Source of the DNA: Candidatus Methylomirabilota bacterium
GTDB lineage: Bacteria > Methylomirabilota > Methylomirabilia > Rokubacteriales > CSP1-6
Reading direction: 5' to 3'
DNA length: 41,479 bases
NCBI GenBank assembly: GCA_035764725.1
Contig: DASTYT010000073.1
Location: 1 to 41,479 of the forward strand
The stretch's first letter is position 1. The number at the start of each line of letters is the position of its first letter. Of the stretch, positions 1-41,479 are shown piece by piece. A program made the translations under genes and the position numbers. The notes beneath the pieces are model-generated. The model was not told where the DNA came from and made no database searches. It saw nothing but the letters and a program-made list of their open reading frames with translations.

Positions 1-383
1 GCGTTCGAGCGCCCGCCCACGCCTTCCACCGCGCGATCGATGTAGCCGGGCCCCCACTTGTCCGTGCCCTTGAAGAGCATGTGCTCCTGGAAGTGCGCGT
101 AGCCGAGCTCGTCCGGCTTCTCGTAGCGCACGCCCACCCCGACCCAGAGGTAGACGGCGACGATGTCGGAGGCGCGGTGGTCCTGGTAGATGAGACGGAG
201 GCCGTTCGGCAGCTCCGTGCGCGTGGGCGGCGGAAGCTCGCCGCGGGCCGCCGTCGCGGCGGGGTTCGCCGCGGGCAGGACGGGCGTTCCCGCCGGCTGG
301 CCCGCGCAGCCGGCGAGCAGGGCGCAGAAGCCGAGGACGGCGCGCGCGCGCAGCCCGCGCCCGGACGAGGACCGGGGGATCAC
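1..383 (-). CDS. M16 zinc peptidase, lipoprotein (N-terminal part, cut by window edge)
   Basis: About 127 residues are present, reading off the left edge. The start is GTG at 383. The N-terminus is a lipoprotein signal: a basic stretch, a short hydrophobic run and the lipobox LLAGC, followed by a low-complexity Pro/Ala linker. The M16 (insulinase/pitrilysin-like) domain starts around residue 53 (ELPNGLRLIYQDH) and carries the inverted zinc motif HFQEH followed by MLFKGT, the HxxEH signature of this family. M16 proteins are clan ME zinc endopeptidases; bacterial ones often work as pairs, so a second M16 gene may lie beyond the edge. I infer anchoring in a membrane facing the periplasm. There is no Shine-Dalgarno sequence; a perfect TATAAT ends 7 nt before GTG. 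Family assignment is secure, substrate unknown. Confidence 0.88.
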   Translation of the reverse strand, partial: MIPRSSSGRGLRARAVLGFCALLAGCAGQPAGTPVLPAANPAATAARGELPPPTRTELPNGLRLIYQDHRASDIVAVYLWVGVGVRYEKPDELGYAHFQEHMLFKGTDKWGPGYIDRAVEGVGGRSN

Positions 384-390
384 GCCGGGG

Positions 391-396
391 ATTATA
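391..396 (-). promoter_or_regulatory. -10 box (TATAAT) for the M16 gene, possibly leaderless
   Basis: On the minus strand this reads TATAAT, 7 nt before the GTG start of the M16 gene. It also contains the TAA stop of the upstream SDR gene, so it could be chance. No clear TTGACA lies 16-18 nt upstream. With a normal -10 to start distance, transcription would begin at or next to the start codon. Confidence 0.4.
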
Positions 397-1087
397 CCGT
401 CACCGCGGCGCCGGTCACCGCATCTGCGGTATCGGAGGCGAGGAAGGCGACGACCCGCGCCACCGACGCCGTCGAGACCCAGCCGGAGCGATCGGCGTCG
501 GGCATGGCCTTCCGGTTGGCCGGCGTGTCCATGGTGCTCGGCAGCACTGCGTTCACCGTGATGCCGTGCGCGCGCACCTCCTGGGCGAGCGCCTGGGTGA
601 GGGTGATCACGGCCGCCTTCGAGACCGTGTAGGCGATGAAGCCGCCCTGGGGCGGGATCACCGCCCGGGAGGCGATGTTCACGATGCGGCCCCAGCGCGC
701 CCGCGTCATCTCGGGCAGCACGGCGCGGCAGCCCACCACGGCGGTGGTGAGGTTGAGCGTCATCATGCGGTTCCACTCGGCCAAGGGCGTGGAGGCGAGG
801 TCCCCGCCCGCGAAGCCGCCCACCGCGTTGACGAGCACGTCGACCCGGCGGTGCCGCGTGGCGATGTCACCCACGTACGCGTTGACGGCGGCCTCGTCGG
901 CGAGATCGCAGGGCTTCATCTCGACCCGCGCGGCCTCCCCGGGGGCCAGGCGCGCCTGGAGCGCCGCCTGCTCGGCAGGAACCACGTAGGGCACGCAGAC
1001 CCGGGCGCCGGCGCCGAGGAAGGCGAGGACCATGGACTGGCCGAGGGCGCCGGTGCCGCCGCTGATGACGACGACGCGATCGCGCAC
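392..1087 (-). CDS. SDR-family NAD(P)-dependent oxidoreductase
   Basis: A 231-residue classical short-chain dehydrogenase/reductase, normal in length. The Rossmann nucleotide-binding motif is GGTGALGQ (residues about 10-17), the NAG-type motif appears as NAVGG near residue 88, the catalytic Ser sits in NIASRA near residue 139, and the active-site Tyr/Lys in YTVSK near residue 153. The start is GTG at 1087, 2 nt after the stop of the pterin dehydratase gene, so the two are probably co-transcribed and coupled. The motifs give a carbonyl/alcohol redox reaction; the substrate cannot be read from the sequence. A role in pterin recycling (quinonoid dihydropteridine reductase is also an SDR) is suggested only by the neighbour and is speculative. 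Confidence 0.85.
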   Translation of the reverse strand: MRDRVVVISGGTGALGQSMVLAFLGAGARVCVPYVVPAEQAALQARLAPGEAARVEMKPCDLADEAAVNAYVGDIATRHRRVDVLVNAVGGFAGGDLASTPLAEWNRMMTLNLTTAVVGCRAVLPEMTRARWGRIVNIASRAVIPPQGGFIAYTVSKAAVITLTQALAQEVRAHGITVNAVLPSTMDTPANRKAMPDADRSGWVSTASVARVVAFLASDTADAVTGAAVTV

Positions 1088-1089
1088 GA

Positions 1090-1422
1090 TCAGGGCGCGG
1101 CAGGGAGATCGGGCAGCCGCCGGTGGGGCGGCGCGGCCGCGAGCTCGCTCATGCGCGCGGCGAGGGAGAAGTCCAGCTCGGTGAGCCCGCCCGCGTCATG
1201 GGTGTTGAGGTCCACGGTGACGCGGTTCCAGACGTTGAACCATTCCGGGTGATGCTCCAGGGCCTCGGCGGCCTGGGCCACCTCGGTCATGAATCCGAAG
1301 GCGGCCACGAAGTCGGAGAAGGTGAACTCGCGGTGTAATTTGCCTCCCTTGATGGTCCAGCCCGGGAGGTCGCGCAGGCGCGCGCTCACGTGATCCGCGG
1401 AGAGCTTCGGCGGCGCGGGCAT
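1090..1422 (-). CDS. phhB: 4a-hydroxytetrahydrobiopterin dehydratase (pterin carbinolamine dehydratase)
   Basis: 110 residues, the usual size for PCD/DCoH. The family motif is clear: EALEHHPEW, then a conserved aromatic/Val region, then LNTHDAGGLTELDFSLA, including the active-site His pair and the THxxGGLT block. The enzyme dehydrates 4a-hydroxytetrahydropterin made by aromatic amino-acid hydroxylases. No hydroxylase is in this window, and stand-alone PCD genes are common in bacteria, where some act in molybdopterin-related chemistry. The ATG at 1422 lies 4 nt after the stop of the upstream ParB-domain gene, and the SDR gene starts 2 nt downstream, making a tight three-gene unit. Confidence 0.93.
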   Translation of the reverse strand: MPAPPKLSADHVSARLRDLPGWTIKGGKLHREFTFSDFVAAFGFMTEVAQAAEALEHHPEWFNVWNRVTVDLNTHDAGGLTELDFSLAARMSELAAAPPHRRLPDLPAAP

Positions 1423-1426
1423 GGCC

Positions 1427-2338
1427 CTAGCCCGCCGCCGGCGCGGCCATGATGCCGGCGCGCTGCACGTCCTCGTAGCGGACTTTGGAGGTGTCGAACT
1501 CCTCCAGGTTGGCCACGAGCTTCTTGAACGTCTGCTCGAACGTGGGCAGCGTCTTCCGCTGGCGGGTGAGCGGCGTCGTCCGCGCCAGGACGTAGTTCTT
1601 CACATAGGGATGGTTGATGCCCCGCTTCTTGATCTTTGCCACGACCTTGCCGAGCGCCTCGTCGGCCTCCGCGACCATGTCGGCGCGCTCCTCGCGCTCG
1701 CCGAGCGTCTTCGGGAAGTGGCCCTTCAGGAACTTGTCCACGCGGCGCAGGATGGGCGCGAAGGCGCCGCCCGAGAAGCGCTTGTTCCGCTCGTAGAGCA
1801 GGCCCAGCGTGATGAAGTGGGGCGCCTCGAACTGGAAGGCGTAGGCCTCTTCGCCGCGGTCGGGCTCTTCTTTCACGAGACCCTTGTACATGCGGATGAC
1901 CTCGAGGGACTTCTCCTTGAGGTTGTGGGCCTTCTCGGTGTTCAGGGCGAGGATCTGGTACGCGACCTCGGGCTCCACCACCACGATCGCCGGCACCATC
2001 TTGGCCTTGAGCTTCTCGAGGACGATTCGCCGGTGATTTCCATTTGGCGTCCAGTAGCGGCCGGGCTCGGGCGACATCACCACGATCGGGTCGACGAATC
2101 GGTCGACCTTCTTCACGCACTCGAGCAGGCGCTTGACGTGCGCGGGCGAGGGATCGCGCTGATAGGGCGTCGCGTCCACCTTCGCGGCGGGCAGCAGGCA
2201 GAAGATCTGCCAGTGATCCCCCACCGGCTCGCGGTAGATCGTCAGCACCGCGCCACCGTCCTGCTCGACCTGCTCGGCCAGCTTCAGCGCCGGCTTCGGG
2301 GGCTCCGCGTCGTCGGGAAACACGCTCCACCGCGCCAT
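1427..2338 (-). CDS. ParB/Srx-fold domain protein of unknown role
   Basis: 303 residues. A ParB-type N-terminal domain is visible at about residues 55-125: PYQRDPSPAHVKRLLE, then PIVVMSPEPGRYWTPNGNHRR, matching the pattern of a substrate/nucleotide loop ending in GxHRR. The rest is Lys/Arg/Glu-rich, mostly helical and unlike the DNA-binding half of chromosomal ParB; no helix-turn-helix is recognisable. It is not next to a parA gene, so a partitioning role is unlikely. Stand-alone proteins with this domain can be nucleases, CTPases or regulators. The start ATG has an excellent Shine-Dalgarno (AGGAGGTG) 4 nt upstream. It leads the unit with phhB, the SDR and perhaps the M16 gene. Confidence 0.75.
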   Translation of the reverse strand: MARWSVFPDDAEPPKPALKLAEQVEQDGGAVLTIYREPVGDHWQIFCLLPAAKVDATPYQRDPSPAHVKRLLECVKKVDRFVDPIVVMSPEPGRYWTPNGNHRRIVLEKLKAKMVPAIVVVEPEVAYQILALNTEKAHNLKEKSLEVIRMYKGLVKEEPDRGEEAYAFQFEAPHFITLGLLYERNKRFSGGAFAPILRRVDKFLKGHFPKTLGEREERADMVAEADEALGKVVAKIKKRGINHPYVKNYVLARTTPLTRQRKTLPTFEQTFKKLVANLEEFDTSKVRYEDVQRAGIMAAPAAG

Positions 2339-2365
2339 GCCACACCTCCTGGGGTGATCGCGGTC

Positions 2366-2371
2366 ATTATG
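2366..2371 (-). promoter_or_regulatory. -10-like box (CATAAT) before the ParB-domain gene
   Basis: CATAAT on the minus strand, 27 nt before the ParB-domain start codon, leaving room for the strong Shine-Dalgarno. The same -10 variant appears in the promoter of the epimerase gene at 17550. No good -35 element is seen. Confidence 0.4.
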
Positions 2372-2376
2372 CCCGA

Positions 2377-2391
2377 CGCGCGGGCCGCGCG
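2377..2391 (-). terminator. Short GC hairpin after livM
   Basis: Perfect 6-bp inverted repeat (CGCGCG, 3-nt loop) just downstream of the livM stop and upstream of the ParB-domain promoter-like box. There is no U-tract, so it is at best a weak or factor-assisted end of the liv operon. Confidence 0.3.
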
Positions 2392-2398
2392 ATAGGCG

Positions 2399-3412
2399 CT
2401 ACACGGACGCCTTCGCGGCGACGCCGGCACCCCCGGCGCTCCGGGCGGCGCGGCGAGCGAGCGCGGCGCGCAGGCTTCCGTAGATTCCGTCGGGCAGGAA
2501 AATGATGAAGATGATCAGCAGCAGGCCGTAGATGGTGTCGGCCATGCCGAGGAGCTTGAGCCCGAACAGGATGCGGAGGAATTCCGACAACGCGGTGGTG
2601 AGCGCGGTGCCGACGAGCGGTCCGAGCAGCGTGTACATCCCGCCCAGCACCACCGCGAACACGATCTTGAGCGAGACGCCGATGCCGGCCAGGGTCTCGG
2701 GGTTCACGTAGGCGATGGCCTGGGCGTAGAGGGACCCGCCGAGGGCGGTGAGCGCCGCCGAGAGTACGGTGATACCCAGCTTGAAGCGTGTCACGTGGAT
2801 GCCCACCGACGCCGCCGCGGTCTCATCCTCGCCGATCGACTCAAGCGCCGCGCGCGCCATGCTCCGGTCCACCCGGTGCCAGATCCAGAGGCCGATGAGG
2901 AACATCGCAAGGCTTCCGTAGTAGAAGACCTGCTTGCTGCCGTACTGGACGGCCCAGAGGGAGTCGCCGCCCGCGCTGCGGAGGGTGAGGCCCAGGGAGC
3001 CCGCGGTCCAGTCGCGCTCGGCGATGATGAGAAGGCGGATCACCTCGCCCACCGCGAGGGTCACGAGGCCGAAATAGTGGCCGACCACGCGGAACCGGAA
3101 GCATGGGAGCCCCACCACCACCGCCAGGAGCCCGGCGAGGATCATGCCCGCCACCGCGCCCAGCCACGGCGTGACCCCGTAGACGTTCCAGAGGAGCACC
3201 GTGGCGTAGGCGCCCACCCCGAGGAAGGCGCCGTGGCCGAGGGAGACGAGCTGGAAGCGACCCATCAGCGACCACGCGCTGCCGATGAAGGACCAGATGA
3301 AGATCTGGATGGTGACGTGTAGCACGTACTGCCGGTAGCCGCCGAGCGGGATGAGTGGCTGGAGCAGGAGGACGAGGAGGAGGGCGCCGGCGAGAACGCG
3401 GCCGCGGGTCAC
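2399..3412 (-). CDS. livM: Branched-chain amino acid ABC transporter permease LivM
   Basis: 337 residues, normal for LivM. About nine hydrophobic segments; the family features MGRFQLVSLGHGAFLGVGAY (residues about 48-67), VTLAVGEVIRLL and ALGGSLYAQAIAYVNPETL are present. It forms the membrane channel with LivH. The open frame runs further upstream, but the start taken is GTG at 3412, which overlaps the livH stop as GTGA and is followed at once by a first membrane helix; the upstream extension is Arg/His-rich translation of livH in another frame. Last gene of the importer operon. The Ala-rich C-terminal tail is not conserved. Confidence 0.93.
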   Translation of the reverse strand: MTRGRVLAGALLLVLLLQPLIPLGGYRQYVLHVTIQIFIWSFIGSAWSLMGRFQLVSLGHGAFLGVGAYATVLLWNVYGVTPWLGAVAGMILAGLLAVVVGLPCFRFRVVGHYFGLVTLAVGEVIRLLIIAERDWTAGSLGLTLRSAGGDSLWAVQYGSKQVFYYGSLAMFLIGLWIWHRVDRSMARAALESIGEDETAAASVGIHVTRFKLGITVLSAALTALGGSLYAQAIAYVNPETLAGIGVSLKIVFAVVLGGMYTLLGPLVGTALTTALSEFLRILFGLKLLGMADTIYGLLLIIFIIFLPDGIYGSLRAALARRAARSAGGAGVAAKASV

Positions 3413-4275
3413 TGGCGCCTCGCCAGGATGCCGCCGGGGCGGATGAAGATCATCACGATGAAGATCACGAAGGCGATCACGTAGCCCATCTCGGTGGACA
3501 TCACCACGCCGCCCACCGCAATCACCTCGCTCATGATGAAGGACGCCACGAAGGCGCCCACCATGTTCCCCAGCCCGCCGAGCACGCACACCATGAACGT
3601 CAACGGCCCGAACTGGCCGCCGAAGAACGGGTGCACCGCGTACTGGAAGATCAGCAGCGCGCCGGCGAGGCCGGCCATGAGCCCACCCACTGCGGAGGTG
3701 ACGACGTAGATGCGCTGCGGGCTCGCCCCCATCAGCGACATGGCCTCACGGTCCTGGGAGACGGCCCGGATCGCGGTGCCGATGTAGGTGCGGGTGAGGA
3801 AGAGGTAGAGGCCGATCACCGCGAGGATGGAGATCCCGAAGGGAATGAGGCGGGTGGCGGGGATGAAGATGCCGCCGATCTCCCAGGACGGCAGGGAGAG
3901 CCGGACCGACCGGTGGTCGGTGGTCCAGAGAAGCGTGGCCGCCGACTGCACGAAGAAGAGCAGCCCGCCGGTGGCGAGGAGCTGGTTGACGGGCGGGCTC
4001 GTGAGGATGGGCGAGATGATCAGCAGGTGCACGGCCACGCCGAGCAGCGCGCCGACTCCAAGGGAGACGAGTCCAGCGGCCCAGAACGGCCAGCCGTGCA
4101 CGGTCACCAGGAAGTAGATCGCGTACATGCAGAGCATGACGAGATCGACGTAGGCGATCCACACGATGTCGAGCACGCCGAAGATCAAGTTGAGGCCGAG
4201 GGCGAGGAGGGCGATGACACCGCCCAGCAGCACGCCGTTGACCATCGCCTCCACGAGGAAGATCGGATCGATCAT
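3409..4275 (-). CDS. livH: Branched-chain amino acid ABC transporter permease LivH
   Basis: 288 residues, typical of LivH. The N-terminus MVNGVLLGGVIALLALGLNL is the classic first helix; later the conserved cytoplasmic segment TAIRAVSQDREAMSLMGAS, which contacts the ATPases, and GGLGNMVGAFVAS are seen. About eight membrane segments. The start ATG at 4275 is 2 nt after the livF stop; the 3' end overlaps livM by 4 nt, so the pair is translationally coupled. The transported substrate could be branched-chain amino acids, amides, urea or aromatic acids; the Liv family alone does not settle it. Confidence 0.93.
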   Translation of the reverse strand: MIDPIFLVEAMVNGVLLGGVIALLALGLNLIFGVLDIVWIAYVDLVMLCMYAIYFLVTVHGWPFWAAGLVSLGVGALLGVAVHLLIISPILTSPPVNQLLATGGLLFFVQSAATLLWTTDHRSVRLSLPSWEIGGIFIPATRLIPFGISILAVIGLYLFLTRTYIGTAIRAVSQDREAMSLMGASPQRIYVVTSAVGGLMAGLAGALLIFQYAVHPFFGGQFGPLTFMVCVLGGLGNMVGAFVASFIMSEVIAVGGVVMSTEMGYVIAFVIFIVMIFIRPGGILARRQ

Positions 4276-4277
4276 GG

Positions 4278-4982
<705 letters not shown>

Positions 4983-4994
4983 GTCAGGCGGCGG

Positions 4995-5726
4995 TCACGC
5001 GAGGACGAGCTTCTCGCCGAGGTAGGCCTCGACCACCTTGGGGTCCTCGGCGACCTGCTGCGGCGTGCCTTCCGCGATCTTCTCGCCGTGGTCGAGGACC
5101 ACGATGCGGTCCACCACCCGCATCAGCGTGGCCATAATGTGCTCGACCCAGACGATGGTGATGCCGAGCTCGCGGCGGATACGCTTCAGGAGCTCGGCGG
5201 CATCGTGCATCTCGGACGGGTCGAGGCCACCGAGGCTCTCATCGGCGAGGAGAAGCTTGGGGCGGGTGGCGAGCGCCCGCGCCAGCTCGAGCTTCTTGAG
5301 CCCGCCCGCGCCCAGGAGCGCGGTGGACGCGGCGGGATCGGTGGGTAGTCCCACCAGGGCCAGCGTCTCGCGGGCGTGCGCGCGTGCCTGCGCCTCGGTG
5401 CCCCGCTGGCTTGCGCCGTAGTGCGCGGCGACCGCCACGTTCTCCAGGATGGTGAGCTTGCGGAACGGCCGGGGAATCTGGAACGTGCGCGCGATGCCCT
5501 TGTGGCAGATCCGATCGGGGGTGAGGCCGCCGATCTCGGCCCCGCCGAAGGTGATGGAGCCCGCGGAGGGCAGGAGGGCTCCCGAGATGCAGTTGAACAG
5601 CGTGGTCTTGCCCGAGCCGTTGGGGCCGATGAGTCCCAGGATCTCGCCCTCGCGCACCTCCATCGAGACCTCGTTGAGGGCGGTGAAACCGCCGAAGCGC
5701 TTGGTGAGGCGGGAGACGGTGAGCAT
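4995..5726 (-). CDS. livG: ABC transporter ATP-binding protein LivG
   Basis: 243 residues. Walker A is GPNGSGKTT (about 34-42), the LivG-typical stretch GIARTFQIPRPF follows, and the conserved H-loop is WVEHIM. The ABC signature is unusual: GAGGLKKLELARAL in place of the usual LSxGQ-type sequence, and Walker B is LLLADES. Both are variants within the LivG/LivF group, so activity is likely. The start ATG at 5726 has no recognisable Shine-Dalgarno; the preceding 50 nt hold a strong GC hairpin between this gene and the binding-protein gene, which may set a lower expression level for the membrane part of the importer. Confidence 0.93.
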   Translation of the reverse strand: MLTVSRLTKRFGGFTALNEVSMEVREGEILGLIGPNGSGKTTLFNCISGALLPSAGSITFGGAEIGGLTPDRICHKGIARTFQIPRPFRKLTILENVAVAAHYGASQRGTEAQARAHARETLALVGLPTDPAASTALLGAGGLKKLELARALATRPKLLLADESLGGLDPSEMHDAAELLKRIRRELGITIVWVEHIMATLMRVVDRIVVLDHGEKIAEGTPQQVAEDPKVVEAYLGEKLVLA

Positions 5727-5737
5727 GGGGCGGGGCG

Positions 5738-5769
5738 GGGCCGGGGCGCCCGACCGCGCGCCCCGGCCC
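5738..5769 (-). other. Intercistronic stem-loop between binding-protein gene and livG
   Basis: A perfect 12-bp GC-rich inverted repeat (arms 5738-5749 and 5758-5769) with an 8-nt loop, lying between the binding-protein stop and the livG start. There is no U-tract. Hairpins in this position in other importer operons protect the 3' end of the abundant binding-protein mRNA or partly terminate transcription. Similar hairpins are at 13828-13866 and 20028-20043. Confidence 0.7.
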
Positions 5770-5780
5770 GTCCGGTCAGA

Positions 5781-7121
5781 TCAGCCGCGCGCGGCCCACG
5801 GCGAGGACGCCGGGAGCGGGAGGATCGGCGCCGCCGTCGACACCGACTTCGGGAACACCACCTCGAACTTCCCCTCATGCACCTGGAACACCACCGGGAA
5901 CGCGCGCTCGTTCTGGCCGCGCATCGGGTTGCCCTCGGGAAGGAACTTCACGCCGTAGCCCATCATCGTGCCGCCCTCGGGGATGTCGGTCTCGCGCGCC
6001 GCCTTCGCGAGCGCGTCGGGCCCGAAGCCGCCGTGCTTCTGGATGGCGCGGGGGAGGACATCGTTCAGGAGGATCCAGAGGTTGTTGAAGCCCATCGAGA
6101 CGTGCGGCGCGATCGCCCTGGCGTCCATGTTGGGCTCGAACTCCTTCTGGAACCGCTTGACCATCTCCGCGGTGAGATCGCCCACGCCGGACTTGAGCTT
6201 CTTGGGATCGAGGAGCTGCGAGGCCACCGGGTCCACGGAGTGGAATGCCTCGATGTCGGCCACCCCGAAACTCTCCTTCAGCTTGTCGATCTGGCTGTGT
6301 CCGGCGCCGTGGCCCAGGTAGGCCTTCACGCGGAGTCCCTGCTCCTTGGCCTGGCGCAGGAACAGGGCGATGTCGGGGTTGTAGCCGGTGTGGAAGAGCA
6401 CGTCCGGACGCTGCGAGCGGAGCTTGGTGACGAGCGCCGAGAGATCGGGCGCCTGAATCGAATAGCCTTCCTTCAGCACCACGTTCATGCCCTGCTTCTT
6501 CGCTTCCGCCTCGTTGGCCGCGGCCACGCCGGTGCCGTAGGGGCCGTCCTCGTAGATGATGGCCGCGCGCAGGTCCTTCGGCGCCGCCTTGAGCCGCTCC
6601 TGGGAGAAGGCGGCGATGTACTGCACGGAGATGGCGCCGAAGAGGCCGCCGTTGGGCTGCGGGCGGAACGTGTACTGGAGGTTCCGGTCCTTGAAGACGG
6701 CGTCGGAGATCGCGGTGGTGATCCAGAGGAAGCGCTTCTGCTTGTCTACTCTTTCCGCGAGGGGCACGGCGTGAGCGCTCGAATAGACACCGGCGAGGAC
6801 GTCGACCTTCTCCACGTTGAGCAGCCGCTCCGCCTCGTTGATGGCGATCTCAGCCTTGGACTGGCTGTCGCCGTCCACGCGGACGATCTTGTGCTTGCCG
6901 AGCACGCCGCCCTTCTCGTTCACGAGGTCGATGATCATCTTCGCGCCGCGCCAGCAGTTGAGCGAGCCGGCGGCGGAGAATGGCCCCGTGTGGTCGAAGA
7001 GAATGCCGATCTTGATCGTGGGAGCCTGCGCATGGGCCCGCAGCACCCACGGCCCGACGGCGGTGCCGGCGGCCGCGGCCCCGGTGGTAGCGAGGAACTG
7101 GCGACGCGAGATGACGCCCAT
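5781..7121 (-). CDS. Branched-chain/amide-type ABC transporter substrate-binding protein (Tat signal)
   Basis: 446 residues. The N-terminus has a twin-arginine signal: SRRQFL (residues 5-10), a hydrophobic Ala/Gly stretch and a cleavage site near AHAQ (about residue 30). The mature part is a type I periplasmic-binding (LivJ/Peripla_BP_6) fold beginning KIGILFDHTGPFSAAG. It captures the solute for the LivHMGF importer encoded downstream. The start ATG at 7121 was chosen over the longer open frame because of the Shine-Dalgarno GAGGAGG 7 nt upstream and the Tat signal that follows. Export by Tat implies folding with a cofactor or before export. The ligand is unknown. Confidence 0.92.
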   Translation of the reverse strand: MGVISRRQFLATTGAAAAGTAVGPWVLRAHAQAPTIKIGILFDHTGPFSAAGSLNCWRGAKMIIDLVNEKGGVLGKHKIVRVDGDSQSKAEIAINEAERLLNVEKVDVLAGVYSSAHAVPLAERVDKQKRFLWITTAISDAVFKDRNLQYTFRPQPNGGLFGAISVQYIAAFSQERLKAAPKDLRAAIIYEDGPYGTGVAAANEAEAKKQGMNVVLKEGYSIQAPDLSALVTKLRSQRPDVLFHTGYNPDIALFLRQAKEQGLRVKAYLGHGAGHSQIDKLKESFGVADIEAFHSVDPVASQLLDPKKLKSGVGDLTAEMVKRFQKEFEPNMDARAIAPHVSMGFNNLWILLNDVLPRAIQKHGGFGPDALAKAARETDIPEGGTMMGYGVKFLPEGNPMRGQNERAFPVVFQVHEGKFEVVFPKSVSTAAPILPLPASSPWAARG

Positions 7122-7254
7122 CGTGTGTCCTCCTCGGCGATGAAGAAGAGTGTCCGGGAATCGGCGGCACGCGCGCCCCATGGGACCGGGCGGCGTGGGC
7201 AGGAGAGTACAACGAAGCGCGGGCTTCCGTCCAGCCTCGCATAGACTGTCCAGG

Positions 7255-8121
7255 ATGTCCGGCCCGGCTCTGGCACTGGTCCTCTGCGCCGCCGCCATTC
7301 ATGCCGCCTGGAACGCGCTCGCCAAGCGGGCCCGGGCGCCCATGGCCTTCCTGTGGTCGTCCGTGGCGCTCGCCACCCTCGTGCTGTCGCCGCTGGGCCT
7401 CGCCTATCTCCCGGACGAGGGCGTCCCGGCGTCCGCCATGCCGTTTCTCGGCGCCACCATCGTCATCCACTTCGTCTACTTCTACGCGCTGGCCCGCGCC
7501 TATTCGGCGGGCGGCGACCTCTCGCTCGTCTACCCGGTCGCGCGCGGGCTCGGCGTGGCGCTCGTGCCCGTGGTCGGCGTGCTTCTGCTGGACGAGCGCC
7601 CTTCGGCGCTTGGCGCGGCCGGCATCGTACTCGTGATCGCTGGGATCGTCGCCATCGCGCTCGCATCGCGCCTCAGCCTCTCGCCTTCGGGGGGAGGGGG
7701 CAGGGTGAGGGGGCTCGGCTGGGCGCTCCTCACGGGATTGACCGTCGCCGCCTATTCCCTGGTCGATAAGGTCGGGGTCTCGCGGCTGCACCCGCTGCCC
7801 TATCTCGTCATTCTCGGCGCGGGGATGACGCTGCTGCTGGCGCCGCCGGTACTGCGCGACCACCACGCGCTCGTCGAGGAGTGGCGGGCGAACTGGCGCA
7901 CGATCCTGCTCGCCTCGTGCATGAATCTCACCAGCTACCTGCTCGTGCTCTTCGCCTTCCGCCTGGCGAAGACGGGTTACGTGGTGGCGGCGCGCGAGCT
8001 CTCGATCGTGCTGTCGGTGCTGATCGGGTGGCTGTGTCTCGGCGAGAAGAATCTGGGGCGGCGGCTCGTGGGCGCCGCCGTGGTACTGGCGGGCGTGGCC
8101 TGCGTGGCCCTCGCGCGCTAG
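7255..8121 (+). CDS. DMT-superfamily (EamA) transporter
   Basis: 288 residues, with two EamA repeats of about five helices each (ten in total). The first repeat has AAIHAAWNALAKRAR and YPVARGLGVALVPVVGVLLL, and the second YSLVDKVGVSRLHPLPYLV, ending in a typical LGEKNLGRRLVGAAVVLAG. Such proteins are inner-membrane carriers of metabolites or amino acids; the substrate is not predictable. The ATG at 7255 is chosen because the first helix follows at once; the ribosome site is poor, and a TAGACT box ends 7 nt before it. It is divergent from the importer operon and convergent with the VPLPA-CTERM gene, with which it shares the palindrome CTAG as both stop codons. Confidence 0.9.
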   Translation: MSGPALALVLCAAAIHAAWNALAKRARAPMAFLWSSVALATLVLSPLGLAYLPDEGVPASAMPFLGATIVIHFVYFYALARAYSAGGDLSLVYPVARGLGVALVPVVGVLLLDERPSALGAAGIVLVIAGIVAIALASRLSLSPSGGGGRVRGLGWALLTGLTVAAYSLVDKVGVSRLHPLPYLVILGAGMTLLLAPPVLRDHHALVEEWRANWRTILLASCMNLTSYLLVLFAFRLAKTGYVVAARELSIVLSVLIGWLCLGEKNLGRRLVGAAVVLAGVACVALAR

Positions 8122-8780
8122 CCGCGCTTCCGGATCACGCGGCGCGCCCCGAATCCGAGGAGGCCGAGCCCGAGCAGCGCAAGGGAGGCGGGGAGGGGCA
8201 CCGGCGTGACGACGGGCTCGAGGAGGAAATTCGGGCCGAAAAATCCGTTATCGCTGCCCGGCGACGCGTCGGAATTCGGGAATTGTAGATTTGCTCCGAC
8301 GGCAAACTTGGCCGAGTCGAAGTTCGCCAGGGCCGGGTCGAGGATCACGTCGTCCTGGGACGCACGAAACATGGTCACGTCCTCGATGATGACCGATCCC
8401 AGCACATAGAATCCCGGCGCCAGGTCCACGTCGGCGATGTCCTCGAACAGCCACTGCCCGGCTCCGAGCACGGACGGGACCGCGATGTCCGCGCCGCCGC
8501 CTGCGGGAACAGTGGTCGAGGCGAGCAGTGTGCCTGCCGCCGTCCACAAGCCCACCGGGGTGCCGACCTCCAGTCCATTGGAGCCCTCGTCCCATACGCC
8601 GAGCGCGGTCACACGCACCGGCGTCTTCACCTCGACAGCCCAACCGATGGTGAAGGAACTATTCACATCAACTCCGGCAATTCCATCCCCGTTGATGTCG
8701 ATGGCCAGGCTAGCCGCGAGCGCGGGCAGAGGTGTCGCCAGAAGCGCCAACGCCAGCACGGCTCCCCGGAACCCGCGCAT
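8118..8780 (-). CDS. VPLPA-CTERM (PEP-CTERM class) secreted protein
   Basis: 220 residues. A Sec signal peptide is at 1-22 (cleavage near ALAAS), then a beta-rich domain of unknown function with a calcium-loop-like start (DINGDGIAGVDVN). At the C-terminus is a complete sorting signal: the motif VPLPAS at about 197, a hydrophobic helix (LALLGLGLLGFG) and a basic tail ARRVIRKRG. Proteins with this tripartite tail are recognised by an exosortase and linked to exopolysaccharide-producing Gram-negative bacteria; no exosortase is in this window. The start ATG has GAGGG upstream. A strong sigma-54 promoter lies about 60 nt before it. The domain is likely an envelope or matrix protein; the precise role is unknown. 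Confidence 0.85.
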   Translation of the reverse strand: MRGFRGAVLALALLATPLPALAASLAIDINGDGIAGVDVNSSFTIGWAVEVKTPVRVTALGVWDEGSNGLEVGTPVGLWTAAGTLLASTTVPAGGGADIAVPSVLGAGQWLFEDIADVDLAPGFYVLGSVIIEDVTMFRASQDDVILDPALANFDSAKFAVGANLQFPNSDASPGSDNGFFGPNFLLEPVVTPVPLPASLALLGLGLLGFGARRVIRKRG

Positions 8781-9154
8781 GCAGTTTCCCTCACGCTATG
8801 AGAGGCACAACGCTCTGCAACACCAATTAGCGCGAAGATGCAAGTGTCGCGCCATGCGCGGTGGATCACGAGTAAGCTGCGGTATTTGCGCGTTTGCGCA
8901 AAGAGACGAACGTAGTGCCGCAGTGATATGCGGGAATGTTGGCAAGAAACCTGACTCCGCGAGTCCTCACGCATGGCCCCGCCATCTCGCGGTTGGCGGC
9001 GCCGAGGTCCCGTAAATACGCGCGGCGCAAAGGGAAATCTAAGTAGGCGCATTCGCGGTGGGAAGTATATTCTCTGTAAACCCGGCTGACGGCGCTGGAG
9101 AATGATTTTCCAGTAATAGCACCTATAGAATGTCTATATCTGCATTCCGAGCGG
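8781..9154. other. 374-nt regulatory intergenic region, relatively AT-rich
   Basis: No convincing gene. It holds the sigma-54 promoter and, upstream of it for the minus-strand gene, candidate activator sites: the perfect 10-bp palindrome TTTGCGCAAA (8893-8902) preceded by a direct copy TTTGCGC (8885-8891), and GACTC-CGC-GAGTC (8953-8965). Nearer the methyltransferase stop are two more inverted repeats: a stem of 8 pairs at 9095-9113 (one G-U pair on the plus strand, a mismatch on the minus strand) and TATAGA-ATG-TCTATA (9124-9138). None has a U-tract long enough to be an obvious terminator. An open frame at 8866-9192 has no recognisable features. Confidence 0.5.
8839..8854 (-). promoter_or_regulatory. 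Sigma-54 (RpoN) promoter of the VPLPA-CTERM gene
   Basis: The minus strand reads TGGCGCGACACTTGCA, which keeps the diagnostic GG-N10-GC spacing and matches the TGGCAC-N5-TTGCA consensus at all but one position. Transcription would start about 12 nt downstream, leaving a leader of roughly 45-50 nt with the GAGGG ribosome site. PEP-CTERM genes are known to be controlled by RpoN together with the PrsK/PrsR two-component system, so the context fits well. Confidence 0.75.
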
Positions 9155-9823
9155 TCACAGCCGCGTGGCGCGAACCATCCATTCGAGACCACGCCGACGC
9201 TCGATCGACGCCGCCGGCGGCCCGGATTCCACGATGGCGAAGTGCGGCGCGAGCAACCGCTCCACCTCGTCGTACGCGACGGGGAAGGGCGGCCCGTCCT
9301 CGCCCTCGCGCAACGGATAGAAGCACCCGAGCAGCGTGCCGCCGCGCTTCAAGATGGTACGCAGCACGTCGACATAGTCCGCGCGCCGCGCGGGATCGAT
9401 GGCGCAGAATCACGTGTACTCCCACACGCCGTCGAAGGCCTCGCGGTGGTCGCGGCCGAGGGTGAAGACGTCGCGCTGCTCGAACGTCGCGCCCACACCC
9501 CCCGGGGAGGTGAGGCCACGCGCTTCCGCGACGGCGGCGGCCGCGAAGTCGAAGCCGACCACGCGATAGCCCTGGCGCGCGAGCAGCCGCACGTCATGCC
9601 CGCGCCCGCAGCCCGGGACGGCGATTCGCGGCCGCGGGTCGTCTGCCGGTTGGGGGAGAGCGGGGGCCATTTCTCGGCCCCCGCTGATGGCGAATCGCCC
9701 GCCCCCGGCAAGCCACGCTCCCAGCACTGGACTGGGCTCGCCCAGCTCCCAGCCGTCCTGCCCCTCGGCATAGAGCCCTTCCCAGAAGGCGGGCGTGCTT
9801 ACGGGCTTCCGATCGAGTCCCAT
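9155..9823 (-). CDS. TPMT-family SAM methyltransferase with in-frame UGA, candidate selenoprotein
   Basis: Reading through one UGA (9410-9412, codon 138) gives a normal-length protein of 222 residues. Before the stop: FWEGLYAEGQDGWELGEPSP and the SAM motif VPGCGRGHDVRLLARQGY. Directly after it, in the same frame: FCAIDPARRADY, then LKRGGTLLGCFYP and GPPFPVAYDEVERLL, all conserved blocks of the thiopurine/thiol/halide methyltransferase group. The UGA sits in the block EYT-x-FCAID, where from memory some relatives have Cys or Phe. A stem-loop resembling a bacterial SECIS begins 10 nt later. The alternatives are a nonsense pseudogene or a sequencing error. The start ATG 9823 overlaps the HAD gene by 25 nt and has GAGGG 7 nt before it. 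Last gene of the peptide-importer/mlrC unit. Confidence 0.65.
9369..9399 (-). ncRNA. Candidate bacterial SECIS element after the in-frame UGA
   Basis: Downstream of the UGA on the minus strand, a lower stem of five pairs (UCGAU with GUCGA, one G-U pair) surrounds an asymmetric internal loop and a perfect 6-bp upper stem (CCGCGC with GCGCGG, 9379-9393) with the apical loop GGC. The apical loop starts 22 nt after the UGA and begins with G, which fits the usual bacterial SECIS rules (loop about 16-37 nt after UGA, G in the first loop positions). GC-rich DNA forms hairpins easily, so this is supportive rather than decisive. Confidence 0.5.
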
Positions 9824-10464
9824 CCGAAGCCCTCGAAGTGATCGATGACGCGCTCGGCCCCCGCCGCATGGAGCTCTTCCGCGGAATAGGCAGTCGCCAC
9901 GCCGATCGCGCGCATGCCCGCGGCGCGCGCCGCGTGGATGCCCACCACCGAATCTTCGAACACCAGGCATTGCGCGGGATCCGCGCGGAGGCGACGCGCC
10001 GCCAGCGTGTAAACCTCGGGATTCGGCTTGCCGTACGTGACGTCGTCGGCGGTCACCACCACCGGGAAGTGATGCAGGAGCCCGATGCCGCGCAGGAGGT
10101 GATCGACGTCGTACGACGACGCGGACGTGCCGACGGCCAGCGGCACGCGGCGGCGCGCCAGATCCCCCACGAAGCCGGCGACCCCCGCTACCGCGCGCGG
10201 CCCCTGGCGCGAGAGGCGCGCGTAGTGGTCGCGCTTGCGACGCGCGAGCTGATAGGCCTCCCAGTCCGGCACGTGCCGGCCGAGGAGGAGCGGGATGGCT
10301 TCCTCGCTGGGCCGCCCGATGGTGAGCCGCCAGTAGTCCGGCCGCGGGGGCGACTCACCCAGCTCGGTCAGGAGCGCGTCCCACGCGGCGCGATGCCATG
10401 CCCCGCTGTCGAGCAGCACTCCATCCATATCGAAGATCAGCGCACCGATGGGAGCGATCATCAC
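9799..10464 (-). CDS. HAD-superfamily hydrolase, beta-phosphoglucomutase-like
   Basis: 221 residues. HAD motif I is FDMDGVLLDS (nucleophile Asp about residue 11), motif II is GTSAS, Lys of motif III lies in YGKPNPEVY and motif IV is VFEDSVVGIHAARAAGM. A helical cap follows motif I, as in subfamily IA/beta-phosphoglucomutase or phosphoglycolate-phosphatase-like enzymes. Substrate not predictable. The start is GTG at 10464 or the adjacent ATG at 10461; GAGG lies very close to both. It begins 6 nt after mlrC and overlaps the following methyltransferase gene by 25 nt, so it is co-transcribed with both. Confidence 0.88.
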   Translation of the reverse strand: MMIAPIGALIFDMDGVLLDSGAWHRAAWDALLTELGESPPRPDYWRLTIGRPSEEAIPLLLGRHVPDWEAYQLARRKRDHYARLSRQGPRAVAGVAGFVGDLARRRVPLAVGTSASSYDVDHLLRGIGLLHHFPVVVTADDVTYGKPNPEVYTLAARRLRADPAQCLVFEDSVVGIHAARAAGMRAIGVATAYSAEELHAAGAERVIDHFEGFGWDSIGSP

Positions 10465-10470
10465 CTCAGT

Positions 10471-11949
10471 CTAGGGGTAGGTGGTATCGGGGTCGAGCGG
10501 GAAGATGGGTCGCCGCACCCGCTTGAAGTCGAAGCGCGCAAGGTTGGACGACGAGAGTCCCGGCGCGTCCACCTCGATGATCGCGCGGGCGATGGGCTCG
10601 AAGGCGGCCCGGTAGTGAATGGTGGACTTCACCACGAGGATCTTGTGCTCGAGCGGGTCGAGGCCGACGAAGCGGATCATCTCCGGATCCAGCGTTTGCC
10701 AGCGGTAGGAGATGAGGACCACCTTGACGTCGTTGACGTCCAGCACCGCGGTGATGCCGAGGCGGCCGGGGAGACCACGCGCCATCGGCCCCTTGTGCAC
10801 GAAGCGGCCGTCCGACAGGGTGCGCACCACCCCGGTGACGCGGAGGGGGGCGCCGTGACGCTGGTCCACCTTGCCGCCCACGTCGAGGGTGACCGACTGA
10901 CCCACGCCCGCCTTGACGCAGGCGGCCACCGCGGCCGGATCCCAGATGCACGCCACCACCGCCGAGCGCGCGCCCACGCGCAAGAGCTCCCGCAGGATCT
11001 CGGTGCCGTCGCCGGCCGCGCCGCCGCCCGTGTTGTCGGCCATGTCGGCGAGCACGATGGGCCGGCCCTCGGCGGTGAGCGCGCGCGCCACCGCCTCGGA
11101 GACGGGCAGGCCCTGGTGGATGAACTCGTGGCGATGCTCCCAGGCGGTGCGCGCGAGCTGATCGGCGAGGCGATCCGCGAGGGCCTGATCGCCGTCGGTG
11201 ACGACGTAGACGCTGAGGCCGGCCTGGGGGATGTCCGCGTGGGGAAACCCGGCGAAGAGAGAGATCGAGATGACCCGGGGATCCTTCTCCATCTCGTCCG
11301 CCATGTCGTAGAGCCGTCGCATGGGCCCGCGCGCCGTCCCCTGGTTCCCCAGGGGAGGAAGGATGGGCGGGGTGCGCAGCGCGGCGGTTGGACGAAGCCG
11401 GCCCGCGATCACCTGCAGCAGGCGTTCGGTGGCTTCGACGCCGCGCTCGGCCATGTCGACATGGGGATAGGTCTTGTAGCCGTGGAGGAGATCGGCGCCG
11501 CGCACCATCTCCTCGGAGAGATTGCCGTGGAAGTCGAGGCTCACCGCGATGGGCACGGAGGGCCCGACGACCGCGCGTACCGCGCCGATGAGGTCGCCCT
11601 CGCCGTCGTCGATGCCGTCGCACACCATCGCCCCGTGCAGATCGAGCAGCACACCGTCGAGCGGCCCCGCCGCGCGGAGATCGGCGAGCATGCGCTGCTT
11701 CACGTGCGCGTAGATCTCCTTGGTGACGAGGCCGGCCGGCGACGCCGCCGCCGCCACCGAGGGGATGAGCCGCACGCCGTGGCGCTCCGCCGCGTCGATC
11801 ATGCCGCCCAGGCAGGTGCCGGTGCCGCGGTACGTCTCCACGAGCTCACCGCCGTAGTGGAGATTCCGCGCTTCGAACTGGCGTCGGTCAGTCGGAATGT
11901 TACTGAAGGTATTGGTCTCGTGGGACATCATCGCGATGAACACGTTCAT
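10471..11949 (-). CDS. M81-family (MlrC-like) metallopeptidase
   Basis: 492 residues, the usual length. The N-terminus MNVFIAMMSHETNTFSNIPT and the blocks LLDLHGAMVCDGIDDGEGDL and SLDFHGNLS are the signature of the MlrC/M81 family, containing the likely metal ligands (His in LDLHGAM, Asp/His in LDFHGN). The C-terminal MlrC domain includes ADMADNTGGGAAGDGTEIL. MlrC cleaves the linear tetrapeptide in microcystin breakdown, but most family members are in organisms not linked to microcystin and probably hydrolyse other peptides or amides. Gene order supports that: it directly follows a dipeptide-type importer (12-nt gap). The ribosome site GGAG is 6 nt before ATG. Confidence 0.92.
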   Translation of the reverse strand: MNVFIAMMSHETNTFSNIPTDRRQFEARNLHYGGELVETYRGTGTCLGGMIDAAERHGVRLIPSVAAAASPAGLVTKEIYAHVKQRMLADLRAAGPLDGVLLDLHGAMVCDGIDDGEGDLIGAVRAVVGPSVPIAVSLDFHGNLSEEMVRGADLLHGYKTYPHVDMAERGVEATERLLQVIAGRLRPTAALRTPPILPPLGNQGTARGPMRRLYDMADEMEKDPRVISISLFAGFPHADIPQAGLSVYVVTDGDQALADRLADQLARTAWEHRHEFIHQGLPVSEAVARALTAEGRPIVLADMADNTGGGAAGDGTEILRELLRVGARSAVVACIWDPAAVAACVKAGVGQSVTLDVGGKVDQRHGAPLRVTGVVRTLSDGRFVHKGPMARGLPGRLGITAVLDVNDVKVVLISYRWQTLDPEMIRFVGLDPLEHKILVVKSTIHYRAAFEPIARAIIEVDAPGLSSSNLARFDFKRVRRPIFPLDPDTTYP

Positions 11950-11961
11950 CGGCGTCTCCGA

Positions 11962-12882
11962 TCAGAGCTTGAGCCGCGGATCCAGCCAGTCGCGCAGGGC
12001 GTTGCCGATGAGGTTGATCACCAGCGTGGTCACGAAGATGGCGGCGCCCGGGAAGGCGGCGATCCACCACGAGTTCAGCATGTAGACGCGGCCCTCGCCC
12101 AGCATGTTGCCCCAGGCGGGGATGGGTGGCTGCACCCCGAGACCCAGGAAGGACAGGAAGGACTCCAGCACGATGACCTGGGCGACTTGCAGGGTCGCGA
12201 TGACCACGCTCGCCGAGATGAGATTCGGGAGGATCTGGCGGAAGATGAGGCGCCGGTGGCTCATCCCGAGGGCACGCCCCGCGGTGACGAACTCGCGCTC
12301 GCGGAGGGCCATGGTCTCGGCTCGGATCACGCGGGCGTAGAGGGGCCAGCCGGCGACCCCCAGCACCGCGATCATGTTGGGCAGGCTCGGACCCAGTACC
12401 GCGATCACCGCGAGGGCGAGCAGCACGAACGGGAAGACCAGGATGATGTTGACGAGCGTCATGATGATCCAGTCGATCGCGCCGCCGAAGTAGCCGGCGG
12501 CGAGCCCGGCGAGGATGCCGATGGTCGCGGACAGGATCACGGCCGACACGCCGACGATGAGCGAGATGCGCCCCCCGTAGATCACCCGCGAGAGGAGATC
12601 GCGCCCAACTTGGTCCGTGCCCAGCAGGTGGTCGGACGTCCCGCCCGCCATCCACGCCGGCGGCGACAGTCGATGGCGAATGTCCACCACGAGTGGATCG
12701 TGCGGGGCGAGCAGTGGCGCGAGAATCGCGCTGAGCACGATGACGAGCAGAATGGCGGCGGCGGCCACGCCGAAGCGCAGGCGCCGGAGCCGCCGGAGCA
12801 GGGGGGATCCCCGCTCGGCGTGAGGGGCGGCCTCGCTGGGCTGGAGGGCGACCTCGGGTGGGGCGCCGATCGCGTCGCTCAC
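11962..12882 (-). CDS. Dipeptide/oligopeptide ABC transporter permease (DppC type)
   Basis: 306 residues. A cytoplasmic N-terminal extension, one helix (about 36-58), then the periplasmic signature HLLGTDQVGRDLLSRVIYG and the BPD_transp_1 core. The ATPase-coupling EAA loop is ALGMSHRRLIFRQILPN. The start is GTG at 12882, overlapping the dppB-type stop as GTGA; the long open frame upstream is the dppB gene in another frame. It pairs with the DppB-type protein. No DppD/DppF ATPase genes follow; mlrC comes next. Confidence 0.92.
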   Translation of the reverse strand: MSDAIGAPPEVALQPSEAAPHAERGSPLLRRLRRLRFGVAAAAILLVIVLSAILAPLLAPHDPLVVDIRHRLSPPAWMAGGTSDHLLGTDQVGRDLLSRVIYGGRISLIVGVSAVILSATIGILAGLAAGYFGGAIDWIIMTLVNIILVFPFVLLALAVIAVLGPSLPNMIAVLGVAGWPLYARVIRAETMALREREFVTAGRALGMSHRRLIFRQILPNLISASVVIATLQVAQVIVLESFLSFLGLGVQPPIPAWGNMLGEGRVYMLNSWWIAAFPGAAIFVTTLVINLIGNALRDWLDPRLKL

Positions 12883-13799
12883 GCGCCGGCCCGGATGCGG
12901 GGGTCGATGAAGCCGACGATCACGTCGACCACCAGATTCACCAGCACGATGATGAGCGCGAGGAGCACCACCGCGCACTGCACCACGGGGAAGTCCTGGT
13001 TGCGGATGGAGTCCACGGTGAGGCTGGCCACGCCCGGCCACGCGAAGACGGTCTCGGTGATGATGGCCCCGCCCAGGAGCTGGCCGAACTGGAGCCCCAG
13101 AACGGTGATGACGGGGATGGACGCGTTCCGGAAGGCGTGCTTCCACACCACGCGGCGCTCCGCCACGCCCTTGGAGCGCGCGGTCTTGATGTAGTCCATG
13201 CTCATCACCTCGATCATCCCCGAGCGGACCAGGCGCATGGTGATGGGCGCGAACGCCATCCCCAGGCAGAGGGACGGCATGAGGAAGTGCTGCCACGTGC
13301 CGTAGCCGGAGGCGGGGAGGAGCTTCATCCGTACCGAGAGGATGATGATGAGCATGATGCCGAACCAGAAGAGTGGCAGAGCCTGGCCGGCGGTAGCGAT
13401 CACCGTGCAGAGCGTGTCCACGATCGAGTGACGGCGCAGGGCGGCGAGCGTGCCGAGCGGGATCGCGATGAGGAGCGCGACGGCGAGGCCAGCGAAGGTC
13501 AGGTAGATGGTGGGCGGCATGCGCTCCATCACGAGCGGGAAGGCGGGGACGTCGCCGTACCACGAGCGGCCGAAGTCGCCGCGCACCGCATTGCTCGCGA
13601 AGGTCCAGTACTGGACGTAGATGGGGCGGTCGAGCCCCAGCAGGTGCCGATAGCGCTCGAACTCTTCCTTGCCGGCGTTCTGGGGCAGGAGGAGGAGGAC
13701 GGGGTCGCCGATGACATGGAGGATGGCGAAGGACAGGATGGAGATGCCGATCACCACCACGACGAGCTGGGCGAGCTGGCGCGCGAGGTAGCGTCGCAT
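12879..13799 (-). CDS. Dipeptide/oligopeptide ABC transporter permease (DppB type)
   Basis: 306 residues. The N-terminal helix (YLARQLAQLVVVVIGISIL), the conserved GDPVLLLLPQNAG, and the EAA coupling loop KTARSKGVAERRVVWKHAFRN (the last part shortened) identify it as DppB-like. About six helices, ending with VDVIVGFIDPRIR as usual. ATG at 13799 is preferred; a TTG codon immediately upstream could also serve. No Shine-Dalgarno is evident, and the 99-nt gap to the binding-protein gene contains a strong hairpin. Confidence 0.92.
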   Translation of the reverse strand: MRRYLARQLAQLVVVVIGISILSFAILHVIGDPVLLLLPQNAGKEEFERYRHLLGLDRPIYVQYWTFASNAVRGDFGRSWYGDVPAFPLVMERMPPTIYLTFAGLAVALLIAIPLGTLAALRRHSIVDTLCTVIATAGQALPLFWFGIMLIIILSVRMKLLPASGYGTWQHFLMPSLCLGMAFAPITMRLVRSGMIEVMSMDYIKTARSKGVAERRVVWKHAFRNASIPVITVLGLQFGQLLGGAIITETVFAWPGVASLTVDSIRNQDFPVVQCAVVLLALIIVLVNLVVDVIVGFIDPRIRAGA

Positions 13800-13827
13800 C
13801 AACGAGGAGACGGCGCCCGCTCACTCA

Positions 13828-13866
13828 CGGCCGCCGCGCCCCCTCGTGCGTGGAGGCGGGCGGCCG
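13828..13866 (-). other. Intercistronic stem-loop after the peptide-binding-protein gene
   Basis: A perfect 8-bp inverted repeat (CGGCCGCC at 13828-13835 with GGCGGCCG at 13859-13866), extendable inside by about four pairs. It lies between the binding-protein stop and the permease start. No U-tract. Likely an mRNA stabiliser or partial terminator, as at the two other importer loci here. Confidence 0.6.
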
Positions 13867-13898
13867 GGAGCGGCAACAACACGGGCGCCGGAAGCAGC

Positions 13899-15437
13899 CT
13901 ACTTTTTCCGAGGAGTGGCGAGGAAGAGCCGGTCCACCTCGTCGGCGGGCGCGGTGTACTCCACGCGGTTGCTGATGCCCCACACGCCGCGCAGCCCCCA
14001 CTTGTAGAGGTAGGCGGCGTCGTCGAAGAGGAGCTTCTGGGCCTTCACGTATATCTCGGTGCGCTTCTTCGCGTCGAGGGTGGACCGGCCGGTGGCGATC
14101 AGGTCGTCCAGCTCCTTGTTGCAGTAGTAGCTGTACGACTCGCCGCACTTGAACACGTCGTAGAGGATGGCGTCGGCGTCGAACACCGAGTAGTAGCCCC
14201 ACGACCAGTTGAACATCGGGCCGCCCTTGCCTTCCTTGATTCGCGCCACCAGCACGGTGTTGTCGCCGATGTAATTGCGCTTCACGCGGAAGCCGGCCTT
14301 GGCCATGTCGGCCACGATGGCGTCGTTGGTCTGCTGGATGGCGGGCTCGACGATGGGCGGGCCCTCGTGGAACACGATGTCCACGCCGTTGGGATAGCCG
14401 GCTTCGGTGAGGAGCTTCTTGGCCGCGGCGAGGTCTTGCTTGTACGGCTTGAGGTTCGGGTCCCAGCCGAAGGCCATGGGATTGATGCCGGTGGCCACCC
14501 GGTCGCCCAGCCCGTTCAGCACGTGCTTGATAATCCCGTCCGAGTCCACCGCGAGATTGGCGGCCTGCCGCACCTTCCGGTCCGTGAAGGGATTGGGCCC
14601 GCCTCGCGCGGCCTGGTCGAGCTGTAGCATGGCGGTGCGGAGGATGGGTGAGGTGCCGGTGCGGGCGACCCCCGACTTCTCGATCACGTCCATCTGGTCC
14701 GGCGGCACCGCCTTGATCACGTCCACGCCGCCGGAGAGGAGCTCGGCGATCTCCGTGGCCTTCTCGGGGATGATGCGGATGCGGAGGTACTTGTAGTAGG
14801 GCTTGGGGCCCCAGTAGTCGTCGTTCCGGACGAGCAGATGCTCTTGCTTCCGGCTCCACTTCACGAGCTTGTAGGGGCCGGTGCCGATCGGATTCTCTGC
14901 CATCCACTGGTCGCCCTTCTCGCGGATCACCTTCTCGGACTGCATCACCTGGGCGGTGAGGCGCTCGACGAAGAGCGGGTAGGGGCCGTCGGTCTTGAAG
15001 CGCACCGTGTAGTCGTCCACCACCTCCACGCTCTTGATCTTGGCGTGGTTGCCGCGGGCGGTCATCTTCCGCGCGGGATCGAGCACGCGGTCGAAGGTGG
15101 CCTTGACGTCCTTCGCGGTGAAGGGGGTGCCGTCGTGGAACTTGACGCCCTGGCGCAGCTTCACTTCCCAGGTGGTGTCGTCGATGTTCTTCCACGAGGT
15201 GGCGAGATTCGGGCCCACCCGCCGCGTCTTGAGGTCGCGCGTGGCGAGATGGTCGAACGCGTGATAGCCGAGGATGATCGCCTCGCGCAGCACCGACGCG
15301 GGTGGATCCCACGAGTCGATGTCGGACTGCAGCGAGTAGACGATGGTGTCTTCCTTGGTCTGCGCGCTCGCCGGCCCGGGCACGACGAGGGCGACGGCGA
15401 GGAGCAGCGCGAATCCGGGGACCGCGGCGCGGCGCAT
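13899..15437 (-). CDS. ABC transporter substrate-binding protein, family 5 (peptide type)
   Basis: 512 residues. Sec signal peptide 1-25 (RRAAVPGFALLLAVALVV then a cleavage site near ASAQ). The mature protein shows SBP_bac_5 features: an early DSWDPPASVLRE, the block VKFHDGTPFTAKDVKATFDR (about 95-115) and the C-terminal domain with DDAAYLYKW. It binds a peptide or similar solute in the periplasm. ATG at 15437 is supported by a near-perfect Shine-Dalgarno AAGGAGGT and by the signal peptide. First gene of the unit SBP - dppB - dppC - mlrC - HAD - methyltransferase, with a consensus promoter upstream. Confidence 0.93.
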   Translation of the reverse strand: MRRAAVPGFALLLAVALVVPGPASAQTKEDTIVYSLQSDIDSWDPPASVLREAIILGYHAFDHLATRDLKTRRVGPNLATSWKNIDDTTWEVKLRQGVKFHDGTPFTAKDVKATFDRVLDPARKMTARGNHAKIKSVEVVDDYTVRFKTDGPYPLFVERLTAQVMQSEKVIREKGDQWMAENPIGTGPYKLVKWSRKQEHLLVRNDDYWGPKPYYKYLRIRIIPEKATEIAELLSGGVDVIKAVPPDQMDVIEKSGVARTGTSPILRTAMLQLDQAARGGPNPFTDRKVRQAANLAVDSDGIIKHVLNGLGDRVATGINPMAFGWDPNLKPYKQDLAAAKKLLTEAGYPNGVDIVFHEGPPIVEPAIQQTNDAIVADMAKAGFRVKRNYIGDNTVLVARIKEGKGGPMFNWSWGYYSVFDADAILYDVFKCGESYSYYCNKELDDLIATGRSTLDAKKRTEIYVKAQKLLFDDAAYLYKWGLRGVWGISNRVEYTAPADEVDRLFLATPRKK

Positions 15438-15494
15438 GGCGACCTCCTTCTTCAGCAGGGCGGAAGGGACGGTGCGGTCGGGCAAGAGGGCCAC

Positions 15495-15523
15495 ATACTA
15501 GCGACGGCCCAAGGGGTTGTCAA
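15495..15523 (-). promoter_or_regulatory. Sigma-70 promoter of the peptide-importer/mlrC operon
   Basis: Minus strand: -35 TTGACA (15518-15523), 17-nt spacer, -10 TAGTAT (15495-15500). Predicted start near 15488, giving a leader of about 50 nt that includes the strong ribosome site of the binding-protein gene. Confidence 0.8.
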
Positions 15524-15532
15524 ACCACGTGC

Positions 15533-15550
15533 GCGCGCCGCGGGGCGCGC
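15533..15550 (-). terminator. GC stem-loop downstream of leuA
   Basis: A 7-bp perfect stem (GCGCGCC with GGCGCGC, 4-nt loop) between the leuA stop and the promoter of the next operon. It lacks a U-tract, so it is a weak candidate for the end of the leuA transcript. Confidence 0.3.
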
Positions 15551-15604
15551 CTGCCCACGTCGCGGAGCGCGACGGCGGAGCAGGGCGCCCGCGGCGGTGT
15601 CCGG

Positions 15605-17335
<1,731 letters not shown>

Positions 17336-17343
17336 CTAGAAAC

Positions 17344-17374
17344 AAAAAACCTCCTGGCGGGACTGCGCAGGAGG
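17344..17374 (-). terminator. Attenuator terminator upstream of leuA
   Basis: Minus strand: 7-bp stem CCTCCTG/CAGGAGG (17368-17374 and 17350-17356), 11-nt loop, then six U (17344-17349) and a further U-rich stretch. A standard rho-independent terminator, the only clear one in the window, placed between the leader peptide and leuA so that it decides whether leuA is transcribed. Confidence 0.88.
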
Positions 17375-17378
17375 CTGA

Positions 17379-17405
17379 CGGCAAGCGCGGGAGGCGCGCT
17401 TGCCG
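17379..17405 (-). promoter_or_regulatory. 11-bp stem-loop of the leu attenuator (pause or antiterminator candidate)
   Basis: A perfect 11-bp stem (CGGCAAGCGCG with CGCGCTTGCCG) with loop CCTCC, beginning directly after the leader-peptide stop codon and ending 4 nt before the terminator stem. A ribosome at the leader stop codon would cover its 5' arm. The loop repeats the CCTCC also found in the leader and in the terminator arm. Confidence 0.7.
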
Positions 17406-17441
17406 CTACATAAGTAGGAGGCCGAGAAGTCGGCTGATCAC
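17406..17441 (-). CDS. leuL: Leucine leader peptide (attenuation)
   Basis: Eleven codons plus stop: V/M-I-S-R-L-L-G-L-L-L-M. Five of eleven residues are Leu, in the runs LL and LLL, which is far above chance and sits upstream of a terminator and leuA. In this arrangement ribosome speed across the Leu codons senses charged tRNA-Leu. The start is GTG, 7 nt after a -10 box and without Shine-Dalgarno, so the mRNA is probably leaderless. A small hairpin (17421-17434) is formed within the Leu codons themselves. The name follows the usual convention for such peptides. Confidence 0.85.
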   Translation of the reverse strand: MISRLLGLLLM

Positions 17442-17448
17442 GCGACGA

Positions 17449-17478
17449 ATAGTGCCAGCCAACCCCCCGCCCTGTCAA
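17449..17478 (-). promoter_or_regulatory. Promoter of leuL-leuA
   Basis: Minus strand: -35 TTGACA (17473-17478), 18-nt spacer, -10 CACTAT (17449-17454). The start point would fall at or beside the GTG of the leader peptide. It lies back to back with the epimerase promoter, the two -35 boxes being only 22 nt apart. Confidence 0.75.
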
Positions 17479-17500
17479 CACCTTTTCCGGGCCCTCAAGA

Positions 17501-17530
17501 TTGACAAGCCGATTGGGGGCCAACCATAAT
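17501..17530 (+). promoter_or_regulatory. Promoter of the epimerase/importer/acyltransferase operon
   Basis: -35 TTGACA (17501-17506), 18-nt spacer, -10 CATAAT (17525-17530). Predicted start near 17538, which excludes the in-frame ATG at 17529 (inside the -10 box) and supports the ATG at 17550 as the real start. Confidence 0.75.
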
Positions 17531-17549
17531 GAGGGCCGTCGCGCACGCC

Positions 17550-18512
17550 ATGGCTACACCACCTCTCGCCCTCGTCACCGGTGGAGCGGGCTTCATCGGC
17601 TCGCATCTCGTTGAGCGCCTGCTCGCTGAGGGCTATCGCGTCCGCGTCTTCGACAATTTCTCCACCGGCAGCCGCAAGAACCTCGCCTTCGCGGGCAAGG
17701 GCGCGCGTCTGGAGATCCAGCGGGGCGAGCTGGCGAACCTCGCGCACGTGCTGAAGGCGGTGCGCGGCGCCTCGATGATCTTCCACCAGGCCGCCCTGCG
17801 CTCCGTGCCGCGCTCGGTGGAAGACCCGCTGGGCGCCAATGCCTCCAACGTGACCGGCACGCTGCACCTTCTCGTCGCCGCCGCCCGGCAGAAGACGAAG
17901 CCGCGCCTCGTGTACGCCTCGTCGTCATCGGTGTACGGTGAGCGGCCCGAGCTGCCGAAGCGAGAGGATCAGCCCAGCGCGCCGATCTCGCCCTACGCCG
18001 CGACCAAGGTCGCGGGCGAGCTCTACGCCTCGGTGTGGAGCCGCCTCTTCGGCGTGGAGACGGTCGGGCTGCGGTACTTCAACGTGTTCGGGCCGCGGCA
18101 GGATCCCAAGAGCGAGTACGCGGCGGTGATTCCCAAGTTCATCCTGTGGGGCATGGGCGGCAAGCCCCTGCGCATCCACGGCGACGGCACGCAGTCTCGC
18201 GACTTCACCTACATCGACAACGTGGTCTCGGCGAATCTTCTCGCCGCGCGGGCGGAGGCCCGCGCCGTGTCCGGCAAGTCCTACAATGTCGGCTGCGGCA
18301 GCCGCACCAGCCTGCTCGAGATCGTCGGGCTGCTCGAGACGATGCTCGGCCGCTCCCTCGCCCGCAAGCACGAGCCGGGGCGGGTGGGCGACGTGCCCCA
18401 CACCCTCGCCGACGTGAGCGCGGCCAAGCGCGACATGGGGTACGAGCCGCTGGTGGGCTTCGAGGAGGGCCTGCGCCGGACCGTGCAATTCTTCAGGGGG
18501 AGGACGGCATGA
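17550..18512 (+). CDS. NDP-sugar epimerase/dehydratase (extended SDR, UDP-GlcNAc 4-epimerase-like)
   Basis: 320 residues. NAD motif GGAGFIGSHLVERLL at the N-terminus, catalytic Ser/Thr in YASSSSVYGE, YxxxK as YAATK (about residue 149), then GLRYFNVFGPRQDP, DGTQSRDFTYIDNVV and NVGCG. The combination resembles UDP-GlcNAc/UDP-Glc 4-epimerases of the WbpP/GalE type; related 4,6-dehydratases cannot be excluded. It acts in the cytoplasm to make a sugar nucleotide. The start is ATG 17550 (see promoter). Its stop overlaps the ATG of a binding-protein gene by ATGA, an unusual pairing of glycan and uptake genes. Confidence 0.88.
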   Translation: MATPPLALVTGGAGFIGSHLVERLLAEGYRVRVFDNFSTGSRKNLAFAGKGARLEIQRGELANLAHVLKAVRGASMIFHQAALRSVPRSVEDPLGANASNVTGTLHLLVAAARQKTKPRLVYASSSSVYGERPELPKREDQPSAPISPYAATKVAGELYASVWSRLFGVETVGLRYFNVFGPRQDPKSEYAAVIPKFILWGMGGKPLRIHGDGTQSRDFTYIDNVVSANLLAARAEARAVSGKSYNVGCGSRTSLLEIVGLLETMLGRSLARKHEPGRVGDVPHTLADVSAAKRDMGYEPLVGFEEGLRRTVQFFRGRTA

Positions 18513-20023
18513 CGATGGCGATGCTGATGCGGATGGCGCTGGTGCTCACGCTCGGACTGGGCCTGGGGGTGCCAGGGGCGCACGCGCAAACGGCGCCGGG
18601 CACCCTGATCGTCCAGGTCTCCACCGAGCCGCCCGGCCTCGATCTCACCACCAATCCCGCCTCGGCCATCGCGGGCGTGGTCTTCGACAACGTGCAGGAA
18701 GGTCTCATCAAGATCGACCGCACGGGGAAGATGGTGCCGTGGCTTGCCGAGCGCTGGTACACCACGGACAGCAAAAATTACACCTTCTTTCTGAGAAAGA
18801 ACGTCCGCTTCCACAACGGCCGCGAGATGAAGGCGGCGGACGTGAAGTTCGCGCTCGACCGGGCGGTGAATCCCGAGACCAAGCACCCCTACCGCACCCA
18901 GTACGAGGCCATCCAGGACGTGATCGTGAAGGACGACTACACGATCACGGTGGCGCTCAAGCGGGTGGACGCCACCTTCCTCTACACGCTGGCCCGGCAG
19001 GGCTCGGTGATCTATCCGCGCGAGGCGGTGGACTCCCTCAAGACCCAGCCGCTCGGCACCGGACCTTTCACCGTCGCGGAGTGGGTGCGCGGCGACCGCA
19101 TCGTCCTCCTGAAGAACAAGGACTACTGGGTGAAGGGGCTGCCGCACCTGGACAAGGTGATCTACCGCTTCATCGCCGACCCCAACGCCGCGGTGGCCGC
19201 GCTCAAGGCGGGCGACATCGACGTGTCCGCGTTCGGCATCGGCCCCGAGAGCGTGGACGAGCTGAAGAAGGATGCGCGCTTCCAGGTGATCGTGGGCGAC
19301 ACCACCAATGACGTCACGCTGTCGATGAACAACAGCAAGAAGCCCTACACCGACAAGCGGGTGCGCCTGGCCGTCACCCACGCCATCAACAAGGACGAGG
19401 TGCTCAAGGGCGCGATGTTCGGCCACGGCAAGGTCCTGGGCTCGAACGTCGATCCCCTCAATCCGTTCTTCGTCGACGTGTCGAAACGCGTGCCCTATGA
19501 CCCCCCGAAGGCCAAGAAGCTCCTCGCCGAGGCCGGCTACCCGAACGGCTTCGACGTGACGTTCCGCGTGTCGCCCCAGTACTACTACACGGTGCGGAGC
19601 GCGGAGATCATCACGAGCCAGTTCGCCAAGGTCGGCATCCGCGCCAAGATCGAGCAGATCGAGTGGGGTCAGTGGCTCTCGCAGGTGTTCTGCCTCGCGC
19701 CCTGCCAGAACCCCGACTACGAGATGTCGATCATCGGCCACGCGGAGGCCTGGGACATCGGGAACTTCGCCAATCCCAAGTACTACTTCCGCTGGGACAA
19801 CCCCGACTTCCAGAAGCTCTACGCGGAGTCCCAGGTCACGGTGGACGACAAGATGCGCCGGGAGCTCTACGTGAAGATGCAGCAGATGCTGGCCGACGAG
19901 GCCCCGGCGGTGTGGCTGTACATGCATCCTCGCCTCGTCGTGACCAAGAAGGGCGTCACCGGGCTCTGGAAGGACCTGCCGCTGCCGGTGCTCGACCTCT
20001 CCGAGGTCGCCTGGCAGAAGTAG
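18509..20023 (+). CDS. ABC transporter substrate-binding protein, family 5 (second peptide-type system)
   Basis: 504 residues. Signal peptide 1-27 (MALVLTLGLGLGVPGAHAQ); mature SBP_bac_5 domain with STEPPGLDLTTNPAS, the block NVRFHNGREMKAADVKFALD (about 103-122) and PLGTGPFTVAEW. ATG 18509 has GGGAGG 5 nt upstream and overlaps the epimerase stop (ATGA), so it is translationally coupled to it. It feeds the permeases just downstream. It is clearly a paralogue of, but different from, the protein at 13899-15437. Solute unknown; family members also bind nickel, sugars or opines. Confidence 0.93.
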   Translation: MTMAMLMRMALVLTLGLGLGVPGAHAQTAPGTLIVQVSTEPPGLDLTTNPASAIAGVVFDNVQEGLIKIDRTGKMVPWLAERWYTTDSKNYTFFLRKNVRFHNGREMKAADVKFALDRAVNPETKHPYRTQYEAIQDVIVKDDYTITVALKRVDATFLYTLARQGSVIYPREAVDSLKTQPLGTGPFTVAEWVRGDRIVLLKNKDYWVKGLPHLDKVIYRFIADPNAAVAALKAGDIDVSAFGIGPESVDELKKDARFQVIVGDTTNDVTLSMNNSKKPYTDKRVRLAVTHAINKDEVLKGAMFGHGKVLGSNVDPLNPFFVDVSKRVPYDPPKAKKLLAEAGYPNGFDVTFRVSPQYYYTVRSAEIITSQFAKVGIRAKIEQIEWGQWLSQVFCLAPCQNPDYEMSIIGHAEAWDIGNFANPKYYFRWDNPDFQKLYAESQVTVDDKMRRELYVKMQQMLADEAPAVWLYMHPRLVVTKKGVTGLWKDLPLPVLDLSEVAWQK

Positions 20024-20027
20024 GCGG

Positions 20028-20043
20028 GGCCGCGCGGGCGGCC
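20028..20043 (+). other. Stem-loop between binding-protein stop and permease start
   Basis: GGCCGC-GCGG-GCGGCC, a 6-bp perfect stem filling the 21-nt gap and ending one nucleotide before the putative TTG start of the permease. It would mask that ribosome site, consistent with lower permease synthesis. Third case of this arrangement in the window. Confidence 0.55.
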
Positions 20044-20044
20044 G

Positions 20045-20989
20045 TTGCGACGATTCGTCCTGAGGAGGGTGGCCACGCTGGCGGTCACCCTCCTCTTGGT
20101 GTCTCTGCTGGTCTTCGTGGTCGTGCGCATCCTCCCCGGCGATCCCGCCCTGATCATCCTCGGCACCGAGGGCAATGCGGAGACGGCCCAGCGCATCCGT
20201 GAGTCGCTGGGGCTCAATCGCCCGCTGGTGGTCCAGTACCTCGAGTGGGTGGGGCGGGCCGCCCGGGGCGATCTCGGCCGCTCCATCCAGTACGACGTCC
20301 CCGTCGCCTCGCTCGTGGTGTCGCGCCTCGCGGTGACGCTGCCCCTCACCCTACTCGCGGCCGGATTCATGGCCCTGGTCGCGCTGCCCGTCGGCGTCTA
20401 TGCCGCCACGCATCAGCGGCGCTGGGGCGACTACGTCGTGATGGCGGCCTCCCAGGTCGGGGTGGCGGTGCCCGGATTCTGGGCGGGGCTGCTCCTCGTG
20501 CTCCTCTTCGCTGTCCAGCTCGGCTGGTTCAAGTCGGGTGGCTTCGACGGCTGGGGCCAGGGCGTGCTGCCCGCGCTGAAGTCGCTGCTGCTGCCCGCGA
20601 TCGCGCTGGGACTCTTCCAGTTCGCGGTGCTCGCGCGCACCACGCGCTCGGCGGTGCTCGAGGTGCTGCGCGAGGAGTACGTGAAGACCGCGCGCGCGAA
20701 GGGGCTCGCCGAGCGCCGCGTGCTCTTCCGCCACGTGCTCCGGAACGCCATGATTCCCATCCTCACCGTCTCGGGCATTCAGCTCGGGCAGCTCATGGCG
20801 GGGAGCATCGTGCTGGAGTCCGTGTTCTACCTGCCCGGGCTCGGCCGCCTCGCCATCGGAGCCATCTCCGCCCGCGACCTGCCGGTGGTCCAGGGTGTGG
20901 TGCTCTTCGTGGCCTCGGTGATCGTCACCATCAACGTGGCGGTGGACCTCCTCTACGGCGTCCTGGATCCGAGAATTCGCTACGAATGA
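20045..20989 (+). CDS. Dipeptide/oligopeptide ABC transporter permease (DppB type)
   Basis: 314 residues. N-terminal helix (TLAVTLLLVSLLVFVVV), RILPGDPALIILG, the block ARGDLGRSIQYDVPV and the coupling loop TARAKGLAERRVLFRHVLRN. Ends with VAVDLLYGVLDPRIRYE as DppB proteins do. The only plausible start is TTG at 20045, just after a hairpin; a GTG at residue 9 is possible but would cut into the first helix region. In one operon with the binding protein and a DppC-type permease. Confidence 0.9.
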   Translation: MRRFVLRRVATLAVTLLLVSLLVFVVVRILPGDPALIILGTEGNAETAQRIRESLGLNRPLVVQYLEWVGRAARGDLGRSIQYDVPVASLVVSRLAVTLPLTLLAAGFMALVALPVGVYAATHQRRWGDYVVMAASQVGVAVPGFWAGLLLVLLFAVQLGWFKSGGFDGWGQGVLPALKSLLLPAIALGLFQFAVLARTTRSAVLEVLREEYVKTARAKGLAERRVLFRHVLRNAMIPILTVSGIQLGQLMAGSIVLESVFYLPGLGRLAIGAISARDLPVVQGVVLFVASVIVTINVAVDLLYGVLDPRIRYE

Positions 20990-21101
20990 CGGCCAGGACG
21001 CACGCGCAACTCCACGAGATGCGAAGCCACCCTATAGAGGTCGACCCTTGGGGCGACCGTGAATCAAATCGGTTCCCGAGCGCAGCGAGGGGGTTCGGAG
21101 G

Positions 21102-21926
21102 GTGCTGATTGGACGCGCCTTCCGGCATGTCACCTTCACCGTCGGCCTCGGCGTGACGTGCGTGCTGCTGGCCACCGCCGCGCTGAGCCTGGTCTACACG
21201 CCGAAGGACCCGCTGGAGATGTCCATCACGGGGCGGCTGCAAGGGCCGACCGGGTCCCACCCCTTCGGCACTGATCAGTTCGGGCGCGATCTCCTGTCAC
21301 GGGTGATGACGGGCGCCGTCACCTCGATCCTAGTGGGCGTGATCGCGGTGGGCATCGGCATGGGGCTGGGCGTCCTCCTCGGGGTGATCTCCGGCTACTT
21401 CGGCGGCTGGCTCGACGAAGGCTTCATGCGCCTGATGGACGCCGTGCAGGGCTTCCCGGCCATCCTCTCCGCGCTCCTGATCTCCGCGGTGTTCCGGCCC
21501 AGCGTGGGGATCAGCATGGTCGCGATCGGCGTGGCCTTCCTGCCCGTGTTCGCGCGCCTAACGCGCGCGTCGTTCCTCGAGCTGCGCGACCGCGACTTCG
21601 TGGCGGCGGCCCGCGCCCTGGGCGCCGGGGACGCCAGCATCATCCGCCGCCACATCATGCCCAACACGGTGTCGCCGCTCATCGTCCAAGCCACCATCAG
21701 CTTCCCGGTGGCCATCCTCGCCGAGGCGGCGCTGGCCTATCTCGGGCTCGGCACCCAGCCGCCGCATCCCTCGTGGGGCCTCATGCTGCGGGAGTCGCAG
21801 GCCTTTCTCGCCACGAATCCCTGGTTCGCGATCTTCCCCGGCGGGGCCATCGCGCTGACCGTGCTGGGCTTGAACCTGCTCGGCGACGGCCTCCGTGACC
21901 TCCTGGACCCGAAGCAGGTAGGCTGA
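21102..21926 (+). CDS. Dipeptide/oligopeptide ABC transporter permease (DppC type)
   Basis: 274 residues, slightly short at the N-terminus for DppC. First helix about 10-30, then HPFGTDQFGRDLLSRVMTG and the coupling loop ALGAGDASIIRRHIMPN, ending GDGLRDLLDPKQ. The start is GTG at 21102; the in-frame upstream region is closed by a stop at 21060-21062, and the GGAGG next to GTG is too close for ideal initiation. A 112-nt gap separates it from dppB, unlike the coupled pair at 12882. No ATPase genes follow; an O-acyltransferase gene starts 2 nt later. Confidence 0.9.
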   Translation: MLIGRAFRHVTFTVGLGVTCVLLATAALSLVYTPKDPLEMSITGRLQGPTGSHPFGTDQFGRDLLSRVMTGAVTSILVGVIAVGIGMGLGVLLGVISGYFGGWLDEGFMRLMDAVQGFPAILSALLISAVFRPSVGISMVAIGVAFLPVFARLTRASFLELRDRDFVAAARALGAGDASIIRRHIMPNTVSPLIVQATISFPVAILAEAALAYLGLGTQPPHPSWGLMLRESQAFLATNPWFAIFPGGAIALTVLGLNLLGDGLRDLLDPKQVG

Positions 21927-21928
21927 GC

Positions 21929-23326
21929 GTGCTGTTCAGCTCGCTCGAGTTCCTGGTCCTCTTCCTGCCGCTGACCCTCGCGGTGGCGCTCCTCCTGCGC
22001 GGGCAGCCGCTGCTGCGGTGGATCGCGCTGACCAGCGTGGTGTTCTACGCCTTCGCCGGCCACTGGTGGTTCATCGTGCCCATGCTCGTCACCACCGTGG
22101 TGGACTTCTGGGTGGCCATCGCGATCGCGCGTGAGCTTCGCCCTCGCGTCCGCGGCTGGCTCCTTGCCGTGTCCCTCGCCGGCAACCTCGGCATGCTCGC
22201 CTACTTCAAGTATTCCGGCCTCCTCGCGCGCACGGCGGAGTCCGCCCTCGTTGCGCTCGGCCTCGAGGAGTCCGCGCGCGCCTCGCGCTGGTTCGAGGTG
22301 GTGCTGCCCGCCGGGATCAGCTTCTACACGTTCCAGACGCTGTCCTACATCATCGACGTGTGGCGGGGTCAGGCCCCCGCGGAGCGAAACGTCGTGCGCT
22401 TCGCCGGTTTCGTGAGCTTCTTTCCGCACCTGGTGGCGGGGCCCCTCACGCGCCATCATCAGCTCATCCCCCAGCTCGCGCGCATCGCCGCCACCGGCAT
22501 CGATTCGCGCTGGCGGGAAGGGGTGCTCCTCTTCGCGGTGGGCCTCTGTAAGAAAGTGCTGATCGCGGACCGCCTGGGGAATCTGGTCGACCCGCTCCTC
22601 GCCCCGCCGCTGGCGCTGGACGCCCCGCGTGCGTGGCTGGCCCTCCTCGGCTACGCGTTCCAGATCTACTTCGACTTCAGCGGCTACACGGACATGGCCA
22701 TCGGGCTCGGGCGTCTCTTCGGGATCGAGCTCCCCCAGAACTTCAACAGCCCGTACAAGGCGACGTCGCCCAGCGACTTCTGGCGACGCTGGCACATGAC
22801 GCTGTCGGCGTGGCTGCGCGACTACCTCTACATCACGCTGGGCGGCAACCGCTGCTCGCCCGCCCGGCGACGCTTCAACGTGATGGCGACGATGGTGCTG
22901 GGCGGCCTCTGGCACGGCGCCAACTGGACCTTCGCGGCGTGGGGCACCTGGCACGGCGTGCTCCTCGCGCTCCACCACGGGCTGCCCGCGTGGGAGCGGA
23001 TGAGCGCCTTCTGGCAGCGCAACGTGACCTTCCTGCTCGTCACGGTGGGCTGGGTGTTCTTCCGCGCGGAGTCCTTCGGCCACGCCGTGCAGTGGTTCGC
23101 GAGCCTGGCCGGCGCGCACGGTCTCGCCACGCCGTGGACGCCGGAGACGGCGGCGCTGACCGGCCTCGTCGTCCTGTGCCTGTTGATGGCCCGCCTCGCG
23201 CCGAACAGCTCGGAGCTGCCGCTGGGGCGTCTGGGCGCCGCGCGCCAGGTCGGTCTCGCCGGCGCCACCGCGACGGCGCTGCTCCTCATGAACTACGGCT
23301 CGAAGTTCCTCTACTTCCAGTTCTGA
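21929..23326 (+). CDS. MBOAT-family O-acyltransferase (AlgI-like)
   Basis: 465 residues with about ten membrane segments. Hallmarks: AGISFYTFQTLSYIIDV, YFDFSGYTDMAIGLGRLFG, SPSDFWRRWHMTLSAWLRDYL (shown in part) and the active-site His in GGLWHGANWTF near residue 328. AlgI/PatA-type enzymes move an acyl (often acetyl) group across the inner membrane for transfer to an exported polysaccharide. The start is GTG 21929, 2 nt after the dppC-type stop. It is followed by an SGNH-domain protein, the usual partner. The substrate may be the glycan encoded to the right, which is inference. Confidence 0.94.
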   Translation: MLFSSLEFLVLFLPLTLAVALLLRGQPLLRWIALTSVVFYAFAGHWWFIVPMLVTTVVDFWVAIAIARELRPRVRGWLLAVSLAGNLGMLAYFKYSGLLARTAESALVALGLEESARASRWFEVVLPAGISFYTFQTLSYIIDVWRGQAPAERNVVRFAGFVSFFPHLVAGPLTRHHQLIPQLARIAATGIDSRWREGVLLFAVGLCKKVLIADRLGNLVDPLLAPPLALDAPRAWLALLGYAFQIYFDFSGYTDMAIGLGRLFGIELPQNFNSPYKATSPSDFWRRWHMTLSAWLRDYLYITLGGNRCSPARRRFNVMATMVLGGLWHGANWTFAAWGTWHGVLLALHHGLPAWERMSAFWQRNVTFLLVTVGWVFFRAESFGHAVQWFASLAGAHGLATPWTPETAALTGLVVLCLLMARLAPNSSELPLGRLGAARQVGLAGATATALLLMNYGSKFLYFQF

Positions 23327-23331
23327 CGACC

Positions 23332-24435
23332 ATGCGGCCCTTTGCGATCACGGTGGCCCTGCTCCTCGGCCTCGCGGTCGCCGTGAACGGGCTCGCCGCC
23401 TGGGACCGCGGCCGACACGAGGCCCGACTGCGCGCGGCGTCGGCGGGTTTCCACGCAGGGCAGGTCGTGACGGGCTATCGCAACATGGACGAGCGCCGCT
23501 TCCAGCGCGCGCGCCTCGAGGCCATCCCGGCGCCGCGCATCGTGGCGTTCGGGTCGAGCCGGGTGATGGAGATCTCCACGATGCTGGCCGGCGTCCCGCC
23601 GGGGGCCTTCTACAACGCGGGAATGTCGGCGGCCACCGTGGAAGACTTCATCGCCCTGTGGTCGATCCTGGAGCGCCAGGGGAAGCGCCCCGACGTCGCG
23701 TGGTTCTCCGTGGACGCCTGGGCCCTCAACGAGGCGAAGGAGGAGGTGCGCTGGGTCGCCTGGGCCGATGAGGTCTCCGGGTTCCTCGCGCGCACCGGCG
23801 CGGGCGCCGCGGTGGATGGGCCGGTGCCGGAGGCCCTGTTCCTCTGGTATCGCGCCAAGGAGCTCCTGTCGTGGACCGTGCTCAGGACGTCGGTTGCCGA
23901 CGTGCGCCGTCTCGCCGAGGGTCGGCGCCGCCACGGCACCGAGGTCCAGCAGGCCCTGGAAGGCTCGATCGTCGCGGAGTCCGCTCTCGGCGGCCGCCGC
24001 GGCCTGCGCGCCGACGGGAGCATCGTGTACGAGGCGGAGTATCGTCATCTCCCCGAGGAGCGGACGCGCGAGGAGGCGATCCGCTACGTCGCCGCCGGCC
24101 GCACCGGTCTCGAGGGTTTTCGACCCAACGCCGAGCGCGCGGCGCGCCTGGAGCTTCTGTGGGCGCGGATGCGGGCCACGGGCGTGCGCGTGATCGCCTG
24201 GCTGCCGCCCTATCATCCCGAGGCCTGGCGGCTGATCCAGGCCGACCCGGCGCGCGCCGCCGCCCTCCCCGAGGCCCGGATCCTGCTCGAGCGCGCGGCG
24301 GCCCGAACGGGGGCGCGGTTCACCGACCTCTCGGATCCCGCCTCGATCGGCTGCGGGGAGCCGGACTTCTACGATGCGATCCACGCGCGCGCAGCCTGCC
24401 TCCGGCGGCTCCTCGCGCGCGCGACTGGGGCCTGA
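23332..24435 (+). CDS. SGNH-hydrolase-like protein, probable O-acetylation partner (AlgJ/AlgX-like)
   Basis: 367 residues. N-terminal signal anchor (FAITVALLLGLAVAVNGLAA), then a periplasmic domain. SGNH block I appears as AFGSSRVMEI (Ser about residue 67) and the C-terminal Asp-His block as PDFYDAIHA, placing a likely Ser/Asp/His triad. Such proteins take acyl groups from MBOAT enzymes and attach them to polysaccharide. It starts 5 nt after the MBOAT gene and ends the plus-strand operon, 6 nt from the stop of a convergent methyltransferase gene. Family assignment is by motif and context, not strong overall similarity. Confidence 0.75.
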   Translation: MRPFAITVALLLGLAVAVNGLAAWDRGRHEARLRAASAGFHAGQVVTGYRNMDERRFQRARLEAIPAPRIVAFGSSRVMEISTMLAGVPPGAFYNAGMSAATVEDFIALWSILERQGKRPDVAWFSVDAWALNEAKEEVRWVAWADEVSGFLARTGAGAAVDGPVPEALFLWYRAKELLSWTVLRTSVADVRRLAEGRRRHGTEVQQALEGSIVAESALGGRRGLRADGSIVYEAEYRHLPEERTREEAIRYVAAGRTGLEGFRPNAERAARLELLWARMRATGVRVIAWLPPYHPEAWRLIQADPARAAALPEARILLERAAARTGARFTDLSDPASIGCGEPDFYDAIHARAACLRRLLARATGA

Positions 24436-24441
24436 GGGCGC

Positions 24442-25386
24442 CTAGCGCTTGCGGACCACCGAGGTGGGCACGTGCTCGTCGCTCACCGTCACGCGGCCCA
24501 GGACGACGTCGAAGCGGTCGAGGAGGAAACGCAGCGCCTCCGATCGGTCACGAAGCGAAGTGGCCGTATCGAGCCCGGTCCCCTCGGAGCGTATGTAGTC
24601 GAAGACGAGGTGCCCGCCCGGCTTCAGCGCGCGATGGAGATGCGCGAGCACCGGGATGGGGCGGGGCAGGTGCTCGAAGACCTCGAGACAAAAGATCGTG
24701 TCGTAGACCCCGGGCAGGGGCGCGTCGTCGTCCGGCGCGATACCGACCATGGTGACGAAGCGGTCGGCCCGGAACTTCCAGCGCGCGTAGTGGAAGAGGA
24801 GATGCGGGATGTCTGCGCCGACCAGCTGCAGATCCAGGTGGCGATAGCGGCGGGCGAGCGCGGTGAGGACGGGCCCGGCCCCGCAGCCGTACTCGGCGAC
24901 GCGTCCGCCCCGCGGCACGTAGCGGATGTAGGGATGCACGCGCAGGGGCGACAGCGCGAGCCGGAAGGTGTGCGCGAATAGATAGTAGATCGTGCGCGGG
25001 TCACGCCACGCCTCGAGGTGCTTGTCGTCCGACGCGAGCGCGGGGTTCTCGAGGCTCTCGAAGTGGATGGTCTGCAGGCGCTGCCGGTACACGCCGGCCA
25101 GGAAGTAGAAGTCGTGGGGGTGGATGGGGCGATTGCCGAGCTCCTCCACCCAGTAGCGCTGGAACTCGAAGAACCAGCCGAGGGTCAGGTTGGCGTACAC
25201 CAGCCGCCGGTGGAGACCGGTTCGCACGAGCGCGCCGAGGCCGTAGAGTTGGGCGAGGCTGGCCAGGCGTCCGAAGGCGCCGAGACCGTCGCCGCTGCGC
25301 GCGGTGGGATCGGGAGCACGGGAGGTGGCGTCCTGCGCGGCGAGCAGCGCCGCGACATCGAGCCGCACGTCGTCGTACTGATTCAC
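24442..25386 (-). CDS. Class I SAM-dependent methyltransferase
   Basis: 314 residues with the start chosen. The C-terminal half is a Rossmann methyltransferase: motif I VAEYGCGAGPVLT, acidic LVGADIPH, and the block FCLEVFEHLPRP typical of methyltransferase 11/12 domains. The N-terminal 130 residues are helical, with no recognised domain. GTG at 25386 is preferred because the sequence from there looks structured; the open frame reaches a GTG at 25443, and neither has a clear ribosome site. It is divergent from neuC and may methylate a sugar or lipid-linked intermediate of the surface glycan. Confidence 0.8.
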   Translation of the reverse strand: MNQYDDVRLDVAALLAAQDATSRAPDPTARSGDGLGAFGRLASLAQLYGLGALVRTGLHRRLVYANLTLGWFFEFQRYWVEELGNRPIHPHDFYFLAGVYRQRLQTIHFESLENPALASDDKHLEAWRDPRTIYYLFAHTFRLALSPLRVHPYIRYVPRGGRVAEYGCGAGPVLTALARRYRHLDLQLVGADIPHLLFHYARWKFRADRFVTMVGIAPDDDAPLPGVYDTIFCLEVFEHLPRPIPVLAHLHRALKPGGHLVFDYIRSEGTGLDTATSLRDRSEALRFLLDRFDVVLGRVTVSDEHVPTSVVRKR

Positions 25387-25464
25387 GCCGTCGGCTCGCG
25401 CGGCATCATCGCCGCGGAGCGTAGCACGGTCGCGTCCCCGCACGGAAGGACGCGGAAGACCGCG

Positions 25465-25473
25465 TGCTAGAAT
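25465..25473 (+). promoter_or_regulatory. Extended -10 promoter of neuC
   Basis: TGC followed by TAGAAT (box 25468-25473), an extended -10 element; no good -35. The box ends 8 nt before the neuC ATG, and there is no Shine-Dalgarno, so the transcript is probably leaderless. Confidence 0.55.
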
Positions 25474-25481
25474 TCGCAGCG

Positions 25482-26636
25482 ATGTCCAGGGCGATCGGAG
25501 TCGTCACCGTCGCGCGATCAGACTGGGGGCATCTGGTACCCGTGCTCGAGGCGCTGCGCGCGGCGCCCGACGTCGCGCTGCGCCTGCTCGTGGGCGGCGC
25601 GCATCTCTCGCCGCGCTTCGGTCGCACCGTCGAGGCCATCGAGGCGTCGGGCTGGCCCGTCGCCGCGCGCGTGGAGATGCTCGGGGAGGGCGACGCGCCG
25701 CAGGACATGGCCGCGGCGGCCGCGCGCGCGGCCGACGGCCTCGCCACGGTCTTCGCGCGCGAGCGGCTCGATCTCCTCGTGGTGCTCGGCGATCGCATCG
25801 AGATGCTGGGGGCGGCGGTGGGCGCGCTCCCGTTCGCGCTCCCCGTCGCCCACATCCACGGCGGCGAGATCACCGAGGGGGCCATCGACGAGCAGGCGCG
25901 CCACGCCATCACCAAGCTCGCCCATCTCCATTTCGCCGCCGCCGAGCCGTACGCGCGCCGCATCCTTCAGATGGGGGAGGAGCCGTGGCGGGTGCACTGC
26001 GTGGGCGCGCCCGGCCTGGATCGTCTCGCCTCCCTCGCCACGCTCTCGCGCGGAGAGCTCGCCGCGCGGCTGGGTCTGGCTCTCCGGCGGCCCACGCTGC
26101 TCGTGACCTTTCATCCCGCCACCCTCGAGCACGCGGACACCGCGCGCCAGGTCGACGAGCTCGCGGCGGCGCTCGCCGCGGTGGAGGGCGACGCGATCAT
26201 CAGCCATCCGGGCGCCGACACCGCCCACCATGCGATCGTGGCGCGGTGGACGGCGCTGGCGAAGGCGCGGCCCGCCACCCGGCTCGTGCCCTCGCTGGGC
26301 GAGGGCGTGTACGCTTCGCTGCTGCGCGAGGCCGACGTCATGGTGGGCAACTCCTCCAGCGGCATCATCGAGGCGGCGTCGTTCGCCCTGCCCGTGGTCA
26401 ACGTCGGCTCGCGCCAGCGCGGGCGTCTGCGGGGGGCCAACGTCATCGACGTGGGCTACGGCCGCGACGAGATCGCTGCGGGCCTCGCGCGCGCCCTCGA
26501 TCCCGCGTTCCGGAAGGGCCTCGCCGGCCTGCCGAATCCGTACGGCGACGGTGCCGCCGCGCCCCGAATCGCGCGTATTCTCAGAGACGTCGAGCTCGGA
26601 CCGCGCCTGGTCCGCAAGCGGTTCGTGGATTCGTGA
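25482..26636 (+). CDS. neuC: Hydrolysing UDP-N-acetylglucosamine 2-epimerase (NeuC/LegG family)
   Basis: 384 residues, normal length. GT-B-like fold with VVTVARSDWGHLVPVLEAL at the N-terminus, VVLGDRIEM (catalytic Asp region, about 97-105), the family block AHIHGGEITEGAIDEQARH, and UDP-binding GNSSSGIIEAASF. It releases UDP and gives ManNAc or, in legionaminate pathways, 2,4-diacetamido-trideoxymannose (then called LegG). The presence of a LegC-like aminotransferase and PtmE-like transferase here favours the legionaminate version, but the sequence alone does not decide. ATG 25482 follows an extended -10 box. The stop overlaps the next gene by GTGA. Confidence 0.93.
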   Translation: MSRAIGVVTVARSDWGHLVPVLEALRAAPDVALRLLVGGAHLSPRFGRTVEAIEASGWPVAARVEMLGEGDAPQDMAAAAARAADGLATVFARERLDLLVVLGDRIEMLGAAVGALPFALPVAHIHGGEITEGAIDEQARHAITKLAHLHFAAAEPYARRILQMGEEPWRVHCVGAPGLDRLASLATLSRGELAARLGLALRRPTLLVTFHPATLEHADTARQVDELAAALAAVEGDAIISHPGADTAHHAIVARWTALAKARPATRLVPSLGEGVYASLLREADVMVGNSSSGIIEAASFALPVVNVGSRQRGRLRGANVIDVGYGRDEIAAGLARALDPAFRKGLAGLPNPYGDGAAAPRIARILRDVELGPRLVRKRFVDS

Positions 26637-27901
26637 CGCTCGCCGTCCTCGCCGCGCGCAAGGGGTACCTCAAGGTCCTCGGCTCCTTCATCCAGGCGGC
26701 CTGCGATCGCGGTCACCCCGTCGTGCTCCTCCACGATCCCGAGGAGAAGAAGCCGGGCGAGGCGGTGACGCCGGCGGACCTCGCGCTCTGGCCCGCCGCG
26801 ACGCCGCGAGCCCACCGGCGCGGCGAGCCTCTCTTGCCCGTCCTGAGGGAGGCGGGCGCGACGGCGCTGGTGGGGCCGTCGCTCCACGCCGTGCTGCGGG
26901 CGATGGGGAACGAGGCAGAGGCGCCCGCCCTGCGCGACGCGGGGATCCGGCTCTACTCCGTGGACTACGTCTTCGACATGGTCTCGAGCGATCCGGAAGG
27001 CTACCGCGTCGTCGACGTCACCTGCTACATGAGCGAGCATCAGCGCCAGGTGCACTGGCAGATCCAGGCGGAGCGGTTTGCCGCGCTCGCCAGCGAGGCG
27101 GAGCGGCGGGCGAGGAGCGCGGTGGTGGGCTCCACCATGCTCGATCAGCTCGCGCGCGTCGATCGGGCCGCGGTGCGGCGGAAGTATGGTCTTCGCGACG
27201 GGCCCGTGGTGCTGTTCATGTCGCTCAAGATGGCGGTGCCGGAGCCGTTTCGCCGGCTGGCGTGGGCGGGCGGCTGGCGGGGCTTCCGGGCCGCCAAGGC
27301 GCTCGCCACCGGACACGGGGCCCTGGTGCCGGCGATCCTTCGCGGCAACGGCTACCTGGATCTGGCGCGCGCGCTCCGGAGCTTCGCCCGCCGGGCGGGC
27401 GCCAGCCTGGTGGTGAAGTCACGGGCGAAGAACGCGGACCCCGCGTTCCTGCGCCGCCGCGCGGACCTGTTCGTGGAGCGCGACGAGGACATGTTCCCGT
27501 ACAGCTCCATCGAGCTGATGGCGGTCGCCGACCTCTGCGTGCACTTCCAGAGCGGCGCCGTGCTGGAGGCGGTGCACGCGGGCGTGCCGTCGCTGTCCAT
27601 CCGCGTGCCCCAGACGCATCTCGAGGGCTACGCGAGCTTCCAGGAGGTGTTCGGCGCGCGGCCGGGCTCGCTCCAGAACTTCGCGGGCATCGTCTGGTCG
27701 GCGGACGCGGACGAAGCCACCCACCTCCTGAGCCAGGGGAGCCTCGCCGATTTCCGCATCGACCCCGCGGCGCGCCGCCGTTACGTGGAGAAGTTCCTCG
27801 GCTTCGACGACAACCGCAGCAGCGAGCGGGTGCTCGATCTCGTCGAGGCCGCGGGCCGGCTCAGCCCGGCCGCTGCGCCAGCCGCATCTCCGCCAGCCTG
27901 A
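26633..27901 (+). CDS. Putative GT-B-fold polysaccharide biosynthesis protein (unknown activity)
   Basis: 422 residues, start GTG 26633 overlapping the neuC stop (GTGA). The C-terminal half looks like a nucleotide-sugar or CDP-alcohol binding GT-B domain: VVLFMSLKMA, KSRAKNADPAF, then PYSSIELMAVADLCVHFQSG and VLEAVHAGVPSLSIRVP, reminiscent of CDP-glycerol/surface-sugar transferases and of 2-epimerases. I cannot name the family. It probably transfers the sugar made by the neu genes or makes a related intermediate. Its last 41 nt overlap the 3' end of the convergent neuA gene. Confidence 0.7.
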   Translation: MTLAVLAARKGYLKVLGSFIQAACDRGHPVVLLHDPEEKKPGEAVTPADLALWPAATPRAHRRGEPLLPVLREAGATALVGPSLHAVLRAMGNEAEAPALRDAGIRLYSVDYVFDMVSSDPEGYRVVDVTCYMSEHQRQVHWQIQAERFAALASEAERRARSAVVGSTMLDQLARVDRAAVRRKYGLRDGPVVLFMSLKMAVPEPFRRLAWAGGWRGFRAAKALATGHGALVPAILRGNGYLDLARALRSFARRAGASLVVKSRAKNADPAFLRRRADLFVERDEDMFPYSSIELMAVADLCVHFQSGAVLEAVHAGVPSLSIRVPQTHLEGYASFQEVFGARPGSLQNFAGIVWSADADEATHLLSQGSLADFRIDPAARRRYVEKFLGFDDNRSSERVLDLVEAAGRLSPAAAPAASPPA

Positions 27902-28565
27902 AGTCCAGGGCGGTATCGATGTTGACCGACTCCTCCCGCGCCATCACGTACGGGGCGGTGGCGCGCGGGTAGAACGTCCGCTGCTCCCGCAGCGCGGCCA
28001 CGCGCACCGCGTAGATCGAGCCGTTTGGCCGGAAGGCGGTGGGCAGGTCCTGGCGTCGGTCGACCCGCCCGCCTTCGGGAAAGAGCCACGCCAGGCGCCC
28101 GTTCTCGACGGTGAGCATCCAGTACGGCGGATAGTCCACCTCCGTCACCGCGACGACCGCCTCGAGGCCTGCGTCGGCGAGCAAGGCCGCGACGGCCGCG
28201 TCGATATGATGGGCACGGCGCAACGGCGCCGTCGCGGGCAGGAGCACGAGCACGTCCGCCTGCCAGCGCTCGTGCTCGGCGAGCCAGTCCAGCGCATGCA
28301 ACGCCACCTCCAGCGAGGACGCCGTGTCGGTGGCGAAGGCGGCGGGGCGCACGAACGGCGTCTCGCCGCCCGCCTCCCGCGCCCGGGCCAGGATCTCGGC
28401 GTCGTCGCTGGAGACGATGGCGCGCGTGAGCGCCCGGGCCGCTTGGGCCGCGTCAACCGTCCAGGCGATGAGCGGCCGGCCGCCCAGCGGCAGCACGTTC
28501 TTGCGCGGAAGGCCCTTGGAGCCTCCGCGGGCGGCGACGAGCCCGAGCACGCGCGGCGAGGTCAT
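27861..28565 (-). CDS. neuA: CMP-nonulosonate (sialate/legionaminate-type) cytidylyltransferase
   Basis: 234 residues, the usual size. The CTP-binding motif is LVAARGGSKGLPRKN (about 9-23), followed by PLIAWTV, VSSDDAEI, LLPATAPLR and the C-terminal substrate block RPNGSIYAV. It activates a nine-carbon acid to the CMP-sugar used by glycosyltransferases. NeuA, LegF and PseF are close relatives, so the exact sugar is open. ATG at 28565 begins the conserved domain. It is the last gene of a minus-strand set (flippase, neuD, neuB, oxidoreductase, neuA) and overlaps the convergent gene tail to tail. Confidence 0.93.
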   Translation of the reverse strand: MTSPRVLGLVAARGGSKGLPRKNVLPLGGRPLIAWTVDAAQAARALTRAIVSSDDAEILARAREAGGETPFVRPAAFATDTASSLEVALHALDWLAEHERWQADVLVLLPATAPLRRAHHIDAAVAALLADAGLEAVVAVTEVDYPPYWMLTVENGRLAWLFPEGGRVDRRQDLPTAFRPNGSIYAVRVAALREQRTFYPRATAPYVMAREESVNIDTALDFRLAEMRLAQRPG

Positions 28566-28615
28566 CGGGACGCGCTGACGCGCGGCTGGTGCGCCTCGGC
28601 GGTGTCCGCCGTCAC

Positions 28616-29608
28616 CTAGTCGACGGCGACCCAGCGCCCGGTCTCGCTGGAACGGGCGCAGGCGTCGATCACCCGCTGGACACGGTAGCCGTCGCGGAGA
28701 TCCGACATTGGCTTCGTCTTCTTCGCCACGCAGTCGAAGAAGTGATTGATCTCGTCGATGTACATCTGCTCGTAGCTGGGCTCGAATTCCCAATCCTGCC
28801 ACTTGCGATTCTCGTGGCTGTAGAGCTCGACTTTGTGCTGCCGCATGGACACCCGCAGCGTGCTGGTGGTACCGATGATCTCGGCCTCGGTGCGCAAGGA
28901 GCGGTCGACCATGTCGAGGTGGATGGAGCCCACGGTGCGCGGGCCGAAGCGCGCGATGACCTCGCATACGTCGTCGCTCGTGACCTCGAGGTCACTGAGC
29001 GTCCCCACCACCGAGAACACGCCCTGGATGGGTCCGATCAACCACTGCATCCAGTCGAAAGCGTGGCACTCGTCGAGGAGCACGCCGCCGCCCATCTCCT
29101 TCTTCGCCATGTAGAAGGTGCGGTAGTCCTCCCACGGGTGCCAGTCGGGGAGGTAGGCGCCGGTGAAGCTCCGCGCGGTGACGATGCGGCCCACCCGGCC
29201 CTCGGTGAGGAGCTCCTTAGCCTTCATCAATGGCCTGAAGAAGCGCATGCAGAAGCCGGTCATGCCGACCAGGCCGCGCGACTCCACCACCTCGAGGAGC
29301 TCGGGAATGCCCTCCACGCTCGCCGCCACCGGCTTCTCCATGAAGAGGTGCATGCCCCGCCTGGCCATCTCCAGCGCAGGGGGCAGGTGATACGCGGTGG
29401 GCAAGCAGACGAAGCCCGTCTCGTAGCGCTCGGCGGCGAGCGCCTCGTCGAGGGTGGCGAAGATGCGGGCGGCGGGATGCTTGGTCGCGATCTCCGCGCG
29501 CCGATCCTCGCGGGGCTCCACGATCGCGGCGGTGCGGCCGGTGGAGAGGAGGTTCCGGAGATGCCGCTTGCCGATGGAGCCGCCGCCGACGACGAGTGCC
29601 TGGATCAC
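28616..29608 (-). CDS. Gfo/Idh/MocA-family oxidoreductase
   Basis: 330 residues, normal for the family. The N-terminal Rossmann motif is VVGGGSIGKRHLRNL, the hinge block is MEKPVAASVEGI, and the C-terminal domain contains GVLLDECHAFDWMQWL with the usual His of the active site. These enzymes oxidise or reduce NDP-sugars or sugar alcohols with NAD(P). The start is GTG at 29608, overlapping the neuB stop (GTGA); the longer upstream open frame is neuB in another frame. Such oxidoreductases are often seen inside nonulosonate loci, but the substrate is unknown. Confidence 0.9.
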   Translation of the reverse strand: MIQALVVGGGSIGKRHLRNLLSTGRTAAIVEPREDRRAEIATKHPAARIFATLDEALAAERYETGFVCLPTAYHLPPALEMARRGMHLFMEKPVAASVEGIPELLEVVESRGLVGMTGFCMRFFRPLMKAKELLTEGRVGRIVTARSFTGAYLPDWHPWEDYRTFYMAKKEMGGGVLLDECHAFDWMQWLIGPIQGVFSVVGTLSDLEVTSDDVCEVIARFGPRTVGSIHLDMVDRSLRTEAEIIGTTSTLRVSMRQHKVELYSHENRKWQDWEFEPSYEQMYIDEINHFFDCVAKKTKPMSDLRDGYRVQRVIDACARSSETGRWVAVD

Positions 29609-30666
29609 GAGTTCCCTTCTTCGCTCGCGCTCTGGGGCGCGAGCATGTCTTCGGTGAGGGGAGTGTCGGCGGCCACCGCGCGCGCGATGCGCCGGCCGAC
29701 CACGCGCGGAAGCGCCGAGGGAGGCAGGCCGGTGCCGGGGCGGAGGATCACGAGATCCTCGCGCCGGAGCACCGTGCCCGCGGGAAGGTCGCGACCGGCC
29801 ACGAGGCTCTTCCGCGCCACGAGCCGGATGGGCAACTCGCTCGTCACCGGCCGCTTCAAGCCGTCGCCCAGCGCGCGCTCGACCTCGCGCACCGACCGCA
29901 CGAGCGCGGAGAGCTCGTCGGGCAGGAGCGAGGCCTGATGGTCGGGTCCGGGCAGGTTCCGGTCCACCGTGAAGTGCTTCTCGATGCACGTGGCGCCGCG
30001 CGCCACCGCCGCGACCGCCACGGCGAGGCCGGGTGAATGGTCGGACAGCCCCACCGGGACACCGAAGCGCTGGGCGAGCGTGTCCATCGCGCGCAGATTC
30101 GTCAGCGCAGGATCGGCGGGATAGTTGCTGACGCAGTGAAGGATGACGAGGTCGGTGAACCCGCTCGCGCGCAGGGTCGCCACCGCGGCCTCGACCTCGT
30201 CGAGGTCCGCCATCCCCGTCGACAGGATGACGGGGAGCCCCAGCCCGCCCACCACCTCGAGCATCGGGAGATTGGTCACGTCCCCCGAGGAGATCTTCAG
30301 ACGCTTGACGCCGAGGCGCTTCAAGTAGTGCGCGCTCTCGACGTCGAAGGGCGTGGACATGAACTCGATGCCGCGGCTCGCGCAGTGGCCCCACAGCGCC
30401 TCGTGCGCGGCGGGGGAGAGCTCGAGCGCGGACAGCATCGCGTGCTGGCTCGCCGCGGTCCCGAGCGCGCGCTGCTGGTACTCGGCGGTGGGCGCGGCGC
30501 GGGTCACGAGCCCGTCCGCGGTGAAGGTCTGGAACTTCACGGCATCGGCGCCGGCCGCCGCCGCGACGTCGACGAGCGCGCGTGCGAGGCCGAGATCGCC
30601 GTTGTGGTTGACGCCTGCTTCCGCGATGACGAAGGTCCGGCCGATCATCGCGTCAATCCTGCCCAT
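29605..30666 (-). CDS. neuB: Nonulosonate synthase (N-acetylneuraminate/legionaminate synthase family)
   Basis: 353 residues. TIM-barrel domain with FVIAEAGVNHNGDLGLARAL (about 12-31), AVKFQTFTAD, ISSGDVTNLPML, VGLSDHSPG and CIEKHFTVDR (metal and PEP ligands), followed by a C-terminal SAF/antifreeze-like domain from about 285 (RPVTSELPIRLVARKSLVAG). It condenses PEP with a six-carbon aminosugar to make a nine-carbon acid. The start is ATG 30666; ATG 30648, 18 nt later, has a better-spaced AGGA and begins the conserved domain. The region just upstream (30661-30690) is AT-rich with a TAAAAT box and may hold an internal promoter. Confidence 0.95.
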   Translation of the reverse strand: MGRIDAMIGRTFVIAEAGVNHNGDLGLARALVDVAAAAGADAVKFQTFTADGLVTRAAPTAEYQQRALGTAASQHAMLSALELSPAAHEALWGHCASRGIEFMSTPFDVESAHYLKRLGVKRLKISSGDVTNLPMLEVVGGLGLPVILSTGMADLDEVEAAVATLRASGFTDLVILHCVSNYPADPALTNLRAMDTLAQRFGVPVGLSDHSPGLAVAVAAVARGATCIEKHFTVDRNLPGPDHQASLLPDELSALVRSVREVERALGDGLKRPVTSELPIRLVARKSLVAGRDLPAGTVLRREDLVILRPGTGLPPSALPRVVGRRIARAVAADTPLTEDMLAPQSASEEGNS

Positions 30667-30687
30667 TTTAAAGGGATATTACAAGGC

Positions 30688-31320
30688 TTAGCGCGGCCGG
30701 GCGGGCACGCCGGCCATCTTCGCCCCCGGGGCCACGGACTCGATCACGACGGCGCCCGCCGCGATGACCGCGCCGGCGCCGATCTCAACCCCGGGAAGGA
30801 CCACCGCGCCAGCCCCGAGGAAGGCTCCCTCGGCCACCAGCACTCCGCCCGACAGCACGACGCCGGGTCCGAGATAGGCGTGATCGGCCAGCCTGCTGTC
30901 GTGCTCGACGATGGAGCCGCTGTACACGACGACATTGCGCCCTACCGCGACGCGTGCGGCCAGGACGGCGCCGCCAAACACCACCGAGCCCGCCCCGACG
31001 GCCGCCGACCGGGCGATCACGGCGCGGGGATGCGCGAGGGACGGGGCGGGGAGGCCATGGGCGAGCGTGAGGTCGAAGAGCCGGCGGCGCGCCACCATGG
31101 CCGTGTTGCCCACGCCCACGAGGGCTCCGTCGCAGCGTCCCTCGCGAAACGCGGCGAGGCCCGCCGCATCATCGCCCCAGACGGGCAAGCCGAGCCTCAG
31201 CCCGCCCTTGAGAGCGGGGTCGGCGTCGGTGAAGGCCACCGCCGCGTGGGCGCCGTCCTCCGCGGCGAGGTCGGCCACCGCCTGGCCGTGCACGCCCGCG
31301 CCCAGGATCAGGAGTCGCAT
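30688..31320 (-). CDS. neuD: NeuD/LegH-type sugar O/N-acetyltransferase
   Basis: 210 residues. The N-terminal PglD-like nucleotide-sugar domain starts LLILGAGVHGQAVADL, and the C-terminal left-handed parallel beta-helix consists of hexapeptide repeats (from about residue 95: VIARSAAVGAGSVVFGGAV), ending VAPGAKMAGVPARP. NeuD family members acetylate sialic acid or, as LegH/PglD, UDP-4-amino sugars. With a LegC-like aminotransferase nearby, a role in N-acetylating UDP- or GDP-4-amino-sugar is plausible. It starts 28 nt after the flippase stop. Confidence 0.92.
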   Translation of the reverse strand: MRLLILGAGVHGQAVADLAAEDGAHAAVAFTDADPALKGGLRLGLPVWGDDAAGLAAFREGRCDGALVGVGNTAMVARRRLFDLTLAHGLPAPSLAHPRAVIARSAAVGAGSVVFGGAVLAARVAVGRNVVVYSGSIVEHDSRLADHAYLGPGVVLSGGVLVAEGAFLGAGAVVLPGVEIGAGAVIAAGAVVIESVAPGAKMAGVPARPR

Positions 31321-31348
31321 CGGCCCCGCATCGTATAGCGCCGCGGGC

Positions 31349-32860
31349 TCACGTGCCGCGCAATCCCGCGCGAAGAAAATCCTGGAAGGCGCGCGGTGAC
31401 AGGAGCGACAGCGCGTAGCGGAGATTGTCGCCGGTGTGAGGATGCATCCAGCCGAGGCCGAGGAAATACACGGCGAAGGCGACGAGGGCGGCAGGCAGCG
31501 CGGGCCACGGCTCCGGCACGTGCGCCGGCCCGAGGAGGGCCGCCACCGCGTGGAACACGGCGAGGCTCACCGCGAAAGCCCCGAGATAGGCGGGAATCCT
31601 CGTGAAGAAGCCCACGCCCGCGAGCTCGCGCGTCCAGCGCATGTAGACCCAGCAGGGGAAGGCGACGAGGATCAGGCGCGCGAGGGCGGCGCCCGTGGCT
31701 CCGGGCAGGAGCCAGGGCACGAGGAGGGCGAGCACACCGAGATACACGGCCAGCCGCAGCAGGTTGACGGGGATGAAGCGATGCGTCTCCTCGAGCGCGT
31801 TGACGATCAGGGTATATGGATTGACGACCGCCTGCAGCACGGACGTCACCACGAGCAGGCGGAGCGGCCAGACCGCGGGCAGGAACGCCTCCCCGTAGAG
31901 CGCCAGGATCACGAGCTCGGCGCCCGCCCAGAGGGCCAGCCCGAGGGGGACGACGAGGAACAAGAGCTTGTCGAGCCCGCTCTCGAAGAGCCCGCGCGCC
32001 TCGCGGTCCGCCCGCTCGGAGCGCCGCGCGTAAAGCTGGGAGAGTCGCGTGAAGAGCAGCGTGGCCGGCGCCTGCATCACCGAGGACAGGGCCTCCCACA
32101 GCGCGCGCGCCACGTGATAGTAGCCGGCGGCGGTGAGCCCGGCCCAGCGACCCACGACCACCCGGTCCACCGAGTCCTGGAAGAGGGCGATCGGCGTGGT
32201 CACGAGGAACGGGCGCGCGAAGCGCCAGTAGCCACGAAAGCTCTCGGCGGTGGGCGCGCGGAGACCGATGCCGTGGCGCACCGCGAGCACGACGGCGGCG
32301 CCGGCGAGGCTCACGAGCCCTTCCAGCAGGAACGTGGCCGCGACCCACGTGATGTGGGGCGCCCAGGCCAGCACCAGCACCGTGGTCACGAGGCGCGCGA
32401 CGCGCGCGACGAGCAGGATCACGGCATACGGCACCACCCACTCCCGCGCGAGGAAGACCTTGAGGTAGATGTCGGCGAACCCCATCGCGAGCTGGGCGCC
32501 GAGCATGCACGCGAAGACTTGAACGAGCTGCCCCCACGGGGCGAAGCCGGTGACGGCCCAGGCCACGCCGAGGGCCGCCAGCAGCAAGAGGTCGAGGGCG
32601 AGCTGGACGGTGACCATGGTGCCCAGGCACCGCCCGGGATCCTGCCCCTCGGCGAGGCGCTTGAGGTGGGCCTGGGCGAAGCCGGGCAGGAGGGCCGCCA
32701 TGAGGAGCCCCACCAGGCCCATGCTGAAGCCGATCGACCCCACCGCCGCCGGGCCGAGCGTCCGGGCGATGAGGATCGAGATCAGCATGCCGAGCGCGCT
32801 CCCGAACCAGGTGCTCCCCAGCAGCAGCAGGGACTTGCGGCCCAGATCCTGGCGCGCCAT
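31349..32860 (-). CDS. Polysaccharide flippase (Wzx/MATE-like, oligosaccharide transporter)
   Basis: 503 residues with about 14 hydrophobic segments. The start LGRKSLLLLGSTWFGSALGM and IARTLGPAAVGSIGFSMGL is the typical N-terminal half of polysaccharide_synt (MOP superfamily) proteins. It would move lipid-linked glycan units across the inner membrane. ATG at 32860 was chosen because the membrane domain follows at once and a TAGAAT box ends 8 nt before it; the upstream open frame is non-conserved. It is the first gene of the minus-strand set and divergent from the ptmE-like gene. Confidence 0.92.
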   Translation of the reverse strand: MARQDLGRKSLLLLGSTWFGSALGMLISILIARTLGPAAVGSIGFSMGLVGLLMAALLPGFAQAHLKRLAEGQDPGRCLGTMVTVQLALDLLLLAALGVAWAVTGFAPWGQLVQVFACMLGAQLAMGFADIYLKVFLAREWVVPYAVILLVARVARLVTTVLVLAWAPHITWVAATFLLEGLVSLAGAAVVLAVRHGIGLRAPTAESFRGYWRFARPFLVTTPIALFQDSVDRVVVGRWAGLTAAGYYHVARALWEALSSVMQAPATLLFTRLSQLYARRSERADREARGLFESGLDKLLFLVVPLGLALWAGAELVILALYGEAFLPAVWPLRLLVVTSVLQAVVNPYTLIVNALEETHRFIPVNLLRLAVYLGVLALLVPWLLPGATGAALARLILVAFPCWVYMRWTRELAGVGFFTRIPAYLGAFAVSLAVFHAVAALLGPAHVPEPWPALPAALVAFAVYFLGLGWMHPHTGDNLRYALSLLSPRAFQDFLRAGLRGT

Positions 32861-32868
32861 GCGTTCCC

Positions 32869-32874
32869 ATTCTA
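32869..32874 (-). promoter_or_regulatory. -10 box (TAGAAT) of the flippase-neuA operon
   Basis: TAGAAT on the minus strand, ending 8 nt before the flippase ATG, with no Shine-Dalgarno between (GGGAACGC). No clear -35. Suggests a leaderless mRNA, like neuC. Confidence 0.5.
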
Positions 32875-32906
32875 TCGCGCCGGCACCCCGGAATCGGGCC
32901 GGGAAT

Positions 32907-32935
32907 TTGCCTAAGTCCCCGAAGTTCCATATGAT
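32907..32935 (+). promoter_or_regulatory. Promoter of the ptmE-like/glycan plus-strand operon
   Basis: -35 TTGCCT (32907-32912), 17-nt spacer, -10 TATGAT (32930-32935). Start predicted near 32942, giving a leader of about 13 nt without a good Shine-Dalgarno before the GTG at 32956. Confidence 0.65.
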
Positions 32936-32955
32936 TAGGCCTCGGTGATGCCGAC

Positions 32956-34008
32956 GTGGCCGTGAACCCATCCCTGGTCGTCTCCCCGGGCGCCTCGATC
33001 CGCGAGACCCTCGAGGCGATCACCAAGAACAGTCGCCAAGCCGTGGTGGTGGTGGAAGCCGACGGGCGCCTGGCCGGGCTCGTCACGGACGGCGATCTCC
33101 GGCGCGCCATCCTCCGCGGCGTTGCCCTCAACGCCCCGATCCCGCAGGCCATGAACCCGCGCCCCACCGTGGCGGCGGCCACGATCGACCGTGGCGAGGC
33201 TCTCTCCCTGATGCGCGCGCGCGGGATGCGCCACCTGCCGCTGGTAGACGGTGCGGGGCGCGTGGTGGATGTCCTGCGGCTCGAGGATCTCCTCGACACG
33301 GGACGCGTGCCCAACCACGCGGTGCTCATGGCGGGCGGCGACGGCAAGCGCCTGCGGCCCCTTACCGACGCGATCCCGAAGCCGCTGCTCCGCGTGGGGG
33401 GCAAGCCCATCCTCGAGGTGCTGATGGAGCGCCTGCGGGCGGCGGGTGTGCGGACCTTCCATATCACCGTGCGCCACAAGTCCGAGATGATCGAGGAGCA
33501 CTTCGGCGACGGGAGCCGGCACGACGTCGCCATTCGCTATATCAGAGAGGACGAGCCGCTCGGCACCGCGGGCGCGCTCACCCAGCTGAGCGAGACCCCG
33601 CGCGATCCCTTCTTCCTCGTCAACGGCGACATCCTGACGAAGTGCGACTTCCGCGGCATGCTGGCGTTCCATCGGCGGGCCGGCGCGGACGTGACAGTGG
33701 GCACGGTGCGCCAACAGATCGACCTCCAGTACGGGGTGGTGGAGGTCGAAGGCGACCGGCTCACCGCGCTGTCGGAGAAGCCGCGGCTCGATCTGCGCAT
33801 CAACGGCGGGATCTACGTCATCGAGCCCTCGGTGCTCGCGCGAATCCCGCGCGGGCGTGTCTTCGACGCCACCGACCTGGTCCGGCTTCTGCTCGAGGAC
33901 CGGAGGCATGTCGCCGCCTTTCCCATCCGCGACTACTGGCTCGACGTGGGGCGCCTCGACGATTTCCACAAGGCCGATCGCGACGTGGCCGAGGGACTCC
34001 TTGACTAG
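32956..34008 (+). CDS. CBS-domain nucleotidyltransferase (PtmE-like)
   Basis: 350 residues. Two CBS motifs occupy about 1-115 (LAGLVTDGDLRRAIL; MRHLPLVDGAGRVVDVL), followed by a sugar-1-phosphate nucleotidyltransferase domain (about 118-345) with LMAGGDGKRLRPLTD, KPLLRVGGKPILE, FFLVNGDIL and NGGIYVIEPSVL. This CBS-plus-NTP-transferase architecture is that of PtmE, the GDP-glucosamine pyrophosphorylase of the Campylobacter legionaminate route; other members make CDP- or GDP-sugars. It therefore supports a legionaminate-type pathway here. GTG at 32956 (or 32962) is the start; the stop overlaps the following dehydrogenase gene. Confidence 0.88.
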   Translation: MAVNPSLVVSPGASIRETLEAITKNSRQAVVVVEADGRLAGLVTDGDLRRAILRGVALNAPIPQAMNPRPTVAAATIDRGEALSLMRARGMRHLPLVDGAGRVVDVLRLEDLLDTGRVPNHAVLMAGGDGKRLRPLTDAIPKPLLRVGGKPILEVLMERLRAAGVRTFHITVRHKSEMIEEHFGDGSRHDVAIRYIREDEPLGTAGALTQLSETPRDPFFLVNGDILTKCDFRGMLAFHRRAGADVTVGTVRQQIDLQYGVVEVEGDRLTALSEKPRLDLRINGGIYVIEPSVLARIPRGRVFDATDLVRLLLEDRRHVAAFPIRDYWLDVGRLDDFHKADRDVAEGLLD

Positions 34009-35293
34009 CGTCGGCGTGATCGGGCTCGGCTACGTGGGGCTCACGCTGGCGGTGTCGCTCGCGCGCAAGGGCCTCACCGTGCACGGCGTGGATACCTCCC
34101 CCCGGGTGCTCGAGGCCCTCGCGGCGCGGCGCTCGCACCTCTTCGAGCCCGGCGTGGAGGAGACGCTGCACGACGTGATGCGCGACCGGCTCCATGTCGG
34201 CCCCGCCCTTCCCGCGCGCGGCGTGGAGGCGGTGGTGATCTGCGTTTCGACTCCCGTGGCGGAGGACTCCCACGCGCCGGAGCTGGAGAACCTCCGCCGC
34301 GCCGCGCGCCACGTGGCCGAGCGCTGCGCGCCCGACACGCTTGTGGTGGTGCGCTCCACCGTGCCGGTGGGCGGCACCCGCGCGGTGGTGCTGCCGGAGC
34401 TGGCCGCGCGCTGGCCGGCCCCGCGTCTCGCGTTCGCGCCCGAGCGCACCATCCAGGGCCAGGCGCTGCGCGAGCTCACCGAGCTGCCCCAGGTCATCGG
34501 CGGCATCGACGCGGACAGCCGCGAGGCGGCGGCGGGTCTCTTCAAGCGGCTGACCGGCCACATCGTGCCGGTGGGCTCGCTGGAGGCCGCGGAGATGGTC
34601 AAGCTCGCCAACAACTGCCACACCGACCTCATCTACTCCTACGGCAACGAGATCGCGCTGCTCGCCGAGCGGTGGGGGGTCGATCCCCTCGAGGTCATCC
34701 GCGCCGCCAATCTCGACTACCCGCGGCCCGATCTCGCCAAGCCCGGCTTCGTGGGCGGCGCGTGCCTGACCAAGGATCCCTACATCCTGTTGAGCGCGGC
34801 CAGCGCCAAGGGGCATGAGCCGTGGCTCGTGGGCCGTGCGCGGGCGCTCAACGAGCACCTCCCGCTGCGGGTCGCGGAGCGCCTGATCGAGCTGATCCGC
34901 GCGGCGCGCGGCAGCGCGGAGGGGGCGCGGCTGACCGTGCTCGGCTGGGCCTACAAGGGTTGGCCGCCCACCGACGACATGCGGGGCTCGCCGGTGGTGC
35001 CGATGCTGCCCCTGTTCCGCGCCGCCGGGCTCGCCCTCAAGGGGCACGATTACCTCGTCGCGCCCGACGTGATCCGCGGGCTGGGCGCGGAGCCGGTGAC
35101 GCCGGAGGCGGGCTTCGCCGGCGCCGACGCGGTGCTCGTGACCATGAATCATCCGGAATACGCCAAGCTCGACCTGCCGGGGCTGCTCGCGGGGCTGCGC
35201 CGGCCCGCCGTGCTCTTCGACGCCTGGCGCATCCTCGACGAGGAGGCGGTGCGGGCGGCGGGCGTGCGCTACGCGGGGATCGGCTATGGCTAG
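34001..35293 (+). CDS. Nucleotide-sugar dehydrogenase (UDP-Glc/UDP-ManNAc type)
   Basis: 430 residues. The N-terminal NAD motif is VGVIGLGYVGLTLAVSLARK, the central domain has SLEAAEMVKLANNCHTDL, and the catalytic Cys lies in GGACLTKDPYIL near residue 254. The C-terminal domain starts LTVLGWAYKGWPPTDDMRGSP. It makes a sugar uronate by two-step oxidation; GGxCLTKDP is closest to WecC-like ManNAc dehydrogenases, but the substrate is not fixed. The start is TTG at 34001, with GAGGG 5 nt upstream; a later GTG would destroy the first beta strand. It overlaps both neighbours (8 nt each side). Confidence 0.92.
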   Translation: MTSVGVIGLGYVGLTLAVSLARKGLTVHGVDTSPRVLEALAARRSHLFEPGVEETLHDVMRDRLHVGPALPARGVEAVVICVSTPVAEDSHAPELENLRRAARHVAERCAPDTLVVVRSTVPVGGTRAVVLPELAARWPAPRLAFAPERTIQGQALRELTELPQVIGGIDADSREAAAGLFKRLTGHIVPVGSLEAAEMVKLANNCHTDLIYSYGNEIALLAERWGVDPLEVIRAANLDYPRPDLAKPGFVGGACLTKDPYILLSAASAKGHEPWLVGRARALNEHLPLRVAERLIELIRAARGSAEGARLTVLGWAYKGWPPTDDMRGSPVVPMLPLFRAAGLALKGHDYLVAPDVIRGLGAEPVTPEAGFAGADAVLVTMNHPEYAKLDLPGLLAGLRRPAVLFDAWRILDEEAVRAAGVRYAGIGYG

Positions 35294-36284
35294 GATCCTG
35301 GTGCTGGGCGGCGCGGGCTTCATCGGCTATCACCTCGCGAGCCGGCTCGTGGTTGAGGGCCACACGCTCACCCTGGTGGACGACCTCTCCCGCGGGCAGG
35401 CGGACGCGGCCCTCCAGGCGCTTCTCGATCGGCCTGGCGTGACGTTCCACCGGGCGGATCTCACTCGCCCCGGGGGCCTCGATGCGCTCGACCGAGGCTC
35501 TCCGGGTGACTGGGAGCAGGTCTACATGCTGGCCGCCGTCGTCGGGGTCAGGAACGTCGAGCGAGACCCGTCGCGGGTGATCCGCGTGAACACGCTCGCG
35601 CTGCTGAACGTCCTCGCCTGGCTGCCGGGGCGCGGGGAGACCCTGTTCTTCTCGTCCACGAGCGAGGCCTATGCGGGTGGCGTGTCGAGCGGCGCCCTGC
35701 CGGTGCCGACGCCCGAGGACGTGCCGCTGTCGGTGCCCGATCCCGGCGCGCCGCGCTGGGCGTACGCGGCGAGCAAGATCCTGGGCGAGGCGGCGGTGCT
35801 CCACGAGGCGCGCGCGCGGAACCTTCGCGTGGTCGTGGGCCGCTTCCACAACGTGTACGGGCCCCGCATGGGGGCGGACCATGTGATTCCCGAGCTCTCG
35901 CTCCGCGCGATCCGCCGCGAGAACCCGTTCCGCCTCTACGGCGCCGAGCAGCGCCGGGCCTTCTGCCACGTGAGCGACGCGGTCGAGGCCATGGTGCGGC
36001 TGATGGCCGCCGAGGCCGCGTGGGGCCGCGTGGTCAACATCGGCAACGACGCGGAAGAAACCCGCATCGGCGACCTCGCGCGACTGGTCCTCGACACCGC
36101 CGGCTTCGCGCCCGCGGTCGAGCCCATGCCCGCACCGCCCGGGTCGGTGGACCGGCGCTGCCCCGATCTCACGCGCCTCCGCGCGCTCACCGGCTTTCAG
36201 CCCAAGGTGGGGCTCGCCGCGGGCGTGCGCGACACCTTCGACTGGTACCGGCGCGCGGCGGCCGCCGAGGGGCGAGGCCGATGA
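35286..36284 (+). CDS. NAD-dependent nucleotide-sugar epimerase/decarboxylase (extended SDR)
   Basis: 332 residues. VLGGAGFIGYHLASRL at the N-terminus, FFSSTSEAYAGG, the active-site YAASK (about 160), VVVGRFHNVYGPRMGADHV and FCHVSDAVEAMV. The sequence resembles UDP-glucuronate decarboxylase/UDP-apiose synthase-like members more than GalE or LegB-type 4,6-dehydratases, so it is a plausible user of the uronate made by the preceding dehydrogenase. ATG 35286 overlaps the dehydrogenase stop by 8 nt; the stop overlaps the next gene as ATGA. Confidence 0.88.
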   Translation: MARILVLGGAGFIGYHLASRLVVEGHTLTLVDDLSRGQADAALQALLDRPGVTFHRADLTRPGGLDALDRGSPGDWEQVYMLAAVVGVRNVERDPSRVIRVNTLALLNVLAWLPGRGETLFFSSTSEAYAGGVSSGALPVPTPEDVPLSVPDPGAPRWAYAASKILGEAAVLHEARARNLRVVVGRFHNVYGPRMGADHVIPELSLRAIRRENPFRLYGAEQRRAFCHVSDAVEAMVRLMAAEAAWGRVVNIGNDAEETRIGDLARLVLDTAGFAPAVEPMPAPPGSVDRRCPDLTRLRALTGFQPKVGLAAGVRDTFDWYRRAAAAEGRGR

Positions 36285-37444
36285 GCGAGGGGCGGCGGGT
36301 GATCCCGAACGCGGTGCCGCATCTCGCCGGCAACGAGTGGAAGTATCTCAAGGAATGCTTGGACACCAACTGGGTGTCCTCGGCCGGGCCCTTCATCGCG
36401 CGCTTCGAGCGCGCGGTGGCGGACTGGGTGGGCGTGCCCCACGCGGCGGCCACCGTGAACGGCAGCGCGGCGCTCCACGTCGCACTGCTTGTCGCGGGCG
36501 TGAAGCCAGGTGACGAGGTACTGGTCCCGACGTTCACGTTCATCGCCACCGCGAACGCGATCGCCTACTGCGGCGCGCATCCGGTGTTCCTCGACGTGGA
36601 GCCGGTGGCGTGGGGGCTGGACCCCGCCAAGCTCGCCGATTTCTTGGCGCGCGAATGCCGGCAGGAAAATGGGCGCACCGTCAACCGGCGCAGCGGCCGC
36701 ACCATCCGCGCCGTGCTGCCCGTGGACCTCTACGGCCATCCGTGCGATCTCGACCCGGTGCTCGCGGTGGCGCGGAAGCACGGGCTCGCGGTGGTCGAGG
36801 ACGCGGCGGAGTCTCTGGGGGCGGTGTACCGCGGGCGGCCGGTCGGCGGCGATGCGCCGCTCGCGTGCCTCTCGTTCAACGGCAACAAGGTGATCACGAG
36901 CGGCGCGGGCGGCATGGTGCTCACGCGGGACGAGGGTCTCGCGGCGCGGGTGCGCGGCCTCACCACGCAGGCGCGCGGCGACGCGCTCGAGTTCGTCCAC
37001 GGTGAGGTGGGGTTCAACTACCGCCTGTCAAATCTCCACGCGGCGCTGGGACTCGCCCAGATCGAGCAGCTCCCCGGCTTTCTCGAGGCCAAGCGCGAGA
37101 CCGCCGCCGCCTACGCCGCCATGCTCGCGGGGGTGGACGGCGTGACGATGGCGGGCGAGGCGCCGTGGGCCCGCTCCGCCTGGTGGATGCCCTCGCTGCT
37201 GCTCGACGAGCGGCGGTGCCCCGACGTGCGCGCGCTCCTGCGCGATCTCAACGCGGAGGGCATCCAGGCGCGGCCGCTCTGGCGCCCGCTCCATATGCAG
37301 CCGGCGTTCGCGGCGGCCCAGTGCCACGCGATCGAGGTGGCGCCGCGCCTCTACGCCAGGGGATTGTCCTTGCCGTGCTCGGTCGGCATCACCCCGGAGG
37401 AGCGGCGCGCGGTGGTGGAGGCCCTGCTGCGGCGTCTGTCGTGA
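36281..37444 (+). CDS. LegC-family PLP aminotransferase (DegT/DnrJ/EryC1)
   Basis: 387 residues. The N-terminus VPHLAGNEWKYLKECLDTNW is characteristic of LegC (UDP-4-keto-GlcNAc aminotransferase) proteins. The PLP fold contains VNGSAALHVALL, DEVLVPTFTFIATANAI, DLYGHPCDLDPVL and VVEDAAESLGA, and the PLP Lys in FNGNKVITSGAGG near residue 202. It would install the 4-amino group in legionaminate or bacillosamine-type sugars; the matching 4,6-dehydratase (LegB) is not in the window. It is joined to the epimerase by ATGA and to the next gene by GTGA. Confidence 0.92.
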   Translation: MSEGRRVIPNAVPHLAGNEWKYLKECLDTNWVSSAGPFIARFERAVADWVGVPHAAATVNGSAALHVALLVAGVKPGDEVLVPTFTFIATANAIAYCGAHPVFLDVEPVAWGLDPAKLADFLARECRQENGRTVNRRSGRTIRAVLPVDLYGHPCDLDPVLAVARKHGLAVVEDAAESLGAVYRGRPVGGDAPLACLSFNGNKVITSGAGGMVLTRDEGLAARVRGLTTQARGDALEFVHGEVGFNYRLSNLHAALGLAQIEQLPGFLEAKRETAAAYAAMLAGVDGVTMAGEAPWARSAWWMPSLLLDERRCPDVRALLRDLNAEGIQARPLWRPLHMQPAFAAAQCHAIEVAPRLYARGLSLPCSVGITPEERRAVVEALLRRLS

Positions 37445-38216
37445 GCCTGGACGCGACGCTGCGCGCGCGCGTTCGCGACTACTACACGCGGTACTACCGG
37501 GACACCCTCGGCGTCCGCGACTGGCCGGGACTCGTGGACCTGCGCGAGGACGAGGAGGCGCAGGAGCACGACCAGCTCGAGCAGCTCCGAGGCGCGCTCG
37601 CCGCGTCCACGCTGCCCGAGCCCGTGCTCAACGTGGGCTGCGGTACCGGGGGCTTCAACGTGGTCGCGGCGAGGGCGGGCGCCCGGATGGTGGGGGTGGA
37701 CGCCGACGCCGAGGCCATCGCGATCTGCGCGCTCAAGCGCCGGAAGCACGGCGGCGGTCCGTTCGTGCGCGCGGCCGCGGAGGCGCTGCCGTTCCGCGAC
37801 GGCGCGTTCGGACTGGTCTACTGCTTCTCGTCGATCGAGCATGTCCAGTCGGTCGAGGCCACGGTGCGCGAGATGGTGCGGGTCACGCGGCCGGGCGGCG
37901 TCATCTACGTGCACACGCCGAATGCGTGGTCCTGGTACGAGGGGCACTACAAGATCCACTGGATCCCGTTCCTGCCGCAGGCGGCGGGCCGCGCGTACCT
38001 GCGCTTCCACCGGCGGCCCACCGCCTATCTGGGAACGCTCCGCCGCCTGACTCCGAGCCAGCTCGCGCGCGAGTTCCGGCGCCACGGTGTGAGGGACCTG
38101 CGCTTCCTCGATAACGAGGCGCCGCGGGAGTCGGTGGGGCGCTTCTGGCCCCTGCTCCGGCACTACTATCGCCTGACCGGGGTCGCGCCCTTCGTGGAGC
38201 TGGTGGCCCGGAAGCC

Positions 38217-38220
<4 letters not shown>
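37441..38220 (+). CDS. SAM-dependent methyltransferase (methyltransferase 11-like)
   Basis: 259 residues. Motif I is LNVGCGTGGFNVVAARAGA (about 60-78), the acidic MVGVDADAEAI follows, then CFSSIEHVQSVE and TRPGGVIYVHTPN. The C-terminal part (HYKIHWIPFLPQAAGRAYL) resembles enzymes that methylate sugars in surface glycan loci. The start is GTG 37441, overlapping the LegC stop as GTGA, and the stop overlaps the next gene in the same way. Substrate unknown; a sugar hydroxyl or amine is likely. Confidence 0.88.
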
Positions 38221-41349
<3,129 letters not shown>

Positions 41350-41383
41350 ACGGAATCTCGGTGGTCGCAGGGAAACGGGGCTA

Positions 41384-41479
41384 ATGCGTCTCGGGCTCCT
41401 TCCGGCCCTCGGCGGCGGCATCCGCGAGCTGGCGCAGAGCGGCCAGGTCGCCCGACTGATCGACGGCTATTTCCGCAGG
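41384..41479 (+). CDS. Partial CDS at right edge, probably another glycan enzyme
   Basis: Only 32 codons, from ATG 41384, beginning MRLGLLPALGGGIRELAQ. The start resembles a GT4-type glycosyltransferase N-terminus with a Gly-rich first loop, but too little is present to be sure. It continues the plus-strand glycan operon. A weak purine stretch (GGGG) precedes it. Confidence 0.6.
   Translation, partial: MRLGLLPALGGGIRELAQSGQVARLIDGYFRR

Follow-up and report, generated by a model that had tools for sequence, protein, structure and literature searches.

An in-frame UGA at a conserved cysteine codon of a TPMT-like methyltransferase gene in a selenocysteine-using bacterial lineage

The window analysed here, a stretch of 41,479 nucleotides from a Methylomirabilota genome, carries a run of minus-strand genes that encode a solute-binding protein, two peptide-type permeases, an MlrC-type metallopeptidase, a HAD-family hydrolase and, as its last member, a TPMT/halide-methyltransferase-like protein (Table 1). 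The methyltransferase frame spans 222 residues with a single internal TGA, at codon 138, and ends at a terminal TGA (9157-9155). An initial annotation of this DNA had remarked on an operon shared with MlrC and a peptide importer, and the gene run bears this out. A homologue of the HAD hydrolase is found in 37 of 52 loci from relatives and adjoins the methyltransferase gene in the 12 loci that have coordinates listed; MlrC is found in 13 of the 52, many of which are too short to reach it and some of which are duplicated. A small protein with a PEP-CTERM motif is encoded close to the methyltransferase gene (8118-8780, minus strand).

Table 1. Features of the methyltransferase locus in the window, with example positions of UGSC selenoprotein genes
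Feature	Position	Strand	Description
TPMT/halide-methyltransferase-like gene	9155..9823	-	222 codons with the UGA read through (frame 9823-9155); Pfam TPMT; AlphaFold2 model
Hairpin proposed as SECIS	9379..9393	-	6-bp upper stem CCGCGC/GCGCGG; loop GGC from nt 26 after the U of UGA
In-frame UGA, codon 138	9410..9412	-	Codon read 9412-9410; Cys in relatives
HAD-family hydrolase	9799..10464	-	Pfam HAD_2 101.7 bits; directly upstream, overlaps the methyltransferase start
MlrC-type metallopeptidase (M81)	10471..11949	-	Pfam DUF1485 362 bits, MlrC_C 212.1 bits
Peptide-type ABC importer: two permeases and solute-binding protein	11962..15494	-	Pfam BPD_transp_1 (two genes), OppC_N, SBP_bac_5
UGSC selenoprotein genes (examples)	G000:C52:131234-131674; G000:C86:24875-25309; L229:14115

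When the UGA is read through, the protein matches Pfam TPMT (PF05724) at 93.3 bits against a gathering cut-off of 26, over residues 62-202. The match crosses the UGA, in agreement with the earlier observation that homology lies on both sides of the one UGA, with the conserved blocks EYT before it and FCAIDP after it. The top NCBIfam match is the thiopurine/selenium-tellurium methyltransferase family TIGR03840 (TMPT_Se_Te), yet its score of 56.9 bits is far under the equivalog cut-off of 223.2 bits and membership was rejected. Among solved structures, those nearest in sequence are halide/thiol methyltransferases, namely 3lcc from Arabidopsis (E 1.6e-20), 9h0d, 9h0g, 9h04 (Tulasnella calospora) and 8ajp (Paraburkholderia xenovorans). 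The read-through protein as modelled with AlphaFold2 (mean pLDDT 84.1) also has 3lcc, a halide methyltransferase, as its top PDB match (E 1.1e-16, TM-score 0.76 normalised by query length), so the likeness to 3lcc extends to both sequence and fold. In the model the UGA position falls directly after the strand 130-136, where class I methyltransferases carry their active-site motif.

The UGA stands in place of an almost invariant cysteine. The initial annotation mentioned Cys at this position in some relatives, and named homologues with neither Cys nor UGA as a counter-case; Cys is present at both 138 and 140 in all of the 120 best homologues (best 120 of 1554). Among 346 proteins the site residue is Cys in 327 (a count that includes the query with a placeholder Cys), Leu in three and Ser in one, while 15 are without the motif. 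At the DNA level, TGC or TGT occupies the site in all 47 motif-matching loci of the 52 from relatives, some of which are one place present in two collections; L050, L053, L076, L077 and L078 do not match the motif pattern and stand outside both the 47 loci and the 32 distinct Cys sequences considered below. The nearest full-length cluster, 92% identical and with 14 members, likewise has Cys at the site. In contrast to these close relatives, the plant enzyme 3lcc has Phe aligned to the UGA, which indicates that a cysteine here is not needed by every enzyme of this fold. A search of the phylum gave a match to the methyltransferase gene in 42 of 96 genomes, and no stop lies within the match in the 41 others, the fragment in genome G036 stopping short of the site. 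The recurrence of UGA at position 138 in other homologues, which had been suggested as a check, was not seen among the matched genomes.

The sequence beyond the UGA appears to be under the same constraint as the sequence before it. When 17 relatives were compared, private changes at conserved sites numbered 0 of 51 after the UGA and 0 of 67 before it, and identity to P0002 is 128 of 137 residues before and 75 of 84 after. Judged by these alignments, the downstream half shows no decay, which would make a change to a stop either very recent or not real. Of the 57 single-base changes that would create a stop in the methyltransferase gene, only one falls on codon 138. In-frame stops are otherwise rare in the assembly, being found in none of 134 ABC_tran domains (150 scored out of 233 candidates) and none of 113 BPD_transp_1 domains, and with 0 of 247 transporter domains affected, sequencing error as an assembly-wide trait is not supported. 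A single base error at the UGA itself is possible.

The genome has the means to insert selenocysteine. The initial annotation had pointed to selA, selB, selC and selD as genes to look for in the same genome, and all four are present above family cut-offs: selC (69.1 bits), selA (572.2 bits) and selB (366.7 bits) are clustered on contig C99, and selD (272 bits) lies on contig C7. The absence of selB and selC, which the initial annotation had named as a refutation, is thereby not the case. Every one of the 58 genomes searched from the bacterial family has matches to the UGSC selenoprotein family (NF041046); the present genome has seven, the highest number in any one genome is 12, and there is one TGA in each place among the matches listed. 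These proteins occur in the same genomes and their UGA would be decoded by the same machinery.

A control for the form of SECIS elements in this lineage was assembled from 54 loci with UGA in the same bacterial family (50 UGSC, 4 FdhA; 37 distinct sequences), a set that represents few independent families. Counting the U of UGA as nucleotide 1, the loop of the best hairpin starts at nt 23 in 37 of 37 distinct sequences, with G at nt 23 and either U (33) or G (4) at nt 24; the six pairs nearest the loop form in every one of them. Among the UGSC sequences pairs 21-27 and 19-29 vary on both sides and pair 22-26 on one, while the remaining three pairs vary only between UGSC and FdhA; these base changes lend the control hairpin modest support. 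GrdB was tried as a further control and rejected, being matched in 24 of 58 genomes with no TGA among the matches listed.

The control was extended by scanning 848,630 bases of the present genome (about 16%) for in-frame stops flanked on each side by coding-like sequence. Six selenoprotein genes lie in this sample, comprising three of the UGSC family (L215, L216 and L229) together with L214, L199 and L212; since the L215 and L216 stretches were chosen for UGSC genes already among the 54 control loci, the new genes number four. Their loops start at nt 23 in four of the six, at nt 22 in L199 and at nt 21 in L212. L199 (4635-5288, minus strand) encodes a protein disulfide oxidoreductase (PDO_seleno_TRX, TIGR02187, 260.8 bits) in which the UGA belongs to a U-P-H-C motif and is followed by a SECIS-like loop at nt 22. 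L214 (3294-4484, minus strand) encodes an FdnG-type formate dehydrogenase-N alpha subunit, its UGA being followed by a GUC loop at nt 23; the formate dehydrogenase on contig C47 of the same genome is of the Cys type, without UGA. L212 (16127-17029, minus strand) is distantly related to the UGSC family and carries a U-S-T-C motif; its loop, GGUC at nt 21-24 (G at 22, U at 23), is slightly nearer the UGA than in other UGSC genes and belongs to a hairpin detected only when a bulge was allowed.

Downstream of codon 138 the two-part stem-loop described in the initial annotation is present, with a 5-bp lower stem below the 6-bp upper stem, and the rule by which it was recognised (a G at the start of the loop and a spacing of 16-37 nt) agrees with the generic bacterial SECIS model as given in a figure legend of a 2026 review (PMC13188914). 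The candidate conforms to that model, with loop GGC, 6 bp, -9.5 kcal/mol and a spacing of 22 nt. So do 8 of the 32 distinct Cys-coding relatives and the sequence after 311 of 2717 codons in eight genes of the window, and the generic model is non-discriminating here. The register of the lineage is more demanding, a loop at nt 22-24 with at least 5 bp following 53 of the same 2717 codons. The candidate falls outside it: its loop starts at nt 26, whereas each of the 50 UGSC loci read has a loop that starts at nt 23, and the best stem of the candidate with a loop at nt 22-24 is 3 bp. Measured against loop starts of nt 21-23 in the SECIS elements examined from the lineage, it lies at least 3 nt further from the UGA. 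A hairpin score equal to or above that of the candidate (18) was reached at 7 of 90 TGA sites in the genome sample, of which four have loops at nt 22-23 (two UGSC, the FdnG type and the disulfide oxidoreductase), one is the candidate itself at nt 26, and two, L208 and L219, have loops at nt 20 and 24. The third UGSC gene, L215, scores 16 at nt 23, under the value of the candidate.

Nor does the hairpin stand out in strength. Over the first 50 nt counted from the UGA the folding z-score is -0.35, with 61 of 200 dinucleotide shuffles folding equally well or better, and for the 31-nt hairpin of the initial annotation it is -0.60 (52 of 200 equal or better). About 20% of 20,000 synonymous recodings yield an equally strong stem, and equally strong hairpins follow 11 of 110 in-frame TAG or TAA stops with coding-like flanks in the genome sample. 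The strength of the candidate hairpin is at chance level. The same six base pairs are found in the Cys-coding relatives L048 and L074, and among the 32 distinct Cys sequences the numbers able to form each of the six pairs are 32, 11, 17, 17, 14 and 31. The hairpin may well have arisen as a side effect of the GC-rich codons that specify a conserved Pro-x-Arg-Arg stretch. An Rfam search of 8900-10100 returned no match. The earlier proposal that this structure is a SECIS element is not supported, in view of its register, its strength and its occurrence in two genes that encode Cys.

A further line of evidence comes from homologues that end at the site. Three metagenomic proteins, P0162 and P0200 from a search of short proteins and P0339 from a later search with an alignment of N-terminal pieces, stop precisely at the residue that precedes the Cys/UGA position, at EYT. 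The later search added only P0339, its best 120 of 2194 matches being mostly full-length (about 200 residues). The nearest relatives of the three among the proteins collected (P0305, 94% identical; P0206, 82%; P0246, 88%) continue beyond the site with Cys. In P0206 the sequence after CFCAIDPARR passes into an unrelated tail, presumably the result of assembly or adapter contamination. As far as protein sequences can suggest it, the three ends may be taken as moderate support, and only that, for selenocysteine. Clean ends well ahead of the reference end occur in 15 of 113 short proteins; nine of these are without a contig record, and two of the other six end exactly at the site. Because such ends are dense in this region, 8 of the 15 falling between -6 and +14 of the site, their exact coincidence is less surprising. 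One might guess that contig breaks at the GC-rich hairpin account for the ends in the homologues that have contigs; P0339 is on a contig of 535 bases. A near-identical short version of the present gene is absent among the 113 short matches, where the short frame of the window itself is also unlisted, and this absence, set against the 14-member Cys cluster, is weak evidence.

The likelihoods given to the competing readings of the UGA are judgements rather than computed values. It is probable that codon 138 is a real stop in the gene for a Cys-type enzyme, brought about by a private nonsense change or by a base or assembly error. This is favoured by the register of the hairpin, by its chance-level strength, by its presence in Cys-coding relatives and by the lack of a stop in any other genome searched. 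Against it speak the rarity of in-frame stops in the assembly, the single route in 57 that leads to a stop at this codon, the undecayed downstream half, the three homologues that end at the site, the agreement with the generic SECIS model and the small number of independent families in the lineage control. The gene would otherwise be that of an ordinary predicted halide/thiol methyltransferase, whose closest relatives have Cys at 138. Were the base genuine, translation would yield a piece of 137 residues without the C-terminal half of the predicted fold, and from the loss of that half the enzyme would be expected to be inactive in this strain. Termination at the UGA, loss of function and the choice between mutation and error as its cause are all matters that we infer. 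That the piece is itself a functional product is highly improbable: P0162, P0200 and P0339 do end at the same residue, but such a product would stop short of the strands and helices that make up the C-terminal part of the predicted methyltransferase fold, and the half of the gene that it dispenses with is conserved. Hardly more probable is low-level read-through of the UGA by a near-cognate tRNA, which would yield some full-length protein without SelB. The intact downstream frame fits such leakage, but UGA also terminates the methyltransferase gene and, at 11964, a permease gene, and there is no sign that it serves as an ordinary sense codon.

The chief competitor to a stop is selenocysteine, which we consider unlikely, though appreciably less so than either of the foregoing alternatives. 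The protein would then be a TPMT/halide methyltransferase of the Sec type, carrying the motif Sec-Phe-Cys close to its active site, and its SECIS element would lie about one codon further from the UGA than the known ones of the lineage. In its favour are the place of the UGA and the use of Sec in the lineage: the UGA replaces an invariant Cys and is followed by sequence without decay, selC, selA and selB are clustered and accompanied by selD, and UGSC proteins with a TGA in each listed match are found throughout the bacterial family. A Methylomirabilota MAG with 63 predicted selenoproteins is described in the 2026 review (PMC13188914), and replacement of Cys by Sec is put forward as a general trend in bacteria in another paper (PMC1794560). 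Agreement with the generic SECIS model and the three homologues that end right before the site point the same way. Against it stand a loop at nt 26 in place of 21-23, a hairpin of chance-level strength that two Cys-coding relatives also carry, and the other genomes searched, none of which has a stop at the site. Moreover, 15 of 17 families with Cys-to-Sec replacement were homologues of thiol-redox proteins in the same paper (PMC1794560), which the TPMT type is not, and sequences with a lone TGA may be sequencing errors, as another paper warns (PMC2398784). On this unlikely account, the Sec form would have arisen from the Cys form by a single base change, the GC-rich hairpin over the Pro-x-Arg-Arg stretch would serve as an off-register SECIS, and the switch would have occurred more than once, so accounting for the three homologues with their ends at the site. 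Of the proposal in the initial annotation, what holds is the UGA at an invariant Cys, the intact frame, the Sec machinery and the use of selenocysteine in the lineage; the SECIS is not supported, and no other genome searched has a stop at the site. The Cys of the suggested Sec-x-Cys pair is present at 140 in the 120 best homologues.

A selenoprotein of this type would differ from those already described. The methyltransferase-related Sec families tabulated in the 2026 review include MduS (for which Haft and Tolstoy 2025 is cited), a Methyltransferase/UXPK-star double selenoprotein and a selenoprotein arsenite methyltransferase, with motifs CxxU or UxxG, whereas the present one would be UxC and of the TPMT type (PMC13188914). 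The word 'thiopurine' is absent from the main text of that review. No TPMT-type selenoprotein was found in the titles and abstract openings of literature on selenoproteins with thiopurine or methyl halide methyltransferases, Rokubacteria or Methylomirabilota.

Collectively, the comparison with known selenoprotein genes indicates that the generic SECIS model is easily satisfied in GC-rich coding DNA, and that the lineage's own SECIS register is the sharper filter (53 against 311 of 2717 codons). If the UGA of the present gene does encode selenocysteine, it would establish a new family of Sec enzymes, and one that came about by a one-step change from Cys to Sec on a ready-made hairpin.
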